A stretch of DNA of 64,000 nt from Halalkalicoccus tibetensis (lineage in GTDB: Archaea > Halobacteriota > Halobacteria > Halobacteriales > Halalkalicoccaceae): positions 434,001 to 498,000 of the forward strand of contig NZ_JBBMXV010000003.1 in NCBI RefSeq assembly GCF_037996645.1, read 5' to 3'. The notes below the pieces were generated by a model, which was not told where the DNA came from, did not search any database, and saw only the letters and a program-made list of their open reading frames with translations. This document shows positions 1 to 64,000 of the stretch, one piece after another. Position 1 is the first letter of the stretch. Each line of letters starts with the position of its first letter. The position numbers and the translations under genes were made by a program.

Positions 1-700
1 GTTCCTCGGGGGCGTGCTGGGCGCGGCCGAGGGGATCGACATCGCCGACCCCGACGCGATCATCCCCGTGCTGTTCATCGAGACGATGCCCGCGATCGTC
101 GCCGCGTTCCTCGGCGTCGCGATCCTGAGCGCGATCATCTCGACGGCCGACGGGATCATCATCTCGGTCGCTCAGATCTTCGCCAATGACCTCTATCGCA
201 AGACGTACGTCCCCTGGAAGGGCGGCGACCCCGACAGCCCAGAGGTCGGCCAACGCGCGCTGTGGATCTCGCGGGTCGCGACGGTCGTCGTCACGATCGC
301 CGCGGTCGCGGCGGTGACGGTGCCGCCACAGTACCTCTCGGTGTTCATGTGGATCGGCATCGGGGGGATCATCTCCGCCTACAGCGGCCCGTACTTCATC
401 GGCAGCATCGAGGAGTCCACCTCCGCGAAGGCCGCGCTGGTCGGCTTCGTCGCCGGCTTCTCGGTCTACGCCATCATCCATCTCGGCCCGCAGGCAGGGC
501 TGTACGACTCGCTGCTGGGCTTCAGCCTCTACCCCTACAGCGAGAACCCCTACGCCTCGACCGGGATCGGCTTCATCGTGAGCTGTCTGGGGACGTTCGG
601 CGCCAACCGCTTCACCGAGCCGCTGCCGGCCGCGCAGGTCCAGGAGGTCTTCGGGCGCCAGGAAGCGAGCACCGACGGGGGTCGCGAGGAGACCGAATAA
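1..700 (+). CDS. Sodium:solute symporter (SSS family), C-terminal part
   Basis: The frame is open from the first bases, so this is only the C-terminal 230 or so residues of a longer carrier. It shows several hydrophobic membrane segments. The stretch around SAIISTADGIIISVAQ followed by NDLYRK resembles the conserved region of SSS-family sodium/solute symporters (PanF/PutP type), where an S-T-A-D helix precedes a cytoplasmic loop. The last 30 residues are hydrophilic and acidic, as expected for a cytoplasmic tail. The substrate cannot be told from this fragment. The next gene starts 31 bp downstream on the same strand and may be co-transcribed. The family assignment is fairly firm and the substrate is unknown. 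Confidence 0.8.
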   Translation, partial: FLGGVLGAAEGIDIADPDAIIPVLFIETMPAIVAAFLGVAILSAIISTADGIIISVAQIFANDLYRKTYVPWKGGDPDSPEVGQRALWISRVATVVVTIAAVAAVTVPPQYLSVFMWIGIGGIISAYSGPYFIGSIEESTSAKAALVGFVAGFSVYAIIHLGPQAGLYDSLLGFSLYPYSENPYASTGIGFIVSCLGTFGANRFTEPLPAAQVQEVFGRQEASTDGGREETE

Positions 701-731
701 GGGATACGGCCCGCCGCGCATCTACCCGCAA

Positions 732-1295
732 ATGGAGATCAGGTCGTTCGAACCACGCCTCGACGAGGCCGCCGCCGTCGGTCGCACCGAGCGCCTGACC
801 GTCCCGACCTACCTGCGCTCGAAGCTCCGCGGGCTGCTCGGGCGCTCGCCCGAGCCCGAGTCGATCACGCGGCTGTATTACCCCGACTACATCGCGTATA
901 CGACCGTCGAGTTCGACCGGCTCGCACGGGGCGAGAAGACGGTGAAGTTCCTCGCGGCCGTCGACGCGGTCACCGGCCGGGTCGGCGAGGTCGATCTGGA
1001 GCTTCCCGAGCGCGAGACGCTCGAGGTTCCCGACGGGCGCGTCCTCCCGATCGAGGTCCCGGAGGAGGGAGCGACCGAGGCGTGGCGTGAGTGGCTCTTT
1101 CCCTACCTCGACCGGTCCTACCGTCCGGTCAGGCGTCCCGAGTCCACCCTCGACCGCCTTGAACTCGTTTATACCCCCTTCCTGATCGTCGACTACGGCG
1201 AGGAGGGCGAGCGTTATGCCGTCAGCACCCTCACCAAACAGGTCGAGCTGCTCGAGGACGTCGAGGCCCTCGAGGCCGGCTACGACCCCGCCTAG
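732..1295 (+). CDS. Conserved hypothetical protein, 187 aa
   Basis: I do not recognise this soluble acidic protein of 187 residues. It has no signal peptide, membrane segment or cysteine pair. The middle contains RLYYPDYIAYTTVEFDRL and the C-terminal part has a predicted strand-rich patch (ELVYTPFLIVDYGE). It follows the symporter by 31 bp and probably shares its transcript. Its stop codon overlaps the stop codon of the convergent SDR gene, because the shared tetranucleotide CTAG reads as TAG on both strands. Coding status is supported by GC-rich third positions and by the tight fit between its neighbours. Function unknown. Confidence 0.7.
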   Translation: MEIRSFEPRLDEAAAVGRTERLTVPTYLRSKLRGLLGRSPEPESITRLYYPDYIAYTTVEFDRLARGEKTVKFLAAVDAVTGRVGEVDLELPERETLEVPDGRVLPIEVPEEGATEAWREWLFPYLDRSYRPVRRPESTLDRLELVYTPFLIVDYGEEGERYAVSTLTKQVELLEDVEALEAGYDPA

Positions 1296-2065
1296 TACCA
1301 GGCGGTGCCGCCGTCGACGTTCAGGTCCTGGGCGGTGATGTGGCGGGCGTTCGGGCTCAGCAGGAACGACACCAGCCCCGCGACGTCCTCCGGTTCGACC
1401 AGCTCGCCCAGAGCAGCGTCGTCGGTGAACACCTGTCGCTTGGCTTCCTCGTAGCCCACGCCCCGCTCCTCGGCCTGGCGTTCGATCACACGCTCGATCC
1501 TCGGGCCCTTCGTCGCGCCCGGGCAGACGGCGTTGACCGTCACGTCGTCCTCGCCGAGTTCGAAGGCGAGCGTCCGGGTGAGCCCGATCACCGCCGTCTT
1601 CGAGGCCGTATACGGGGTCCGCCCCTCGAGGGGGCGCTTGCCGCTGATCGAGGAGACGTTCACGACGCTCGCCCGGTCGCTCTCCCGGAGATGGGGCGCG
1701 GCGTGTTTCGCCATGAGGAACTGGCCGGTGGCGTTCACCGACATGGTCCGGTCCCACTCCTCGCGCTCGACCTCCTCGATCGGCGCGGTCGGCCCGGCGA
1801 TCCCGGCGTTGTTCACCAGCGCGTCGATCCCCTCGAACGCCTCGACCGCCTCGTCGATCGTTCCCTCGACCGACGCCTCGTCCGTCACGTCGGTCTCGAC
1901 CGGCAGTGCGCGCTCGCCCGCGTCCGATTCCTCGGCCGTTTCGTGGATCCCGTCGCTCCGAGCCGCGAGGACGACGTTCGCGCCCTCATCGAGGAGTCGA
2001 AGCGATATCTCCCGCCCGATCCCGCCGCTCGCGCCCGTCACGACTACGGTTCGATCCGTGTGCAT
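1292..2065 (-). CDS. SDR-family oxidoreductase (FabG-like)
   Basis: A 257-residue classical short-chain dehydrogenase/reductase. The Rossmann motif TGASGGIG is at residues 10-17, NNAG at 85-88, and the catalytic Ser139, Tyr152 and Lys156 (YTASK) are all present. The acidic residue in DVTDEAS and the basic AARS after strand 2 leave NAD versus NADP preference open. The C-terminus ends in the usual D-GG pattern (NVDGGTAWY). It is divergent from the HpsN-like dehydrogenase at 2167, with 101 bp between the starts, so the two may be co-regulated. Similar enzymes act as 3-oxoacyl reductases or polyol/sulfonate dehydrogenases, and the substrate here is not known. Confidence 0.85.
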   Translation of the reverse strand: MHTDRTVVVTGASGGIGREISLRLLDEGANVVLAARSDGIHETAEESDAGERALPVETDVTDEASVEGTIDEAVEAFEGIDALVNNAGIAGPTAPIEEVEREEWDRTMSVNATGQFLMAKHAAPHLRESDRASVVNVSSISGKRPLEGRTPYTASKTAVIGLTRTLAFELGEDDVTVNAVCPGATKGPRIERVIERQAEERGVGYEEAKRQVFTDDAALGELVEPEDVAGLVSFLLSPNARHITAQDLNVDGGTAWY

Positions 2066-2127
2066 GCTCCTTTCTACTGGGGCCGGGAGCTAACCGTTAT
2101 CGGCCTGCCGGGCGCTACCGTACCCAC

Positions 2128-2137
2128 AGCTTTAAGC
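2128..2137 (+). promoter_or_regulatory. TATA-like element for the HisD/HpsN-family gene
   Basis: TTTAAG lies about 30 nt before the ATG at 2167, the spacing expected for a haloarchaeal TATA box serving a leaderless or short-leader transcript. It sits in the 101-bp divergent region shared with the SDR gene. Confidence 0.45.
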
Positions 2138-2166
2138 GGAACCCTCACGATTTTCCGCCCGACAGC

Positions 2167-3468
2167 ATGTGCGCTAACGTCGAGTATCTCAAGGAGGCGG
2201 GGAGTGCGTCGATCGAGATCGATCAAGAGGTCGTCGAGTCGGTCCAGGACATCCTGGGGGAGGTCCGCGAGCGCGGCGACGAGGCCGTCCACGAGTTCAC
2301 CGAGAAGTTCGACGGCGTCGAGCGCGAGCAGTTCCGCGTGAGCGACGAGGAGATCGAGGCCGCCGGCGAGGAGCTCTCGGAGGAAGACCGCGAGGCCATC
2401 GACAACACGATCGCGAACGTCCGCGAGTTCCACGAGGAGCAGCGCGAACACGTCGAGGGCTTCGAGCGCGAGTTCGAGGAGGGGGTTACGCTCGGCCAGC
2501 GGGTCGTCCCCGTCGAATCCGCGGGCACGTACGTCCCCGGCGGGCGCCATCCCCTGGTGGCCGCGCCCGCGATGTCGATCGTCCCCGCGAAGGTCGCGGG
2601 CGTCGAACGTGTGATCACCTGCGCGCCACCCCAGGAGAACGGCACGATCCAGCCCGCCCAGCTCTACGCGATGGATCGAGCGGGCGCCGACGAGATCTAC
2701 TGCATCGGCGGCGCCCAAGCAGTCGGCGCGATGGCCTACGGCACCGACTCCGTACCGGGGGTCTCGAAGGTCACCGGTCCGGGTAACGTCTTCGTCACCG
2801 AGGCCCAGCGCCAGGTCTTCGGTCACGTCGGCGTCGACTTCCTCGCCGGTCCCTCGGAGGTCCTGTTGTTCGTCGACGAGACCGCCGACCCCGAGCTCGT
2901 CGCGACCGACCTGCTCGCACAGGCGGAACACGACCCCAACTCCCGGCCGATCCTCGTCTCGACCGACCAGGAGACCGCCGAAGCCTCCGTCGAGGCGTTC
3001 CACGACGGGCTCTCGGAGATCCGCACCGCCGACGTCGCCGAGGAGTGCTGGGAGAACAACGGCGAGGTCGTCATCGCCGAGACGATGGACGACGCGCTCG
3101 AGGTCGTCAACGACTACGCGATCGAGCACCTCCAGGTGATGATCGACGAACCCCGCTCGGTCATGGACGACCTCCACAACTACGGCTCGCTGTTCCTGGG
3201 CGATCACTCGCCGGTCGTCTTCGGCGACAAAGCAGTAGGAACGAACCACTCGCTTCCGACCCTGGAGGTCGCGAAGTACAGCGGCGGCATCACGGTCAAC
3301 ACCTACCTCAAGGTGCTCACCCACCAGGAGGCGACCGAGGAGGGTGCCGCCCGGATCGCGCCGTGGGCCGCGAAGATCTGCGAGCTCGAGGGCACCCACG
3401 CCCACCAGCTCTCCGCGGAGGCCCGCCTGCGCGACGACATCAGCCCCGACTACGGCCCCGGGAACTGA
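2167..3468 (+). CDS. Histidinol dehydrogenase family enzyme, closer to HpsN (sulfopropanediol 3-dehydrogenase) than HisD
   Basis: 433 residues, the normal size of the HisD family, an NAD-dependent zinc enzyme that oxidises an alcohol to an acid in two steps. Equivalents of the zinc ligands and base are visible: Gln252 and His255 (AQAEH), Glu320-His321, Asp354 and His413. Several segments follow the HpsN branch instead of biosynthetic HisD as I recall it: the N-terminal VEYLKEA, the motif VPGGRHPL at residues 123-130, and a C-terminal YLKVLTHQEAT...CELEG...HQ pattern. HpsN oxidises 2,3-dihydroxypropane-1-sulfonate to sulfolactate. The ATG at 2167 is preferred over upstream in-frame starts because a TATA element lies about 30 nt before it and homology begins there. 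It may instead be annotated simply as hisD. Confidence 0.8.
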   Translation: MCANVEYLKEAGSASIEIDQEVVESVQDILGEVRERGDEAVHEFTEKFDGVEREQFRVSDEEIEAAGEELSEEDREAIDNTIANVREFHEEQREHVEGFEREFEEGVTLGQRVVPVESAGTYVPGGRHPLVAAPAMSIVPAKVAGVERVITCAPPQENGTIQPAQLYAMDRAGADEIYCIGGAQAVGAMAYGTDSVPGVSKVTGPGNVFVTEAQRQVFGHVGVDFLAGPSEVLLFVDETADPELVATDLLAQAEHDPNSRPILVSTDQETAEASVEAFHDGLSEIRTADVAEECWENNGEVVIAETMDDALEVVNDYAIEHLQVMIDEPRSVMDDLHNYGSLFLGDHSPVVFGDKAVGTNHSLPTLEVAKYSGGITVNTYLKVLTHQEATEEGAARIAPWAAKICELEGTHAHQLSAEARLRDDISPDYGPGN

Positions 3469-3597
3469 GACGGCAGGCAGCTCCGCTCGATACGTTTATG
3501 TGACCGCGAGGAAAATCAGCTGTTATACTGGCTAGACTATTCTCAGAGTCGTGTTCGGGATCGGCACGCTGATTACGCGTTCCCGGCGAGAACGGAC

Positions 3598-4554
3598 GTG
3601 TATCTGCTGGAGCTCGCCGGCGAGGACGATGCGTTCGCGCGCCGCGAGGCCCGAAGCGCCGCCACCGACGTCTCCCACCTCGCGACCGGGCTGGCGACCG
3701 CCCGCGGGATCGACGCCGAGGGGGTTCGGGGGCTCGCTTACACCCACCGTGCGAGCGAGCTGCTCGGGACCTGTGGGGCCGAGATCGACTCCGCACGCCT
3801 CCTGGTCGAGCTCGCGGGGATCGATCGCGAGGGCTCCGTGCGCGTGCGCGCCCGCCGAGTACGCGAGACGGACGTCGACACCCAGCGGGCCGAACGCGAA
3901 CTGGGGTCGGTCCTCGTCGAACGCGGGTTCTCGGTGGATCTCGAGGAGCCGGATCACGAGCTGCGGGCGGTCTTCTCCGAGGACACCTGCGCGCTCGGCT
4001 GGCTCGCGGCCGCGAGCCGGCGCGACTTCGCCGAACGCGCGCCGACCGAGAAGCCGTTCTTCCAGCCCGGCAGCATGGACCCGCTGCTCGCGCGCGCGAT
4101 CGCGAACGTCGCGGGCGCCGCTCCCGGGAAGTCGATCCTCGACCCGATGTGCGGGACGGGCGGCGGGCTCGTCGAGGCCGGGCTGGTCGGCGCGCGCGTC
4201 GTCGGCGCGGACGCCCAGTGGAAGATGGTCCGGGGCGCCGAGGAGAACCTCGCCCACTACGGCGTCGAGTTCGACGTGTTCCGCGGCGATGCCACCCGGA
4301 TCCCGCTTCGCGACGGGACGGTCGACGGCGTCGTCTTCGACGCGCCCTACGGGCGCCAGTCGAAGATCGAAGGGGAGCTACGGGAGATCGTCGAGGGGGC
4401 GCTCGCCGAGGCCCGCCGGCTCGCTCCTCGTGCCGTGGTCGTCGCGGACCGACCCTGGGAGGCGGTCATCGAATCGGCCGGCTGGGAGGTCGAGGATCGG
4501 TTCGAGCGCCGCGTCCACGGGTCGCTGACGCGGTACGTCTCGGTGCTCGTCTAG
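3598..4554 (+). CDS. trmG10: tRNA (guanine(10)-N2)-methyltransferase, Trm-G10/Trm11 family
   Basis: 318 residues starting at GTG, with the N-terminus MYLLEL. The first 145 residues form the THUMP-type RNA-binding part. The C-terminal half is a Rossmann-fold methyltransferase with the SAM motif DPMCGTGG at 182-189 and the catalytic loop DAPYG at 248-252, a variant of the usual (N/D)PPY. The linker PFFQPGSMDPLLARA is characteristic of the archaeal Trm-G10/Trm11 family, which methylates G10 of tRNA. The downstream thioesterase gene is convergent, with only 4 bp between the ends. The function is well supported by family motifs; mono- versus dimethylation cannot be told. Confidence 0.88.
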   Translation: MYLLELAGEDDAFARREARSAATDVSHLATGLATARGIDAEGVRGLAYTHRASELLGTCGAEIDSARLLVELAGIDREGSVRVRARRVRETDVDTQRAERELGSVLVERGFSVDLEEPDHELRAVFSEDTCALGWLAAASRRDFAERAPTEKPFFQPGSMDPLLARAIANVAGAAPGKSILDPMCGTGGGLVEAGLVGARVVGADAQWKMVRGAEENLAHYGVEFDVFRGDATRIPLRDGTVDGVVFDAPYGRQSKIEGELREIVEGALAEARRLAPRAVVVADRPWEAVIESAGWEVEDRFERRVHGSLTRYVSVLV

Positions 4555-4558
4555 CCCG

Positions 4559-4996
4559 TCAGTCCTCGGCCTCGCGGGCCGCCTCGCGTAGTCGCCGTTC
4601 CTCGTCACTTTCTGCCGTCAGATCGGGCACCGGCGTGGGCGAGCCGTCCTCGCCGATCGCGACGAACGTGAACGCCGCCTCGGTGGTGCGGTCGGACTCG
4701 CCCGACCGGGGGTCCTCGCGCCACGCGCGGATCCGGACGCGGACGCTCGTGCGCCCGGCGTCGTAGACGTACGCCTCAATGCGCGCGACCTCGCCGATCG
4801 GGACGGGCTGTTGGAAGTCGAGCTCGGTCACGGCGGCCGTGACGCAGGACTCGCCCGCGAGGCGCATCGCGCTCATCGCGCCGACCTCGTCCATCCACTT
4901 CATCAGGTTGCCGCCGTGGAGCGACTCGTAGTTGTTCGCGTGGTTGGGCTGTACTCGATACCGGTTCTCGATGTGCGTCTCGCTGAGCGTCACCAT
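4559..4996 (-). CDS. Acyl-CoA thioesterase, hotdog fold (YciA/BACH type)
   Basis: 145 residues. The N-terminal half contains the pattern N-x-x-x-SLHGGNLMKWMDEVGA (about residues 18-40), typical of the 4HBT hotdog-fold acyl-CoA hydrolases in which the Asp/Glu after the helix start is catalytic. The core continues through CVTAAVTELDFQQPV and RIEAYVYDAGRTSVRVRI, also family-like. The C-terminus is a charged, probably helical tail. It is followed by the rfcC gene on the same strand (the thioesterase starts 42 bp after the rfcC stop), so the two may share an mRNA. It hydrolyses medium or long acyl-CoAs; the chain-length preference is unknown. Confidence 0.85.
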   Translation of the reverse strand: MVTLSETHIENRYRVQPNHANNYESLHGGNLMKWMDEVGAMSAMRLAGESCVTAAVTELDFQQPVPIGEVARIEAYVYDAGRTSVRVRIRAWREDPRSGESDRTTEAAFTFVAIGEDGSPTPVPDLTAESDEERRLREAAREAED

Positions 4997-5038
4997 GGGC
5001 TCCTTCGAGTTCGTGCCCGAGGGTAAAGAGCGGCGAGT

Positions 5039-6043
5039 TCAGTTCGCGCCGAGCTCCGCGAGCAGCTGGCCGAGCTGGATCCGGTCGCTGGTCCCCTCGG
5101 TCAGGTCCAGGTCGATCTCGCCGGCCCGTTCGTGGATCGCCGCCAGCTCCTCGCCGCCGTAGCGCGAGCGCGAAACGGTCAGGACGTCCGCGAGCACCTC
5201 GCCGCCGTCGTAGCCCTCGTCGATCAGCAGCTCGTCGAGGAGCTTCCGGGCGTCGGTGAACTCGCCGTTCTCGGCGTTGACGAGCATGTCCTCGATCCGG
5301 TCGTCGATCCCCACGTCGCCGAGCGCCTCGTAGGCGGCGTCCATCGTGATCCCGCCCTCGGCCTCGGCGGTCGTCTGTGCGCCGAGCACGGCCTTCCTGA
5401 GGTCGCCGTCGGCGTAGCTCGCGACGTACTCGATCCCCTCGGAGTCGTACTCCACGCCCTCCTTCTCGACGATCCCCTCGAGCACCGAGACGGTCTCGGC
5501 GGTCGTCGGCGCGCGCACGGGCACGGGAAAACACCGCGAGACGATCGGCGCGATCAGCGCCGAGGGCTGGCGGGTCGTGATGACGAACTGGGCGGCCTCG
5601 TGATGGCGTTCCATCACCCTCCGAAGGGCTTGCTGGAAGTCCTCGCGGATCGCCTCGGCGTTGTCGAGCAGGATCGTCTTGTAGTCGCCCGAGACGGGCG
5701 GATAGCTCGCCGACTCCTTGAGAACGTGGTTGATCAGTCCGGCCTTCGAGGTCTCGCGGCGGCGTTTGGGCGTGATGAACGAGGCAAATCGGGGGTCCTC
5801 CGAGAGCTCCTTTTTCGTCATGCCGAAGAAGTCGGCGACGTTGATCTCGACGAGGTCGTTCTCGGAGTCGTGGGCCTCGCGCGCGAGCGCCCGGACGGCG
5901 GCGGTCTTGCCCGCGCCCTTCGGGCCGTAGAGCGCGAGATTGATCGGCTCGTCGGCCGCCCGCGCGAGGTACTCCCGGACCCCGTCCTGTGGGAGCTGCG
6001 CGATCGTCGGGGCGTGGCTCTCGGTCCACAGCGGCGCGTCCAT
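5039..6043 (-). CDS. rfcC: Replication factor C small subunit 2 (AAA+ clamp loader)
   Basis: 334-residue AAA+ protein with Walker A GPKGAGKT at 40-47, a Walker B of the form ILLDNAEA at 124-131 (DNAE in place of the usual DEAD), and the RFC box SRC at 169-171. These are the marks of clamp-loader subunits that open PCNA at the primer-template junction. Haloarchaea carry two small subunits and one large; the GPKGAGKT sequence and the long insertion after the Walker A helix (DFFGMTKKEL...TPKRRRE) fit the second small subunit, RfcC. The C-terminal 100 residues are the helical collar domain. The ATG lies just after a short AT-poor spacer. Strong identification as RFC; the paralogue letter is slightly less certain. 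Confidence 0.88.
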   Translation of the reverse strand: MDAPLWTESHAPTIAQLPQDGVREYLARAADEPINLALYGPKGAGKTAAVRALAREAHDSENDLVEINVADFFGMTKKELSEDPRFASFITPKRRRETSKAGLINHVLKESASYPPVSGDYKTILLDNAEAIREDFQQALRRVMERHHEAAQFVITTRQPSALIAPIVSRCFPVPVRAPTTAETVSVLEGIVEKEGVEYDSEGIEYVASYADGDLRKAVLGAQTTAEAEGGITMDAAYEALGDVGIDDRIEDMLVNAENGEFTDARKLLDELLIDEGYDGGEVLADVLTVSRSRYGGEELAAIHERAGEIDLDLTEGTSDRIQLGQLLAELGAN

Positions 6044-6093
6044 TAGCGACCCTTCTCGCGGAGCGGATACAAAGGCGTCGCTACGCGCTCGCC

Positions 6094-6897
6094 TCAGAAC
6101 GAGAGGGGCTCGGCGTCCTCCCAGCGGGGGGCGAACTCCTCGTGGATCTCGGCGGCGAACGCGGGGTCCTTCAGGTCGATCACGGCGAAGACCTCCCCGG
6201 AGCGAAGCGGGTTCGACACCTGCAGGACGACTTCGACGCCGTCGACGAGGTTGAACGTCCCGTCGAGCTCCTCAATCGTCCGGACCGAAAAGGAGGGGTG
6301 ATCCGAGAGGCGGGTGCGATAGCGCTCGCCGACGCTCTCGGGGAGGCTCGCGACGACCTCGGGGGTCATCAGCACCGAGACCTCGACGCCCCGCTCGACC
6401 GCCGCCTCGAGGCGCTCGGTCACGACGTCGCCGATCCGGTCGAAGTCGAACTGGGGCGAGCGGTTCGCGACGACCATGACGATGCTGTCGTCGGCCGCCG
6501 CGAGCCGTTCGAGCAGGAGATCGACCGTCTCCTCGTCGCCGACGGCGGCCGTCCAGAACTGCTCCTCGACGGGCTCGGCGGATTCGAGCTCCTCGCCCAG
6601 ATCGTCGACGATCTCCTCGTACCGGTTGACCGTCTCCTCGGCCTCGCGGCGCTTGTCCTCGAGCAAGCGTTCGAGCGCCGTCTCGGGCTCGACGGCGACG
6701 TACTTCTTGGGCCGGCTCGCGGTCTGGCTGCGCACGAGGTTGTGACCCTCGATGCTGTTGAGGACGTCGTAGATCCGTCCCATCGGCACCTCGCTTGCGC
6801 GGGACAACTCCTTGGCGGTTGTCGGTCCCGTGTGCAACAGGGACCGATAGACCCGGCTCTCGTACTCCGAAAGACCCAGATCCCTCAGACTGGCCAT
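6094..6897 (-). CDS. TrmB-family transcriptional regulator
   Basis: 267 residues. Residues 1-65 form a winged helix-turn-helix (LGLSEYESRVYRSLLHTGPTTAKELSRASEVPMGRIYDVL split over two helices) typical of TrmB, followed by a short coiled coil rich in E and R (about 75-105), then a phospholipase-D-like sensor domain (WTAAVGDEETVDLLLERL onward) that binds sugars in characterised TrmB proteins. It lies upstream of rfcC on the same strand, 50 bp away, and downstream of the thioredoxin/DUF255 gene. What it regulates is not evident from its neighbours. Confidence 0.88.
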   Translation of the reverse strand: MASLRDLGLSEYESRVYRSLLHTGPTTAKELSRASEVPMGRIYDVLNSIEGHNLVRSQTASRPKKYVAVEPETALERLLEDKRREAEETVNRYEEIVDDLGEELESAEPVEEQFWTAAVGDEETVDLLLERLAAADDSIVMVVANRSPQFDFDRIGDVVTERLEAAVERGVEVSVLMTPEVVASLPESVGERYRTRLSDHPSFSVRTIEELDGTFNLVDGVEVVLQVSNPLRSGEVFAVIDLKDPAFAAEIHEEFAPRWEDAEPLSF

Positions 6898-6940
6898 GTT
6901 CCGTTCTACGAACGGAGCCGTATAAACACACCGACCGTTG

Positions 6941-8551
6941 TCACTCGGCCGCGCCCGCTCCGACGAGCGCGCTCACCGCCCGCTCGAGATCGACCGGACT
7001 CGGGGCCGGCTCGGCCGTCCGCTTGCCGGCGCTCGCGACCGCACCCTCGCAGTCCGCGCCGGGGACGATCACGGCCTCGTGGTCCGCGATCCGCAGCGCG
7101 GCCCGGTGGAGGTCCGAGCCGGCCGGCTCGCCCACCCGGATCACCAGCGGCTCGCCGACCAGCCGCGAGACCGCGGTGCCGTAGCCCGCGAGCTGGGGCC
7201 CCATCCGGTCGCCCGCGCCCGCGAACGCCGAGAGCGCCCCGCGGGCGGCCTCGCGGTACTCCTCGTCGTCGGCCAGAACGGCCAGATCGAGCAGGCCGTC
7301 GGCGAGCTCGGCGGCCGTGTCGATCGGGTACAGCGGGTAGGAGAGCAGCCCCTCGCCCGCCGCGGGTCCGTCGCGGAACGCGCCGTTGTCGTCCTGAAGG
7401 GTTTCGATCGTGTAGTCGGCGACCTCTTGGGCGGTTTCGAGGGCCGCCTCGCTTCCCAGCACCTCGCGGGCCGTCGTCAGCGCGCGGAGCGTCCGGGCCT
7501 GGTCGGCGAGGGCGTCCCGGTCGCCGCCGGAGTGGTGGGCGACGCTTCCACCGTCGATCAGCTCCTCGAGGGCTCCGAGGGCGCGCTCGGCGAACCGCTT
7601 CGCCTCCGCGTCGTCGGTGTAGGCGTGGTAGGTCAGAAGCGCCTCGATCGCCAGCGCGTTCCGGCCCGCATACACCGTTTCGTCGACCGGCGGGCCGGTC
7701 CGGTCCTCGGGCGCGCCGTAGGAGTCGTCGGGGCCGGGTGCCTGGCTCCCGGCGAACGCCTCGCCCGTCCAGAGCGTCGTCGTCAGGTATTTCGCCGTGC
7801 GCCCGGCGGTCTCCCGGTAGGCCTCCTCGCCGGTCGCGAGATAGGCGTTCGCGAACGCCCTGCACAGCGCCGCGTTCTCGTCGGTCAGCTTCTCGTGGGA
7901 GATCTCGCTCCAGTCGCGATTCTCGGCGTACCGGAAGAAGCCACCCTCGTAGTCGTCGTGGAGGTGCGTACGGACCGCCTCCAGGGTCCGGCGGGCCGCC
8001 GCGCGGTCGCGCTTGAGCGCGAACTCGATGGTCCGGGGCATTGGGAACTTCGGCGCGTCGCCCCAGCCGCCGTACTCGTCGTCGAAGGCGGCCTCGAGGC
8101 GACCGAGCAGACTCCCCTCGATCCCCGCTTCGAGCGTGCCCGCCGGCGGCTCGCTGTCGCGAAGCGCCCGGGGGATCCGCCCGGCCTCGCTCCCGCGGTC
8201 GCTCCATACCCCCCGGACGCGCTCGAGGACGCTCCGCAGCCCCTCGATCCCCAGTTGGGTCGCGCCGGTGAGGATCTCCCCGTCGGGCGTACAGAAGACG
8301 ACCGAGGGGAATCCGCCCATGTTGTAGCGGTCGCGCACGCGCGGGCGGCGGTCCGCGTCGACCTTGACCGGGACGAACTCCTCGAGGTTGGCGCGGATCT
8401 GGGGGTTCCCGAACGTCTTCTCCTCCATCTCCGCGCAGTCCGCACACCAGGTCGCCGAGAGGAAGAGCACGACCGGGACGTCCCGTTCGCGGGCCGCCGC
8501 GAACCCCTCCTCCCACGAGTGCCACTCGATCGCGCTCCGCGCATCGTCCAT
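6941..8551 (-). CDS. Thioredoxin-fold DUF255 / YyaL-like protein
   Basis: 536 residues. The N-terminal 110 residues form a thioredoxin fold with the motif WCADC (Cys36 and Cys39) and a cis-Pro region (YNMGGFPSVVF). The rest is a large helical domain of the type seen in DUF255/YyaL and human SPATA20 proteins, with a repeated pattern of helices such as YAENRDWSEISHEKL and a glucosaminyl-hydrolase-like alpha/alpha barrel. It is shorter than typical YyaL (about 680), and the helical domain looks trimmed. Members are presumed cytosolic redox or sugar-processing proteins, but the actual reaction is unknown. It is read towards the TrmB gene, with 43 bp between them. Confidence 0.8.
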   Translation of the reverse strand: MDDARSAIEWHSWEEGFAAARERDVPVVLFLSATWCADCAEMEEKTFGNPQIRANLEEFVPVKVDADRRPRVRDRYNMGGFPSVVFCTPDGEILTGATQLGIEGLRSVLERVRGVWSDRGSEAGRIPRALRDSEPPAGTLEAGIEGSLLGRLEAAFDDEYGGWGDAPKFPMPRTIEFALKRDRAAARRTLEAVRTHLHDDYEGGFFRYAENRDWSEISHEKLTDENAALCRAFANAYLATGEEAYRETAGRTAKYLTTTLWTGEAFAGSQAPGPDDSYGAPEDRTGPPVDETVYAGRNALAIEALLTYHAYTDDAEAKRFAERALGALEELIDGGSVAHHSGGDRDALADQARTLRALTTAREVLGSEAALETAQEVADYTIETLQDDNGAFRDGPAAGEGLLSYPLYPIDTAAELADGLLDLAVLADDEEYREAARGALSAFAGAGDRMGPQLAGYGTAVSRLVGEPLVIRVGEPAGSDLHRAALRIADHEAVIVPGADCEGAVASAGKRTAEPAPSPVDLERAVSALVGAGAAE

Positions 8552-8654
8552 GGCGCCGGTACGGCCGGGACGTGTTAAGGCCCTCCGGTCCGGACACCGT
8601 CCCGTCGCCCGGGTCTGTTATCAGACCCCATATTGTCCTTTACTGACCGATCGG

Positions 8655-8668
8655 CATGTTAATAATCA
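8655..8668 (+). promoter_or_regulatory. TATA-like element before the 74-aa gene
   Basis: The AT-rich stretch GTTAATAATC ends about 30 nt before the ATG at 8697, in an otherwise GC-rich spacer between divergent genes. The spacing is right for a leaderless haloarchaeal mRNA. Confidence 0.4.
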
Positions 8669-8696
8669 TGGATGCACATGCACCTGCAAGGCATAC

Positions 8697-8921
8697 ATGT
8701 ACGTCTACAGCGTCACGCGACGGGGCGATTCGCTCTCGTCGATCACCATCGCCGACCCCGACGGCCGGACCGCCTCCTTCGCCGTCGAGCGGGGCAAGCC
8801 GGGCCCCGTGCTCGCACACACGCCGGAGCTGCCCGAATCGTGGCGCCGGGAGGCCGAAGCGTACGCGAACATCATGCTAGCGACCGAGATCGCTGCCTCC
8901 CCACGGACGGCGACCGCCTAA
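8697..8921 (+). CDS. Small hypothetical protein, 74 aa
   Basis: Starts at the ATG giving MYVYSVTRRGDSLSS and reads 74 residues without cysteines or membrane segments. The first half looks like a small beta-rich fold (YVYSVTRR..ITIADPDGRTASFAVERG) and the second half is helical (SWRREAEAYANIMLATEIA). A longer upstream reading of the same frame has no convincing start and overlaps the divergent DUF255 gene. The AT-rich promoter about 30 nt upstream supports this start. It is followed after 56 bp by the FxsA gene on the same strand. Function unknown. Confidence 0.6.
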   Translation: MYVYSVTRRGDSLSSITIADPDGRTASFAVERGKPGPVLAHTPELPESWRREAEAYANIMLATEIAASPRTATA

Positions 8922-8977
8922 GTCGGGGGGTTCGTGCAATGTAAAGCGTTTTGGGCCCGCACCCGGTACTGCGGGGT

Positions 8978-9496
8978 ATGTGGAAGCGCCTGCTGGCCGT
9001 GCTGATGATCGTTCCCCTCGTCGACGCGATCTTCCTGATCGTCGTCGCTGACTGGCTGTCCTGGCCAGTGACGGTGGCGCTGGTCGTCCTGACGGCGCTG
9101 CTGGGGACGCTGTTCGTCCGCGCGGAGGGCCGCCACACGATCCAGCGCTTCCAGCGCGCGCTCACCGAGGGACGGGCCCCGACCGACGAGCTGCTCGACG
9201 GCGGCTTTCTGATCGCCGCGGGCGCGCTGTTGCTCACCCCCGGGCTGGTCACCGACGCGATCGGCTTCCTGTTCGTCCTGCCGCCGAGCCGCTACGCCCT
9301 GCGAGGGCTGTTGAAGCGGTTCGTCGTCCGGCCGTACGTCGAGAAGAAGACCGGCGGCTTCGTCAGCGGGGACGTCTACACCTACGGCTTCCCGAACGCC
9401 AATGAGGGCGGAACCGGAAACGGGGGGACTGGCGGCGGGGAGACCGTCGACCTCGGCTCCGAGAACTACGACGTCGACGACGGCGAGGGGTCGTAA
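8978..9496 (+). CDS. fxsA: FxsA-family membrane protein
   Basis: 172 residues from the ATG giving MWKRLLAVLMIVPLVD, which places the first membrane helix at the N-terminus, as in other FxsA proteins. Three to four membrane segments follow (VVADWLSWPVTVALVVLTAL, then LLDGGFLIAAGALLLTPGLV and TDAIGFLFVLPPSR), the last two being the family signature region. The cytoplasmic tail is glycine-rich (NEGGTGNGGTGGG) and acidic. In E. coli FxsA modulates phage exclusion, but its biochemical role is unknown. Upstream in-frame starts exist but would add only unconserved residues. Confidence 0.85.
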   Translation: MWKRLLAVLMIVPLVDAIFLIVVADWLSWPVTVALVVLTALLGTLFVRAEGRHTIQRFQRALTEGRAPTDELLDGGFLIAAGALLLTPGLVTDAIGFLFVLPPSRYALRGLLKRFVVRPYVEKKTGGFVSGDVYTYGFPNANEGGTGNGGTGGGETVDLGSENYDVDDGEGS

Positions 9497-9505
9497 CGAA
9501 GAGAA

Positions 9506-9516
9506 ACCCTTAAACG
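9506..9516 (+). promoter_or_regulatory. TATA element of the tRNA-Ile gene
   Basis: CTTAAAC is centred about 37 nt upstream of the first base of the tRNA at 9549, followed by an A-rich stretch. It lies in the 52-bp gap after fxsA. Confidence 0.45.
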
Positions 9517-9548
9517 GCGGACCGAAATAGGAATAGGTGCGCTCGCCT

Positions 9549-9622
9549 GGGCCGATAGCTCAGTTAGGTTGAGCGCTCGGCTGATAACCGGGAGGTCCGC
9601 GGTTCAAATCCGTGTCGGCCCA
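9549..9622 (+). tRNA. tRNA-Ile (anticodon GAU)
   Basis: A complete 74-nt cloverleaf: acceptor stem GGGCCGA paired with TCGGCCC, discriminator A, D stem GCTC/GAGC, anticodon stem CTCGG/CCGGG with loop CTGATAA (anticodon GAT), variable loop AGGTC, T stem CGCGG/CCGTG with loop TTCAAAT. The CCA end is not encoded and no intron is seen. It stands alone, not in an rRNA spacer. No copy of its 3' end is visible in the following few hundred bases, so nothing suggests an integration event here. Confidence 0.96.
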
Positions 9623-10057
9623 CTCCAAGCGCGGGTCGGAACTCCCCAGCCAACCAATCCTCGCGGCGCTACTCCCTCCGAGACCCGTCTCTATGGAGTT
9701 CCTCCGGATACGATACTGTCGAAGTTCTCGGCGACACGTACCGACGGAACGTATCGAAAGGGATGGTCACCCGCCGGCAGGTGCGCCCCCATTGAGGTGC
9801 CTCTGACAGTTGCCGGCATTCTCTGTACCCCGCCCGGTATTATAGCCTTTTTTCTGACGTTCGGCTGACTAGTTGGTTGAGATTGAAATACTTCAAGCTA
9901 ACATTAACCCGACCGACGATAGGCTCGGAAACGGGGTACGGCCCTCACGACCCGTCAGGAGGACCGTCATACTCCGGGGTCGACTCGGCCGAGGATACGG
10001 CTTGCTATCGACCGGGAGTAAACGGGGGCCGTCGGAGCGGCCGCTGGAAGGACGCGA
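9623..10057. other. 435-bp gene-free spacer after tRNA-Ile
   Basis: No convincing gene. Base composition is mixed: a T-run (CCTTTTTTC, near 9847-9854) could end transcription from the tRNA side, and an A/T-rich stretch follows at about 9875-9910. A short hydrophobic reading frame ends at 9868 (TVAGILCTPPGIIAFFLTFG) but has no start of its own outside the tRNA, so it may be a relic or chance. Confidence 0.5.
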
Positions 10058-10261
10058 TCAGAGCAGTAACGAGACGATCGCGAGGATGACGAAGACGATG
10101 ATGAAGATGCGGGCGATCTCCATGGAGATCCCCGCGACGCCGCGTGCGCCGACCGCGGCAGCGATGATCGCGAGGACGAAGAAGACGATCGCGTACTGGA
10201 GGAACTCGCCGGAGAACTGCAGCGGTACGAGCGCGTCCATCACGGTGCTGAGTTGAACCAT
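10058..10261 (-). CDS. DUF1328-family small membrane protein
   Basis: 67 residues. The C-terminal 50 form two membrane helices with the small-residue pattern IIAAAVGARGVAGISMEIA then FIIVFVILAIVSLLL, matching the DUF1328 (YtjA-like) family of tiny inner-membrane proteins. The start is taken at the codon for MVQLSTVMDAL because the next upstream ATG (10288) falls inside the TATA-like box at 10284-10293 and would be untranscribed; the chosen ATG lies about 25 nt from that box and also has GGGAGG before it. The role is unknown; family members are often stress-induced. Confidence 0.8.
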   Translation of the reverse strand: MVQLSTVMDALVPLQFSGEFLQYAIVFFVLAIIAAAVGARGVAGISMEIARIFIIVFVILAIVSLLL

Positions 10262-10283
10262 GTCCTCCCGTTTCTCGGCCCCC

Positions 10284-10293
10284 TTCATATAGG
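10284..10293 (-). promoter_or_regulatory. TATA element of the DUF1328 gene
   Basis: On the minus strand the sequence reads CCTATATGAA about 25 nt before the ATG at 10261. It decides the start of this gene, since the longer start codon overlaps the box. Confidence 0.55.
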
Positions 10294-10359
10294 TGGTGTG
10301 GGTTCGATCCGAGGGACACCGATCACGTACTTCAAGGCGCCCTCAGCGCAAGGGTCGGT

Positions 10360-11127
10360 ATGGAGCTCGCAGCCCAGACGTGGCCGGACCTCGGCTCGTA
10401 CTTCGAGACGGAGTCGCTCGCGCTGGTCCCCGTCGGCTCGACCGAACAGCACGGCCCCCACCTCCCCGAGGGAACCGATCACATCATCGCCGAGTCGCTC
10501 GCGCGCGCCGCGGCCACCCAATCGGGATTCCTCTGTACGCCCACCGTCAACGTCGGCGTCAGCCCGCACCACCGCCAGTTCCACGGGACGATGTGGGTCG
10601 ACGCGCCCGTCTTTCGCGACTACATGGAGAGCCTCGTCTCGAACCTCACCTACCACGGGATCGACCGGGTCGTCTTCGTCAACGCCCACGGCGGCAACGT
10701 CCCCCACCTCCGGGAGGTGGGCCGTCGCCTGCACGACAGCGGGGAGGCATACGCGATCGAGTGGATGTGGGACGAGAGCATCCCGACCCTCGTCTCCGAA
10801 CTGTTCGAGCAGAACGGCCCCCACGGCGGCCCCAAGGAGACGGCGATGATCCAGCACCTCGCGGGCGAGCTCGTCCGTGAGGACCGCTTCGAGGAGGCCT
10901 ACGAGGGCGGCACCCGGTTCCCGAGCGACGACACCCACCAGAACGGCGCGCGGACCTTCTACGACTGCGTCGACAACTCCGAGAACGGCGTCTTCGGCGA
11001 CCAGCGCGACGCGACCGCCGAGAAGGGCGAGCAGCTGTTCGAGGCGGCTTCCGAGCAGCTCTGTGAGCTCTGCCGATGGCTCAACGAGCAGCGGTTCGAG
11101 GACCTCGTCGCCAAACCCCACGTCTAA
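10360..11127 (+). CDS. Creatininase-family amidohydrolase (ArfB-like)
   Basis: 255 residues with the creatininase-family metal site: ALVPVGSTEQHGPHLPEGTD near residues 22-41 supplies Glu, His and Asp ligands, PHHRQFHGTMW follows at about 70, and the FVNAHGGN motif near 106-113 adds a His. The family includes creatinine amidohydrolase, the mycofactocin protein MftE and archaeal ArfB, the formamide hydrolase that makes an early intermediate of riboflavin and F420. In a haloarchaeon ArfB-like activity is the likeliest role, but other creatininase paralogues are common. Neighbours give no pathway clue. Confidence 0.8.
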   Translation: MELAAQTWPDLGSYFETESLALVPVGSTEQHGPHLPEGTDHIIAESLARAAATQSGFLCTPTVNVGVSPHHRQFHGTMWVDAPVFRDYMESLVSNLTYHGIDRVVFVNAHGGNVPHLREVGRRLHDSGEAYAIEWMWDESIPTLVSELFEQNGPHGGPKETAMIQHLAGELVREDRFEEAYEGGTRFPSDDTHQNGARTFYDCVDNSENGVFGDQRDATAEKGEQLFEAASEQLCELCRWLNEQRFEDLVAKPHV

Positions 11128-11202
11128 GGCGCCGAAACCGATACTTCTCCCATGGCGCCCGCCGACCTACGTCGGCACGGAGGTGTTCCTGCCGACGCAC
11201 AC

Positions 11203-11239
11203 GTTATAGTAACAAAACTTATATATTTGAAATTATAAC
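11203..11239 (+). promoter_or_regulatory. Promoter with inverted repeat around the TATA box
   Basis: A very AT-rich stretch precedes the 70-aa gene. The TATA box CTTATATATTTG (11218-11229) lies about 25 nt before the ATG at 11251, and the 6-bp arms GTTATA (11203-11208) and TATAAC (11234-11239) flank it as an inverted repeat. Such arms could bind a dimeric repressor; this is inference. Confidence 0.5.
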
Positions 11240-11250
11240 ATTGTTCGTAC

Positions 11251-11463
11251 ATGAGTGCGGAAGAGAACATCGCCGACTGCTACACCCATTCCCGGGAGTT
11301 CACCCACGAGGGCCACGCGTTTCGGGTCCGGATCAACGACGACCTGATGTCCTACACGGCGACCGTCTCGCGCGACGGCGAGGTCGTCACTGCCGTGACG
11401 GACCTCGGCCCGGAGGCGGCCGAGTGGTCACATTCGACGCTCGCCGACCTGGTCCTCGAGTGA
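11251..11463 (+). CDS. Small hypothetical protein, 70 aa
   Basis: 70 acidic residues starting MSAEENIADCYTHSREFT. There is a central beta-rich stretch (FRVRINDDLMSYTATVSRDGEVVTAVTDLG), one cysteine and no membrane segment. It has the clearest stand-alone promoter in this part of the window, with the TATA box about 25 nt upstream, so it is probably a leaderless, well expressed single gene. I do not recognise the family. The methyltransferase gene follows 83 bp downstream but may have its own promoter. Confidence 0.65.
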   Translation: MSAEENIADCYTHSREFTHEGHAFRVRINDDLMSYTATVSRDGEVVTAVTDLGPEAAEWSHSTLADLVLE

Positions 11464-11546
11464 TCCACGAACCGTTCGGATCCATCTGAAAAACCGGTGA
11501 GGGCCGAGTCGCCGTCGCTTTAGGCGTCGGCCCCCTCGGGAGAGAG

Positions 11547-12146
11547 GTGAACCCGGACGAGATCCACCAGGAGTGGGCCGAGCGGTCGGGCGAGTACTCC
11601 CCGACCTACTACGCCTACCGCGGCCCCGACGAGGCGAGCGAACTGATCCGCGACGCGCTCGACTCACGTGCAGGGCCGGAGCCCTCGGTCCTCGAGCTCG
11701 GCTGTAGCTCGGGCCGCCACCTCTCCTTTCTGTACGAGCACGGCTATACGGATCTCGCCGGGATCGAGGTCAACGGGGAGGCGCTCTCGGTGATGGGGGA
11801 GAACTACCCCGAACTGGCCGCCGCGGGGACGTTCCACCTCGATACGATCGAGAACGCGATCCGGGAGTTCGAGGACGACGCGTTCGACGCGGTCTTCTCG
11901 GTCGAGACCCTCCAGCACATCCACCCGGACAACGAGTGGGTGTTCGACGAGATCGCCCGGATCACTTCGGGGCCCCTCGTCACCGTCGAGAACGAGGGTG
12001 AGGACGGCGACGACGTGAACTACGTCAACGACGAGTTCCCCCTCTACTACCGCGACTGGCGGCGGGTGTTCGCCGAGCGAGGATTCCGAGAGGCCGACTC
12101 GAAACGACTGAAACGCGATACGTTCCGCCTGTTTCGCCCCGAGTAG
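11547..12146 (+). CDS. Class I SAM-dependent methyltransferase
   Basis: 199 residues from a GTG start. SAM motif I is VLELGCSSGRHLSFL (about 49-63), the acidic end of strand 2 is GIEVNGEAL, and motif IV is FDAVFSVETLQHIHPD. This places it in the methyltransferase_11/25 superfamily. The C-terminus (YYRDWRRVFAERGF...LKRDTFRLFRPE) completes the seven-stranded sheet. The substrate cannot be predicted. Its N-terminus (IHQEWAERSGEYSPTYYAY) recalls small methyltransferases of haloarchaea often annotated only by fold. Confidence 0.82.
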   Translation: MNPDEIHQEWAERSGEYSPTYYAYRGPDEASELIRDALDSRAGPEPSVLELGCSSGRHLSFLYEHGYTDLAGIEVNGEALSVMGENYPELAAAGTFHLDTIENAIREFEDDAFDAVFSVETLQHIHPDNEWVFDEIARITSGPLVTVENEGEDGDDVNYVNDEFPLYYRDWRRVFAERGFREADSKRLKRDTFRLFRPE

Positions 12147-12198
12147 CCGTCGCGAACACCCCTCCTCGCTTTACCCTTCCTTCCGCCCCGAAGACGTC

Positions 12199-12240
12199 AA
12201 CGTACAATTATTATCAACTAAATACATAGTAATTATTAAG
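12199..12240 (+). promoter_or_regulatory. AT-rich promoter region with direct repeat, upstream of the 39-aa gene
   Basis: A 40-bp stretch that is almost all A/T in a GC-rich genome. AATTATTA occurs twice in direct orientation (12206-12213 and 12231-12238), 25 bp apart, which could be a regulator binding pair or tandem TATA boxes. The ATG of the small gene is at 12277. Confidence 0.5.
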
Positions 12241-12276
12241 TTCGTCAGACGTATAGCAGACGGTGGTGCGACACTA

Positions 12277-12396
12277 ATGGCAACACACCCCGAAGGTCAC
12301 TGTCGAAGCTGCGGCGAGCCCCTCCGGTTCCGACCGTGTCTCAACTGTCAGTGCGAGCCCATCCCCGTGATCGGCTCCGCTGTTCCTCCCTCCTGA
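12277..12396 (+). CDS. 39-aa cysteine-rich (zinc-finger-like) microprotein
   Basis: A 39-residue reading frame with five cysteines arranged as C9-x2-C12 and C21-x2-C24-x-C26, plus His4 and His8 near the first pair (HCRSCGEP and CLNCQC). Two CxxC knuckles in so short a protein are the pattern of the small zinc-finger microproteins known from haloarchaea. The strong AT-rich promoter upstream and the absence of any other gene in the interval support expression. It ends 8 bp before the convergent OsmC gene. I have not matched it to a named family; chance cannot be excluded for such a short frame. Confidence 0.6.
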   Translation: MATHPEGHCRSCGEPLRFRPCLNCQCEPIPVIGSAVPPS

Positions 12397-12404
12397 GTCG
12401 CGCT

Positions 12405-12911
12405 TTACTCGAACGTCCAGTTCGTCTCCATTCGTGGCGAGTTCGCGAGCGTCTGATACACTACGCAGTACTTCTCGGTCGCGCGCTGGAGCGACGCCGC
12501 GGTCTCGGCGTCGACGTCGCCGTCGACCGTGACGTCCATCCGGATCTCCTCGAACCCGACCGGGACCTCCTCGTCGATCCCCAGCGTCCCCCGCAGGTCG
12601 AGGTCGCCGCTGACGTCGGTCTCGATCGAGGCGTCGAGGCCGAAGGCGTCGGCGACCGCCTGGGCGGTGAGCTGTGAACACGCCGCCAGCGCGCCCAGAA
12701 GGAGATCGCCCGAGCACGCGCCGGTCCCCGGCCCCGCCGCGCCCTCGTGGAGTTCGGCCTCGTAGACCGCCCGCCCGATGTCGACGTCACAGGAGCGTAC
12801 GTCCGCCTGTTCGCTCCCCGTCGCCGACAGCGTGACCCTCGCCTCCTCGGGGTCCTCCGCGTATCGTTCCTTCAGCGGCGCCTGCTCCTCCTGTAAGCTG
12901 TTCTCTGCCAT
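12405..12911 (-). CDS. OsmC-family peroxidase-like protein
   Basis: 168 residues with the two redox cysteines of the OsmC/Ohr family, Cys78 in ALAACSQLTAQ and Cys149 in KYCVVYQTL. The fold pattern (short strands, a long central helix after the first Cys, then strands around VGFEEIRMDVTVDGDV) also fits. OsmC proteins reduce organic hydroperoxides in the cytosol. The N-terminal 25 residues are hydrophilic and not part of the core. The ATG at 12911 is preceded by an AT-rich patch (TATATAA near 12920) that could act as its TATA element. Confidence 0.88.
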   Translation of the reverse strand: MAENSLQEEQAPLKERYAEDPEEARVTLSATGSEQADVRSCDVDIGRAVYEAELHEGAAGPGTGACSGDLLLGALAACSQLTAQAVADAFGLDASIETDVSGDLDLRGTLGIDEEVPVGFEEIRMDVTVDGDVDAETAASLQRATEKYCVVYQTLANSPRMETNWTFE

Positions 12912-13019
12912 GTCTTCGGTATATAATCGTGATACTACTTAGGTGCTGGCGGTCGGGCGGAACCGGTGGGCGTCACCCCCTTCCCAACGCTTACGACCGC
13001 GAGGGAGGTCCTACCGAGC

Positions 13020-14291
13020 GTGAACGCCCTCTCGGATCCGACGAAGCGACGGTGGCTCGCCTGGGGCGCGCTGGCCACGGTCTTCCTCCTGGTCAACATC
13101 CACCGGCTCTCGACGGCGGTCCTCTCGGAGCGCCTGAGTGCGGGCTTCGGCATGACGGCCGCCCAGCTCGGCACGCTCCACGCCTCCTTTTTCCTGGTGT
13201 ATGCCGCCATCCAGGTCCCGACGGGCGTGCTCGCGGATCGGGTCGGTCCCCGTCACGTCGGCTCGGCGGGCGCCGTCGTCCTCAGCCTCGGCGCGGTCGG
13301 GTTCGCGCTGGGCGACGGCTATCTCGTCGCCTTCCTCTCGCGGGGGCTCGTCGGCCTCGGCAGCGGCGTTATCTTCGTCTCGATCCTGCGGTTCTGTGCG
13401 AACTGGTACCGGGCCGACGAGTTCGGCACGATGACCGGGCTGACCGCCGGCATCGCCGGTCTCGGCGCGATCCTCGCGACGACGCCGCTTGCGGTCGGCG
13501 CCGAGGCGTTCGGCTGGCGGCGAACCATGTTGGGACTGGCCGCCGCCGGCCTCCTCGCGGGCGCCGCCGTCTACGTCCTCGCGCGGAGCTCCCCGGCCGA
13601 TGCCGGGCTCGAACCCATCGAGGGCGTCCCCGAGCAGCCGAGCGTCTCGCTTTCGGAGACGGGCGCCCACCTCAGGACCCTCGGCGCCGACCGCGACCAG
13701 TGGCTCCTCTCGGCGGTGTTCTTCGCCGGCATGGGGACGGTGCTGACGCTCATCGGCCTCTGGGGCGTGCCGTATCTCGTCGCCATCTACGGGCTCGACG
13801 TGACGACCGCCTCCTACTACACCCTGCTGGGCTCGGTCGGCATGCTGGTCGGCCCGCCGACGATCGGCTGGTTCTCCGATCGGATCGGGCGCCGGCTCCC
13901 CCCGATGGTCGTCGGGCTCGGTTTCTTCGCCCTCGTCCTCGGAATCATCCCCGCCCTCGGCCGGCCGCCGCTTCCCGCCATCGCGGCGATCTACTTCCTC
14001 TGTGGCTTCCTCGTCGGCGCGGCGGTGCTCGCGCTCTCGGTCGTCAAGGACCGCTACCCGCCGGAGGCGAGCGGCGTCGCCACCGCGACCGTCAACACCG
14101 CCGGCTTCGTCGGCGCGACCGTCTTCCCGACGATCATGGGGGTGGCGCTCGACGCCTACCGGACGGGCGACGTCGTCGGCGGCACGGTCGTCTACACGGA
14201 GTTCGGCTACCGGGTGGCGTTCGCCGTCCTCGCCGGCGCGGTCGCGCTCGCCTTCCTGTGTTCGCTGTGGCTGCTGGTCCGCGAGCGCTGA
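13020..14291 (+). CDS. MFS transporter
   Basis: About 423 residues with 12 predicted membrane helices in two six-helix halves. The loop 2-3 signature appears as GVLADRVGPRHVG and its counterpart in the second half as GWFSDRIGRRLPP, typical of the major facilitator superfamily. The start is placed at the GTG for VNALSDPTKRRW because GGAGGT lies 11 nt upstream; an earlier GTG at 12966 would add 18 unconserved residues. The aromatic-poor helices and the NIHRLSTAVLSERL segment in helix 1 recall the nitrate/oxalate-like and sugar-phosphate-like MFS carriers, but the substrate is unknown. Confidence 0.85.
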   Translation: MNALSDPTKRRWLAWGALATVFLLVNIHRLSTAVLSERLSAGFGMTAAQLGTLHASFFLVYAAIQVPTGVLADRVGPRHVGSAGAVVLSLGAVGFALGDGYLVAFLSRGLVGLGSGVIFVSILRFCANWYRADEFGTMTGLTAGIAGLGAILATTPLAVGAEAFGWRRTMLGLAAAGLLAGAAVYVLARSSPADAGLEPIEGVPEQPSVSLSETGAHLRTLGADRDQWLLSAVFFAGMGTVLTLIGLWGVPYLVAIYGLDVTTASYYTLLGSVGMLVGPPTIGWFSDRIGRRLPPMVVGLGFFALVLGIIPALGRPPLPAIAAIYFLCGFLVGAAVLALSVVKDRYPPEASGVATATVNTAGFVGATVFPTIMGVALDAYRTGDVVGGTVVYTEFGYRVAFAVLAGAVALAFLCSLWLLVRER

Positions 14292-14372
14292 CCCCATCGA
14301 CCCGCGCACCCGCCGCTGCAACCCCTACATATATGTTAGCAACACCCATGACATCGGACGGTGGAGGGTGCC

Positions 14373-15878
14373 ATGGAGCCGACCGAGTTCGTCCGCCGGA
14401 CGCGAAGCGGGGAGGCCGTCGACGAGTTCGACCGTCGGGTCGAGGTTCAGGCGGAGGCGGTCCGCGAGGCGTTCGAGGAGGGTGCGTTCGACCCCGACTT
14501 CCGCCTCGGGCTCGAGCTCGAGGGCTATGCCGTCGACGGCGACGGCCGGCTCACACACGTCCCCGAGTCCGCCTTCGGGACGGTCTGTGAGCGCGAGCTC
14601 GGCTGGCACAACGCGGAGCTGAACACCCCGCCGACGGCCTTCGACGCCGACGGGATCGACGCCCAGCGGACCGAGCTCGGCGGGCGACTCCGTGGACTCC
14701 GCCTGCTGCTCGCCGAGTCGGGTATCGGGTTCGTCACCGACGGGATGTGGGTGGTCGAGCCGCCCGGTGGGGCGTTCGCGTACCTGACCGACCGCCGCGA
14801 GGAGGACGGGCTCGCGCTCTCGACGAACATGTCGCCCGCGGCGCGCTACTACGCGCTCGACGCCGACATCACCGCGGGGGGAGCGGTCGAACTGGACGTC
14901 CCCGGCTGCAGTCGGCGCTTCCCGACGATCCTCGTCGAGTCGCTCACGGCCTCGATGCAGGTCCACCTGCAGGTCCCGTCCTCGGAGCTCGCTCGTTACC
15001 ACAACGCGGCGCTTCGGACCGCCGGGCCGGTGCTGGCGCTGGCGGCGAACGCCCCGTTCCTGCCGGCCGGCCTCTACGACGACCCCGATCCCGCGATCGT
15101 CCTCGACGGCCCCGCCGAGCTTCGGGTTCCCGTCTTCGAGGCGATGAACGTCCGCGAGCCGGGGAAGGTCAGGTTCCCCCGCGACGTCGACTCGCCGACC
15201 GACGTGCTCGATCGCCTGCTCGCCGATCGGCGCTGTGTCCCCTGTCTCTCCGAGTGGTTCGACGGGGACGAGGGCGAGAATGAAGGCGGAGACAGGGATG
15301 GGGACGGCGGGTTCGGCGCCGAGTACTGGGAGCTGCTGCACAGACAGGGCACCTACTGGCGGTGGATCCGGCCGGTTCTGGGCCCGGAGGGGTTCCGGAT
15401 CGAGTACCGGCTGCTGGCCGCCCAACCGACGGTCGCGGACACGATCGGGTTCCAGGCGCTCGTTGTCGGTCTCCTCCACGGGATCGTCACGAGTGATCAT
15501 CCGCTGGCGGCGCTCCCCTGGTCCGACGCGCGCGAGTCGTTCTACGCGGCCGTCGACGATGGGCTCGACGCCCGGCTCTCCTGGATCGACCGGACCGGCG
15601 AGCGGACGACCGACCCCGAACGGATCTACGACGACCTGTTCACGACTGCCCGCGAGGGGCTCCGCGATCGCGGCTTCCCACCCGACCGGATCGACGGGTT
15701 GCTGGCCCCGATCGAGGGGCGCTGGACCGAGCGGACGTCGCCGAGCGACTGGAAGCGCGCCCGCGTCCGCGCCCGCCTTGAGGACGGGATGGGTCTCGAG
15801 CGGGCGATCGAGGACACGGGACGCGAGTACGTGCGCCGGGCGACGACGGGTGAGCCGTTCGTCGAATGGCTCCGGTAG
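14373..15878 (+). CDS. Glutamate-cysteine ligase family (GCS2-type) protein
   Basis: 501 residues. The N-terminal part carries the GCS2-like catalytic pattern: [11 protein letters not shown], then [12 protein letters not shown], which resembles the substrate-binding E-x-N-x-P motif, and [15 protein letters not shown], reminiscent of the metal-binding GxHVH region. An acidic insert ([17 protein letters not shown]) lies near residue 300. Haloarchaea use gamma-glutamylcysteine as their main thiol, made by GCS2 enzymes of about 360 residues; this protein is about 140 residues longer and could be a paralogue with another carboxylate-amine ligase role. It is followed after 47 bp by the acyl-CoA synthetase on the same strand. 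Confidence 0.75.
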
Positions 15879-15925
15879 CCCGGGCGTGAGGGAGGTATTA
15901 TGTGGCCGCCTCCGGATGGCCCTGC

Positions 15926-18049
15926 ATGGAAGACGCGATGGGATCGCTGCTCGCGCCCAACTCGATCGCCGTCGTCGGCGCGAGCCCCGACTCGTGGTAC
16001 GCCTCGAACCTGATCGACAACCTCCTCGAGTACGGCTTCGAGGGCGAGGTCCACTACGTCAACCCGAGCCGCGAGGAGGTCTGGGGCGAGCCGTGTCATG
16101 ACTCGATCGGCGAGGTCCCGACCGTCGTCGACCTCGCGGTCGTGAGCGTCCCCCGCGAGTACGTCCTCGGGGTCGTCGAGAGCGCCGGCGAGATGGGGGT
16201 GCCGAGCGCGATCGTCATCACCGCCGGCTTCGGCGAGGCCGACGAGGAAGGCCGGGAGCTTGAGGACCGGCTGGGCGAGCTCGGCGAGAAGTACGGGATG
16301 GCGATCTGCGGGCCCAACACGATCGGGCTCGCGAACACCCACGACGAGACGGTCGTCACCTCGACCTGCTCGCGAAAGCCCGGCAAGGGCTCGATCGGGC
16401 TGGTGAGCCAGTCGGGCGCGCTCGCGTTCACCACCTTCTACGAGCGCGCGGCCGACGAGGAGATCGACTTCGCCTACGTCGTCGCGACGGGCAACGAGGC
16501 GGCCCTCTCGATCACGGAGTACGTCGAGTTCATGGCCGGATCGGATCGCGTCGACGCGATCTGTGCCTACATCGAGGGGATCGACGACCCTCGCCGGTTC
16601 GTCGAGAGCGCGGACGAGGCGGTCCGGGAGGGAACCCCGGTCCTCGCGACGAAGGTCGGCCGTTCGGACGTGGCCGAGCAGGCGTCGCTCTCGCATACGG
16701 GCTCGGTGACCGGCGACGCCGCCGCCTGGGACGCAGCCTTCGAACGCGCGGGGGTCGAACGGGTCCCCGACATCCCCGACCTGCTGGGTCGCTCGCGCGC
16801 CCACACGGCGTTCGACCCGCCCGAGAGCCCGAACGTCTGTCTGGCCTCGACCAGCGGCGGGCTCGCGAGCCTGCTCGCCGACCTGGCCGCCGAACGCGGC
16901 CTCTCCTTACCTCCACTCGAAGGCGAAACCGAGCAAGCATTACTGGAGATGGAGGACCTCCTCACCTTCGGCGCGATGCACAACCCCGCCGACATCCGGG
17001 GGTACGGCGCGGACGTCCTCCCCGAGATCGCCGAAGCCCTGTTCGCCGACGACGCGTTCGACGCCTACGTCTTCGCCGTCGGGCTGCCGGCGGTCGGCGA
17101 GCGCGCCGAGGACATCGCCGACGCGATGCTCGAAGTGCGCGCGATGGCCGACGGCCCCGTGCTCTTCCTCTGGACCGGACGCAAGGGAAGCGACGGGAGC
17201 GAGCCGCCGCTGCCCTACGAGCGGGTGCGCCGGGAAACGCCGCTGTACTACGACCCCGGTCGGTGTCTCGACGCGCTCTCCTCGCTGGTCGGCTTCGGCG
17301 AGCGAACGGAACGGAAGCCGGCGCGGTCGCTGGCCGATCTCCCGCGAACCGAGACGCCGTCGTTTCCGGTCGAGAGCGTGCTGACCTGGGAGGAGGGCTC
17401 GCGGCTGCTCGAGGCGGGCGGCGTCGACCCCGCCGAGACCCGCCTCGCGACGAGCCCCGAGGAGGCGGCCGAACACGTCGAGGGGATCGACCGGCCGGCC
17501 GTCCTGAAGGTCGATTCACGGGAGCTTCCCCACCGCAGCGACGCGGGCGCGGTCGCCGTCGGCGTGACGGCAGGGGAGGCGTCCGAGCGCTACGAGGAGG
17601 TTGTGGAGAACGCCCGCGAGTACCTGGACGATGAGTCGGCGATCGAGGGCGTCCTCGTCCAGGAGCAGGCCGACCTCGCCTCGGCCACCGAGGTCCTGGT
17701 CGGCGTCTCGACCGACGAGAGCTTCGGGCCCGTCATCACCGTTGCCCCGGGCGGCGAGCTCGTCGAGCTGTTCGGCCCCGATGCCGGCGTGACGCTGCTA
17801 CCGCCGGTCGGCGAGGAGGACGTCCGCGAGGCCATCGCCGACACCCGGCTTGACGAGCTCCTCTCGGGCTATCGCGGCCGACCGCCGGGCGACGTCGACG
17901 CGCTCGCGGAGCTGGTCGCCCGGGTCGGTGACCTCGCCGTCGGCGCGAGCGATCCCGCGATCGACGAGCTCGATCTCAACCCCGTGCTCGTCGGTCCCGA
18001 TGGGGAGGGCGTCTCGATCGTCGATATCCTCGTCCGAACGGGTCGGTAA
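15926..18049 (+). CDS. Acetate/acyl-CoA ligase (ADP-forming), alpha-beta fusion
   Basis: 707 residues. The N-terminal part is a CoA-binding domain (SIAVVGASPDSWYASNLIDNLL), then two succinyl-CoA-ligase-like domains with the phosphohistidine loop ASLSHTGSVTGD, where His257 is the expected phosphorylated residue. After about residue 470 comes the ATP-grasp domain (AVLKVDSRELPHRSDAGAVA and VLVQEQADLASATEVLVGV), so the alpha and beta subunits are fused as in many archaeal enzymes. It converts acyl-CoA plus ADP and phosphate to acid plus ATP (or the reverse) in the cytosol. The ATG at 15926 is chosen because homology starts there; a GTG 24 nt upstream is less likely. Acyl specificity is unknown. 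Confidence 0.9.
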   Translation: MEDAMGSLLAPNSIAVVGASPDSWYASNLIDNLLEYGFEGEVHYVNPSREEVWGEPCHDSIGEVPTVVDLAVVSVPREYVLGVVESAGEMGVPSAIVITAGFGEADEEGRELEDRLGELGEKYGMAICGPNTIGLANTHDETVVTSTCSRKPGKGSIGLVSQSGALAFTTFYERAADEEIDFAYVVATGNEAALSITEYVEFMAGSDRVDAICAYIEGIDDPRRFVESADEAVREGTPVLATKVGRSDVAEQASLSHTGSVTGDAAAWDAAFERAGVERVPDIPDLLGRSRAHTAFDPPESPNVCLASTSGGLASLLADLAAERGLSLPPLEGETEQALLEMEDLLTFGAMHNPADIRGYGADVLPEIAEALFADDAFDAYVFAVGLPAVGERAEDIADAMLEVRAMADGPVLFLWTGRKGSDGSEPPLPYERVRRETPLYYDPGRCLDALSSLVGFGERTERKPARSLADLPRTETPSFPVESVLTWEEGSRLLEAGGVDPAETRLATSPEEAAEHVEGIDRPAVLKVDSRELPHRSDAGAVAVGVTAGEASERYEEVVENAREYLDDESAIEGVLVQEQADLASATEVLVGVSTDESFGPVITVAPGGELVELFGPDAGVTLLPPVGEEDVREAIADTRLDELLSGYRGRPPGDVDALAELVARVGDLAVGASDPAIDELDLNPVLVGPDGEGVSIVDILVRTGR

Positions 18050-18108
18050 CATCCCATTCCGCCCCCCACGATCGGTAGTTCTACTACCGTTCCGGGCCAC
18101 GCAGCATC

Positions 18109-18609
18109 ATGATCGAGGAAGGCGATCCAGCGCCCGATTTCACCGTCCCGGTCGCCGGCGGGGAGGCGTACAACGACGTCGGCGAGTTCACACTTTCGGA
18201 ACACGTAGGAAACGGCCCCGTCGTTCTGGCCTTCTTCCCCGCCGCGTTCACGAGCGGCTGTACCGAGGAGCTCTGTACGTTTCGCGACTCGCTGGGTGCC
18301 TTCGAGGCGGTCGACGCGAGCGTCTACGGGATCAGCACCGACCTGCCCTTTGCCCAGAACGAGTTCATCCGCCAGGAGGGGCTGACGTTCCCGCTGCTGA
18401 GCGACTACGATCACGAGGCCATCGAGGCCTACGACGTCGTCCTCGAGGGGTTCTACGACGTCATGTCGGTCGCCGAGCGGGCCGTGTTCGTGATCGACGA
18501 CGACGGGACGGTCGCCTATCGATGGGTTCGGGACGGCGAGAACCCCGACTTCGAGCAGCTCGTAAGCGAGGTCCGGGACGCGGTCGAGTCGGCGGCTCGA
18601 CCGTCGTGA
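18109..18609 (+). CDS. Peroxiredoxin, Bcp/AhpC-TSA type
   Basis: 166 residues. The active-site motif FFPAAFTSGCTEELCTFRD places the peroxidatic Cys at 51 and a resolving Cys at 56, the spacing of atypical 2-Cys Bcp enzymes. The thioredoxin-like core continues through VYGISTDLPFAQNEFIRQ and AVFVIDDDGTVAYRW. It reduces hydrogen peroxide and organic peroxides using thioredoxin. It is 59 bp downstream of the acyl-CoA synthetase and may be on the same transcript, but a separate promoter cannot be excluded. Confidence 0.9.
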   Translation: MIEEGDPAPDFTVPVAGGEAYNDVGEFTLSEHVGNGPVVLAFFPAAFTSGCTEELCTFRDSLGAFEAVDASVYGISTDLPFAQNEFIRQEGLTFPLLSDYDHEAIEAYDVVLEGFYDVMSVAERAVFVIDDDGTVAYRWVRDGENPDFEQLVSEVRDAVESAARPS

Positions 18610-18639
18610 TCGGGGTGGGTGAACTTCACACAGGTAGAG

Positions 18640-18815
18640 GGGGATATTGCCGCTATATGCGCTCTCAGGCCCGACCGTTCTCGCGCCCTCCACCCGTGAA
18701 GGAGCGCCTGGGGTCGGCAACACCACCGTAGTGGAGCGGTCGGGGTAGCTACCGCCCGTCGGGTTTCGAGACCACGATGGCTCGCGGCGAACGGGATGAG
18801 GATAATATTGCCGAT
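18640..18815 (+). promoter_or_regulatory. pstS: Control region of the pst operon with a repeated ATATTGCCG element
   Basis: The 9-mer ATATTGCCG occurs at 18644-18652 and again at 18805-18813 in the same orientation, the second copy within the likely TATA box GATAATATT (18801-18809). Repeated elements in a phosphate transporter leader suggest a phosphate-dependent regulator site; this is inference from position only. Confidence 0.4.
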
Positions 18816-18885
18816 TTTCGGCGGAACCACCAAATGTTGTGTACGGCGCGCTTCTCGTATAGCCACATCACCTACGGGGAGTCTA

Positions 18886-19866
18886 GTGGCATTTCGCTCA
18901 CCCAGTAGCTGCTCGCGTCGGTCCGCGCTTCGAGCCGTCGGCCTCGCCTCCGCGGTGGGGCTCGCCGGCTGTTCGGCGTTCGCGGACTCGAACGACGGGC
19001 CGTCGATCCGCGTCTCGGGCGGGGTCGGCCCGCTGCCGATGATGCAGGTCTGGGCCGACGAGTACGAGGAGGCGAACGTGCAGGTTGCCGGTGGCGGGAC
19101 GGGGAGGGGCGTCTCGGACGTGCTCAACGACCAGGTCGACATCGCGATGATGGGCCGCGAGCCCGACGAGGAGGAGGTCGAACAGGGGCTGTTCGCCGTC
19201 GCGATGCTCATGGACACCGTCGTCGGGACGATCAACGAGGAGAATCCGGTCCTCGACGCGATCAACGAGCAGGGGCTCTCACAGGAGGACCTCGCGGCGA
19301 TCTTCACGCGCGAGGTCACCCATTGGAGCGAGGTCGTCGACGCCGACGCGGAGGACGACGAGATCGTCGTCTTCGGGCGGTCCGATTCCTCGGCGGCCTA
19401 CCAGAAGTGGGGCGAGTTCCTCGGCGGGCTCTCGGAGAACGAACTCGAGAGCCACGCCGACGCGAACGTCAACGGTGACCAGGACATCGCCAGACAGGTA
19501 CGCGCGGGCGTCAACGCGATCGGCTTCAACAACGTCAACTACATCTGGGACGCAAACACCGGCGAGATCGAGGGTGAGGTCCGGCCGATCCCGCTGGACC
19601 TCGACGGCGACGGCACGCTCAGCGACGAGGAGGCGTTCTACGAGACCCGCGAGGAGTTCCTCATCGCCGTCGAGGAGGGTATCTACCCCGAGCCGCCGGC
19701 CCGCCAGATGTTCCTGGCGGCAAACGACGAGTTCACCGAGGAGGCCGAGGCGTTCGTCGAGTGGATCCTCTCGGAGGGCCAGCAGTACGTCCGTGACAAC
19801 GGTTACGTCCCGCTCACCGATGACGTCCTCGAAGAACAGCGCCGAACGCTGGCGGAGGGGCGCTGA
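18886..19866 (+). CDS. pstS: Phosphate ABC transporter substrate-binding lipoprotein PstS
   Basis: About 326 residues from the GTG giving MAFRSPSSCSRRSALRAVG. The twin-arginine SRRS motif followed by a hydrophobic stretch and the lipobox LAGC shows a Tat-exported lipoprotein, usual for haloarchaeal binding proteins. The mature part has the PstS phosphate-binding pattern: SGGVGPL near the N-terminus, GGGTGRGVSDVL, VDIAMMGREP, and FGRSDSSAAYQKW around the second phosphate loop. A longer start at the ATG 18796 would put 40 residues before the Tat motif, and that ATG directly abuts the TATA-like box. First gene of pstSCAB; the pstC ATG directly follows its stop codon. Confidence 0.88.
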   Translation: MAFRSPSSCSRRSALRAVGLASAVGLAGCSAFADSNDGPSIRVSGGVGPLPMMQVWADEYEEANVQVAGGGTGRGVSDVLNDQVDIAMMGREPDEEEVEQGLFAVAMLMDTVVGTINEENPVLDAINEQGLSQEDLAAIFTREVTHWSEVVDADAEDDEIVVFGRSDSSAAYQKWGEFLGGLSENELESHADANVNGDQDIARQVRAGVNAIGFNNVNYIWDANTGEIEGEVRPIPLDLDGDGTLSDEEAFYETREEFLIAVEEGIYPEPPARQMFLAANDEFTEEAEAFVEWILSEGQQYVRDNGYVPLTDDVLEEQRRTLAEGR

Positions 19867-20805
19867 ATGGCGTCCGAAACGGGCACCGAATCGGCCGGGC
19901 GTTCCTCGACCGTCCGGCGTCGGCTGCTCGCGGAGCGTCTGAGCAGCGCCGGGCTCGCCTTGGCGGCGCTCTTCGCCATCGGCCTGTTCGCGCTGGTCGT
20001 CGCCATCCTCGTCTGGGAGTCGGCCCCGATCCTCGCCGAACAGCCCCTTTCGGAGCTCCTGCTCTCCTCGAACTGGAACCCCGCACAGGGCGAGTTCGGC
20101 TTCCTGCCCGCGATCGTCGGCACGCTCTACGTGACCGGCATCTCGATGGCGATCGGGATTCCTCTAGCCCTCCTCTCGGCGATCTACCTCGCCGAGTACG
20201 CCGACGGGCGAACCCAGACGCTTCTGGCCTCATTCATCGACGTGCTCGCGGCGGTCCCGGGGGTCGTCTTCGGGCTGATCGGCCTGATCGTCGTCGTTCC
20301 CTTCGTCGGGGACTACCTCGCGCCGGCGCTGGGCGTCCAGAGCACTGGATTGGGAATCCTGACGGCGAGCCTGGTCCTCTCGATCATCGTCGTCCCCTAC
20401 ATGGTCTCGCTCACCGTCGAGTCCCTCGAAGCCCTGCCCGACGAGCTGCGCGAATCGGCGCTCGCGCTCGGGATGACCAAATGGGGGATGATCAGGGGCG
20501 TCCTGCTCCGTGCGGCGGGACCGGGGATCCTCTCGGCGATCCTGCTCGGCTTCGGCCGGGCGTTCGGCGCGACGATGGCGGTCGTGATGGTGATCGGCGG
20601 GATGACCGCGCTGCCCGACTCGGTGTTCGAGCCGGGCCAGACCCTCTCGACGCTCATCGTCAACGACTTCGGCGAGCTGATGTCCGTGCCGACCACCCAG
20701 TCGGCGCTGATCTTCGTCGGGCTGATGCTGCTGGTGATCGTCTGGACGTTCAACCTCGGTGCGATGCTGCTTCGCCGCCGGCTCGAACGGAGGTGGCAGT
20801 ACTGA
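19867..20805 (+). CDS. pstC: Phosphate ABC transporter permease PstC
   Basis: 312 residues with six membrane helices. The N-terminal 20 residues are hydrophilic and the first helix starts at about residue 27. The EAA loop typical of ABC permeases appears as LPDELRESALALGMTKWGMIRGVLLRA split across the fourth and fifth helices. The GIPLALLSAIYLAEYA segment and DVLAAVPGVVFGL are typical of PstC. It imports phosphate with PstA, PstB and PstS. Its ATG immediately follows the pstS stop and its stop overlaps the pstA start by one base (TGATG), so the genes are translationally coupled. Confidence 0.92.
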   Translation: MASETGTESAGRSSTVRRRLLAERLSSAGLALAALFAIGLFALVVAILVWESAPILAEQPLSELLLSSNWNPAQGEFGFLPAIVGTLYVTGISMAIGIPLALLSAIYLAEYADGRTQTLLASFIDVLAAVPGVVFGLIGLIVVVPFVGDYLAPALGVQSTGLGILTASLVLSIIVVPYMVSLTVESLEALPDELRESALALGMTKWGMIRGVLLRAAGPGILSAILLGFGRAFGATMAVVMVIGGMTALPDSVFEPGQTLSTLIVNDFGELMSVPTTQSALIFVGLMLLVIVWTFNLGAMLLRRRLERRWQY

Positions 20806-21665
20806 TGGATCGATACACCGAACAGAAGCTCTTCGGCGTCCTGATGCGTGCGAGCGTTGCAGTCGTCATCGGGGCGCTGGCGATCATCGTCGGCGTGACG
20901 CTGGTCCGTGGCGGGGCGGTCCTCGCCTCGGACCCGACGCTCGCGATCACGCCGCCGGGCCCGACCTACCTGATCGACGGCGGCGGGGGCTTCCTGCACG
21001 CGATGGTCGGCAGCCTCTTCATCGTCGTCCCGGCGACGGTCGCCTCGACGGCGGTCGCGCTCTCGACGGCGATCTACCTCCAGAGCGACTACTCGAGCGA
21101 GCGCTTCGCCGAGTGGGTGAACCTCTTTCTGAACGTGCTCTGGGGGACCCCGCCGATCGTCTACGGCGTCTTCGTGCTCACCCTGCTGATCTTCGCGGGG
21201 GCGCGTGCCAGCCTCGTCGCCGGGATCGTTTCGATCGCGATCTTCCAGTACCCGATCATCACACGGTACGCGGACGAGGCGCTTCGCTCCGTCTCCACCG
21301 AGCTCAAGGAGACGACCTACGCGCTCGGCTCGACCCGCTTCGAAACCGCCCGGATCACGCTTCGGGCGGCGTTTCCGGGCATCGTCGCCGGCGTCATCAT
21401 GGGCTTCGCCCGCGGCATCGGCGACGCCGCGACGGTGCTCTTCACCGCCGGCGGCGCGACCGACATGCCCACCGGCCCCTTCGAGCCGGCGACGACGCTC
21501 CCGATCCTCATCTTCGAGCAGGCGACCTCGTTCAACGCCGAGGTGCGCTCGCACGCCTACGCCGCGGCGTTCGTCCTCATGGTCGTCGTGCTCGTTTTGA
21601 TCCTCGTCTCGAAGCTGCTCGCGGGCCGCTTTGCCCGATTCGTCCCCGGAAGTGATACCCAATGA
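20805..21665 (+). CDS. pstA: Phosphate ABC transporter permease PstA
   Basis: 286 residues starting MDRYTEQKLFGVLMR. Six membrane helices; the periplasmic region IDGGGGFLHAMVGSLFIVV and the motif NVLWGTPPIVYGVF correspond to the PstC motif AVPGVVFG, and the EAA loop reads STELKETTYALGSTRFETA. It pairs with PstC to form the membrane pore. The start shares a base with the pstC stop; its end overlaps pstB by 4 nt (ATGA). Clear family member. Confidence 0.92.
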   Translation: MDRYTEQKLFGVLMRASVAVVIGALAIIVGVTLVRGGAVLASDPTLAITPPGPTYLIDGGGGFLHAMVGSLFIVVPATVASTAVALSTAIYLQSDYSSERFAEWVNLFLNVLWGTPPIVYGVFVLTLLIFAGARASLVAGIVSIAIFQYPIITRYADEALRSVSTELKETTYALGSTRFETARITLRAAFPGIVAGVIMGFARGIGDAATVLFTAGGATDMPTGPFEPATTLPILIFEQATSFNAEVRSHAYAAAFVLMVVVLVLILVSKLLAGRFARFVPGSDTQ

Positions 21666-22492
21666 GTCACCACCCAGCGATCCGTACGGAAGGCCTCTCG
21701 CCCACCTACACTGGCGAGCGCGAGGTCGAGGCACTGAAAGACGTCACCATCGACTTCGACCGCAACCGCCTGACGGCCATCATCGGCCCCTCGGGCTGTG
21801 GCAAGTCCACGCTGTTGAAGTCGCTGAACCGGCTGCACGAGATCCAGTCGAACGTCGAGATCGAGGGCGAGGTCTACGTCGGCGACGAACCGCTCTACAG
21901 CACCGACCGACCGCTGCCCGAGATCCGAAAGCACATCGGCTACGTTCCACAGAAGCCGACGCCGCTTCCCCTCTCGGTCTACGAGAACGTCGCCTACGGC
22001 CCGAAGATCCACGGCGACCACACCGACGAGGAGCTCGACGCGATCGTCGAGAACTGCCTGCGGAAGGTGAACCTCTGGGAGGAGGTCGAGGACAGGTTGG
22101 ACGCCTCGGGCGCACAGCTCTCGATGGGGCAGATCCAGCGGCTCTGTCTCGCCCGCGCGCTCGCGGTCGATCCGGACGTGCTGCTCTGTGACGAGGTGAC
22201 CTCGGCGCTCGACCCCGTCTCCGCGGAGACGGTCGAGGAGACGCTCGCCTCGCTCAAGGAGGAGTACACGATCGTCATGGTGACTCACAGCATGGAACAG
22301 GCCAAACGCCTTGCCGACGAGGTAGTGTTCCTCTATCTCGGCGAGCTCGTCGAGGCCAACGACACGCGCTCGTTCTTCGAGGACCCCTCGGACGAGCGCA
22401 CCAGGGAGTTCGTCTCGGGCCACGACACCGTCGAGTTCGACGCCGGGGAACGGCGCCGGGACGAGGCCGAGCCCACGACGAGCGACGACTGA
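21662..22492 (+). CDS. pstB: Phosphate ABC transporter ATP-binding protein PstB
   Basis: 276 residues. Walker A GPSGCGKST is at 42-50, the Q-loop Gln is at 97 and Walker B LLCDE at 174-178, followed by the H-loop His209. The signature motif is LSMGQIQR (153-160) instead of the usual LSGGQQQR, an unusual substitution of the second position. The length and the KSLNRLHE helix fit PstB. It energises phosphate import. The C-terminal 20 residues are an acidic extension (DAGERRRDEAEPTTSDD). No phoU follows; the next gene is convergent, 17 bp away. Confidence 0.9.
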   Translation: MSHHPAIRTEGLSPTYTGEREVEALKDVTIDFDRNRLTAIIGPSGCGKSTLLKSLNRLHEIQSNVEIEGEVYVGDEPLYSTDRPLPEIRKHIGYVPQKPTPLPLSVYENVAYGPKIHGDHTDEELDAIVENCLRKVNLWEEVEDRLDASGAQLSMGQIQRLCLARALAVDPDVLLCDEVTSALDPVSAETVEETLASLKEEYTIVMVTHSMEQAKRLADEVVFLYLGELVEANDTRSFFEDPSDERTREFVSGHDTVEFDAGERRRDEAEPTTSDD

Positions 22493-22509
22493 GCGCGAAG
22501 CGGTCCCCT

Positions 22510-23649
22510 CTACCCGCCCTCGAGCAGCGCCCCGTCACCGTGTTCCTCGCGGAGCCGATCGAGATACTCCCGTTGTTCTTCGAGCCGTGGCGTCGGCTCC
22601 TTGAAGGCGTGCTCGAACATCCCGGCCGGATCGGCCTCGTACCCCTCGGCCCGGTCGACGAGCTCCGTGATCGACTCCTCGATCCCCTCGTCGATTTCCT
22701 CGATCCCCTCGTCGTCGAGCACTCCCTCGTTTCGGAGGTACACCTCGAAGCGGTCGATGGGATCCTTCTCCCGCCACTCCTCGACCTCCTCGTCCTCGCG
22801 GTAGTTCGATGGGTCGTCGGCGGTGGTATGGGCGCCGTAGTGGTACTGGATCGCCTCGATCAGGGTCGGGCGGGCCTCGCTCTCGTCGGGATCGAGCGCC
22901 TTCTCGCGTGCGGCGTGTGTCACGACGTAGGTCGCGAGCGGGTCCATGCCGTCGACCTGAACGCCCTCGAAGCCGTAGGCGGTCGCCTTTTGTGCGAGCG
23001 TCTCGCTTGCGGTCTGGCGTTCTCTGGGCACCGAGATCGCCCACTGGTTGTTGTTGCAAAAGAAGACGTTGGGGGTGTCGAACACGCCGGCGAAGTTCAG
23101 CGCTTCATGGAAGTCGCCCTCGCTGGTGGCGCCGTCCCCGAAGTGTGCGACGCTCACCCGCTCGTCGCCCGCCAGTTTCGCGGCCCACGCCCAGCCGACG
23201 GCATGGGGAAGGTGGTCGGCGATGGTGATGTTCAGGGGAAACACCTCGAGGTCGGCGAGGGCAGCGTTGCCCGCCTCGTGGCCCATCCAGTAGAGTAGGT
23301 ACTCCCAGGGCATTCCGCGTGCGACGAGCGCGCCGTGCTCGCGGTACTGATAGGAGAGCATGTCGTCGTCGGCCAGCGCGTAGGTGCTGCCGATCTGCGA
23401 GCCCTCCTGGCCCGCGAGCGAGGAGTACGTCCCCATCCGGCCCTGGCGCTGGAGGCTGATCATGCGCTCGTCGAAGCGCCGACAGAACCGCATGTCCCGG
23501 TACATCGCCGCCAGCCGTTCGGGCCCGAGATCCGGAACGAGCTCGGGCGCGACGACGCTCCCGTCGGGGGCGAGCACCTCCACCCGGTCGTCCGGCGCCC
23601 GATCCAGTACGGCTCGTGTCATACTCCCGATAGCGTCGACGAGACTCAT
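22510..23649 (-). CDS. Thiamine-diphosphate-dependent dehydrogenase E1 component, alpha subunit (orphan)
   Basis: 379 residues of the 2-oxoacid dehydrogenase E1-alpha family. The ThDP-binding motif GDGATSEGDF (171-180) ends in CNNNQ (198-202), and the substrate-side segment YREHGALVARGMP is typical. It would decarboxylate pyruvate or a branched-chain 2-oxoacid together with an E1-beta subunit. No E1-beta, E2 or E3 gene is visible next to it, so the partner must be elsewhere or this copy has diverged. The first 25 residues, before the conserved core, are variable and the start could be the ATG for MTRAVLD (23622). An A/T-rich patch near 23730-23742 may hold its promoter. Confidence 0.88.
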   Translation of the reverse strand: MSLVDAIGSMTRAVLDRAPDDRVEVLAPDGSVVAPELVPDLGPERLAAMYRDMRFCRRFDERMISLQRQGRMGTYSSLAGQEGSQIGSTYALADDDMLSYQYREHGALVARGMPWEYLLYWMGHEAGNAALADLEVFPLNITIADHLPHAVGWAWAAKLAGDERVSVAHFGDGATSEGDFHEALNFAGVFDTPNVFFCNNNQWAISVPRERQTASETLAQKATAYGFEGVQVDGMDPLATYVVTHAAREKALDPDESEARPTLIEAIQYHYGAHTTADDPSNYREDEEVEEWREKDPIDRFEVYLRNEGVLDDEGIEEIDEGIEESITELVDRAEGYEADPAGMFEHAFKEPTPRLEEQREYLDRLREEHGDGALLEGG

Positions 23650-23921
23650 AAAGCCGTACGCTCCTCCGCCGGCCCGATAGCGCGATCGCTCGTCGCCCGA
23701 GCGGACATCTCGCTCACCTGGCAGAAAGCTTTATTATGATGCGTGCTATCTTGTCACATACGCCCGTCACCCAGTCGGCATCCGGCGGGCATCACGAACG
23801 ACCGCATCGCACGACGAACACCCTGCACGAAATCAACACATCGAGAACGAACGACACTGCGACACCACGACACGACGCATCCGCACCGTACGACGATCAG
23901 GTCTCGCCCGTCAACCACCGT
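23650..23921. other. Gene-free spacer, low-complexity, between E1-alpha and the tandem repeat
   Basis: No gene is convincing. From about 23760 the sequence is rich in short ACGAC and CATCG words, which look like degraded copies of the repeat that follows. A TATA-like stretch (on the minus strand CATAATAAAG, near 23731-23741) may serve the E1-alpha gene. Confidence 0.5.
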
Positions 23922-24065
23922 ATCGCCCGCTAACCAGGCATCGCGCGGAAATCACGCATCGCCCGCTAACCAGGTATCGCACGGAGACCACGCATCGCCC
24001 GCTAACTAGGTATCGCGCGGAAACCACGTATCGCTCGTCCACCCGGCATCGTCCGCCGACCAGTG
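23922..24065. repeat. 18-bp tandem repeat, 8 units
   Basis: Eight consecutive 18-bp units begin at 23922, 23940, 23958, 23976, 23994, 24012, 24030 and 24048. Units 1, 3 and 5 read ATCGCCCGCTAACCAGG plus C/T with single changes; units 2, 4 and 6 read ATCGCGCGGAAACCACG plus C/T. The array therefore has a 36-bp higher-order period of alternating A and B units; units 7 and 8 are more degenerate. Because 18 is a multiple of three, any frame through it codes a hexapeptide repeat, but none has a credible start. A partial unit precedes at about 23903-23921. No spacers, so not a CRISPR array. Confidence 0.9.
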
Positions 24066-24268
24066 CAAGAGGCGGTCCGACGTCCGGCCCCCATCGGCCC
24101 GTCGGTCCCGCCGACCCCGTGTTACTTCCTGGTGTCGCCCGTTCCGTACCCCATTGAAACGCCCGTAGGCGCGTCGTCATCCCCCGAGAGCGACTGCATC
24201 GCGTTTCGATCCATTCGGACTCGGCCCCGGTACGGGCGAAGCGAAACGTGCCCGGATGGGGGCGTCGG
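24066..24268. other. Gene-free spacer following the tandem repeat
   Basis: About 200 bp with no gene that I can support. It ends at the stop of the first membrane glycan gene. Nothing is seen here apart from GC-rich sequence. Confidence 0.4.
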
Positions 24269-25732
24269 CTATCGCCGGCCGTCGCGGCCCTCGGTTCGGT
24301 AGGCCATGTCGGTCCCGTAGCTGAACCCCTCCGACGAGGGCGCCCCGGTCTCGGCGCTGGTCTCCGCCATCGAGTCCGAGGGCGATTCGACGCCGGCGAG
24401 GCTCGCGATCACGTAGCCCAGCGCGAGCGCGCCCAGCACCGAACCGGGCCCGAACTGGAAGAGCGTGTAGCCCTCGAACAGCTGGTGGACCGCGAAGCCG
24501 GTGGCGAGTGCCACCATCCCGCTGTCGACGCGTTCGAACTGGACGAGGCTTTGGACGAGCGGTCCGAGGACGAGCACTGCGTACGCGAGCCCGCCGAGGA
24601 TCCCGGCGCGGATGAACACCGAGAGGTAGGAGTTGTGCGACGTGAACGCCCCGATGTCCTCCGTGATATACGGCTCGATCGCCTCGCGCGTGCTGATGAT
24701 CCCGTCGCCGAGCAGCGAGCCCTCGGCGCGGACGGCCTCGACGCTCGCCCGCCAGAGTTCGAACCGGTTCGCCGGGTCGATCGGGAGTATCGACAGGTAG
24801 ACCAGCGTGAGGCCGATCGGAACGCCGAGCGCGACCCCGGCCAGCGCGACCGGCAGCAGGCGTCTGTCGGCCGCCGCGAGCGTGTAGACGGCGATCGCGA
24901 CCGCCGCCCCGAGCATGCTCGCGCGGCTGTTCGAGAAGTAGAGCGCGAGCGCGAGCACCAGGAAGGCGAGGACCGGAACCGCCGCGAACACGTGGCGCGA
25001 GCGGATCGTCCGGTGGGAGAGGACGTAGGCGGCCACCGTTCCGGGGAACAGGAGGACCCCGAAGGTGTTGGGGTTCCCGAAGATCGAGCGGATGACCGGG
25101 AACTCCCGGTCGGAGAGGGGCAGCGACGTGCTGGCGGTCCAGGTCCGAACCTCGAACAGCCAGAAGCTGTACTCGCCGATCCACAGCGCGGCCAGCCCCA
25201 GAAGGGCCGTGGCGCTCGCCAGTAGCGTGGTCGACCAGTAGACGGCATCCACGGAGACGTATCGCGGGATGGCGAACAGGTTCAGCGCGAGGACGATCCC
25301 CGCGAGCACGGGGAACAGCCCCGTTCCGGAGCCGGCTCCGAACTCGCGGGAGTGATGGAGGAAGACGAGGAAGACGACGGCGAAGGCGGCGAGATAGGGC
25401 GCCATCGTGGGGAGGACACGGGGGAGGTCGTCGCGTGCGAGGACGAACGCGAGGAGGATGACGAAGACCGCGACGACCTCGAGCGTTCGGAAGCCGAGCC
25501 CGCCGACCACGAGGACGATCAGGATGGTGCCGAGGGCGAAGGTCAGCCCGACCTGCAGCGAGAGCATCGGCGATATCCCCGTGTTCCTGCGGTAGTCGTA
25601 CTGGTTGAACGCGATGGCGATGAGAAAGAGGAAGGCGAGGGTGAGATGGACGGACGTAAACGGGTCGGTGGCGACGGTGAGGATGACGAGGAGAAGGGCG
25701 AATCCGAAGAGGAGATCGATGAGCTTGTCCAT
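24269..25732 (-). CDS. O-antigen ligase/polymerase-type membrane protein (Wzy/WaaL-like), copy 1
   Basis: 487 residues with about 12 membrane helices. The family motif pattern is SIFGNPNTFGVLLFPG in the middle, SNSRASMLGAAVAI downstream, then a large external loop with DPANRFELWRASVEAVR and HNSYLSVFIRAG, and a final pair of helices with HQLFEGYTLFQFG. This is the layout of PF04932-type O-antigen ligases and polymerases, which join lipid-linked sugars on the outer face of the membrane. A 60-residue hydrophilic tail follows. Highly similar to copy 2 at 26806, with identical nucleotide tracts. Ligase or polymerase cannot be decided. Confidence 0.82.
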   Translation of the reverse strand: MDKLIDLLFGFALLLVILTVATDPFTSVHLTLAFLFLIAIAFNQYDYRRNTGISPMLSLQVGLTFALGTILIVLVVGGLGFRTLEVVAVFVILLAFVLARDDLPRVLPTMAPYLAAFAVVFLVFLHHSREFGAGSGTGLFPVLAGIVLALNLFAIPRYVSVDAVYWSTTLLASATALLGLAALWIGEYSFWLFEVRTWTASTSLPLSDREFPVIRSIFGNPNTFGVLLFPGTVAAYVLSHRTIRSRHVFAAVPVLAFLVLALALYFSNSRASMLGAAVAIAVYTLAAADRRLLPVALAGVALGVPIGLTLVYLSILPIDPANRFELWRASVEAVRAEGSLLGDGIISTREAIEPYITEDIGAFTSHNSYLSVFIRAGILGGLAYAVLVLGPLVQSLVQFERVDSGMVALATGFAVHQLFEGYTLFQFGPGSVLGALALGYVIASLAGVESPSDSMAETSAETGAPSSEGFSYGTDMAYRTEGRDGRR

Positions 25733-25782
25733 GGCTGAGATGCGGGTACGTTCAGTTAGTCCTCCCTTGGGTATGAGGGATC

Positions 25783-25797
25783 AAATAACTATATATG
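25783..25797 (-). promoter_or_regulatory. TATA element upstream of Wzy-like copy 1
   Basis: On the minus strand CATATATAGTTATTT lies about 55 nt before the ATG at 25732, and GGGAGG lies between them. It could also simply mark the end of the epimerase gene on the same strand. Confidence 0.4.
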
Positions 25798-25810
25798 AGG
25801 ACAGTTTCCC

Positions 25811-26746
25811 TCAGCGGGGACCATTGCCGGAGCGGTAGGGGTCACAGACCCGCTCGATCCCCTCCTCGAGGTCGACCCGCGGCCGCCAGCCGGTCGCTTC
25901 CGTGATCCGCGAGTGGTCGGCGCAGGTGTCGTGGACGTACGCCGATTCCGGGATCGGGTTGGGGACGTGTTCGGGCTCGATCTCCGTCCCGAGTTCCTCG
26001 TTGAGCAGCGCCACGACCGTCTCGAAGTCGTGGGACTCGCCGGTCCCGACGTTGTAGACTCCCGAGAGCTCGTGCTCGGCGGCGAGCTCGAACCCGCGAA
26101 CGGCGTCCTCGACGTGGAGGAAGTCCCGGGTCTGCGTGCCGTCGCCGTAGATTTTGGGCGCGTCGCCGTTCGCGAGGTCGTCGGCGAACTGGGCGATCAC
26201 GTTCGCGTAGCCGCCCTTGTGGGCCTCGGCCCCGCCGTAGCCCTGGTAGATCGAGAACAGCCGCAGGCCCGCGAGCGCCGTCCCGTTTCCGGCGTCGAAA
26301 CACTCGGCGTAGCGCTCGCGGGCGAGCTTCGAGGCCTCGTAGGCCGTCCGCGCCTCGACGGACGCGTCCTCGGGAGTCGGGCTGGTCCGGTCGCCGTAGA
26401 TCGAGGAGGTCGAGGCATAGACGACTGCCCCACAGCCGTCCGCGCGGGCCTGCTCGACGACGTTGACGAATCCCTCGACGTTGACGCGAGCCCCCTGTTG
26501 GGGGTCGTCCTCGTGCATCCCGTACGAGGAGAGGGCCGCGAGGTGGAACACCGCGTCGACGTCGGTGGGGAGCCCGTCCTCGAGGACGCTCCGGTCCCTG
26601 AACTCGACGCCGGGTTCGAGGTTCGCCGGCGTTCCTAGGGAGCCGTCGTCGATGGCGATGACCTCGTTGCGCTCGGCGAGACGGTTCGCCAGGTTCGCCC
26701 CGATGAACCCCGCACCCCCTGTCACCAGCACCCGCTGCTCCTCCAT
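25811..26746 (-). CDS. NAD-dependent epimerase/dehydratase (UDP-sugar epimerase-like)
   Basis: 311 residues from the ATG giving MEEQRVLVTGGAGFIGANL; a longer start would add 14 unconserved residues. The extended-SDR motifs are present: TGGAGFIG at 9-16 and the catalytic YEASK (with Ser in ASTSSIYGD). The cofactor loop after strand 2 (IDDGSLGTPANL) carries the Asp that favours NAD. Such enzymes interconvert nucleotide sugars such as UDP-glucose and UDP-galactose. It sits between two near-duplicate O-antigen-ligase-like genes, all on one strand, and probably supplies a sugar donor for their glycan. Confidence 0.88.
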   Translation of the reverse strand: MEEQRVLVTGGAGFIGANLANRLAERNEVIAIDDGSLGTPANLEPGVEFRDRSVLEDGLPTDVDAVFHLAALSSYGMHEDDPQQGARVNVEGFVNVVEQARADGCGAVVYASTSSIYGDRTSPTPEDASVEARTAYEASKLARERYAECFDAGNGTALAGLRLFSIYQGYGGAEAHKGGYANVIAQFADDLANGDAPKIYGDGTQTRDFLHVEDAVRGFELAAEHELSGVYNVGTGESHDFETVVALLNEELGTEIEPEHVPNPIPESAYVHDTCADHSRITEATGWRPRVDLEEGIERVCDPYRSGNGPR

Positions 26747-26805
26747 ACGTCCGTTTCGGCGCGCTACCCTGTAAGTCCGACCCGTCACCCGTGAGGTAGT
26801 CGCCG

Positions 26806-28248
26806 TCAGTCGTCCTGTTCCATCGCGCCGACCGGCGAGCCCGGGGCCGGTGGCTCCGTAGCACGCTCCCGTTCGTCGGGTCGGCGGGCGTCGGCGGGCG
26901 TTCCGACGGCGCGGACGTCGTCGGCGAGGCTCGTGATCACGTATCCGAGAGCCAGCGCGCCGATGATCGAGCCGTGGCCCAGCTGGAAGAGCGTGTAGCC
27001 CTCGAACAGCTGGTGGACCGCGAAGCCGATGGCGAGCGCGAGCATACCGACGCTCACGGTATCGATCCGCCTCGCGGCGTGGGCCAGCGGGCCGAGTACC
27101 AACAAGCCGTATGCGACCCCGCCGACGACCCCCGTCCTGATCGCGATCGAGAGATAGGAGTTGTGGACGGTCTCCCCGCGCGTCGAGTACGGCTCGAGCG
27201 CCTCCCGGGTACCGACGATCCCCTGGCCGAGCAGCCCCGAGTCGTGGCGTACCGCCTGGAGGCCCGCCTCCCAGAGGGCAAAGCGGTTCGCGGGGTCGAT
27301 CGGGAGCACCGAGAGGTACATCGCCAGCAGGAGCCCGGGGATCGCGACGGCGGTCGCCACGATCGCACCCGGGAGGACCTGCCGTCCTTTGAGGACGAAC
27401 GACCCGTAGATCGCCAGCGCAACGCCGGCCGCGAACACGCTCGCGCGGCTGTTCGAGAGGACCAGCCCGAGCGCGGACGTCCCGAAGGCGATCGTGGCGA
27501 GCCCTGCCCGCCCGAGCGCCCCCGATCCCAGCGAACGGTGGACGAGCAGCGCACTGGCGACGACGCCGGGGAACGCCAGCAGCCCGAAGGTGTTCGGGTT
27601 CGCGAACACCGACCGGACCACCGGCAGCTCGCGGCCCAGGTACGTGACCTCACCCCAGGTCCGCGCCTCGAAACGCCAGACCGAGAACTCGCCCGAGACG
27701 ACCGTCGCGAGCGCGAGCGCCGAGGCGATCCCCGAGAGCAGGGCGACGGACCAGTAGACGGCGTCCTCCGAGAGGTATCGCGGGAGGACGAAGCAGTTGA
27801 ACGCGAGGACGATCCCCGCGAGCACGGGGAACAGCCCCATTCCGGAGCCCGCGCCGAAGCTGCCGCCGTGATAGAGGAAGAGCCCGAACAGGACGAGGAA
27901 GGCCCCGATATACGGGACCGTGGTCGGCAGCGTCCGGCCGATCTCGCCGTCCGCGAGGACGAACAGGGCGACCAGCAGGAGCACCGCGGTGAGTTCGAGG
28001 CCCCGAAGGCCGAACCCGCCGACCACGAGGGTGATCAGCACGACCCCGATCGCGAACACGAGCGCGATCTGCAGCGAGAACAGCGGCGATATCCCCCCAC
28101 CCCTCGCCCTGTCGTGGCCGTCGAGCGCGAGAACGGCGAAGAAGAGGTAGGCGAGGACGAGATGGATCGCCCCGAAGTAGCCGGTCGCGACCGCTACCAC
28201 CGCTATCACGAGGAGGGCTGCGAAGGCCGGGGCGAGCAGCCGATGCAT
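26806..28248 (-). CDS. O-antigen ligase/polymerase-type membrane protein (Wzy/WaaL-like), copy 2
   Basis: 480 residues, around 12 membrane helices, and the same landmarks as copy 1: FANPNTFGLLAFPG, LSNSRASVFAAG, DPANRFALWEAGLQAVR, HNSYLSIAIRTG and HQLFEGYTLFQLG. Two exact nucleotide tracts are shared with copy 1 (46 bp and 37 bp), so one arose by duplication or is kept similar by gene conversion. The ATG at 28248 lies about 40 nt from a TATA box. The hydrophilic acidic tail is about 55 residues. It lies downstream of the P450 on the same strand. Confidence 0.82.
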   Translation of the reverse strand: MHRLLAPAFAALLVIAVVAVATGYFGAIHLVLAYLFFAVLALDGHDRARGGGISPLFSLQIALVFAIGVVLITLVVGGFGLRGLELTAVLLLVALFVLADGEIGRTLPTTVPYIGAFLVLFGLFLYHGGSFGAGSGMGLFPVLAGIVLAFNCFVLPRYLSEDAVYWSVALLSGIASALALATVVSGEFSVWRFEARTWGEVTYLGRELPVVRSVFANPNTFGLLAFPGVVASALLVHRSLGSGALGRAGLATIAFGTSALGLVLSNSRASVFAAGVALAIYGSFVLKGRQVLPGAIVATAVAIPGLLLAMYLSVLPIDPANRFALWEAGLQAVRHDSGLLGQGIVGTREALEPYSTRGETVHNSYLSIAIRTGVVGGVAYGLLVLGPLAHAARRIDTVSVGMLALAIGFAVHQLFEGYTLFQLGHGSIIGALALGYVITSLADDVRAVGTPADARRPDERERATEPPAPGSPVGAMEQDD

Positions 28249-28287
28249 TGCCCGGCCTTCTCTCCATTCGCCATTAGTTATCTAGTT

Positions 28288-28298
28288 ACAAATATATC
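28288..28298 (-). promoter_or_regulatory. TATA element of Wzy-like copy 2
   Basis: On the minus strand CGATATATTTG lies about 40 nt before the ATG at 28248, in a spacer of mostly A/T-rich sequence. Confidence 0.45.
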
Positions 28299-28373
28299 GA
28301 CGGTCCGGAAGGGAGTACGCGGAACGGCGCAGTTAGCACGGCTCTATTACCGGTGGTCCGCTTCCAGCGGGCT

Positions 28374-29723
28374 TCACCGCCGGTGGACGGTCATGGGGAT
28401 CTCGTGTTTCGGGCGGGCGGTCACCGTCGCCATCAGGTCGAGCTCCGGGCCCTGCGTGAGCTCGAGGTGGTATCGCTGGTAGATGGTCGCGAGCAGGAGC
28501 CGCGCCTCGAGGGTGGCGAAGCGATCGCCGATACACCGCCGCGGCCCGGCGGCGAAGGGGAAGTACGCGAGCTTCGGCAGCGACTGCTTCATCCCGTCGG
28601 TCCAACGTTCGGGTCGGAACGCGAGCGGGTCGTCGTACCAGCGCGGATCGCGGTGGACGACCCACTGGTGCATGCGGATCGTCGCCCCCGGCGGGATCTC
28701 GTAGCCGCCGATGATGTCGGGTTTGACCGGCTCTCGGACGATCCCCGGGACCGGCGGGTACAGCCGCATCGATTCCTCGACGATCTGCTCGGTGTAGGAG
28801 AGCTCCGGGAGGTCGGCCATCGTCGGCGTCTCCCCGCCGAGGATCTCCTCGAGCTCCGCGACGAGCCGCTCCTCGACCGCCGGATGGCGCGCGAGCGCGT
28901 GGGCGGTGAAGGTCAGCGCCAGCGCGGTTGTCTCGTGGCCGGCCAGGAGCAGCGTCACCGCCTCGTCGCGTACCTGTTCGGTCGAGAGGCGGTTGCCCTC
29001 GTCGTCGGTGGCCTCGAGCAGCATCGAGATGACGTCGTCCTCCCCGGGGTTCTCGCGGCGCCGTTCGATCAGCTCGTAGACGACGCTGTCGAGGCGCTCG
29101 CGGGCCCGCTCGATCCGTCTCCGCGAGGGGGTAGGGATCGACTGGGGCAGGAGGTAGTTCGACAGGTTCTCCGAGGCCGTCATGAACTCCTCGAGGGCCG
29201 TCCCGATCTCCTCGACGTGCTCGTCGATGTCGACGCCGAACAGCGCCCGGGCGACGATCCGTAACGTCACCGTCATCATGTCGCCGTGGATCGGCCGCAC
29301 CTCGCCGTCCTCCCAGGTCGCGAGCAGCTCCTCGGTGGCGTCGGTCATCAGCCGTGCGTACTCCTGGATGCGCTCGGGATGGAACGCCGGCTGGATGAGG
29401 TGGCGGTTGCGACGCCAGACGGCGCCCTCGCTGTTCAGGATGCCGTTGCCCGTGATCGGCCGAAGGGTCCGCTGGAAGCTCTCGCCCTTGACGTAGTTCT
29501 CGTTGTTCCCGACGAGGACGTGTTCGATGTGGTCGGGGTGGTTCAGCTGGTAGACCGGGCCGTCGATCTCCTCCCAGGCGGCGATGTCGCCGTACTCCCG
29601 CGCGGTGGTCGTCATGAACTCGAAGGGGTCACGGAGGAACGCCAGATAGTTGCCCACGACCGGAAGCCCGTCGGGCCCGGGTGGCATCTCCTCGGTCAAC
29701 GGTGGCGTCTCGCTGCTCATCAC
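28374..29723 (-). CDS. Cytochrome P450
   Basis: 449 residues with all P450 landmarks: I-helix AGHETT at 261-266, the K-helix E-x-x-R (Glu317-Arg320), the PERW segment at 371-374 and the heme loop FAAGPRRC, where Cys397 binds heme. It is a soluble bacterial/archaeal-type class enzyme with no N-terminal anchor, resembling the haloarchaeal CYP174-like group. It needs electron transfer partners not visible here. It lies among cell-surface glycan genes but nothing links it to them apart from position. The substrate is unknown. Confidence 0.92.
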   Translation of the reverse strand: MMSSETPPLTEEMPPGPDGLPVVGNYLAFLRDPFEFMTTTAREYGDIAAWEEIDGPVYQLNHPDHIEHVLVGNNENYVKGESFQRTLRPITGNGILNSEGAVWRRNRHLIQPAFHPERIQEYARLMTDATEELLATWEDGEVRPIHGDMMTVTLRIVARALFGVDIDEHVEEIGTALEEFMTASENLSNYLLPQSIPTPSRRRIERARERLDSVVYELIERRRENPGEDDVISMLLEATDDEGNRLSTEQVRDEAVTLLLAGHETTALALTFTAHALARHPAVEERLVAELEEILGGETPTMADLPELSYTEQIVEESMRLYPPVPGIVREPVKPDIIGGYEIPPGATIRMHQWVVHRDPRWYDDPLAFRPERWTDGMKQSLPKLAYFPFAAGPRRCIGDRFATLEARLLLATIYQRYHLELTQGPELDLMATVTARPKHEIPMTVHRR

Positions 29724-30016
29724 CCCTCTCTTCGATGTCGATCCAGTTACGCCGTTCGCTTCCTCGACTCCTCGTCCGTTCGCTTAGTGTGTCTATAACT
29801 AACATACAATGGCGCGTCGGTCGAACTACCCCGTCGTGATGCCCGTCACGAGGGGTCGATCGGTTGGTACAGTCCCATGGTCCCGGCCGGTCCGGTCGGC
29901 TCCCGCCCCCGGATCGGCCTTCGCTCCGTCGGTAGTACAGTTCAGTTACCATCAGTGGTTGTCGGCGGCATGGTGTGCCGTCATTCCTTTCCCGGTCGAC
30001 CGAGTCACGGCCGGAC
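29724..30016. other. 293-bp divergent intergenic region between P450 and lipase-maturation-factor gene
   Basis: No gene is seen. A TATA-like stretch (TTATAGAC on the minus strand, near 29792-29799) lies about 70 nt before the P450 ATG, and an A/T-rich patch at 29795-29810 could serve either direction. Confidence 0.4.
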
Positions 30017-31483
30017 ATGTGGCACGGCGAGGGTTACTGGCTCGTTCGATTCCTCTTCCAGCGAGCGCTCGCGCTGATCTACCTGCTCGCCTTCCTCGTC
30101 GCGGCCACCCAGTTCCGCCCGCTCGCCGGCGAGGACGGCCTGCTGCCGATCGACCGATACGTCGAACACGCCACCTTCCGCGAGCGCCCGAGCCTCTTCT
30201 ATCTCGTTCCGAGCGACCGCGCGATCGGCCTCGCGGCCTGGAGCGGGGTCGCCCTCTCCCTGCTGGCGCTGGTCGGCGCGCCCTACTGGCTCCCCGACCC
30301 CTACGCGACTCCCGCCTCGATGGCGCTGTGGGCGAGCATGTGGCTGCTCTATCTCTCCTTCGTCAACGCCGGTCAGGTCTTCTACGGCTACGGCTGGGAG
30401 TCGATGCTGCTCGAGACGGGATTTCTCGCGGTCTTCCTCGGTGCCGGCGGCGTTTCCCCGCCGTTCGTCGTCCTCCTATTGCTGCAGTGGGTGCTCTTTC
30501 GCAACATGTTCGGCGCGGGGCTGATCAAGCTGCGCGGCGACGAGTGCTGGCGTGACCTGAGCTGTATGGAGTATCACTACGAGACCCAGCCCATCCCCAA
30601 CCCAGTGAGCTGGTTCGCCCACCACCGCTCGAAGGCCTTTCACCGCCTCGAGACCCTCGGCAACCACGTCGTCGAGCTCGCGGTCCCGTTCCTCTACTTC
30701 GCGCCCCAACCTGCCGCGGCGCTCGCGGGTGCCGCGACGATCGGCTTCCAGGGCTGGCTGATGGTCACCGGCAACTTCGCGTGGCTGAACGCGCTGACGA
30801 TCGTGCTCGCGATCGCCACCTTCAGCGACGGCGTTCTGACCGCGTTCCTCCCGATCACGGCCCCGGCGGCCGCCCCGACGCCGCTGTACCTCGAGGTCCT
30901 CGCGATCGCCGTTGCCCTCCTCGTCGTCGGGCTGAGCGTCTACCCGGTCAAGAACATGCTCTCGGAACGCCAGGCGATGAACTCGGCGTTCGACCCGCTC
31001 CACCTCGTCAACACCTACGGCGCGTTCGGCTCGATCACTCGGGACCGCTACGAGCTCGTCATCGAGGGCACCACGGAGGAGGAACTCACCGACGACACCG
31101 AGTGGCGAGCCTACGAGTTCAAGGGCAAGCCGACGGATCCCGAACAACGGCCGCGCCAGGTCGCGCCGTATCACCTCCGGCTCGACTGGCAGCTGTGGTT
31201 CGCGGCGATGTCGCCGTCGCCCTATCGCAGCCCGTGGTTCCCGCGACTGTTAGCAAAGCTGCTCGAGGGCGACGATGGGGTCCTGGGACTGCTCGCGGAG
31301 AACCCCTTCGACGAGCCGCCGGAACACGTCCGCGCGACCCGCTATCGCTACCGGTACACGACCCCCGAGGAGCGCGCCGAGACGGGCCGGTGGTGGGAGC
31401 GAGAACGGGTCGGCAGCTACGTGCAGCCGATGTCGCTCGATGAGTTCGAGGATCGGGGTCCCCAGCGCCGTCGGCTGCGGTGA
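30017..31483 (+). CDS. Lipase maturation factor (LMF) family membrane protein
   Basis: 488 residues from the ATG giving MWHGEGYWLVRFLFQRAL; an earlier ATG would add 14 unconserved residues. The N-terminal half has about seven membrane helices with the family segments GYGWESMLLETGFLAVFLG and FRNMFGAGLIKLRGDECWRDL, and the conserved HYETQPIPNPVSWFAHH. The C-terminal third is soluble, with DLVNTYGAFG-like NTYGAFGSITRDRYE and the PYHLRLDWQLWF region. Human LMF1 is an ER chaperone for secreted lipases; the archaeal role is unknown but probably helps fold or modify exported proteins. It is convergent with the DCC thiol-oxidoreductase gene. Confidence 0.88.
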   Translation: MWHGEGYWLVRFLFQRALALIYLLAFLVAATQFRPLAGEDGLLPIDRYVEHATFRERPSLFYLVPSDRAIGLAAWSGVALSLLALVGAPYWLPDPYATPASMALWASMWLLYLSFVNAGQVFYGYGWESMLLETGFLAVFLGAGGVSPPFVVLLLLQWVLFRNMFGAGLIKLRGDECWRDLSCMEYHYETQPIPNPVSWFAHHRSKAFHRLETLGNHVVELAVPFLYFAPQPAAALAGAATIGFQGWLMVTGNFAWLNALTIVLAIATFSDGVLTAFLPITAPAAAPTPLYLEVLAIAVALLVVGLSVYPVKNMLSERQAMNSAFDPLHLVNTYGAFGSITRDRYELVIEGTTEEELTDDTEWRAYEFKGKPTDPEQRPRQVAPYHLRLDWQLWFAAMSPSPYRSPWFPRLLAKLLEGDDGVLGLLAENPFDEPPEHVRATRYRYRYTTPEERAETGRWWERERVGSYVQPMSLDEFEDRGPQRRRLR

Positions 31484-31507
31484 TCCGACCCGGCCCGCGT
31501 CCGATCC

Positions 31508-31897
31508 TCAGCGCTCCTCGTCCGGCTCCCGTCGAACGGGCGGCGTCTTCGAGAGCAGCCGGCCCCAGAGGCTCCGGTTGTCCGCGACGCGCCGGTAGGA
31601 GCGCTCGCGCAGGCGCTCGTAGTCCTCGAAGTTCCGGAGGAACTCCGCGAGCGGACGGGCGCCCTCGCCGATCCCGGTGCGGACGAACGCCTCCTCGATC
31701 GACGCGCCACACGAATAGACGCCGTCCTCGGTGACGAAATGCGAGCAGTTCTCGTACTCCTCGGGGAGGCGCTCGCGGAGCTCGGGAGTCAGCTCCGCGA
31801 ACCCGACCACCCTGACGTCGGACCGGTCGGCGAAGAAATCGGCCCACCACGTACAGAAGCCACAGTCGTCGTCGTAGACGAGCGTCGCGTCGGTCAT
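31508..31897 (-). CDS. DCC-family thiol-disulfide oxidoreductase (DUF393)
   Basis: 129 residues. The motif YDDDCGFCTWWADFF, with Cys12 and Cys15, defines the DCC (D-x-x-C-x-x-C) family of thioredoxin-fold proteins. The start is taken at MTDATLVYDDD because homology begins there. A longer reading of the frame upstream is arginine- and serine-rich and noncoding. Placed tail to tail with the lipase-maturation-factor gene, with 24 bp between ends; a functional link through disulfide handling of exported proteins is plausible but inferred. Confidence 0.85.
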   Translation of the reverse strand: MTDATLVYDDDCGFCTWWADFFADRSDVRVVGFAELTPELRERLPEEYENCSHFVTEDGVYSCGASIEEAFVRTGIGEGARPLAEFLRNFEDYERLRERSYRRVADNRSLWGRLLSKTPPVRREPDEER

Positions 31898-31984
31898 GGG
31901 TCGACGTACGGGTTCGACCCCACTAACGCTTTCCTCGACGGGCCGAGCCAAGCCGCTTTCCGTCGCCATCCGCAAGGGGGCCGT

Positions 31985-32155
31985 ATGGAACGGTTCGTCG
32001 GGCTGATCGTCGCCGGCGGCCTCGCCCTCGTCGGCGGCCTCTGGGCCGTCGCGTTCGCCGCCGCCTGGACGGGCGTCTGGCTCGCGGGGGTCGTACTCGC
32101 CGGGCTCGGTATCGTCGGCCTCTCGGCCGGCATCGCGAGCGAGGTCGAGTTCTGA
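31985..32155 (+). CDS. Small two-helix membrane protein, 56 aa
   Basis: A 56-residue frame starting MERFVGLIVAGGLALVGG with two hydrophobic helices (GLIVAGGLALVGGLWAVAFAAA and VWLAGVVLAGLGIVGLSAGIA, each within about 20 residues) and an acidic end (SEVEF). The frame fits exactly between its neighbours, and a longer reading upstream overlaps the DCC gene antisense. It resembles small haloarchaeal membrane proteins of unknown role. Family not recognised. Confidence 0.6.
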   Translation: MERFVGLIVAGGLALVGGLWAVAFAAAWTGVWLAGVVLAGLGIVGLSAGIASEVEF

Positions 32156-32180
32156 GGGTGGAGACGTCGGTCGTCCTTCG

Positions 32181-33587
32181 CTATCGGGCGTCACTCGTCG
32201 TCGAACCTGCCCGGTCGGGGTCCGTGTTCCCGGTGTCCCGACCCAGGCTGACGATGAGGTAGCCGGCCGCGAGCGCCCCGAGGACCGCCCCGAAGTCGTA
32301 CTGGTAGATCGTATACCCCTCGAAGAACTGGTGGATGACGAACGCACCCGCGAGCGCCAGCGCGCCGGGGCTGACCGTCCGCCGGCGGATCGCCCCGTGG
32401 ATCGTCGGGGCGACGACGACCAGCAGGTAGCCGACGATCCCGACGAGCCCGGTCCGCAACAGCACCGAGAGATAGGAGTTGTGGACGGTCGAGCCGGGAT
32501 TCTCCAGATACGGCGCGATCAGATCGCCCGTCCCGACGAGCCCCTCGCCGAGGGCCGTCGGCGACGCGAGGTACGCCTCGAGGCCGGCGCTCCACAGTGC
32601 GCCCCGCTGGCCGTCGGTGCCCGGGAGCAGGACGAACACCGCTGTCAGCGCCGCCAGCGCGCCGCCGTACCCGAGCGCGACGCCGGCCGGAACGGCCCGT
32701 CGTCCGGCGAGGGCGTAGACGCCGTAGATCGCGATCCCCGTCGCCGCCGCGAGCATGCTCCCCCGGCTGTTGGTCAAATAAAGCGCTACCCCCAGAAGCA
32801 CAACCAGAGGGACGAACACGACTCCCCAGTCGGACCGGCGCTCGACGGCCACCCGGTGGAACTCGACGACGGCCGCGACCAGCCCGGGGAACACCGCGAG
32901 CCCGAGCGTGTTGGGGTTCCCGAACACCGACTGGATGATCGGCACCTCCCGATCGACGAACGGCAGCGACCGTTCGCCCCAGAGCGCGACCTCGAACCCG
33001 CCGACCGTGTACTCGCCGAGGAACGCGGCGCTCAGGCCGACGACCGCGAAGACCGTGGCGATGGCGACGAGCGACCGGTGGAAGACCGGCTCGGCGGCGT
33101 AGCGCGGGATCACGAACAGACAGAGGCCGAGGGTAACGGCGGCGAAGACGGGAAAGAGCGCGAGCCCCGACGTCGGCGCGACGTCGAGGACGTGTTGGAG
33201 GAACACGCCGGCGAGGAGGACGTAGCCGAGGAGGTAGGGAACGATCGACCGCAGGGCTCCCCGTTCGCCGGCGTGGGCGAGCGCGAGCCCGATCATCGCC
33301 AGGTAGACCACGGCCAGTCCTTCGAACCCGAGCCCCTCGACCCGGGCGTGCCAGACGACTGCGGCACCGGCGAGGACCGCCAGCGCGATCTGGAGCCCGG
33401 CGACCGCCACGGCGCGCCGGTCGTCGGCGCGTACGCCGTTCGTGATCGACGCGACGACCGCGATCAGGAGGCCGAACGACACCAGATGGAGCGCGACCAA
33501 CAGCCCCGAGTCGACCCCTACCCCCACTTCCCGCAGTACGACCACGAGCAAGAAGACGACGAACAGCCCCCCTATCGATCGGTCCAT
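32181..33587 (-). CDS. O-antigen ligase/polymerase-type membrane protein (Wzy/WaaL-like), copy 3
   Basis: 468 residues with about 12 membrane helices. Landmarks match copies 1 and 2 in order but with more divergence: SVFGNPNTLGLAVFPG, LTNSRGSMLAAATG, RGALWSAGLEAYLASP, HNSYLSVLLRTG and HQFFEGYTIYQYD. It lacks the exact nucleotide tracts shared by copies 1 and 2, so it is an older paralogue. The external loop between the last helices is shorter. A joining or polymerising enzyme for lipid-linked sugars is the family expectation. Confidence 0.8.
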   Translation of the reverse strand: MDRSIGGLFVVFLLVVVLREVGVGVDSGLLVALHLVSFGLLIAVVASITNGVRADDRRAVAVAGLQIALAVLAGAAVVWHARVEGLGFEGLAVVYLAMIGLALAHAGERGALRSIVPYLLGYVLLAGVFLQHVLDVAPTSGLALFPVFAAVTLGLCLFVIPRYAAEPVFHRSLVAIATVFAVVGLSAAFLGEYTVGGFEVALWGERSLPFVDREVPIIQSVFGNPNTLGLAVFPGLVAAVVEFHRVAVERRSDWGVVFVPLVVLLGVALYLTNSRGSMLAAATGIAIYGVYALAGRRAVPAGVALGYGGALAALTAVFVLLPGTDGQRGALWSAGLEAYLASPTALGEGLVGTGDLIAPYLENPGSTVHNSYLSVLLRTGLVGIVGYLLVVVAPTIHGAIRRRTVSPGALALAGAFVIHQFFEGYTIYQYDFGAVLGALAAGYLIVSLGRDTGNTDPDRAGSTTSDAR

Positions 33588-33692
33588 TGGTTACTTGCTT
33601 GAGACGTGTTGTCCGACACTACTGACGGTTTCGATGGGCGATCCGTGACTCGTCGGACCACCGCCGGCCGCGGCCCGCCGGGAGCGGACGGT

Positions 33693-34925
33693 TCATCGAG
33701 CGGATGTAGGATTCGGGGTGGCCGCCTCCGGGTCGAACCGATCGCAGACGGCTTCACAGCGACGGGCGGTCGCCGGCTGGAGGAACCGCTCGCGGACGGC
33801 CGCTCGCTCGTCTGCGAACTCGTCGTCGTCGAGCACGCCGTCGAGCACGTCCAGCAGCCCCTCGAAGTCGGTCGCGACCGGGCCGGGGGTGACCTCGTCG
33901 TACTCGAGGTAGAACCCCCTCGTCGAGCGGTACGCCTCGAGGTCGAACGGGTAGAAGGCGACCGGCCTATCGAGCAGGAGGTAATCGAAGTACAGCGACG
34001 AGTAATCGGTGAGCAACACGTCGGCGTGTTCGAGCAGCGGGTAGACGTCGAGCCCCCCTGGGACCTCGACGATCCGGGAAAACCCTCCGCCGAGATCGAT
34101 CGGCTCGGCCGGATGGGGCTTCAACAGGAGGTGGGCCTCGTGCTCGGCCAGCCACTCGTCGAGCTCGGCCAATCGGAGGTGGTCGGCCGCCCGGCGGCCG
34201 GTCTCGGGGTGTTTCGTCGGGGCGTAGAGGATCGTCGTCTCCTCCTCGCGGAGCTCGCGGAACTCCCCGTACTCGTCGTCCGAATCCGCCTCCGATCCGA
34301 CCTCGGCCGGCAGCGCCCCGGTCAGGGCGTCGTTTCGCGGGTAGCCGAGCGAGAGGATCCGCTCGGGGGGCATGTGAAAGGCCGAGGAAAAGGGCTCGAC
34401 CATCGCCTCGCTCGGGACGATCAGCCAGTCGTACCGGTCGAACAGTTTCTCCTTGAGCAACCCCTTGAGCTTCTCGTCGAGGCGCCGTCGCTTGTAGCCG
34501 TCCCAGCCGATCCGCTTGAGGGCGACCCCGTGCCAGAGGACGACCGTCCTCGCGCCCCCCGAACACCAGCGGTTCACGTCGGGCATCCCGTGGCTCACGA
34601 ACGCCGTGCCCGCCCGGAGGCTGATCCATCTGCCGCGAAACGACTCCGTACGGTGTGCCTCGTAGCCCGCCTCCCCCAGCTCCGCGACGACCACCTCGGA
34701 GCGTGAGAGCCACACCGCCCGGACGTGCTCGCGTTCGGCGGCCGTGTACTGGAAGAGGTACTTCGAGTTGTCCGAGAACGCCTCGCCGCCGTTCGAGCCG
34801 AAGACCCAGAGGGACTCATCGCGCGGCGTCAGAAACGAGAGGGCGAACAGACAGAGCCGGGCGAGCGCCCCGAGGGCGGCCCGGACGAGGGACTGCACCC
34901 GCTTCTGCCCGGCGCTCAGTCCCAT
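33693..34925 (-). CDS. CDP-glycerol glycerophosphotransferase-family enzyme
   Basis: 410 residues from the ATG giving MGLSAGQKRVQSLVRAALG. The TagB/TagF-type pattern is present: WVFGSNGGEAFSDNSKYLF near the N-terminus, VLWHGVALKRIGWDGYKR, LGYPRNDALTG, APTKHPETGR, LLLKPHP and TDYSSLYFDYLLLDRPVAFY. This is the C-terminal transferase domain of enzymes that attach glycerol-phosphate or ribitol-phosphate units from a CDP donor. Bacterial teichoic acids use it; archaea are not known to make them. The start overlaps the end of the upstream cytidylyltransferase gene by 10 bp, so the two are translationally coupled. Confidence 0.82.
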   Translation of the reverse strand: MGLSAGQKRVQSLVRAALGALARLCLFALSFLTPRDESLWVFGSNGGEAFSDNSKYLFQYTAAEREHVRAVWLSRSEVVVAELGEAGYEAHRTESFRGRWISLRAGTAFVSHGMPDVNRWCSGGARTVVLWHGVALKRIGWDGYKRRRLDEKLKGLLKEKLFDRYDWLIVPSEAMVEPFSSAFHMPPERILSLGYPRNDALTGALPAEVGSEADSDDEYGEFRELREEETTILYAPTKHPETGRRAADHLRLAELDEWLAEHEAHLLLKPHPAEPIDLGGGFSRIVEVPGGLDVYPLLEHADVLLTDYSSLYFDYLLLDRPVAFYPFDLEAYRSTRGFYLEYDEVTPGPVATDFEGLLDVLDGVLDDDEFADERAAVRERFLQPATARRCEAVCDRFDPEAATPNPTSAR

Positions 34926-35650
34926 TCCTCGCGGGCGCCCTCCAGGTCGTCGGGGGTGTCGATCTCGGCCCAGGGCTCGTCGACCCGGACGTAGCCGATC
35001 TCCCGCTCCTCGAACAGCTCGTCGAACGCCGCCTCGTACCACTCGCCGACCTCGTCGCGCTCGATGAACTCCTCGATGTGCTCGAACAGCCGCTCGGCGT
35101 CGTCGGCCGTGAACTTCGAGACGCCGATGTACTCGCCGTCGCCGTCGTCGAGGTAGACGCCGGTGTCGCCCCCGTCGAGGGCCTTGCCGATCGTCTCGAT
35201 GTGCTCGGAGCCGAAGGCCACCTGCATCTCCTCGTCGTCGAGCCTTTCGTCGGTCTCGACGAGCAGCCGGCTCCCGTCTGCGTCCTGCAGCTCGCCGAGG
35301 CTCGTGGCCGAGAAGAGGGTATCCGAGTTGACGAGCGTGAAGCCGTCGGTGGCGTACTCGCGTGCCAGCCACAGCGAGTAGATGTTGTTCGTCGTGTCGT
35401 AGTCCTCGTTGTGGACGTACTCGATCTCCAGGCCCTCCCGGGACGCACAGTGGTCCTCGATCTGTTCGTGCTCGAACCCGGTAACGACGGCGACCTGCTC
35501 GTAGCCGTTGGCTTCGAGGGCGTCGAGGATGTGATCGAGAACGGGCTGGCTGCCGACCTCCAGCAGCGTCTTCGGCGTGTCGTCGGTGAGCGGCTCCAGT
35601 CGCTTCCCCTGACCGGCGGCGAGGACGATCGCTCGTCGTTCTGCGTTCAT
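34916..35650 (-). CDS. Sugar/alcohol-phosphate nucleotidyltransferase (cytidylyltransferase-like)
   Basis: 244 residues. The nucleotide-binding motif AIVLAAGQGKRLEPLTDDTPKTL is at the N-terminus (split in the family as LAAGxGxRLxPLTxxxPK), followed by VLDHILDALEANG and the metal-binding VNSDTLF. The short size and the YDTTNNIYSLWLA segment resemble choline-phosphate/glutamine-phosphate cytidylyltransferases (LicC group). It would make a CDP-activated alcohol for the transferase encoded next, whose start it overlaps. A TATA box lies about 28 nt before its ATG. Confidence 0.85.
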   Translation of the reverse strand: MNAERRAIVLAAGQGKRLEPLTDDTPKTLLEVGSQPVLDHILDALEANGYEQVAVVTGFEHEQIEDHCASREGLEIEYVHNEDYDTTNNIYSLWLAREYATDGFTLVNSDTLFSATSLGELQDADGSRLLVETDERLDDEEMQVAFGSEHIETIGKALDGGDTGVYLDDGDGEYIGVSKFTADDAERLFEHIEEFIERDEVGEWYEAAFDELFEEREIGYVRVDEPWAEIDTPDDLEGAREEWD

Positions 35651-35674
35651 TGTCTGTATCTATCGAGCGCTACG

Positions 35675-35686
35675 GATACATATATC
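35675..35686 (-). promoter_or_regulatory. TATA element of the cytidylyltransferase-transferase pair
   Basis: On the minus strand GATATATGTATC lies about 28 nt before the ATG at 35650, the usual spacing of a leaderless haloarchaeal promoter. It would drive both coupled genes. Confidence 0.55.
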
Positions 35687-35768
35687 GCAGTATCTCGCTG
35701 GCCGTTGCGACTGGCTGACAGCCGCCGTGCCAGGGCCCGACACTCCCCTTCGGACCGGGCTGCACGCG

Positions 35769-36707
35769 CTACGAGAGTCGATCGACCAGCGCGCGCTTCC
35801 GACGCCGCAGGGTGGGGTAGACCCGCTTGCCGCCCAGCGCCCCGAGCAGGTACGGGTAGACCTTCGGCCTGAGCGGGTAGCGCGCCACCGATCGGAGGAG
35901 GTAGCGCCGGGCGTCGGCGTACTCGCCGTTCGCGAGCGCGGCGTAGCCGAGCTGCTGGTCGAGCGCGGCCAGCGCCTTTCGCCTCACGAGCCGTCCCTTC
36001 GGGGCCGCGATCCGCTCGATCGTCCCCCGGAGGTGTGGATAGGCCGTCTCGCGCTTCTCGACGAACGACCGGCTGATCTGGCCCGTCGACGCGTTGTGGC
36101 GGATCACGAGCGGCTCCGGAATCGCGACGAACTCGTGGTCCTCGGAGAGCCGGAGGTAGTACTCCCAGTCCTGCCAGCAGGGGAGACGTTCGTCCGGGAA
36201 CCCGATCCGCCGGATGGCGTCGGCGCTCACCATCACACAGGAGAACGTCCCGACGAAGTTGCCGTACAGCAGCCGTTCGGAGACGTCCCCTTCGACCCGA
36301 CGGGTCCGCAGGCTGAGGGTCCGCCTCTCGCTATCGACGTTCCGAACCCCGGTGTAGGCGACCGCGGCGGCCGAGGAACGCAGGGCTTGAACCTGCCGTT
36401 CGACCTTCTCCGGTGCCCACTCGTCGTCGTCGTCGAGAAAGGCGACGTACTCGCCGGTCGCGGCCTCGATCCCGGTGACGCGCGCGGCGTTCCCGCCGCG
36501 GTTTTCCTCGTGGCGGATGCACTCGAAGCGTTCGACGCCGTCGCGGCGTCCGAGGCGGTCGGCGGCCGGCGTCTGGGAGCAGTCGTCCACGACGATCAGC
36601 TCGATCGGCTCGTACGTCTGACGGCGAACGCTGTCGACCGCGCGGACCACCTCCGTGCGGTCGTACGTCGGGATTACGACGCTCACAAGCGGGTTCGAGC
36701 CGCTCAT
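35769..36707 (-). CDS. Glycosyltransferase family 2
   Basis: 312 residues of GT-A fold. The N-terminal nucleotide-sugar motif VSVVIPTYDRTEVVRAVDSV is followed by IELIVVDDCS and FLDDDDEWAPEK (the DxD metal site), with CWQDWEYYLRLSE near residue 200 acting as the usual catalytic Glu/Asp region. The last 80 residues are helical and basic and probably contact the membrane. It transfers a sugar to a lipid-linked acceptor. It is separated from the next GT2 gene by about 100 bp on the same strand. Confidence 0.88.
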   Translation of the reverse strand: MSGSNPLVSVVIPTYDRTEVVRAVDSVRRQTYEPIELIVVDDCSQTPAADRLGRRDGVERFECIRHEENRGGNAARVTGIEAATGEYVAFLDDDDEWAPEKVERQVQALRSSAAAVAYTGVRNVDSERRTLSLRTRRVEGDVSERLLYGNFVGTFSCVMVSADAIRRIGFPDERLPCWQDWEYYLRLSEDHEFVAIPEPLVIRHNASTGQISRSFVEKRETAYPHLRGTIERIAAPKGRLVRRKALAALDQQLGYAALANGEYADARRYLLRSVARYPLRPKVYPYLLGALGGKRVYPTLRRRKRALVDRLS

Positions 36708-36805
36708 CGCCCTCCTCCGTTCGTGCTCGAAGCGACCTCGCTATCGGTTCCCCGTCGTTCCATCGTCTCACCATTCCCGTACCGGCGGCTTGACTGTTCG
36801 GCCCG

Positions 36806-37726
36806 CTACCGTCGCCGGTCGATTCGCTCGGCGATCGCCCCGGCGGTCCGCGCGAGCTTGCTCAGGTAGTCGACGCCGTAGAGCGCCATGGCCCGTCGAG
36901 GGGTCGGATCCGTCGCCTCGGCGAGCCGGCGGTAGAATTGGCCCGGCCGGGGCGGGAGGAGCCGTCGGATCGTGAACGGCGAGTCGTCATCGGAGAGTTC
37001 GGGATGGAATCTCCGGTGCTGGGCCGCCCCGCGGCCGATCCGGACCTGCTTTTTCAGCCAGGCGCGCAGGTCCGCCCGCGTCGGGTGGTACGCCGTGATT
37101 CCTGGCTCGAAGCGCTGGTCGAAGCCCGCCTCGCGGACGCGTTTCCCGAACTCGCCGTCGCCCTGCGAGACGTACCGCTCGTCGAACGGCCCGACCGCCT
37201 CGAGGAGCTCCCGCGTGACGACGAGCGACGCGGTGACGGTGAATCCCTTCTCACGCATGTAGCGCTCGACCGGGAATCCCCCGAGGAGACGGTCGTAAAC
37301 CGCCCCGAGCGTCTCCCGTCCCTTGATATACGACTCGATCGGATAGCCCATGTAGTCCCAGCCGTGTTCGTCGTAGGAGGCGACGATCGACTCGGCCCAG
37401 TCGTCCTCGACGGTCATGTCCGCGTCGACGAAGGAGACGAGCTCGCCGCGGGCCTGCCGGATCCCCTCGTTGCGGGCGGCATAGGACCCCTGGACGTCGT
37501 CCTCGACGAGCAGGTGGACGTTCCCGTAGAAGGAGGCGAAGGCCCGGATCACCTCGCGGGTCCCGTCCGTCGAACCGTTGTCGACGGCAAGGACCTCGTA
37601 CTCCCCTGTGGGATACGTCTGCTCGGCGACCGATTCGAGGGTCTCCCTGATCCCCCGGGGGTCGTTGTACACCGGGATCACGACCGACAGCCTCGGCTCG
37701 GCCCCCGACTCTTCTGCGTGATTCAC
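36806..37726 (-). CDS. Glycosyltransferase family 2
   Basis: 306 residues. Family motifs: LSVVIPVYNDPRGIRETL, YEVLAVDNGSTDGT, and SFVDADMTVEDDW with the DAD metal-binding triad; YVSQGDGEFGKRVREAGF supplies the catalytic acidic residue. The C-terminal 100 residues include a basic helix (RAWLKKQVRIGRGAAQH) of the type that sits at the membrane. It is divergent from the glycosyltransferase gene at 37840. Donor and acceptor are unknown. Confidence 0.88.
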   Translation of the reverse strand: MNHAEESGAEPRLSVVIPVYNDPRGIRETLESVAEQTYPTGEYEVLAVDNGSTDGTREVIRAFASFYGNVHLLVEDDVQGSYAARNEGIRQARGELVSFVDADMTVEDDWAESIVASYDEHGWDYMGYPIESYIKGRETLGAVYDRLLGGFPVERYMREKGFTVTASLVVTRELLEAVGPFDERYVSQGDGEFGKRVREAGFDQRFEPGITAYHPTRADLRAWLKKQVRIGRGAAQHRRFHPELSDDDSPFTIRRLLPPRPGQFYRRLAEATDPTPRRAMALYGVDYLSKLARTAGAIAERIDRRR

Positions 37727-37839
37727 GTCTCCCCGGAACGGTGCCGATGTTCTAAAGCCGTCGATCGACCGTGTACGGACGCATGCGGGGACCTATCGCT
37801 CTTCCATACATTGATGGTCGCTCGTGCGAATCCTGGCAT

Positions 37840-38835
37840 ATGAGCAGCCTGTTGAACTCCATTAGGCGCGGCGACGCGGGCGACGAGCCCGAGTTCCCCT
37901 CGACCTCGATCGTCATCGAGTGGGAGAACGTCATCCACGCCAAGGAGAGCCGTTCGGAGGCGATGCTTCGGGGGCTGAACGCCCAACTGAACGAGCTCGA
38001 GGATCGCTTTCCCGAGACGCCCGAGATCATCTTCGTCTACAACCCCGACGACGTCGAGGAGAGCCAGATCAGACATTTCGCCTCGCTCGCGCTCGATGAC
38101 CGATACGACCCGCAGTTCGTCGCCTCGCCGGGCTCGCACTTCTACGAGCTGAAGAACGTCGGCGCCCAGCGGGCCACCGGCGACGTGCTCGTCTACGTCG
38201 ACAGCGACGTCATCCCCCAGGAGGGCTGGCTCGACGCGATCGTCTCGCCGTTCCTCGAGGAAGGCACCGACATGGTGCTCGGTCACCCGTTCGTCGAGAC
38301 CGACACCCGGTACAAGTCGGCCGTCGCGATGTTCTGGTTCTTCCCGGCCGAACACGAGGAGTACGAGGGCTACATGGCCTGTAACGTCGCGTTCGACCGC
38401 GAGTCGTTCCTCGAGCACGAGTTCCCCGAGGAGGACTCCTACCGGGGCCAGTGCGTCGAGCTGAAGGACCGTCTGGAAGACTCCGAGAAGGGGCTGCAGA
38501 ACGCACCGAACGCGAAGGTCTCCCATCCCGCGATGAACGGGTTCGACCACTTCCTCAACCGCGCGGTCTGTAGCGGCTACGACTCCGACTACTGGTACCG
38601 TTACGGCGAGGACCCGAGCCGGAAGGAGCGCGCGAAGGCGGCCGTCTCCAAGCTCGAACACCGTGCCCGCCAGGTGGGATACAACGTCCTCTCGCGGCGC
38701 GACTCGATCTCGGACGACCCGGCGACGATCGCCCTGGCGCTCCTGCTCGGGGCCTCCTACTACTCCCTCGAGTTCCTCGCCCGACTCGTCACCATCGTCA
38801 GGCCCGAGCTGATCGAGCGGAACTTCCAGATCTGA
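37840..38835 (+). CDS. Glycosyltransferase, GT2-like
   Basis: 331 residues from the ATG giving MSSLLNSIRRGDAGDEPEF. The fold is GT-A-like: STSIVIEWENVIHAKE as the opening strand, PEIIFVYNPDDVEE, and VLVYVDSDVIPQEGWLDAI with the DSD metal site near residue 125. Conserved NVGAQRATGD precedes it. The C-terminus contains hydrophobic segments (IALALLLGASYYSLEFLARL) that probably anchor it in the membrane. An earlier ATG (37771) would add 23 unconserved residues. It is the first of three plus-strand genes with the GT61 enzyme and a ParB-motif protein. Confidence 0.78.
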   Translation: MSSLLNSIRRGDAGDEPEFPSTSIVIEWENVIHAKESRSEAMLRGLNAQLNELEDRFPETPEIIFVYNPDDVEESQIRHFASLALDDRYDPQFVASPGSHFYELKNVGAQRATGDVLVYVDSDVIPQEGWLDAIVSPFLEEGTDMVLGHPFVETDTRYKSAVAMFWFFPAEHEEYEGYMACNVAFDRESFLEHEFPEEDSYRGQCVELKDRLEDSEKGLQNAPNAKVSHPAMNGFDHFLNRAVCSGYDSDYWYRYGEDPSRKERAKAAVSKLEHRARQVGYNVLSRRDSISDDPATIALALLLGASYYSLEFLARLVTIVRPELIERNFQI

Positions 38836-38914
38836 TGGCGCCGGAGCGTCGAGCGGCGTCGCCCGAGTACCAGCGACCCCCTCGGGCGTCCGGGGCGTCC
38901 CGAAGCCGGTCCCG

Positions 38915-40153
38915 ATGAGCTCGCCGACGGAGCTGCCCGGTCGGGTCGCGGAGATCTATCGGGAACACGGCCCGGAGGTGCTGGCCCGGAAGGCGCTCGG
39001 GTTCCCCAAGTCGGTCGTGTTGCATCGTGGCTTGGAGTTCGTCACCCGCGACGAGCTGAAGCGCCATGTCGCCGACCAGGGACTCCTCTGGCAGGAGATC
39101 ACCGAATCGCCGTGTACGATCCCTGCCGGCGACGTTCCCGAAGAGCTCGGACAGTTCGCCGGGGAGTACCGACCCGACCCCCGCTTCCTCTGCGAGCTAC
39201 CCGACTGTCGGCTGATCGGTCCCGGCGCGGTCGGCCTGCTCGACGGCCGGCGGATCCTCCTCGACACGGCGGGCTCGCACCGCGAGAACTTCTTCGCGGA
39301 CTACGAGGAGTTCCTGGGCTCGAAGACGCCCGAACTGCTGCTCAGGCGATTCACCGATCCCGACCCCGTCCCGACGATGGATCGCTCGCCAGTCCTCCCG
39401 TTGGTTCCGTTCTACAATAACTACTACTACCCCTGGTTCGTCGAATACCTCCCCAAGCTCCGGGCCCTGGAGCGCTACGAGGCCGAGACGGGCCGCGAGC
39501 CGGCGATCCTGATCGAGCGGGACGCCCCCTCGTTCGTCGGCGAGTCCCTGGAGCTACTCGGCTACGGGGACCGGGTCGTCGAGTCGGACGGATCCGAACG
39601 ACGGGTCGAGGAGCTGCTGGTCACGAACCACCGGCTGACCACGTCGTGGGCGGGGCCGAGATACGGCTTCGACCTCTCGATCGAGGACTCTCGATGGGTC
39701 CGTGAGTCGATCCGGTCGGCCGTCGGCGTGTCGTCTGCGGAGCCGACCGAGGGCAAGCGGCTGTACGTCTCCCGACAGGCGACCGATCGAGGGCGGCGCG
39801 TCGCGAACTACGACGAGCTGGAGCCGGTGCTCGACTCCTTCGGGTTCGAGCCGTACGTCTTCGAGGAGCTGCCCTTCCCCGAGCAGGTCCGGCTGGTCTC
39901 GGACGCCGAGGCGATCCTCGCTCCCCACGGCGCCGGCCTCGCGAACGCCCTCTTCGCCGACGACCCGACGGTCGTCGAGCTGTTCCCCGAGACCCACGTC
40001 CGGCCCTCCTACTACCTCCTCTCCCGGCTGCTCGGCTTCGAGTACGAACCCGTGGTCGTCGAGGCCAGCGAACACGACCCGCACGACGACCTGCTCGTCG
40101 ATCCTGAGGGACTCTCGTCCCGGTTGGATGCGATCCTCGACTCCCCCGAGTAG
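38915..40153 (+). CDS. Glycosyltransferase family 61 (DUF563)
   Basis: 412 residues. The C-terminal half carries the DUF563/GT61 pattern: KRLYVSRQATDRGRRVANYDEL, EQVRLVSDAEAILAPHG, then AGLANALFADDPTVVELFP, with PHGAGL being the hallmark. In the middle, VPFYNNYYYPWFVEYLPKL is the conserved N-N-Y-Y-H/P-W motif region. The family transfers xylose, GlcNAc or other sugars; the donor here is unknown. It follows the GT2-like gene by 79 bp on the same strand. Confidence 0.85.
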   Translation: MSSPTELPGRVAEIYREHGPEVLARKALGFPKSVVLHRGLEFVTRDELKRHVADQGLLWQEITESPCTIPAGDVPEELGQFAGEYRPDPRFLCELPDCRLIGPGAVGLLDGRRILLDTAGSHRENFFADYEEFLGSKTPELLLRRFTDPDPVPTMDRSPVLPLVPFYNNYYYPWFVEYLPKLRALERYEAETGREPAILIERDAPSFVGESLELLGYGDRVVESDGSERRVEELLVTNHRLTTSWAGPRYGFDLSIEDSRWVRESIRSAVGVSSAEPTEGKRLYVSRQATDRGRRVANYDELEPVLDSFGFEPYVFEELPFPEQVRLVSDAEAILAPHGAGLANALFADDPTVVELFPETHVRPSYYLLSRLLGFEYEPVVVEASEHDPHDDLLVDPEGLSSRLDAILDSPE

Positions 40154-40186
40154 ACCTCCCTGCCGGCGCTACGACCCCCACAATAG

Positions 40187-40197
40187 CTTATATGTAT
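40187..40197 (+). promoter_or_regulatory. TATA element of the ParB-motif gene at 40217
   Basis: CTTATATGTAT lies about 25 nt before the ATG at 40217, in a short A/T-rich patch between two GC-rich genes. It fits a leaderless promoter, so this gene can be expressed apart from the glycosyltransferase upstream. Confidence 0.55.
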
Positions 40198-40216
40198 GCC
40201 TCAGTAGGTCTCGGTA

Positions 40217-41065
40217 ATGACTGTCGTGGGAACCCTCCGAAAGGCGGTCGCGCGGTGGCGGGACGAGGGCCTCGTGACCCTGATCCGCGCCGCTCTATCA
40301 CGCTCCCGTGATCGGGTGAAGCGACGGCGGCTCCGGCGGAAATACCGGTACGTATCGGACGACGGGATGATCTCGGTGGATCCCGAACGCATAACCCACT
40401 TCCTGGTCGAGGGTCGCCATCCGGCGACACGGTACCGGGTGGAGAAGGGGCTGGTGACGAAGCACGAGCTGATAAAGGCGTACTTCCCGGTCGGGTTCTT
40501 CAGGGGGGCGGTCCTCCCGGGCGAGTGGGACCGACACGGGAAGGCCTATCACTTCGACAGGGTCTACAGGGGGATCAGGAACCACTACGTGGAGGGGGTG
40601 GAGTGGGAACGGACAGAGTACGGCCACCAGATGCTGCTGCTGGACGACCTTTATGACTACTCCTACTTCGATCGGCGGATCAGCCAGTGTGAGTCCCTGT
40701 ACCGATCGCTGAACCGGGATGGCTACGAACCCGCACCACGACCGGAACGAAACGTCGGGGTGAACGTCGGCCGGGACGGAACGCTGATCTTCAACAACAA
40801 GGACGGTCACAACCGGCTGGCGCTCGCCAGAGTCCTCGGAATCGATCGGATACCGGTGGTCGTCGTCGTTCGCCACGCCCGGTGGCAGGCGCTGCGCGAG
40901 GAGATCGCGGCGGCCGAGACGATCGACGAACTCGGCGACCGGGCCCGCCGCCATCTCGACCATCCCGACGTGAGATCGCTCCACGAGTTCAACCGGGCGG
41001 ATCGGTCGGCCGACTCGGCTCTCGACCGTCTCGAACGTTTCGTCGACCGATCGATTGCTCGGTAG
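40217..41065 (+). CDS. ParB/sulfiredoxin-motif protein, glycan-locus family, copy A
   Basis: 282 residues. The N-terminal 45 residues are basic (RSRDRVKRRRLRRKYR). The C-terminal part contains NVGVNVGRDGTLIFNNK, then DGHNR at 196-200 and LALARVLGIDRIPVVVVVRH, which resembles the nucleotide/phosphate-binding pattern of ParB and sulfiredoxin folds (also used by archaeal free-serine kinase SerK). It is a paralogue of the protein at 43446, with shared landmarks ISVDPERIT, GEWDR, HYVEGVEWE and HPDVRSL. I do not know its function; a kinase or ATP-using modifier of a glycan precursor is one possibility. It is convergent with the oxidoreductase gene, with 3 bp between ends. Confidence 0.65.
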   Translation: MTVVGTLRKAVARWRDEGLVTLIRAALSRSRDRVKRRRLRRKYRYVSDDGMISVDPERITHFLVEGRHPATRYRVEKGLVTKHELIKAYFPVGFFRGAVLPGEWDRHGKAYHFDRVYRGIRNHYVEGVEWERTEYGHQMLLLDDLYDYSYFDRRISQCESLYRSLNRDGYEPAPRPERNVGVNVGRDGTLIFNNKDGHNRLALARVLGIDRIPVVVVVRHARWQALREEIAAAETIDELGDRARRHLDHPDVRSLHEFNRADRSADSALDRLERFVDRSIAR

Positions 41066-41068
41066 CGG

Positions 41069-42244
41069 TCAGTTCGGGCGGAACCGGCCGTTGTCCACCA
41101 TGGCCGTCAGCGGGTTGTCCTCGATCTCAAGCGAGAGCTCGACGCGCTCCTGCTGGCGCGCGGACTCCCAGCACCCGAAGATGAGCTCGGTCGATTCGAG
41201 GGCATTCCCCGCCGCCAATGGCGACTCGCGGTCCTCGATCGTCGCGTCGACGACTTCTTGGAGCGCCCGCCGGACGTAGGGCTTGAGGAAGGGGTCCTCG
41301 TCGGCCATGAACACGCGATCCGCCAGCGGCCTGAAGACTTGCGGGCCGGGGGTCGCGTCGTCGAGCTTCCGGAGGACCTTCACCGGGAGGCCGGGATCGA
41401 CCGCGACGTGCGAGACCCGCTCGCCGCCGGTATCGATCCGCGTCCACTCGGATTCGTCGGCGGCTTTCGTCCTGAGCGACGCGCCGTTCGAGTGCCCGAT
41501 CTCGATCGTACCCTCATCGCCTTCGAGGCGCATCAGGCAGTCCCGGTCGGCGCTCCCGGTCTCGGCGAACCCCTCGACGCCGTTCTCGTACTCCCACTCG
41601 GCCATCGCCCGGTTCTCGTTGTGGACGCCGTAGCGGACGTTCTCCTCGTCGTAGACCAGCAGCGACCGGACCCACTCGGGGCTCGCCCCGTCGGTGACGT
41701 AGTGGCACATGTCGAACATGTGAGTGCCGAAGTCGTAGAGGTTCTTCCCGCCGATCTTGACCCGTTCGAGCTCGCCGATGGCGCCGTCGTCGAGCAGGAG
41801 TTTCGCCTGCCGGAACGGGCCGGCGAACCGCCGCTGGTGGTTGATCGTCAGCCTGACGCCCGCTTCCTCACAGGTCTCGACCATCCGCTTGCAGTCCGCC
41901 CAGGTGTGGGCCATCGGCTTCTCGCAGTGGATCGCCTCGACGCCGGCGGCGGCACAGTCGGCGACGATGTCGGCGTGGGTCGTCACCGGCGTACAGACGC
42001 TGACCAGGTCCGGCTCGGCCCCCGCGAGCATCGACTCGTGGTCCTCGTAGACCCGCCGGTCGTCGATGTCGTAGTGCTCGGCGAACGCCTCGGCGTTGGC
42101 CCGCTCGATGTCGACACAGGCGACCAGTTCACAGCCGTCGATCGCCCGATAGGCCGAGGCGTGGCGATACCCCATCGCGTAGCCGACCCCACCCGCCCGT
42201 TCGGGCTCTGGCCCCGTCCCGATGACCGCGACGTCGAGTGTCAT
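41069..42244 (-). CDS. Gfo/Idh/MocA-family oxidoreductase
   Basis: 391 residues. The N-terminal Rossmann fold starts LDVAVIGTGPEPER (GxGxxx variant interrupted by PE), the acidic end of strand 2 is ACVDIER, and the family motif CEKPMAHTWADC (EKP) is near residue 107. A long alpha/beta domain with KNLYDFGTHMFDMCHYV follows, containing the conserved His typical of the C-terminal domain. These enzymes oxidise or reduce sugars or nucleotide sugars with NAD(P), often in the making of aminosugars. Its TATA box is about 28 nt before the ATG. Confidence 0.87.
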   Translation of the reverse strand: MTLDVAVIGTGPEPERAGGVGYAMGYRHASAYRAIDGCELVACVDIERANAEAFAEHYDIDDRRVYEDHESMLAGAEPDLVSVCTPVTTHADIVADCAAAGVEAIHCEKPMAHTWADCKRMVETCEEAGVRLTINHQRRFAGPFRQAKLLLDDGAIGELERVKIGGKNLYDFGTHMFDMCHYVTDGASPEWVRSLLVYDEENVRYGVHNENRAMAEWEYENGVEGFAETGSADRDCLMRLEGDEGTIEIGHSNGASLRTKAADESEWTRIDTGGERVSHVAVDPGLPVKVLRKLDDATPGPQVFRPLADRVFMADEDPFLKPYVRRALQEVVDATIEDRESPLAAGNALESTELIFGCWESARQQERVELSLEIEDNPLTAMVDNGRFRPN

Positions 42245-42267
42245 TCTACCCGACGGTTCTCGATTCA

Positions 42268-42278
42268 GGTATATACGA
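42268..42278 (-). promoter_or_regulatory. TATA element of the Gfo/Idh/MocA gene
   Basis: On the minus strand CGTATATACC lies about 28 nt before the ATG at 42244. The upstream sulfatase-like gene ends 30 bp further up, so this promoter separates them. Confidence 0.5.
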
Positions 42279-42308
42279 CCTCGCTTCTCCCGTTCGATCC
42301 GCAGGCTC

Positions 42309-43319
42309 TCATTCCTTGTAGCCCAACGCCTCCAACTGTTCGGTCACGAGGTCCTCGTCCACCTCGTCCTCCCCGATCGGCTCCTCCGCAGTCGTCTCCG
42401 GGCGGTCCTCCGCGTCGATCACCAGCCACGGTACCCGGCGAAGCCCCTCGTTGTAGGCGTTCTCGCCGTGTCCGTACTGCATCGGCGAGAACAGCTCCTC
42501 CGCCTCGCCGAGCAGCTCCCCGTGATCCGACGTGATCACGGTCTTCCCGTCCAGATGCTCGAGCAACGCCTCCACGTACTCCATCACCGCCTCGAAGTTG
42601 CCCACGTAGGCCCGCCGGAGCTGCTCGTCCGAGATGTGTCCCTCGACGGCCGCGTTCCCCAGCGCGTCGAACATCGTCTCGGCGTCCCCGTAGTCCTCGG
42701 CATGCGTCCACTCGCGAAACCCGATCCGCCGCTCCTCGTACAGCGTCCTCCGGAGCGCCTTCGCGTACGTCCCGTAGTAGGGGGTGTGTGGCTGCATGAA
42801 GTGCACGATGGTCCGTTTGTCGTCGTAGTTCCCGTACTCGTCGACGGCGTACTCGTAGACGTGCTCCGGGCTGCGTTTCTCGTAGCGGCTGTTGTCGGAC
42901 GGATACGTCTCGCCGTACGTCTTCGCGACCCGGTAGAACACGCCCTCATCGAGCGTACTGTCGGCGTGGGGGTTCGCGGTTATGTACACCGTGTCGTGGA
43001 GCTCGCGTCCGTTGAAGTTCCGCTTGATGAACTCCGAGCTCGTGCTTCCCCGCGAGATCACCTCCTCCAGGTCCCCTTCGATCCGGTTGTGGCTCTCGAA
43101 GACGTCGTACCGGCAGGCGTCGAGGACGATCAGGTTGTCCCAGTCCTCCGCCATCACGTCGATGCCGTCCTCGTATCGCCGGGCGTACAGTTTCTCGTGG
43201 GGAACCCTCCGTAGCTCGTCGGTAAACATCGAGGGCTCCCGTATCGCTTCCTTTAGCTTGCTCAGGTTGTATCTCTCCGCAAGCACGATCGCCATCCGTA
43301 CCGGTGGTGCTTGAAGCAT
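42309..43319 (-). CDS. Alkaline-phosphatase-superfamily (sulfatase-like) protein
   Basis: 336 residues. The metal-binding pattern of the superfamily is visible: NLIVLDACRYDVFE near residues 62-75, VHFMQPHTPYYG in the middle and VITSDHGELLGEAEE, with HGENAYNEGLRRVPWLV, near the end. The usual sulfatase signature (C/S-x-P-x-R) is replaced by SRGSTSSEF at 89-97, so the nucleophile may be a Ser or Thr and the chemistry could be phosphodiester or phosphoethanolamine transfer. It ends in LEALGYKE, similar to the C-terminus of the sulfatase at 51363. The ATG at 43319 is preferred over one 24 nt later because GGGAGG lies just upstream. Confidence 0.8.
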   Translation of the reverse strand: MLQAPPVRMAIVLAERYNLSKLKEAIREPSMFTDELRRVPHEKLYARRYEDGIDVMAEDWDNLIVLDACRYDVFESHNRIEGDLEEVISRGSTSSEFIKRNFNGRELHDTVYITANPHADSTLDEGVFYRVAKTYGETYPSDNSRYEKRSPEHVYEYAVDEYGNYDDKRTIVHFMQPHTPYYGTYAKALRRTLYEERRIGFREWTHAEDYGDAETMFDALGNAAVEGHISDEQLRRAYVGNFEAVMEYVEALLEHLDGKTVITSDHGELLGEAEELFSPMQYGHGENAYNEGLRRVPWLVIDAEDRPETTAEEPIGEDEVDEDLVTEQLEALGYKE

Positions 43320-43445
43320 GCGAAAGCCTCCCGTTTCAGGACTGACGTCGATCGGGGGAGAGGGCCGAGCCCAGCACCGAAACTCGATACGGGCCAGTGT
43401 GATCCGAGGGATCGGTTGTGAGCCGCTCCTCTCGGGGATGGGTCG

Positions 43446-44366
43446 TCACTGCAGATCCCGGAGGTCGGGATGGTTCGGGACCGTGCCGTTCTCGTAGAGC
43501 CGGTCACGGTACTCCATCCAGCCGGCGTGCCGGACGAGAAACGCCACCGGGACCTCGTCGAGGTCGAGGAGCTTCGCCATTGAGAGACGGTGGTCGCCCG
43601 CGACGTGCAGCAGCTCGCCCGTCCGGCCGACGTCGACGAGCACCTCCTGGCCCATGCGATCGAGGAATCCCTCGTAGCGCTGTCGATCCCGTTCGTGGAG
43701 CTCCCGTTGACTGCTGAACCCGTCGGTCCGGAACTCCTCGTAGAGCTCGTCGAGGAACCGACACTGCTCGCGGATCTCCTCGGGCGAGGAACAGCCCTGC
43801 CAGGACTCGATCCCCTCGCTGGCCTCCTCCAGCCGTTGCTGAATGAGGTCGATCTCCTCCCAGTCGGCGCCGTGGACGAACCGCTGTTCGAACATCCGAT
43901 AGGTCCCCTTGTTCTCGAACAGCATGTCCTCCCCCCAGGAAGGGTTCGGGGCCGCTTCGATCCCCCGATGGTCGGGCCGGGGTCGATCCCAGTCGCCGTC
44001 CTCGACCGCGCCGAACAGCCGTACCTTTCCCTCCCAGGCGTGGTACTCGCGAACCGACGACCGCGTGATCCGGGCGGGATCGACCCGCTCGATCTTGAAG
44101 GGGTCGGGCGACGCGTCGTACGCGTCGACGTCCCTCGTGTAGACGTGTCGGTGGAACGCCGGCGCGATCCGCCAGTAGAGCTCGGGGTTCGCGTCCCGGA
44201 GCCGCTGTAAGGCCCCCTTCTCGATCGCTCGCTTCGCCGTCCGCTCGATACCCTCCTCGCGGTAGGCGCGGGCGAGCCGTTCCACCGTCGTCTCGGACCC
44301 GTCCCCCTCCCATTTCGCCCCCTCCGCCTCGTCGCTGCGCCCGACGAGGCGTTCCAACGCGCTCAT
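43446..44366 (-). CDS. ParB/sulfiredoxin-motif protein, glycan-locus family, copy B
   Basis: 306 residues from the ATG giving MSALERLVGRSDEAEG; an earlier ATG would overlap the promoter. The N-terminal 90 residues are helical and unlike copy A, but the rest shares order and motifs with it: VDPARIT, GDWDR, EQRFVHGADWEE, then EVLVDVGRTGELLHVAGDHR (AGDHR at 256-260), DLDEVPVAFLVRHAGWM and HPDLRDL. The two therefore form a family. Motif pattern suggests a ParB/sulfiredoxin-like fold. Function unknown. It is divergent from the PP-loop ATPase gene, and the 174-bp region between them holds promoters for both. Confidence 0.65.
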   Translation of the reverse strand: MSALERLVGRSDEAEGAKWEGDGSETTVERLARAYREEGIERTAKRAIEKGALQRLRDANPELYWRIAPAFHRHVYTRDVDAYDASPDPFKIERVDPARITRSSVREYHAWEGKVRLFGAVEDGDWDRPRPDHRGIEAAPNPSWGEDMLFENKGTYRMFEQRFVHGADWEEIDLIQQRLEEASEGIESWQGCSSPEEIREQCRFLDELYEEFRTDGFSSQRELHERDRQRYEGFLDRMGQEVLVDVGRTGELLHVAGDHRLSMAKLLDLDEVPVAFLVRHAGWMEYRDRLYENGTVPNHPDLRDLQ

Positions 44367-44385
44367 GTCCGTACTACTATAGAGG

Positions 44386-44397
44386 GGTATTAATTTC
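44386..44397 (-). promoter_or_regulatory. TATA element of ParB-motif gene copy B
   Basis: On the minus strand AAATTAATACC lies about 25 nt before the ATG at 44366, within an A/T-rich patch. It rules out the longer upstream start, which would begin inside or above the box. Confidence 0.5.
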
Positions 44398-44503
44398 CGT
44401 CCGTTTCCCGATACCGTGCCCACCTGAACCAGTACTAGTAGTATACTGAACAGTCGTATCGACGGTACTGGTCCAGGTTCCGCACCATTTTATCTACGAA
44501 TAG

Positions 44504-44514
44504 TAAACTTTAGA
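44504..44514 (+). promoter_or_regulatory. TATA element of the PP-loop ATPase gene
   Basis: AAACTTTAG lies about 30 nt before the GTG at 44541; a second A/T-rich patch (TTTTATC) lies 20 nt further up. The position favours the GTG over the TTG at 44532. Confidence 0.4.
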
Positions 44515-44540
44515 GCAGTATCGGCCCTGTATTGGACACT

Positions 44541-45869
44541 GTGGTTTCGACGAGTCCCCAGATCACGGTCCGAGACGTCTCCGTCGTGGACGGTAATGAG
44601 GTCCGCTATGACCTCTCGTACTCCCGCTCTCTCCGCCGGTTTTTGACCGATGTCGACCCGTACGTTCGCTACTCCCAGGACGTCTCGGAGGTCCCCGAGG
44701 GCGTCCTCGCCGTCCCGTTGCTCTCGACGCTCTGTCCCGTCGCGTGGATCACCGGCTCCGACCTCTACATCGAGGAGGTCGACGCGACGTTTCTTCGAGC
44801 GTTGCCGGGGCTCCAGCGGGCGTTCGCGGAGCTGTACCCCGACGCGCCGTTCGCCGGCTCCCCGACGATCCATTACAAGGACGGAGTGGACAACGAGTCC
44901 CGGGACGACGTCCCCGGCGACGGGGAGGCCGGCGTGTTGTTCACCGGCGGGGTCGACTCGACGACGACCTATCTCCAGCACCGCGAGAAACGCCCCCATC
45001 TCATCTCGGTCCGAAAGGAGAGCGAGACGCGGGCGAACACCTGGAAACTGCGCCGGCCGATGATCGAGGCGTTCGCCGAGGAGAACGACCTTCGGAGCCA
45101 CTTCGTCGAGACGAACCTCAAGCTGCTGTTCGATAAGTTCATGCTGAACCTCTACTACCGCCACCTCCTCAACGACTCCTGGGATCGGACCATGTACTTC
45201 GGGCTCGGCTACCCCGGTTTCACCGCCCCGATCACCTATCTCGAGGGGATCACGGAACTCCACCAGTCCGTCGACTACCTGCCCCACGATCGCTTTCCCA
45301 ACTCCGCCCGCCCGCGACTGGTGGAGAACCTCCGCTGGGCGGACACCGTCGTCGAGTCCGGCAGCGTCGGGCTGACGCGCCAGGACAAGATCGAACGCAT
45401 CGGCGACTATTTCGCCGGCAAGGACACCGCCTGGCGGATCAGCAGCTGCGACGAGGGCGGCGAGTCCTCGCTGTGCTGCAACGAGTGTGGCACCTGCCTC
45501 CATACGATCATCGGGTTCATCGTCGCCGGCTACGACCCGGCGGACTACGGCTTCGACGTCGACGAGGGGACGTTCGACCGGGTCAAAGCCCACCTGAACG
45601 AGCAGGAGTTCCACGCCGACAGCGTCAAGGCCCGGTTCTGGCTCGAGCTCCAGGACCGTGCCGACCCCGATCGGGTCGACCACTCGCCGGCGGCGGTCGA
45701 GTTCGTCGAGTGGTTCGCGGACGCCCCGATCGCCCCGTCGATCGACCGGCCGCTCCCGCCCCACGAACCGAACTACGAGGCCAGCCTGAAGCGCCGTCTC
45801 TGCATCACGCTTCCCTACCCGCTCGACGCGGCCATCATCGACCGCTACTTCGAGGACCCGTCGTACTGA
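44541..45869 (+). CDS. PP-loop (N-type ATP pyrophosphatase) protein, QueC-like
   Basis: About 442 residues. The PP-loop TGGVDST is at residues 135-141 (family SGGxDS), inside VLFTGGVDSTTTYLQH. A later cysteine cluster, CDEGGESSLCCNECGTC, with Cys at 303, 312, 313, 316 and 319, resembles the zinc site of QueC-like enzymes. Such proteins adenylate a carboxylate or amide and then attach ammonia, sulfur or an amine. A glycan locus is an unusual place for one; it may build an amidated or modified sugar acid. The first 130 residues are a separate N-terminal domain not recognised. The ABC exporter follows 107 bp downstream. Start could also be TTG at 44532. Confidence 0.7.
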   Translation: MVSTSPQITVRDVSVVDGNEVRYDLSYSRSLRRFLTDVDPYVRYSQDVSEVPEGVLAVPLLSTLCPVAWITGSDLYIEEVDATFLRALPGLQRAFAELYPDAPFAGSPTIHYKDGVDNESRDDVPGDGEAGVLFTGGVDSTTTYLQHREKRPHLISVRKESETRANTWKLRRPMIEAFAEENDLRSHFVETNLKLLFDKFMLNLYYRHLLNDSWDRTMYFGLGYPGFTAPITYLEGITELHQSVDYLPHDRFPNSARPRLVENLRWADTVVESGSVGLTRQDKIERIGDYFAGKDTAWRISSCDEGGESSLCCNECGTCLHTIIGFIVAGYDPADYGFDVDEGTFDRVKAHLNEQEFHADSVKARFWLELQDRADPDRVDHSPAAVEFVEWFADAPIAPSIDRPLPPHEPNYEASLKRRLCITLPYPLDAAIIDRYFEDPSY

Positions 45870-45976
45870 GGCCGCGTGGTGGGGACGGCCCTACCTGTCA
45901 TGGCGCTCATTGTCACGGAGAGCCGTTCTTTCCATCGATTGGTTGAAGTGCGCCACGACGAAACGATAGGACTAGA

Positions 45977-47776
<1,800 letters not shown>

Positions 47777-47832
47777 TCGGTGCCGATACGACTGTACCGG
47801 GATTTATGCCCGTCCGGCGTCGACTCCGGACG

Positions 47833-48969
47833 ATGCGAATAGCCGTTCTCTTGACGCATATCGGCCACACGACGATCTCCTACGAGCTCGCCGAGCGGAC
47901 GGGTCGGGACACCGACGCCGACGTCACCGTGATCTGCTACGAGATCGGGTCGCTCGAGGAGGTCGAGGTGTCGGTCGATACCGACGCGGTCGATATCGTG
48001 ACCCTCGGCGCCGAGGGCCGGTTCGACCCGGGGGCGATCCGCCGGCTGCGTAGCCTGCTCGCGAGCGGCGAGTTCGACCTGCTTCACACCCACCACAACT
48101 TCGTCGGGTCGCTCGGGCGCGCGCTCGCGCCCCGCGACCTCCCGATCGTCGACACCGAGCACGCCGACCACCGGCTGCACTACTCCCCCCTCCAGAACGC
48201 GGTGAACGACGCGACCCTCCGGCGGGCCGACCGCGTCGTCGCGAACTCGCAGGCGACGCTCGATTCCTTCTACCCCCACGAACGGCTGCTGGTGCCCGCC
48301 TGGAAGCGCCGCGTGATCTACAACGGCGTCGATCTCGAGGCGATCGACGACGCACGCGCAGGTGAGAAGAACGGGGATGAGAGCGGGGACGGGTTCGAAG
48401 GTGGGACCGACTGGGAGACCGACAGGCCGCGGGTCGTCACCGTCGGCCGGCTGATCGGGGCGAAGAACCATTCCACCCTCATCGAGGCCTTCGACGACGT
48501 GCGCGACTCGGTTCCCGACGCCGAGCTGCTGATCGTCGGCGACGGGCCTCAGCGCGAATCGCTCGAACGGCTCGTCGCCGCTCGCCGGCTGGGCGAGCAC
48601 GTCCGGTTTACGGGAACGGTCTCCCGCAAGGAGGTCTATCGGATCCTCGATTCGAGCGACGCCTTCGCGCTTCCTTCCCGGTCGGAGGGGTTCTGCGTCG
48701 CGCTCGTCGAGGCGATGGCCTGCGGGCTCGCGCCGGTCGTAAGCGACATCCCCGTGCTCCACGAGGTCGCCGGCGAGGCAGCGGCCTTCGCCGACCCCGA
48801 ACGGCCGGTGGGGTTCGCGATGCAGCTCCGCCGGCTGCTCTCCGATTCGAAGGCTCGGGAAACGCTCGGCGAGGCCGCGGAGGAGCGCGCCCGAACCGAA
48901 TTCCCGCTTGACCGGGCCGTCGAGCGCTACGCCGAGCTCTACGAAACGCTCGTCCAGGCCCGGGCCTGA
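47833..48969 (+). CDS. Glycosyltransferase family 4
   Basis: 378 residues of GT-B fold, from the ATG giving MRIAVLLTHIGHTTISYEL. GT4 landmarks: LLHTHHNFVGSLG, VVANSQATLDSFY, NGVDLEAID, VVTVGRLIGAKNHSTLIEAF, and SEGFCVALVEAMACGLAPVVS, in which the E-x7-E motif binds the donor. There is an acidic hydrophilic insert (GEKNGDESGDGFEGG) in the hinge. It probably adds a hexose to the lipid-linked glycan. Its stop at 48969 lies 5 bp before the left edge of the inserted element, and removal of the element would place the sulfatase 77 bp downstream. Confidence 0.9.
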   Translation: MRIAVLLTHIGHTTISYELAERTGRDTDADVTVICYEIGSLEEVEVSVDTDAVDIVTLGAEGRFDPGAIRRLRSLLASGEFDLLHTHHNFVGSLGRALAPRDLPIVDTEHADHRLHYSPLQNAVNDATLRRADRVVANSQATLDSFYPHERLLVPAWKRRVIYNGVDLEAIDDARAGEKNGDESGDGFEGGTDWETDRPRVVTVGRLIGAKNHSTLIEAFDDVRDSVPDAELLIVGDGPQRESLERLVAARRLGEHVRFTGTVSRKEVYRILDSSDAFALPSRSEGFCVALVEAMACGLAPVVSDIPVLHEVAGEAAAFADPERPVGFAMQLRRLLSDSKARETLGEAAEERARTEFPLDRAVERYAELYETLVQARA

Positions 48970-48982
48970 ACGCCGCTACGGA

Positions 48983-49286
48983 TAGAAGTCGAGACCGCGT
49001 CGTCCGATGCATATGGAATTGACGTTCGTCCACCATTTCGTTTTAACAAATCCTCACTGGAAATCCGACATAGAGAAAGTGCGGACCTACCGTTGTTATT
49101 GCCATCTGACGCTTTCTCTCGGAACATACGATGGTTAGCAACTAACGACTTGCTGCCCACATCCGAATCAGGTTTGGAGTTATGGCCACCCTCGCCGGAA
49201 ACTTCACACCTATTCTTGGCAACTGAGAACGTTCCTACGAACCCTCAGCCAAATCGAGCTCGAGTGAGTCTCGTGGTGAGTATCCG
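48983..49286. other. 304-bp left flank inside the inserted element
   Basis: Noncoding as far as I can tell. It holds a 43-residue open frame at 49007-49138 with no recognisable family, and a small hairpin GTTAG-CAA-CTAAC near 49134. The A/T-rich composition could include a promoter for the PLP enzyme, but no strong TATA box stands out. Confidence 0.4.
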
Positions 49287-50471
49287 ATGACACGTCACAA
49301 TAGTCAATCCGACAAGAACCGATTCGCAACCATCGCAGTCGGCGCAGCTGAAACCGAAACGCATCCTCACAGAGATGGGACGAACGATGTCGTCCCGCCG
49401 ATCCACCTTTCGACGACGTTCGAGTGGGCCAGCGGGGAGGACGCCACTGAACACGAGTATTCGCGCGAAAGCAATCCGACGCGGGCAGCCCTTGAAGAGC
49501 GGTTAACCCGCCTCGAAGGCGGCGAGCATGGGTTGGCGTTCGCCTCCGGAATGGCCGCCACATCGACGACGATGCTATCGCTGGTCCCCCCAGGAGGTCA
49601 CGTCGTCTCCTCGGACACCATCTATAGCGGAACCGAAAAACTGCTCACGGGACACATGGCCGGACATCTCGGCGTTGACATCGACTTCGTCGACGTCCGT
49701 GACCCCGACAACGTCGCCGACGCAGTCAACGCTGACACTGACCTGATCTGGGCAGAGACACCGTCGAACCCCTTGATCAGGTTGTGCGATATCCAAGCGA
49801 TAGCCGACGTCGCCGACGACCACGATACCCTGTTCGGCGTGGACAGTACCTTTGCGAGTCCGTACTACCAATCCCCACTCGAACTGGGTGCCGACGTCGT
49901 CGTTCACAGCACTACCAAGTATCTCAACGGGCACTCCGACTCGATCGGCGGTGCCGTTATCACCGACAGCGGTGGGGTTTTCGAGCAATTAGCGTTCGCG
50001 CAGCGGGTCGGGCTTGGGAACATGCTTTCGCCGTTCGACTGCTACCTCGTTGCGCGAGGCATCAAGACGCTGCCCGCACGGATGGAACATCACGAGCGGA
50101 ACGCGATGGCGGTTGCCCGATTCCTCGAAAGCCACGACCGGGTCGCTCGTGTCTACTATCCAGGTCTTGAAAGCCACCCACAACACGACCTTGCGAGCGA
50201 GCAGATGTCGGGGTACAGCGGAATGCTGTCCTTCGAGTTTGACGGCACACTCATCGAGCTTGAGGCGTTCATCGAGGGACTCGAGGTCTTCACGCCGGGA
50301 GCCAGTCTCGGTGGGGCCGAGAGCCTCGTCGAGGTACCGTCACTGATGATCCCCGACGAGTTCAGTCGTAGTGAGGATTCAGCGGAGGTTCCCGAGACGT
50401 TGGTCCGGGTATCCGTCGGCCTCGAAGACGCCGGTGATCTCTGCGAGGACCTCCGGACGGCGCTACCGTAG
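49287..50471 (+). CDS. Trans-sulfuration PLP enzyme (cystathionine gamma-synthase/lyase family)
   Basis: 394 residues of the Cys/Met-metabolism PLP family. Landmarks: YSRESNPTRAALEERLTRLEGG with the usual substrate loop, GLAFASGMAA, DTIYSGTEKLL, ETPSNPL at about 157-163 and the cofactor Lys211 in HSTTKYLNGHSD. The length fits cystathionine gamma-synthase or lyase, or O-acylhomoserine sulfhydrylase; which of these is not resolvable. Base composition is less GC-rich than the neighbours. It lies inside the putative inserted element with the MOSC gene. The enzyme makes or breaks the C-S bond of cystathionine in the cytosol. Confidence 0.88.
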   Translation: MTRHNSQSDKNRFATIAVGAAETETHPHRDGTNDVVPPIHLSTTFEWASGEDATEHEYSRESNPTRAALEERLTRLEGGEHGLAFASGMAATSTTMLSLVPPGGHVVSSDTIYSGTEKLLTGHMAGHLGVDIDFVDVRDPDNVADAVNADTDLIWAETPSNPLIRLCDIQAIADVADDHDTLFGVDSTFASPYYQSPLELGADVVVHSTTKYLNGHSDSIGGAVITDSGGVFEQLAFAQRVGLGNMLSPFDCYLVARGIKTLPARMEHHERNAMAVARFLESHDRVARVYYPGLESHPQHDLASEQMSGYSGMLSFEFDGTLIELEAFIEGLEVFTPGASLGGAESLVEVPSLMIPDEFSRSEDSAEVPETLVRVSVGLEDAGDLCEDLRTALP

Positions 50472-50583
50472 GCACACGTTCCCCTTTCGTCCCGACCGTC
50501 CCGATCCGCAAGCGGGTCGATTTTCACCAGATGTGACAGCCGCAAGCGGGAATACGAACTGTTTCTAAACGAGAGAGTGCAGA

Positions 50584-51075
50584 TTATTCGAGCGGTTCGA
50601 TTACATCTCCGGAGCGAATCATCCCATCTTCGAGAATGTCCACTCGGAGCCCGCCTCGGTGAGTGAGTGCCTGCAATACGCCGTCCTGAGTGACGCGCTG
50701 AAGATGATTACACGGTTCACACAGTCGATCCCCTCGACAGATGGCGTTACCGACTCGGAATCGTTGTCCAACGAGGTGATTGAGTGCGACATCACGGGTT
50801 TCGATGTTTCGTCGGTGTTCTCCCGGTGCGAGTTCGATTCCCGCTTCACGTTCGATTGCTGTTACAGCCTCTTGCTCGATCAACGTGAGATCATATCCAT
50901 CGCGGCGTTCCTCATCTGGTTCCCACTCGACGAAGGTTCCCGCCTCGATCTCGCTAAAGTAGCGATCACCTCGGAGTCCCTTTCCGGCAACTGCTTCAAC
51001 GTCGGTCCGTTTTTCCATCTCCGCTTCGGCTTCAGGTGCGATGAAAACCCGTTCGACAGTGCCACTTCCGGTCAT
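50584..51075 (-). CDS. MOSC-domain protein
   Basis: 163 residues. The MOSC pattern is GKGLRGDRYF (31-40), DLTLIEQEAVTAI (62-74), RRNIETRDVALNHLVGQRFRVG (88-109) and RLCEPCNHLQ with Cys119 and Cys122, the latter being the likely sulfur-carrying or molybdenum-cofactor-binding cysteine. MOSC domains of molybdenum cofactor sulfurases, YiiM and YcbX deliver sulfur or reduce N-hydroxylated bases. Here it lies in an A/T-richer segment beside a trans-sulfuration enzyme. The minus-strand promoter carries an inverted repeat directly before its ATG. Confidence 0.82.
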   Translation of the reverse strand: MTGSGTVERVFIAPEAEAEMEKRTDVEAVAGKGLRGDRYFSEIEAGTFVEWEPDEERRDGYDLTLIEQEAVTAIEREAGIELAPGEHRRNIETRDVALNHLVGQRFRVGNAICRGDRLCEPCNHLQRVTQDGVLQALTHRGGLRVDILEDGMIRSGDVIEPLE

Positions 51076-51076
51076 G

Positions 51077-51108
51077 TGTGCTATGCGAGTTTAGCACAGT
51101 ATACAATC
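51077..51108 (-). promoter_or_regulatory. Operator-like inverted repeat and TATA at the MOSC gene
   Basis: The arms TGTGCTA (51077-51083) and TAGCACA (51092-51098) form a perfect 7-bp inverted repeat with an 8-bp centre between the TATA-like sequence (minus strand TTGTATAC, near 51101-51108) and the ATG at 51075. The placement over the transcription start suggests a repressor site or a small 5' hairpin. Confidence 0.5.
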
Positions 51109-51290
51109 ACTCTACCGCACGAAAGAGCTGTTTCTGAGTGGCAACACTGGAGGGGATGTCGGAAAATCGCCGAGCCTACTCCTTGAGTAACAGGAAGTAG
51201 CGGCTGAGGGGATCTAAAAGATCGCCGATAGTCTGATTTGACCGAATTCACCCACAACAAGCTGCTAAACGGCCTGTAGTCTCATCTTCT
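51109..51290. other. Right flank of the inserted element
   Basis: Noncoding 182 bp. On the minus strand a short frame ends in LLDPLSRYFLLLKE just before a TAG, but no upstream start is found, so it may be a relic or chance. It ends with the right terminal inverted repeat. Confidence 0.4.
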
Positions 51291-51362
51291 GCTACGGACC
51301 AACGCGGGCCCACAGCCGCAGTGAGAAACACCTATTCGCGCCCGGACACGTTCTCTACACGA

Positions 51363-52814
51363 ATGACCGACCCGAACGTCCTCGTCCTGGTGATGGACAC
51401 CGCCAGGTTCGGGGACATCCGCGAGACCCCGACGGAGGCGATCGACTCCGTCGCCGAGGAGGGAACCGACTTCACGAACGCCTCGGCGAACGCCCCCTGG
51501 TCGCTGCCCTCCCACGCCTCGATGTTCACCGGCCAGTATTCCTCGAGACACGGTGCCCACGCGACCCACAAGCAGCTCGACGAAAGCAAGGCGACGCTGG
51601 CGGAGCTGTTTTCCGAGAACGGCTACGAGACGGTCGGCGTCTCGAACAACACCTGGATCAGCGGGGAGTTCGGCTTCGCACGCGGCTTCGAGACGTTCTA
51701 CAAGACCTGGCAGTACGTCCAGTCTGACACCGACCTCGGGGGGATCGCCCGAACCACTGAAGGAATCGACCAGCTCCGATCGCTCGCGGGCCGGCTCACC
51801 GACGGCAACCCCGTCACGAACCTGATCAACACCGTGTATGGAAAGTTTCTGCGGCGCCACAGCGACGACGGCGCGCGCCAGACCACCGAGTGGCTCGCCG
51901 ACTGGCTCGACGAGCGCGAGGACTCGCGGTCCTTCTTCTGTTTCGTGAACTACCTCGAACCGCACCTCGAGTACCGCCCGCCCGAGGAGTTCGCCGAGCG
52001 CTTCCTCCCCGAGGGCGTCTCCTACGAGGAGGCGATGGAGGTCCCCCAGGACGCCTGGGGCTACATCGCTGGCGAGGTCGAGATGGGCGAGCGCGACTTC
52101 GAGGTCCTCCGGGCGCTGTACCGGGCCGAGATCGCCTACCTCGACGAGCGGATCGGCGAGCTCCGGGAGGCCCTGGAGGAGAGCGGCGAGTGGGAGGACA
52201 CGGTGGTCGTCATCACGGGCGACCACGGCGAGAACATCGGCGACCACGGGCTGATGGACCACCAGTACTGCCTCTACGAGACCCTGTTGCACGTCCCGAT
52301 GGTCGTCTCGGGGGGCGCGTTCGACGGGGGCGGCGAGGACGACCGGCTGGTCCAGCTGACCGACCTCGCGCCGACGCTGCTCGACGCGGCGGGCATCGAG
52401 GCCCCGGAGGCTCGCGAGCGGTTCCAGGGGGTTTCGTTCCATCCCGACAGTGACGAGACCCGCGAGCACGCCATCGCGGAGTATATGGGCCCCCAGCCTT
52501 CGATGGAGGCCCTCGAGAAACGGGTCGGGACGGTCCCCGACTCCGTCCGGGAGTTCGACCGGTCGCTGCGATCGATCCGGGACTCGGAGCACAAGCTCGT
52601 CCGGGGTTCCGACGGCCTGCGCGAGCTCTATCACCTCGGGGACGACCCCGACGAGGAGCGCGATCTCGCCGACGAACGGCCCGACGTCGCCTCCGAGCTG
52701 GGTGCCGAGCTCGACGACTGGCTCGACTCCTTCGAACGCCACGACGCGTCGGGTTCGGTCTCGATGTCGCAGTCGACCCAGGACCGCCTCGAGGACCTCG
52801 GCTATCTCCAGTGA
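51363..52814 (+). CDS. Sulfatase (alkaline phosphatase superfamily)
   Basis: 483 residues from the ATG giving MTDPNVLVLVMDTARFGD. The metal-binding Asp12 is in LVLVMDTARF, the nucleophile region is NAPWSLPSHASMFTG (Ser47 with P49 and H51), and VVITGDHGENIGDHGLMDH near residue 280 supplies more metal ligands. This is the serine-type pattern seen in haloarchaeal sulfatases, with His in place of Arg. The C-terminal domain ends in LEDLGYLQ, as in many family members. It hydrolyses sulfate or phosphate esters or transfers a group onto a glycan. It probably belonged to the operon of the GT4 gene before the insertion. Confidence 0.85.
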   Translation: MTDPNVLVLVMDTARFGDIRETPTEAIDSVAEEGTDFTNASANAPWSLPSHASMFTGQYSSRHGAHATHKQLDESKATLAELFSENGYETVGVSNNTWISGEFGFARGFETFYKTWQYVQSDTDLGGIARTTEGIDQLRSLAGRLTDGNPVTNLINTVYGKFLRRHSDDGARQTTEWLADWLDEREDSRSFFCFVNYLEPHLEYRPPEEFAERFLPEGVSYEEAMEVPQDAWGYIAGEVEMGERDFEVLRALYRAEIAYLDERIGELREALEESGEWEDTVVVITGDHGENIGDHGLMDHQYCLYETLLHVPMVVSGGAFDGGGEDDRLVQLTDLAPTLLDAAGIEAPEARERFQGVSFHPDSDETREHAIAEYMGPQPSMEALEKRVGTVPDSVREFDRSLRSIRDSEHKLVRGSDGLRELYHLGDDPDEERDLADERPDVASELGAELDDWLDSFERHDASGSVSMSQSTQDRLEDLGYLQ

Positions 52815-52962
52815 CCCGAACGTGTCTGTCGTGCGATGGTTGGACAGCTACATGTAGCTGGCCGACCGATATACGGGTCGATGATAGACAGCCGGAGTCG
52901 TGCTTGCGCGTCCGAATCTCCCAGTTCGACCGGCAACAACCCCGGGCGTAGATAGCTCCCCG

Positions 52963-54273
52963 ATGTCGTACGTCAGATCACAGCTCCCCGATAGGATCCC
53001 GTGGGTCGACGCGTGGCTCCCGTTTCTCTGCATCGTCGCCGCGCTCGCGACCAACACGTGGCTCGTCTCGCCGACGGTCGGCTACGTCGTCTCCGTGTCC
53101 GTACTGGCGGCTACCGGCGCCTACGTCGTCTTCGTCTCGGACGTCGAGATTCGCATCGATGTACTGTTCGCGGTGCTGTTCGGTGGGTACTGGCTCCTTC
53201 TGGCCGCCGGCTGGCTGGTCGACGGATCATCCGCCCGCCTGCTGTACGTCGCAATCACGCCCCTCAGCGTGGTCGTGGCCGTCTTCCTCCTCCCCGCGGT
53301 CGTCGATCGATACCGTGGCGAGTTCATCGCGGGGCTGACCGCCCTGGGCGTCGCCATCGCCACCATCGGGTTCGGGATGCTGCTCGCCGAGCGGATCCTG
53401 GAGATGTCGATCCACTGGTGGACGGGCGGGTTCGTCTACGGCGTGCCCGGCTATCGGACGAACTCGGTGTTCGCGAACCCGAACACCTACGGCTTCCTGA
53501 TGATGGTCTGTACGATCTCGGCCGTCGCCCACGTCGCGAACCGCGGGCCCGGCCTTGCGGGAATCGGGGCGATCGCCCTCTGTGGCGCGGCGGTGGTCAC
53601 GAGCGACTCGACGGCGGCGCTCATGGGGACCGGGTTCGGACTGGCGGTGTTCGTGGCAGCGATCCGGCGACGGCTCGCGATCGCGCTGTTCGTCGTGGGT
53701 GCGCTCGCCGTCGTCGGGCTGATCGCCGGCGTCTATACGGGCCTGCTGTCCGACCTCCCGTTTCTGGGCCGCATCGAGGCGCTTGTGGGCTCGTTGCTCG
53801 CGGTCCGGGTCGTCCTCTGGCAGGCGTCGATCGAGCGCCTGCTCGTGAATCCGCTCGTTGGCATCGGCTTCGCCGACACCGCGGCCGAGATCCGGCCGTA
53901 CGTCCCCGATGACGGGCCCGTCGGCTTCGGGACGCACAACTCCTACATCCACATCCTCCTTCAGACCGGCCTGGTGGCCGGCTCGCTCTATCTGCTCGCC
54001 GTGTTCTACGCGGGCGCGAAGGCGACCTACAGCGCCCTCCTGGCCGACTATCGCCCCGCCCCAGCCACGGGCGGTATCGGCCGGTGGTGGCCGATCTACG
54101 TCCTGGCCACGCTCGCCGCGATCCTCGTGGCGCTGGTCTTCGAGTCGATGACGATCGGCGGGCTCTCGCTCGATTCGGTCCTCGTCGGGCTCTATCTCGG
54201 GTTGGCGCTCTCGCTCAGCGGCTCGTGGCTCGTCAGGCTCCGGGCGGACCACGCCGCTCGCTCGATCCGGTGA
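52963..54273 (+). CDS. O-antigen ligase/polymerase-type membrane protein (Wzy/WaaL-like), copy 4
   Basis: 436 residues with about 11-12 membrane helices from the ATG giving MSYVRSQLPDRIPWVD; an earlier start adds 21 residues of noncoding character. The order of motifs is that of copies 1-3 but with more change: SVFANPNTYGFLMMV, SDSTAALMGTG, VLWQASIERLLVNP and HNSYIHILLQTG. It lacks the HQxFEGYT segment of the others, so it is the most divergent paralogue and may act on a different sugar. It follows the sulfatase on the same strand. Confidence 0.8.
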   Translation: MSYVRSQLPDRIPWVDAWLPFLCIVAALATNTWLVSPTVGYVVSVSVLAATGAYVVFVSDVEIRIDVLFAVLFGGYWLLLAAGWLVDGSSARLLYVAITPLSVVVAVFLLPAVVDRYRGEFIAGLTALGVAIATIGFGMLLAERILEMSIHWWTGGFVYGVPGYRTNSVFANPNTYGFLMMVCTISAVAHVANRGPGLAGIGAIALCGAAVVTSDSTAALMGTGFGLAVFVAAIRRRLAIALFVVGALAVVGLIAGVYTGLLSDLPFLGRIEALVGSLLAVRVVLWQASIERLLVNPLVGIGFADTAAEIRPYVPDDGPVGFGTHNSYIHILLQTGLVAGSLYLLAVFYAGAKATYSALLADYRPAPATGGIGRWWPIYVLATLAAILVALVFESMTIGGLSLDSVLVGLYLGLALSLSGSWLVRLRADHAARSIR

Positions 54274-54305
54274 CGGGAATCGAGGACAACAGGGTAGGAC
54301 TGTGG

Positions 54306-55391
54306 CTACTCGCTCTCGACGAGGCGTTCCAGCGCGCTCGTCGTCTCATCGACCGTCCGTGTCCAGGAGTGTCGGCGTTGGATCCCGTCGTCGGCTGCGG
54401 GCCCGCCCGACTCGAGGGTCGCCCTGATCCCCTCGGCGAACCCCTCGACGTCGCCCGGGTCCGCGGTGTGGCCGTAGCCCTCGACCAGCGGCGCGACCTG
54501 TTCGAGGTCGGAGGTGACGACGCCGGACCCGGCGGCCATCGCCTCGAGTACCGTCCGCGGGACCCCCTCGGCCCGACTGGGGAGGACGAGCACGTCCGCG
54601 CTCCTGTAGACCGGCGGCATCTCGTCGTACTCGAGGTGGCCGAGGAACTCGACGGAGTTGCCCGTTCGCTCGGCGAGCTCCTCCTGAAGCGGCCCCTCGC
54701 CACAGACGTACAGCTTCAGCTCCGGGTGGGTCTCGCGGACCCGCTCGACGGCCGCGATCGCGTCCGAGGGCCGTTTGCCCTCGACCAGCCGGCCGACGAA
54801 CAGCGCTGTCGGCCCGTCGTGGTCGATCAGGTCGCTTCCCGGCCCGTCGGGGGTGAACCGTTCGAGGTCGACCCCGTTGGGGACGATCTCGATCTCGCTG
54901 TCGACGCCGAGCGCCCGGATGCGGCGCTCGTCCTCCTCCGTATAGCAGAACACGACGTCGGCCCGATCGAACGTCCAGCGCCCGACGCTCCCGAGATACA
55001 GGTCGAACACCCATTCGGGCGCGGTCTGTGAGTAGAGGCCGTGGTTCGTGATCGCCAGCGGGATCTCCCCACAGGCCCGTTTGAGCGCCGCGAGGTTCGT
55101 CGAGAAGTAGAGATGCGAGTGTGCGTGAACGACGTCGAAGGACTCGGCGGCCGCGAGATACCGGGCGACGCCGGTCGAGATATCGTTGCCGAGCAGGCTT
55201 CCCTCCGAGCCGTACCGGATCACGGTGTAGCCGTCGCGCTCTTCGAGATGGGGCTTGTCACCCCCGCCGACCGTCAGCACCGTCACGTCGTGGCCCATCG
55301 CGGCCTGATCGCGGCTCATCGCGTGAACGTGGTACGGCCCCCCGCCCTTCACGTCCGGGTACGTCTTCTGTGCGACGCGTAAAATCCGCAT
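54306..55391 (-). CDS. Glycosyltransferase family 4
   Basis: 361 residues. GT-B fold with ILRVAQKTYPDVKGGGPYHV (the glycine-rich acceptor loop), VVHAHSHLYFSTN, NGVDLERFTPDG, ALFVGRLVEGKRPSDAI and AEGVPRTVLEAMAAGSGVVTS (E-x7-E). The family usually transfers a sugar from a nucleotide donor to a lipid-linked acceptor, retaining configuration. It lies tail to tail with copy 4 of the polymerase-like proteins, 32 bp apart, and upstream of the convergent end is the initiating sugar transferase on the same strand. Confidence 0.9.
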   Translation of the reverse strand: MRILRVAQKTYPDVKGGGPYHVHAMSRDQAAMGHDVTVLTVGGGDKPHLEERDGYTVIRYGSEGSLLGNDISTGVARYLAAAESFDVVHAHSHLYFSTNLAALKRACGEIPLAITNHGLYSQTAPEWVFDLYLGSVGRWTFDRADVVFCYTEEDERRIRALGVDSEIEIVPNGVDLERFTPDGPGSDLIDHDGPTALFVGRLVEGKRPSDAIAAVERVRETHPELKLYVCGEGPLQEELAERTGNSVEFLGHLEYDEMPPVYRSADVLVLPSRAEGVPRTVLEAMAAGSGVVTSDLEQVAPLVEGYGHTADPGDVEGFAEGIRATLESGGPAADDGIQRRHSWTRTVDETTSALERLVESE

Positions 55392-55453
55392 ATAGGTGGT
55401 GCCCGCTCGCCCGGAATCAATCTACCTACTTCCGAACACGGGCCAGAACGGCC

Positions 55454-56908
55454 TCACTGCTCCGGCGACTCGTCGTCGGGGTTCGGGTCGCCGCCCCGAA
55501 GCAGGACTAGAACGTCCGTGAACGCGTTCCAGATCTGTCGGATCACGATCTTCAGGTCGAACCAGAACGACTGACGCCGGATGTACTCGAGGTCGTACTG
55601 GAGCTTCGTCTCGGGGTCCGTACTCGAGACGTCGTTGACCTGTGCGAGCCCGGTCAGCCCCGGCTTGACGAACCAGCGCTTTCGCCACCCGCCCGCCTGG
55701 GCCTCGAGCAGGGACTCCTCGTCGGTCCAGACCGCCCGCGGACCGACGACGCTCATATCGCCGATCAGGATCGACCAGAGCTGGGGTAGCTCGTCGAGAT
55801 GCGACTCCCGGAGCAGCCGGCCGACCGGCGTGATGCGGTCGTTCTGTTCGTCGTCGACGGGCTCGGCCGACTCGCTGTCGACGTACATCGTCCGGAACTT
55901 CAGCACCGTGAACGTGCTACCGAGGTCAGCCGTGCGGTCCTGCCCGTAGAACACCGGTCCCGAGCTGTCGAGCTTGATCGCGACGGCGATGAGCGCGAGG
56001 AACGGGGCGAACACCACGAGCCCGACGGTCGCGAAGACGATGTCGAACCCGCGCTTGACCAGCCGTTCCTGCCAGTCCCACGGCTCGAGGTCGATCGTCA
56101 GCAGCTCGCCGACACCCCCGTCGGTGATCGACAGCAGCACGCTGTCGGCGTGCTCGCGAAGCACCTTCGCCCCGATCCCGTGGGTGTGACACGTCTCGAG
56201 GACGCCGAAGAACTCCCCCCGATCGGGGTTCTCGAACGCGAGCAACACGGTATCGACGTCGCGGTTCACGAGCACCTGTTCGAGGCGCGAGAGCCCGCCG
56301 AGCGAGGTGAGTCCCTCCGCCTGGAGATCGATCGCCCCGCCGTCGGCCCGCGCAGCGGGCGCTTCCCGCTCGCGCGTCCCGGTGATGATCGGCGGCGAGA
56401 GATAGCCGAGCACGGTCCCCTCGACGGCGTCCGCGGCCCGTCGGATCTGGTCGGGGTCGTCGCCGACGATGACGATCCGCTCGTGGCCCTCCGCCGGCCG
56501 GCGCCGGATCAGCACGAACCACGCCGGGAGCGCGACGAGCAGTATCGCCGCCGTCACGCCGAGGGTCGCCCGCGGGAGGCGATAGGTCCAGTTGAAGTAG
56601 CCGACCGTCGCGATCGCGAACACCGCCGTCAGGACACGTTTCTGCGCCAAAAAGATCGTATCGAGGATCCGCTGTGGCCGCGGTTTGTACAGCGGGAAGA
56701 GCGAGCCGACGACGATCGCCGTACTCAGTACGATCGCTACGACGAGCTCCTGTCCCCCAAGTACGGTCCCCGGAAGCCGATTGACCAGCGGAACGTACGT
56801 CGTTGCGAACCCCTGGACGAGGCTGGTGTTGGCGATCACCACTGCGGCTGCAGTGACGACCACCACCCCCAGAACAGCCCCGATACGATACTCCCACTTC
56901 GATCTCAT
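55454..56908 (-). CDS. Polyprenyl-phosphate sugar-1-phosphate transferase (initiating; WbaP/EpsL-like)
   Basis: 484 residues. Residues 1-125 form four or five membrane helices; a Rossmann-like middle domain (IVIVGDDPDQIRRAADAV) follows; the C-terminal 200 residues are the bacterial sugar transferase domain: VKRGFDIVFATVGLVVFA, GPVFYGQDR, FTVLKFRTM, HLDELPQLWSILIGDMSVVGP and KPGLTGLAQVN. It loads the first sugar phosphate onto a lipid carrier, beginning the glycan. The domain is of bacterial type, which in an archaeon implies use of dolichol phosphate or transfer from bacteria. A TATA box is about 26 nt before the ATG. Confidence 0.9.
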   Translation of the reverse strand: MRSKWEYRIGAVLGVVVVTAAAVVIANTSLVQGFATTYVPLVNRLPGTVLGGQELVVAIVLSTAIVVGSLFPLYKPRPQRILDTIFLAQKRVLTAVFAIATVGYFNWTYRLPRATLGVTAAILLVALPAWFVLIRRRPAEGHERIVIVGDDPDQIRRAADAVEGTVLGYLSPPIITGTREREAPAARADGGAIDLQAEGLTSLGGLSRLEQVLVNRDVDTVLLAFENPDRGEFFGVLETCHTHGIGAKVLREHADSVLLSITDGGVGELLTIDLEPWDWQERLVKRGFDIVFATVGLVVFAPFLALIAVAIKLDSSGPVFYGQDRTADLGSTFTVLKFRTMYVDSESAEPVDDEQNDRITPVGRLLRESHLDELPQLWSILIGDMSVVGPRAVWTDEESLLEAQAGGWRKRWFVKPGLTGLAQVNDVSSTDPETKLQYDLEYIRRQSFWFDLKIVIRQIWNAFTDVLVLLRGGDPNPDDESPEQ

Positions 56909-56930
56909 CTACGTCTCTTTTGGGATGGAA

Positions 56931-56943
56931 TTCATATATATTG
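56931..56943 (-). promoter_or_regulatory. TATA element of the initiating sugar transferase gene
   Basis: On the minus strand CAATATATATGAA lies about 26 nt before the ATG at 56908, a good fit to a leaderless promoter. Confidence 0.6.
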
Positions 56944-57024
56944 TCCGCCTTCTGCTGTGATTTGGGGCGGAACCGACCACATCGTTCAGTACGCTGAACG
57001 TTGGTCGTCTCGGAGCACCGATGG

Positions 57025-57034
57025 TGTTTTTATC
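57025..57034 (+). promoter_or_regulatory. TATA element of the 57058 epimerase gene
   Basis: TTTTTATCC lies about 25 nt before the ATG at 57058. It rules out the GTG/ATG-like longer starts of this frame, which would lie upstream of the box. Confidence 0.55.
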
Positions 57035-57057
57035 CGTTCGTATCCCATGGGCGATCA

Positions 57058-58044
57058 ATGGATGTCCTCGTCACCGGCGGCGCCGGCTTCATCGGCGGAC
57101 ATATCGCCGAACGGATGACGCGACTCGGACACGACGTCACCGCCCTCGACAACTTCGAGCCGTTCTACAACGTCGGGATCAAGGAACACACCGTCGAGCA
57201 GTGTCGCGAACTCGCCGCCGAAGGCAACGGAAGCTACGAGCTCGTCAACGACGATCTGCGGGACGCGGAGCTGGTCAATGAGCTCGTTGCCGACGCCGAC
57301 TACGTCTACCATCAGGCGGCCCAGGCCGGCGTCCGCGCGAGCGTGAAGAACCCCCGGAAGGTCAACGAGATCAACATCGACGGGACGATCAACCTGCTGG
57401 AGGCCGCGCGAAACTCCGACACCGAGCGGGTGGTCGTCGCGAGCTCCTCCTCCGTTTACGGGAAGCCACAGTACCTCCCCTACGACGAGGACCACCCCAC
57501 GACGCCGGTCAGTCCCTACGGCGTCTCGAAGCTCGCGACCGAGCAGTACGCCCGCGTCTACAGCGAGGTCTACGGTCTTCCCACAGTCTCGCTCCGTTAC
57601 TTCACCGTCTACGGCCCGCGGATGCGCCCGAACATGGCGATCTCGAACTTCGTCTCGCGCTGTCTTCACGGCGAGCCGCCGGTGATCTACGGCGACGGCT
57701 CCCAGACGCGCGACTTCACCTTCGTCGACGACATCCTCTGGGTGAACGAGAAGCTTCTCGAAAGCGACGCCGCCGACGGCGAGATCATGAACGTCGGCAG
57801 CACGGACAACATCGCGATCAAGACCCTCGCCAAGGAGGTCCGCGACCAGCTCGCCCCCGAGCTCGAGCTCGAGTACGGCGAGCGAAACGACGCCGACGCC
57901 GAGCACACCCACGCCGACATCTCGAAGGTCAACGAGCTGCTGGGCTACGAGCCGGCGACCGACATTCGCGAGGGCGTCGGCGAGTTCATCGACTGGTACC
58001 GGGCCAACGAGGAGTGGTACGACCCGCTGGTCCGGGACTCATAG
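57058..58044 (+). CDS. NAD-dependent epimerase/dehydratase (UDP-glucuronate 4-epimerase-like)
   Basis: 328 residues from the ATG giving MDVLVTGGAGFIGGHIAE. Motifs: TGGAGFIG at 6-13, DYVYHQAAQAGVRASVKNP, the catalytic Ser in VVASSSSVYG and Tyr-x3-Lys in PYGVSKLATE. The AAQAGVR motif and FTVYGPRMRPNMA are typical of UDP-glucuronate/galacturonate 4-epimerases and related enzymes. It would supply an activated uronic acid or other epimerised sugar for the glycan. It is divergent from the initiating sugar transferase and is the last gene of the locus. Confidence 0.9.
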   Translation: MDVLVTGGAGFIGGHIAERMTRLGHDVTALDNFEPFYNVGIKEHTVEQCRELAAEGNGSYELVNDDLRDAELVNELVADADYVYHQAAQAGVRASVKNPRKVNEINIDGTINLLEAARNSDTERVVVASSSSVYGKPQYLPYDEDHPTTPVSPYGVSKLATEQYARVYSEVYGLPTVSLRYFTVYGPRMRPNMAISNFVSRCLHGEPPVIYGDGSQTRDFTFVDDILWVNEKLLESDAADGEIMNVGSTDNIAIKTLAKEVRDQLAPELELEYGERNDADAEHTHADISKVNELLGYEPATDIREGVGEFIDWYRANEEWYDPLVRDS

Positions 58045-58218
58045 GCGTAGACCGCTTCTTACTCCTTTACGCTGCAACCGGCCCGTTGAAACCCTCATTA
58101 CAAGAATAGAGTAAAACAGAGATGTATCTCATAGATAGTTATATTCGACGGCATATAACGTTTCATGCTCGGGAATACCCGATAATCTCCATAGTGAATT
58201 ACAGATGTACCTTTGTAA
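58045..58218. other. Convergent spacer between the glycan locus and the catabolic module
   Basis: A/T-rich, no gene. The arms AATTACA (58197-58203) and TGTAATT (58214-58220) form a short inverted repeat near the IclR stop codon and could act in transcription termination, but no T-tract follows in the reading direction of the IclR gene. Confidence 0.4.
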
Positions 58219-58989
58219 TTACATGGTATATTTGAGATTGAGTTCGATCTCATTGGTCGCCCCCAGGAGAAGGTCCGGGATCTCCTCTCCGAGCTTTTCG
58301 CCCTTGAACCGCTGTGCGGGACCGGAGATACTGATCGCGCCGAGGACGTGTCCGTCGGGACAGTGGACGGCCGTCCCGGCTGCGTTCAGCCCTATCACCG
58401 ACTCCTGTTCGTTGAACGCTACGCCCCTGGTCGAGATCGCCTCGAGCTCCTCGAAGAGGGTCTCGCGGTCGGTGATCGTGTTTGGCGTCACCTGCGGGAG
58501 GCCCCGTTCGTCGATGATCGCCTCGACGCGTGATTTCGGTAGCGCTGCCAGGATGGCCTTGCCGGCCGCGCTACAGTGTAGCGGGCCGCGCTTTCCGATG
58601 TGGGCGTCGGTCTGCACCGCGTCCTCGCCCACCGATGCGTGAATGTACACCCGCTGTCCGTGTTCCTCCGTGATGAACTGAACCCGCTCTCCGGTCGTCA
58701 GCGCGAGCTGTTGGACCTTGTCCTTCGCGAGCTGGTAGCCCCGTTCGTTGTGCTGGATGTAGCCGCCGATCGTGAGGAACTGGAGGCCGAGCCGGTAGAC
58801 ATCGCCCTCCTTCGTGACGTAATCGTGGGCCCGTAGCGTCGTGAGATGGCGGTGAACCGTGCTCGGTGCAGCGCCGAGATGGTCCGCGATCTCGTCGATC
58901 CGGCCACCGCCGAGCTCGTAGAGCGCGTCAACCACTTCGAGGGAGGTCTCGGTCGTTTTGAGTCGTGATGGTCCCGGTTCGCTTGTCAT
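58219..58989 (-). CDS. IclR-family transcriptional regulator
   Basis: 256 residues. The N-terminal winged helix (ETSLEVVDALYELGGGRIDEIADHLG... STVHRHLTTLRAHDYVTKEGDVYRL) is followed by the IclR effector domain, with the landmarks RVQFITEEHGQRVYIHASVG, GPLHCSAAGKAILAAL, RGVAFNEQESVIGLNAAGTAV and the dimer region AISISGPAQRF. IclR proteins respond to small acids and usually control the catabolic operon next to them. It lies downstream, on the same strand, of the M29-like, PrpF-like and flavoprotein genes, and its own TATA box and a GC hairpin precede its ATG. Confidence 0.9.
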   Translation of the reverse strand: MTSEPGPSRLKTTETSLEVVDALYELGGGRIDEIADHLGAAPSTVHRHLTTLRAHDYVTKEGDVYRLGLQFLTIGGYIQHNERGYQLAKDKVQQLALTTGERVQFITEEHGQRVYIHASVGEDAVQTDAHIGKRGPLHCSAAGKAILAALPKSRVEAIIDERGLPQVTPNTITDRETLFEELEAISTRGVAFNEQESVIGLNAAGTAVHCPDGHVLGAISISGPAQRFKGEKLGEEIPDLLLGATNEIELNLKYTM

Positions 58990-59009
58990 GATCGCCCGTT
59001 AGGGACCCC

Positions 59010-59035
59010 CATATATAAAATCCCGCGCAGCGGGA
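59010..59035 (-). promoter_or_regulatory. TATA element and inverted repeat of the IclR gene
   Basis: On the minus strand TTTTATATAT (59011-59020) lies about 25 nt before the ATG at 58989. Immediately beyond it the perfect 6-bp inverted repeat TCCCGC-GCA-GCGGGA spans 59021-59035, over the BRE position, and could be an autoregulatory site. Confidence 0.55.
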
Positions 59036-59206
59036 TAGAGATTGTTTGATACGATAATTCCATCTATATTTCGTGAACGTTACTTCCAAATGGCGAGGCC
59101 ATTCCGGAGAGTGGAATGGAGAATAATAACAACCCATGCGGTATAATCATAGCAATCGCTTTCCGTTCGAACCAGCAGCGAAACGAGCTCACCGCTTTTC
59201 GGCCGA
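59036..59206. other. Spacer with a 7-bp inverted repeat between the M29-like gene and the IclR gene
   Basis: No gene seen. The arms CCATTCC (59099-59105) and GGAATGG (59113-59119) are perfectly inverted with a 7-bp centre. They could form a hairpin in the mRNA or bind a regulator such as the adjacent IclR. Confidence 0.45.
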
Positions 59207-60193
59207 TTACTCCAACAGATCCCGTCGGAGAGTCCCGTCGTCGACAACCGTCGTTCCGTCGAGCTCCACGGTCGGGGATCGAATCACGCCGTCTAGATGG
59301 ATGTCGCTCTTCAGCGTGCCGCCGAGCGATTCGTTGTCCCCGACGGCGAAGTGGATCGTCCCCTCGCGTTTCTTGTCTTCGGCAGTGTTCCCGATCAACT
59401 TCGCCTTCGGGTTCGTCCCGATCGCGAACTCTGCGAGGTTTCGGGCGTTCTCGTCGGCGTCGTCAAAGATCGCCTCGAGCTCCTCGGCCTGGTTACCACC
59501 GTTGACGTCGGTGACGAACCCGTCCTCGAGCGTCAGCTCGATCGGCTCCTCGAGCTGACCGAGGTTGTCCATCGCGACGTCGATGGCGATCGTCCCGTTG
59601 GCCGTCCCTTCCGCAGGATGGGTCGGCGCTTCGCCCGGCGGAAGCGTCGCGAAGCCGTACTCCTCGTGGAAGTAGCCGTCGAGCGAGAACGACTGACAGC
59701 CCTCTATGCTGAACTCCACGTCGGTCCCTCGATCGCTGGTGACGACGGCGGTCTCGGCGTCGGTGATGATCTCGGCCATCGCCTCGGTTCGGCGACGGAG
59801 CGCCTCGAAGTCGACGGTCATCGCGCCGTCGACCATCATGTCCTCGGTAACCCCCCGAAGCACCCCGATCCGCGTCCCCTCCTCGGCCGCCCGGAGCCGG
59901 GCGCGTGTATGGGTGATCGCGTGGGTCGTACAGGTGAACGCGACGTCGGCGGTCGCCATCGCGTCCGCGACGGTATCGAGCGGCTCGTTGCCGTGACTAT
60001 CGAGCAGCGGCATGACCGACGTAACCACCTCAGCGCCGATGCCGTTCGCTGCCGTTGCGATGCTCTTTCCGACGCCGAACGTCCTCGGGTCGGTGAGAAC
60101 CAGCACTTCTTCGTTGGGCTGGACATCGAGACACTCTTCGACGATCGAACACGAGGCTGACGCCATCTCCAGGTCGAGCATGTTCTGTGCCAT
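59207..60193 (-). CDS. M29-family metalloenzyme, aminopeptidase T/NicX-like
   Basis: 328 residues. The sequence has the layout of the aminopeptidase M29 superfamily, which also includes NicX (2,5-dihydroxypyridine 5,6-dioxygenase). In the C-terminal third GTIHFAVGDNESLGGTLKSD precedes IHLDGVIRSPTVELDG; the His and the H-x-D (HLD) there match the metal ligands of NicX, and EEPIELTLEDGFVTDVNGG is the superfamily strand motif. Aminopeptidase or ring-cleaving dioxygenase are both possible. It has its own promoter and is 95 bp downstream of the PrpF-like gene. Confidence 0.7.
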   Translation of the reverse strand: MAQNMLDLEMASASCSIVEECLDVQPNEEVLVLTDPRTFGVGKSIATAANGIGAEVVTSVMPLLDSHGNEPLDTVADAMATADVAFTCTTHAITHTRARLRAAEEGTRIGVLRGVTEDMMVDGAMTVDFEALRRRTEAMAEIITDAETAVVTSDRGTDVEFSIEGCQSFSLDGYFHEEYGFATLPPGEAPTHPAEGTANGTIAIDVAMDNLGQLEEPIELTLEDGFVTDVNGGNQAEELEAIFDDADENARNLAEFAIGTNPKAKLIGNTAEDKKREGTIHFAVGDNESLGGTLKSDIHLDGVIRSPTVELDGTTVVDDGTLRRDLLE

Positions 60194-60208
60194 TATGCCA
60201 CAATACCG

Positions 60209-60237
60209 CCGATATGCTATATATCTTCGTTTATCGG
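60209..60237 (-). promoter_or_regulatory. Promoter with inverted repeat for the M29/NicX-like gene
   Basis: On the minus strand a TATA sequence (AGATATATAGC, within 60216-60226) lies about 27 nt before the ATG at 60193. The arms CCGATA (60209-60214) and TATCGG (60232-60237) bracket it symmetrically, a plausible operator for the neighbouring IclR protein. Confidence 0.55.
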
Positions 60238-60288
60238 TTAGAACCCGCCCGACGCACCGCCTATTCGGCGAAAAGTATCGAGTGGCGG

Positions 60289-61422
60289 TTACTCGCCGTA
60301 GAAGCCGGTTCCTTCCATCAGACGTCGCTGGGTCCGATACACTGTGACGCTCTCGACTCGCTCGGCGTTCGTATCCACTTCGGCGGTCGCCGACATCGTC
60401 CCCTTCGGATGGCCGAGCGTCACTGTCTCGCCGTCGAGCTCCGCTACCTCGTTCGGGATCGTCCCCGGGAGGAGCGCCGCCGCGGCGGTGCAGGAGACGC
60501 CGGTGACGGCGTAGACGGGGTGGAGCTTCTGCATGCTCATGTAGCGCGCGACGAGGTTCACCTCGTCGGCCTGCACGGAACCGCCCTCGGGGGTATCGTA
60601 GTCCGTCGGTTCGGCCACGAACACGAGCTTCGGGTACCCCGGCGATTCCACCGAGGCGTGCTCGGGGTCGTCGACGAGTTCGAGTTCTGCACAGATCGTC
60701 CCTCGAATCCGTTCGAGACGCTCGAGCAGCTCGGGGTTGCTGTCGATCTCCTCGCGGCCCTCGGTCGCCGTGAGTCCGACGTCGGCCGCGCGCACGAACG
60801 CGATCGGGGTCGTCACGTCGACGACGCTGAGCTCGAGCGACTCGCCGTCGATCTCCCGCTCGATCGTTGGCCCGCCGAGCGGGAACAGCCCGTCGGTGAC
60901 GGCACCGGCCGGTTCGAGGAAGGACGTATCGATCCGAGCCCCGGTCCCCGGGACGCCGTGGATCTTGAACTCGCCGCGCGAGGCCGCCCGCCCATCGTCG
61001 GTTAGTGGGACGTGCTGGTCGATGTACGAGTCGGTGTTGGTGTTATAGAGGCGCAGGTCCGCCTCGTCGGCCTCGGGGTCGACGTCGACGAGCCCCTCGT
61101 CGATCGCGAACGAACCGATGGCACAGGTGAGGTTCCCACAGTTGCCGCCGTAGTCGATCACCGGCTCGTCGACGGCCACCTGCCCGAACGTATATGAGAC
61201 GTCCGCACCCTCGTCGTCGGATGCCTCGACGAGCATCAGTTTCGAGGTCGTCGACGTCGCCCCGCCCAACCCGTCGATCTGTCGGTCGTCAGGACTGCCG
61301 AACAGCGAGAGGATAGCCTCGTCACGGTTCTCCTCGGGCACCTCGTCGCCTCGGATGAAGACGCCCTTGCTCGTCCCGCCGCGGACGATCGCACAGTCGA
61401 GTGTCTGCTGATCTCCGATCAT
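60289..61422 (-). CDS. PrpF-family isomerase (aconitate/methylaconitate isomerase-like)
   Basis: 377 residues of the diaminopimelate-epimerase-like fold. Landmarks: [20 protein letters not shown] at the start, [36 protein letters not shown] with the catalytic cysteine region, and [21 protein letters not shown] near the end. PrpF enzymes isomerise double bonds of unsaturated di- and tricarboxylic acids (2-methylaconitate, 4-oxalomesaconate, 3-methylitaconate). Its start overlaps the end of the flavoprotein gene by 4 nt (ATGA), so the two are coupled. The substrate here is unknown. Confidence 0.87.
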
Positions 61423-62828
61423 CGTCCTTCCTCCACGTACTCCGCGCTCTCCTCGGCGGCGATCCGCCCGAACACGGCGCCGTTCGCGAGCCCCGTCCCG
61501 CCAGGGTAGTTGTCGAAGAAGAGCCCGCCGGTCGTATTGCCCGCGACGTAGAGCCCGGGGATGGGGCGGCCGATCGTATCGAGCGCGCGTGCCCGCTCGT
61601 CGGTCGCCGCACCGCCGAAGCCGAAGGTGATGCCGCCGGTGACGCGATAGCCGTGATACGGCGGCTCCTCGAGGGGAAGCGCCCAGTTGGTCTTCTCGAG
61701 CTCGAGTCCCTCGGTCCGGTTGCCGTCGAGCGAGTCGGGATCGAACTCGCCGGGGTCGGTCGCCGCGTTGAACTCCTCGACAGTCTCGGCGCCCTCGGCA
61801 GGCGACTCACAGCCGAGCTCCTCGAGTACGCCCTCGACGGTGTCGCCGGTGACCCAGTCGCCGGGGCCCGTCGCGCGCATGTGCTCGGTGAGCGAGTCGT
61901 CGATGAGGATGTACGCTTCGTGGCCGGGCTCCTCGAAGATGAGCCGGCCGAGCTTGGCGTAGGTGTGCGCACGGGCGTCCTCGCCCTCGTCGAAGAACCG
62001 CTCGCCGTCGTTGTTGATCAGCAGGCCGTACTGGTAGCCGTCGACGCGGTTCGCGCCGCCCTCGTAGTCGGGCGCCTCGCTGTCGATCAGCGCCATGTGC
62101 GCGCCGCCCCACTGCCCGGTCGCGCGGCCGCCCGCGTCGAGCACCATCTCGATCCCCTCCCCGGTGTTGTACCGGCTGCCGCGGACCTTCATCGCGTCGT
62201 AGTCGGAGCCGTAGTAGCGGGTGCGCTTCTCCTCGCTCGACTCGTAACCGCCGGCGGCGACGATGACGGCGTCGGCCTTGAACTCGACCTCGCCGTCGTC
62301 GTTTCGGGCGCGGACCCCCGCGACCTCGCCGTCCTCGAAGACGAGTTCGCGCGCTTCGGTCCGGTATTCGAAGGTCGCGCCCTCCTCTTCGGCTGCCTCG
62401 ACGAGCGCGCTGACGAGCTGCTCGCCGTCGAAGAACGTCCGCGCGACCGTGTAACCGGAGTTGAGCGGCTCCATGTCCCACTCGACGCCGCGTTCGGTGA
62501 GCCACTCGACGGTCGGTCCGATCTCGTCGACGATCGTCCGGGCCAGGTCGTCGTCGGCCCGTCCGTTCGTCTGCTTCATGATGTCGGCGTAGAAGTCGTC
62601 CGGCGAGTAGTCGTTGATGTCGAACTCGTAGCCGTACTGTTCGAGGTCGGCCTCGGTCGACGCGACGCGGAACGACTCGCTGTGCCACGTGTGCCCACCG
62701 CGTTTCTCCTTGGGGGATTTCTCGAGAACGGTGACGTCCATCCCGAGTTCGGCCGCCCGATTGGCCGCGCTCAGTCCCGCGATACCACACCCTACGACTA
62801 CGAGTCGCTGATCGTTGACTGCGTCCAT
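61419..62828 (-). CDS. FAD-dependent dehydrogenase, tricarballylate-dehydrogenase (TcuA)-like
   Basis: 469 residues from the ATG giving [20 protein letters not shown]; an earlier start adds 18 unconserved residues. GCGIAG (13-18) binds [65 protein letters not shown] and [18 protein letters not shown] are the fumarate reductase/TcuA-type landmarks. TcuA oxidises tricarballylate to cis-aconitate in Salmonella. The partner for electrons is not visible. First gene of the minus-strand operon, with the PrpF isomerase coupled to it by a 4-nt overlap, and divergent from the alcohol dehydrogenase. Confidence 0.85.
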
Positions 62829-62931
62829 CCCTACCAAGAACGTAAAAGGGAACCACCATAGACGTTTCGTCACACGGCCCATCCACTCCGGCCGTCCGAG
62901 GATATTTCTACCAGCCGGTGGACGGGGCGGT
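62829..62931. promoter_or_regulatory. Divergent promoter region of the catabolic module
   Basis: 103 bp between the flavoprotein ATG (minus strand) and the alcohol dehydrogenase ATG (plus strand). A plus-strand TATA-like element (GGATATTTC, near 62901-62909) lies about 28 nt before the ATG at 62932. Both operons are likely switched together here. Confidence 0.45.
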
Positions 62932-64000
62932 ATGGACGCGATCGTCGTCGGGGAGTTCGGATCGTCGAGCGTCGTGGACGTAGAGCGCCCCGAACCGGGG
63001 AACGGCGAGGCGCTGATCGACGTCTCGCGAGTACAGCTGAGCGTAACCGAGTGTCTCCTCTATCGGGGTCGGGAGGTCGCCCACTACGACGCCGTCGAGC
63101 AGGCAATCCACGGAGGGGAGGTTGGAGCCCGGCTGTTCGGCCACGAGTTCTGTGGCGAGGTCGTCGAGTGCGGCCCGGACGTCGAGGCGTTCGCCGTCGG
63201 CGATCGCGTGTACGCGCCGGGAAAGATCCACTGTGGCTCGTGTCCGTACTGCCGTTCGGGGTATGCCAACTACTGCCTTGACACGACTGCCATCGGCTAC
63301 GACAGACCGGGGGCGCTCGCCGAGTACGTCCGACTCCCGACCGGTCCGCTCCGGGCGCTTCCCGACGGCGTCTCCGATGCGGCAGGCGCGGCCCTCCAGC
63401 CGCTCGCGAGTTCGGTCCTCTGTACGATCGATGCGGGAATCGAGCCTGGCGACGACGTCCTCGTCGTCGGGGCGGGTGTGATGGGCTTCCACTGTGCGAT
63501 GCTCGCACGGCGGTTCGGCGCGGGTGAGGTCTACGCCGTCGACGTCAGGGAACGCCCCCTCTCGATCGCGGCCGACTGCGGCATCACGCCGATCGACGCG
63601 ACGGAGACCGATCCCGTCGCGGAGATCCGGGCCGCGACGGGCGGGCTGGGCGCCGACGTCGCGTTCGCCGCGGTCGGCGGCGAGCAGTCACACGCCACCG
63701 ACGGCGACGCCCCTCTCGCACAGGCATTCCGCGCGCTCCGTCGGGGCGGGACGCTCCTCCAGGTCGGCCACATCGAGGGGGAGATCGAAATGACGCCTCG
63801 TGTCGCCAGATCGAAGGCGGTCCGTTGGGAGAACCCGCGAAAGGGCGTCGCGAACGTCAGCCCGGGAACGGACACCGGCGAGCTCGCTGCCGAGTTGGTC
63901 GCGTCCGATACGATCTCCGTCGAGGAGTACGTCACTCACGAACTCGATGGCCTCGAATCCTTCGAGGAGGCGGTTGAGATCACGCTCGACAAGCAGACAC
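62932..64000 (+). CDS. Zinc-dependent alcohol dehydrogenase (MDR family), 3' end beyond the window
   Basis: The frame runs from the ATG at 62932 without a stop to the last base, 356 residues visible. The catalytic zinc ligands are Cys41 (VTEC) and His71-Glu72 (GHEFCGEV); the structural zinc site is Cys101, 104, 107 and 115 (CGSCPYCRSGYANYC). The Rossmann motif VVGAGVMGF is at 178-186 followed by VYAVDVRERP, in which Asp favours NAD. It resembles sorbitol- or threonine-dehydrogenase-like MDR enzymes. Divergent from the flavoprotein gene, probably part of the same catabolic unit. Only a few C-terminal residues should be missing. Confidence 0.88.
   Translation, partial: MDAIVVGEFGSSSVVDVERPEPGNGEALIDVSRVQLSVTECLLYRGREVAHYDAVEQAIHGGEVGARLFGHEFCGEVVECGPDVEAFAVGDRVYAPGKIHCGSCPYCRSGYANYCLDTTAIGYDRPGALAEYVRLPTGPLRALPDGVSDAAGAALQPLASSVLCTIDAGIEPGDDVLVVGAGVMGFHCAMLARRFGAGEVYAVDVRERPLSIAADCGITPIDATETDPVAEIRAATGGLGADVAFAAVGGEQSHATDGDAPLAQAFRALRRGGTLLQVGHIEGEIEMTPRVARSKAVRWENPRKGVANVSPGTDTGELAAELVASDTISVEEYVTHELDGLESFEEAVEITLDKQT

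Follow-up and report, generated by a model that had tools for sequence, protein, structure and literature searches.

The ParB-CTPase fold, whose Box II is defined as GxxR, is found in proteins that bind CTP, ATP, or GTP (Kaljevic et al., PMC12704722). In SerK, SbnI, and sulfiredoxin (Srx), it binds ATP as part of an enzymatic function and occurs without the HTH and dimerization domains (PMC12704722). SerK, an ADP-dependent serine kinase of the ParB fold, was first annotated as ParB (PMC5120207). Two proteins, P0001 and P0002, encoded within the window (the whole 64,000-nucleotide stretch of DNA that was analyzed), are members of a large, unnamed, and undescribed family of the ParB/sulfiredoxin fold; the family is new, the fold known.

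P0001, P0002, and their family

Both open reading frames lie where the original prediction placed them; the strands, which it had left unstated, are forward for P0001 and reverse for P0002 (Table 1). The five motifs occur in both proteins in the predicted order, namely VDPERIT/VDPARIT, GEWDR/GDWDR, VEGVEWE/VHGADWEE, DGHNR/AGDHR, and RHARW/RHAGW. The two sequences are 26% identical (BLASTP, E=1e-12), a resemblance that is not due to chance because, besides this E value, a single profile recovers 177 further sequences keeping the same positions. In the 179-sequence family, P0001 and P0002 fall into different, deeply separated clades and therefore represent an ancient pair, as opposed to recent duplicates. 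They are thus paralogous, as proposed, in a deep sense but not as a close pair, since they belong to separate old subfamilies. By BLAST, the genome contains no clear relative of P0001 other than P0002, and a profile search of the same genome adds one weak match, the CBS-ParB protein L249. Neither P0001 nor P0002 has a match in Pfam or NCBIfam.

Table 1. Features of the locus, with positions in the window
Feature	Coordinates	Strand	Basis and remarks
GT2-type glycosyltransferase, same locus	37771..38835	+	Pfam
GT61 glycosyltransferase, PF04577; frequent direct neighbor of the family; apparently bears N-terminal module	38915..40153	+	Pfam, neighbor clustering
P0001, ParB/Srx-fold family protein 1, 282 aa	40217..41065	+	ORF, BLASTP, AF2 model + Foldseek
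VDPERIT of P0001, first core strand	40376..40396	+	P56 98% conserved
GEWDR of P0001	40520..40534	+	W104 100%, D105 98% (179 sequences)
VEGVEWE of P0001	40589..40609	+	W130 99%
DGHNR of P0001, Box II/GxxR phosphate-binding motif of the ParB fold	40802..40816	+	G 97%, R 100%; N replaces the usual H
RHARW of P0001	40871..40885	+	H220 100%, R219 98%
Gfo/Idh/MocA oxidoreductase, PF01408, E 3.5e-27	41069..42244	-	Pfam, NCBIfam
Alkaline-phosphatase-superfamily protein, PF00884 "Sulfatase" match, without formylglycine motif	42309..43319	-	Pfam, motif scan
P0002, ParB/Srx-fold family protein 2, 306 aa	43446..44366	-	ORF, BLASTP, AF2 model + Foldseek
RHAGW of P0002	43518..43532	-	Conservation alignment
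AGDHR of P0002, Box II GxHR motif	43587..43601	-	PDB profile match, conservation, hhalign
VHGADWEE of P0002, W169	43854..43877	-	Conservation alignment
GDWDR of P0002, W126 and D127	43983..43997	-	Conservation alignment
VDPARIT of P0002	44064..44084	-	Conservation alignment
Residues 28-54 of P0002, N-terminal helical module; may be common to GT61 and AlkP-like neighbors	44205..44285	-	Profile comparisons
PP-loop protein, QueC-like (weak); same place kept in sister genus	44532..45869	+	Pfam, synteny
MsbA/HepA-like ABC exporter	45977..47776	+	Pfam, NCBIfam

Relatives of P0001 and P0002 are present in 156 and 152, respectively, of 392 haloarchaeal genomes sampled from the class (~40% in each case), with up to seven copies per genome. 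A profile search also places the family in G429 and G576, two archaea that share the phylum but not the order, and a contig search with a 17-row alignment finds members in one nanohaloarchaeon MAG and one Trueperaceae bacterium MAG; a single-sequence scan of genome contigs for relatives found none. The bacterial occurrence, seen in one MAG, could reflect a broader distribution or a binning error. Viral contigs gave one weak match. Some members sit on megaplasmids, and plasmid-borne relatives are annotated as "hypothetical protein" at most.

Across the 179 sequences, the residues that are invariant or nearly so (P0002 numbering) are P97, G124, W126 (100%), D127 (98%), W169, G216, R248 (98%), G250 (100%), G257, R260 (100%), P273, R279, H280 (100%), W283, and H299-P300-D301 (~99%); the family's conserved set comprises W-D, R-x-G, GxxR, RH, and HPD. 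In the GxHR loop, G, H, and R are conserved at 97%, 87%, and 100%, respectively, and asparagine takes the place of the histidine in 13% of members, P0001 among them. This conservation pattern appears enzyme-like.

AlphaFold2 models built with a 71-sequence alignment attain pLDDT 88.1 and pTM 0.86 for P0002 and pLDDT 87.2 and pTM 0.80 for P0001, and they contain the ParB-like core anticipated by the original prediction. Every Foldseek match against the PDB is individually weak (best E 0.04), but the matches are uniform in kind. All 50 matches listed for P0002 are ParB, Noc, KorB, PadC, sulfiredoxin, SbnI, the SerK homolog PF0380, or the uncharacterized Atu1540, and the first 45 listed for P0001 are of the same kinds. 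The matches span ~65-100 residues of the small core only, with query-normalized TM-scores of ~0.11-0.18, which are low because most of P0001 and P0002 is family-specific helix.

At the sequence level, the best PDB match of the family profile is the serine kinase SbnI, exactly at the GxHR loop (E 0.11). The same profile retrieves archaeal CBS-ParB proteins genome by genome, and hhalign aligns the family with 18 of them over 65 columns around the GxHR loop at E 1.9e-7, the reference being four unrelated profile pairs at E 0.0095-0.61. The uniform Foldseek kinds, the SbnI match, and the CBS-ParB alignment together establish that the core of the family lies within the ParB/Srx superfamily; a ParB-like alpha/beta core, a Box II GxxR, and homology to CBS-ParB are all present.

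The glycan setting

P0001 and P0002 enclose an oxidoreductase, as predicted, of the Gfo/Idh/MocA type and a gene that had been called sulfatase-like. The latter description stands only as far as the PF00884 match is concerned, but the C/S-x-P/A-x-R formylglycine signature is found in the first 150 residues of none of its 14 homologs (0/14). The type I sulfatase label was rejected on this basis, and the protein is better named an alkaline-phosphatase (AlkP)-superfamily enzyme. Its family conserves LD-x-C-R-x-D (the cysteine nearly so), S-x-GS, and DHG, and it matches PDB choline sulfatases over a C-terminal stretch. A phosphatase- or phosphotransferase-type activity is more likely for it, which would fit phosphate-based decoration. 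In the sister genus the cassette reads GT2, GT61, P0001, Gfo-Idh, P0002, PP-loop, and ABC. P0001 is present there in two copies, and no AlkP-like gene separates Gfo-Idh from P0002. A scan for sigma-70-type promoters and terminators, of a type ill-suited to archaea, found nothing.

The context was sampled in 20-kb stretches around ~100 members and in 20 control stretches from the same genomes; genes were called with a home-made composition-based script and clustered, and representatives were annotated with Pfam. The family is associated with glycan loci: at least two glycan genes occur within five genes at 59 of 85 loci versus 0 of 340 control positions, a contrast that is somewhat favorable since the glycan categories were picked from clusters seen near members. 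Such genes do not always lie in glycan clusters: at 13 of the 85 loci no glycan gene was counted in the vicinity, e.g., at one adjoining a hydrogenase cluster. Among 86 loci, Wzx-type flippases are found at 40 (18 as direct neighbor), GT4 at 37, GT2 at 29, epimerases at 22, nucleotidyltransferases at 20, UDP-sugar dehydrogenases at 15, AglB at 15, GT61 at 12 (11 direct), and AlkP-superfamily proteins at 12 and 8. A Pfam scan of 131 immediate neighbors against 131 control genes agrees with this setting: flippases, GT61, GT4, GT2, epimerases, AlkP-like proteins, and Gfo/Idh are direct neighbors, and none is among the listed control families.

The glycan context holds in four distant lineages outside Halobacteria, where neighbors were identified by reading their translations. 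The G429 locus (L267) is a sugar-nucleotide cluster resembling the nonulosonic-acid type; the G576 locus (L268) carries glycosyltransferases, a sulfotransferase-like gene, and an AGE-like gene; the nanohaloarchaeon locus (L241) has two family members amid UDP-sugar and glycosyltransferase genes; and the Trueperaceae MAG locus (L222) contains an ABC exporter, glycosyltransferases, and an acyltransferase-like gene. L267 and L268 had pointed to a particular tie with CDP-glycerol glycerophosphotransferases, which was discarded, the haloarchaeal loci of the survey showing just 2 cases.

A role in chromosome partition is strongly disfavored, and a DNA-binding ParB homolog carried on mobile elements beside variable glycan islands would be very improbable: the fold and the megaplasmid-borne members, one with parA ~12 kb away, point in that direction, but no HTH was found, the window genome lacks any PF02195 match, partition genes are not typical neighbors, and glycan genes adjoin the family in many genomes and in the four distant lineages.

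The neighbors may also share a part with the family. Many members begin with 30-40 residues that resemble "R..Y..+G...L.+", and a profile of this N-terminus, run against the opening 80 residues of 1893 genes from outside the family, matched 15 genes at E up to 0.1 and none of 340 controls. Ten of the 15 are GT61 (cluster 15) or belong to the AlkP-like cluster 13. In the family-GT61, GT61-AlkP, and family-AlkP profile comparisons, the sole reported alignment is this N-terminal stretch, each weak at P 0.0095-0.017. These matches hint at an N-terminal module common to the family, GT61, and AlkP-like proteins, which may be a membrane- or partner-docking helix. If confirmed, such a module would help predict which enzymes cooperate at the membrane.

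Proposed function and rival readings

The family is proposed to consist of nucleotide-dependent, membrane-associated phosphotransferases whose substrate is a glycan or its precursor and which take part in making surface or secreted polysaccharides, a reading to which a probability of roughly 0.45 is assigned. ATP or ADP would probably be used to phosphorylate the glycan or precursor. The predicted core pocket, made up of the GxHR/GxxR loop and the invariant arginine, would hold the phosphates of the nucleotide, while the acceptor site would be formed by the family-specific inserted helical region, with its invariant W-D and W, and by the conserved R-x-G, RH, and HPD; D127 or H280 may serve as base or acceptor-site residue. 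The phosphate acceptor would be a sugar or an alcohol group, carried by a glycan, by a lipid-linked intermediate, or by a glycan precursor, and the short N-terminal helical module may anchor the enzyme to the cytoplasmic membrane, next to GT61 transferases and AlkP-like enzymes. The more specific picture, in which these are widespread glycan kinases whose targets are sugars of surface polysaccharides or lipid-linked glycans in archaea (and in some bacteria) and which are grouped with GT61 and AlkP-like enzymes via a common membrane-docking module, is tentative.

The original prediction drew on SerK as precedent for a possible phosphorylation of a sugar or alcohol precursor, but the family could not be assigned as orthologous to SerK or SbnI. 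SerK and SbnI have a catalytic glutamate after the first strand, E30 and E20, respectively. In the 179 sequences, no glutamate is found among positions conserved above 80% near VDPxxI, a region that the hhalign alignment stops short of. The simple SerK analogy is weakened because a counterpart of this glutamate is not evident and because the loop histidine is asparagine in some members.

The main rival reading holds that the proteins are not glycan enzymes but non-catalytic NTP-driven switches, in which nucleotide binding and hydrolysis would change conformation and gate or scaffold glycan polymerization or export at the membrane, as in ParB. The Foldseek matches place the family in the same fold as CTP switches, the fold survey stresses switch roles (PMC12704722), and flippases are often nearby. 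However, no HTH or ParB dimerization domain was detected, and the conserved acidic, histidine, and arginine residues in family-specific regions resemble an acceptor site beyond the needs of a switch. This reading appears unlikely.

Another NTP- or phosphate-using transferase of the ParB fold would act on an already phosphorylated group, or activate or ligate a non-sugar substituent, with no net phosphorylation of sugar. Sulfiredoxin provides a precedent, as it shows that substrate activation by ATP, followed by onward transfer, is possible within the ParB/Srx fold, and decoration chemistry is suggested by the co-occurring Gfo/Idh dehydrogenases, AlkP-superfamily enzymes, PP-loop protein, and AGE-like cluster 31. 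The conserved residue set would fit a non-kinase NTP-using enzyme, too. No specific sign of such chemistry was found, however, and SbnI, the nearest relative by sequence among solved structures, is a kinase; this alternative is regarded as improbable.

Should the phosphotransferase reading hold and the proteins be kinases, haloarchaeal cell surfaces would include phosphorylated glycans as a little-recognized component, which could be traced with the family as a gene handle.

Comparison with known ParB-fold systems

The family shares the ParB-CTPase core and Box II GxxR with the CTPases ParB, Noc, and KorB, but differs from them in its neighbors, which are glycan genes instead of a parA partner, and in lacking domain matches over cut-off to the HTH and C-terminal dimerization domain of ParABS ParB. 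PF02195 likewise falls below its curated cut-off, with only one of 71 family members reaching even E 0.038. The 2025 survey of the fold used PF02195 as query (PMC12704722), and the family was thus probably outside its reach. The word "polysaccharide" is absent from the main text of that survey, and literature searches found no paper tying ParB-fold proteins to polysaccharide loci. On the basis of the survey's query and text, the family appears to be a large branch of the ParB-CTPase fold, so far unlisted, with a clear biological setting.

Sulfiredoxin has in common with the family the minimal ParB/Srx core and the G-x-H-R loop, which is GCHR in Srx. Its catalytic cysteine is not conserved: in the 179 sequences this position is variable, mostly R, K, Q, D, or N, and one distant member, L267, reads GGCHR. 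Archaeal CBS-ParB proteins (~260 aa), of which this genome has one copy, L249, are homologous over ~65 residues around the GxHR loop. Unlike the family, they have two CBS domains, a DGHHR sequence, and no RH..W motif, and the alignment misses the W-D region.

The free-serine kinases SerK (TK0378/PF0380) and SbnI share the core fold and the GxHR loop (with N in P0001) and, like the family, are devoid of an HTH and a ParB dimerization domain. The P0001/P0002 family differs from them in having an additional inserted helical region and an N-terminal module, in showing no match elsewhere along the chain, and in its genomic setting: SerK and SbnI belong to serine/cysteine or siderophore metabolism, whereas the family sits in glycan loci.

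Extent and composition of the glycan island

The O-antigen ligase gene lies in the same island as the ParB-fold genes and is accompanied by additional GT4 and sulfatase-family genes, which together extend the glycan island to at least 34.9–55.4 kb of the window. The PP-loop protein matches QueC only below threshold (E 0.03), with no better match, and a protein with 64% identity to it occupies the equivalent position in the sister genus. It may catalyze an amidation or activation step in glycan synthesis. An N-terminal module of ~30 residues with the weakly conserved pattern Y..+.G...L.+ seems to be common to the ParB-fold, GT61, and AlkP-like (alkaline-phosphatase superfamily) proteins of glycan loci.

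Features in the window and in surveyed stretches (L-numbers; L249 is from the window genome)
Feature	Position	Strand	Motif or domains
O-antigen ligase (Wzy_C)	window 52963-54270	+	
PP-loop protein	window 44532-45869	+	GGVDSTT; zinc-knuckle-like CCNECGTC
N-terminal module	window 38915-39010, 40217-40310, 44205-44285; homologues of 42309-43319		
Pfam-less neighbour family, ~375 aa	L117:12131-13273, L268:5903-7078		PxGxNGxYxDPETPVRNTxHWL
CBS-ParB fusions	L249:477-1271, L250-L266		two CBS domains; ParB-like domain with DGHHR
Distant ParB-fold family member	L267:2574-3401		phosphate loop GGGCHRF

Oligosaccharyltransferase of the window genome

Searches with PF02516 and PF22627 identified no STT3/AglB oligosaccharyltransferase in the window genome (97% complete), while each of nine other genomes of its family carries the enzyme. 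The absence reflects either a true loss or an assembly gap; if the former, the glycan locus would not supply AglB-type N-glycosylation.

Neighbors and relatives in other genomes

The Pfam-less family, which by eye resembles AGE/GH proteins, is conserved beside ParB-fold members in haloarchaea and one distant archaeon. CBS-ParB fusions occur in Halobacteria and other genomes of the phylum, including one copy in the window genome. The distant ParB-fold member is set in an apparent nonulosonic-acid-type sugar cluster. It lacks the aspartate of the near-invariant W-D pair, and its phosphate loop is similar to the GGCHR loop of sulfiredoxin.
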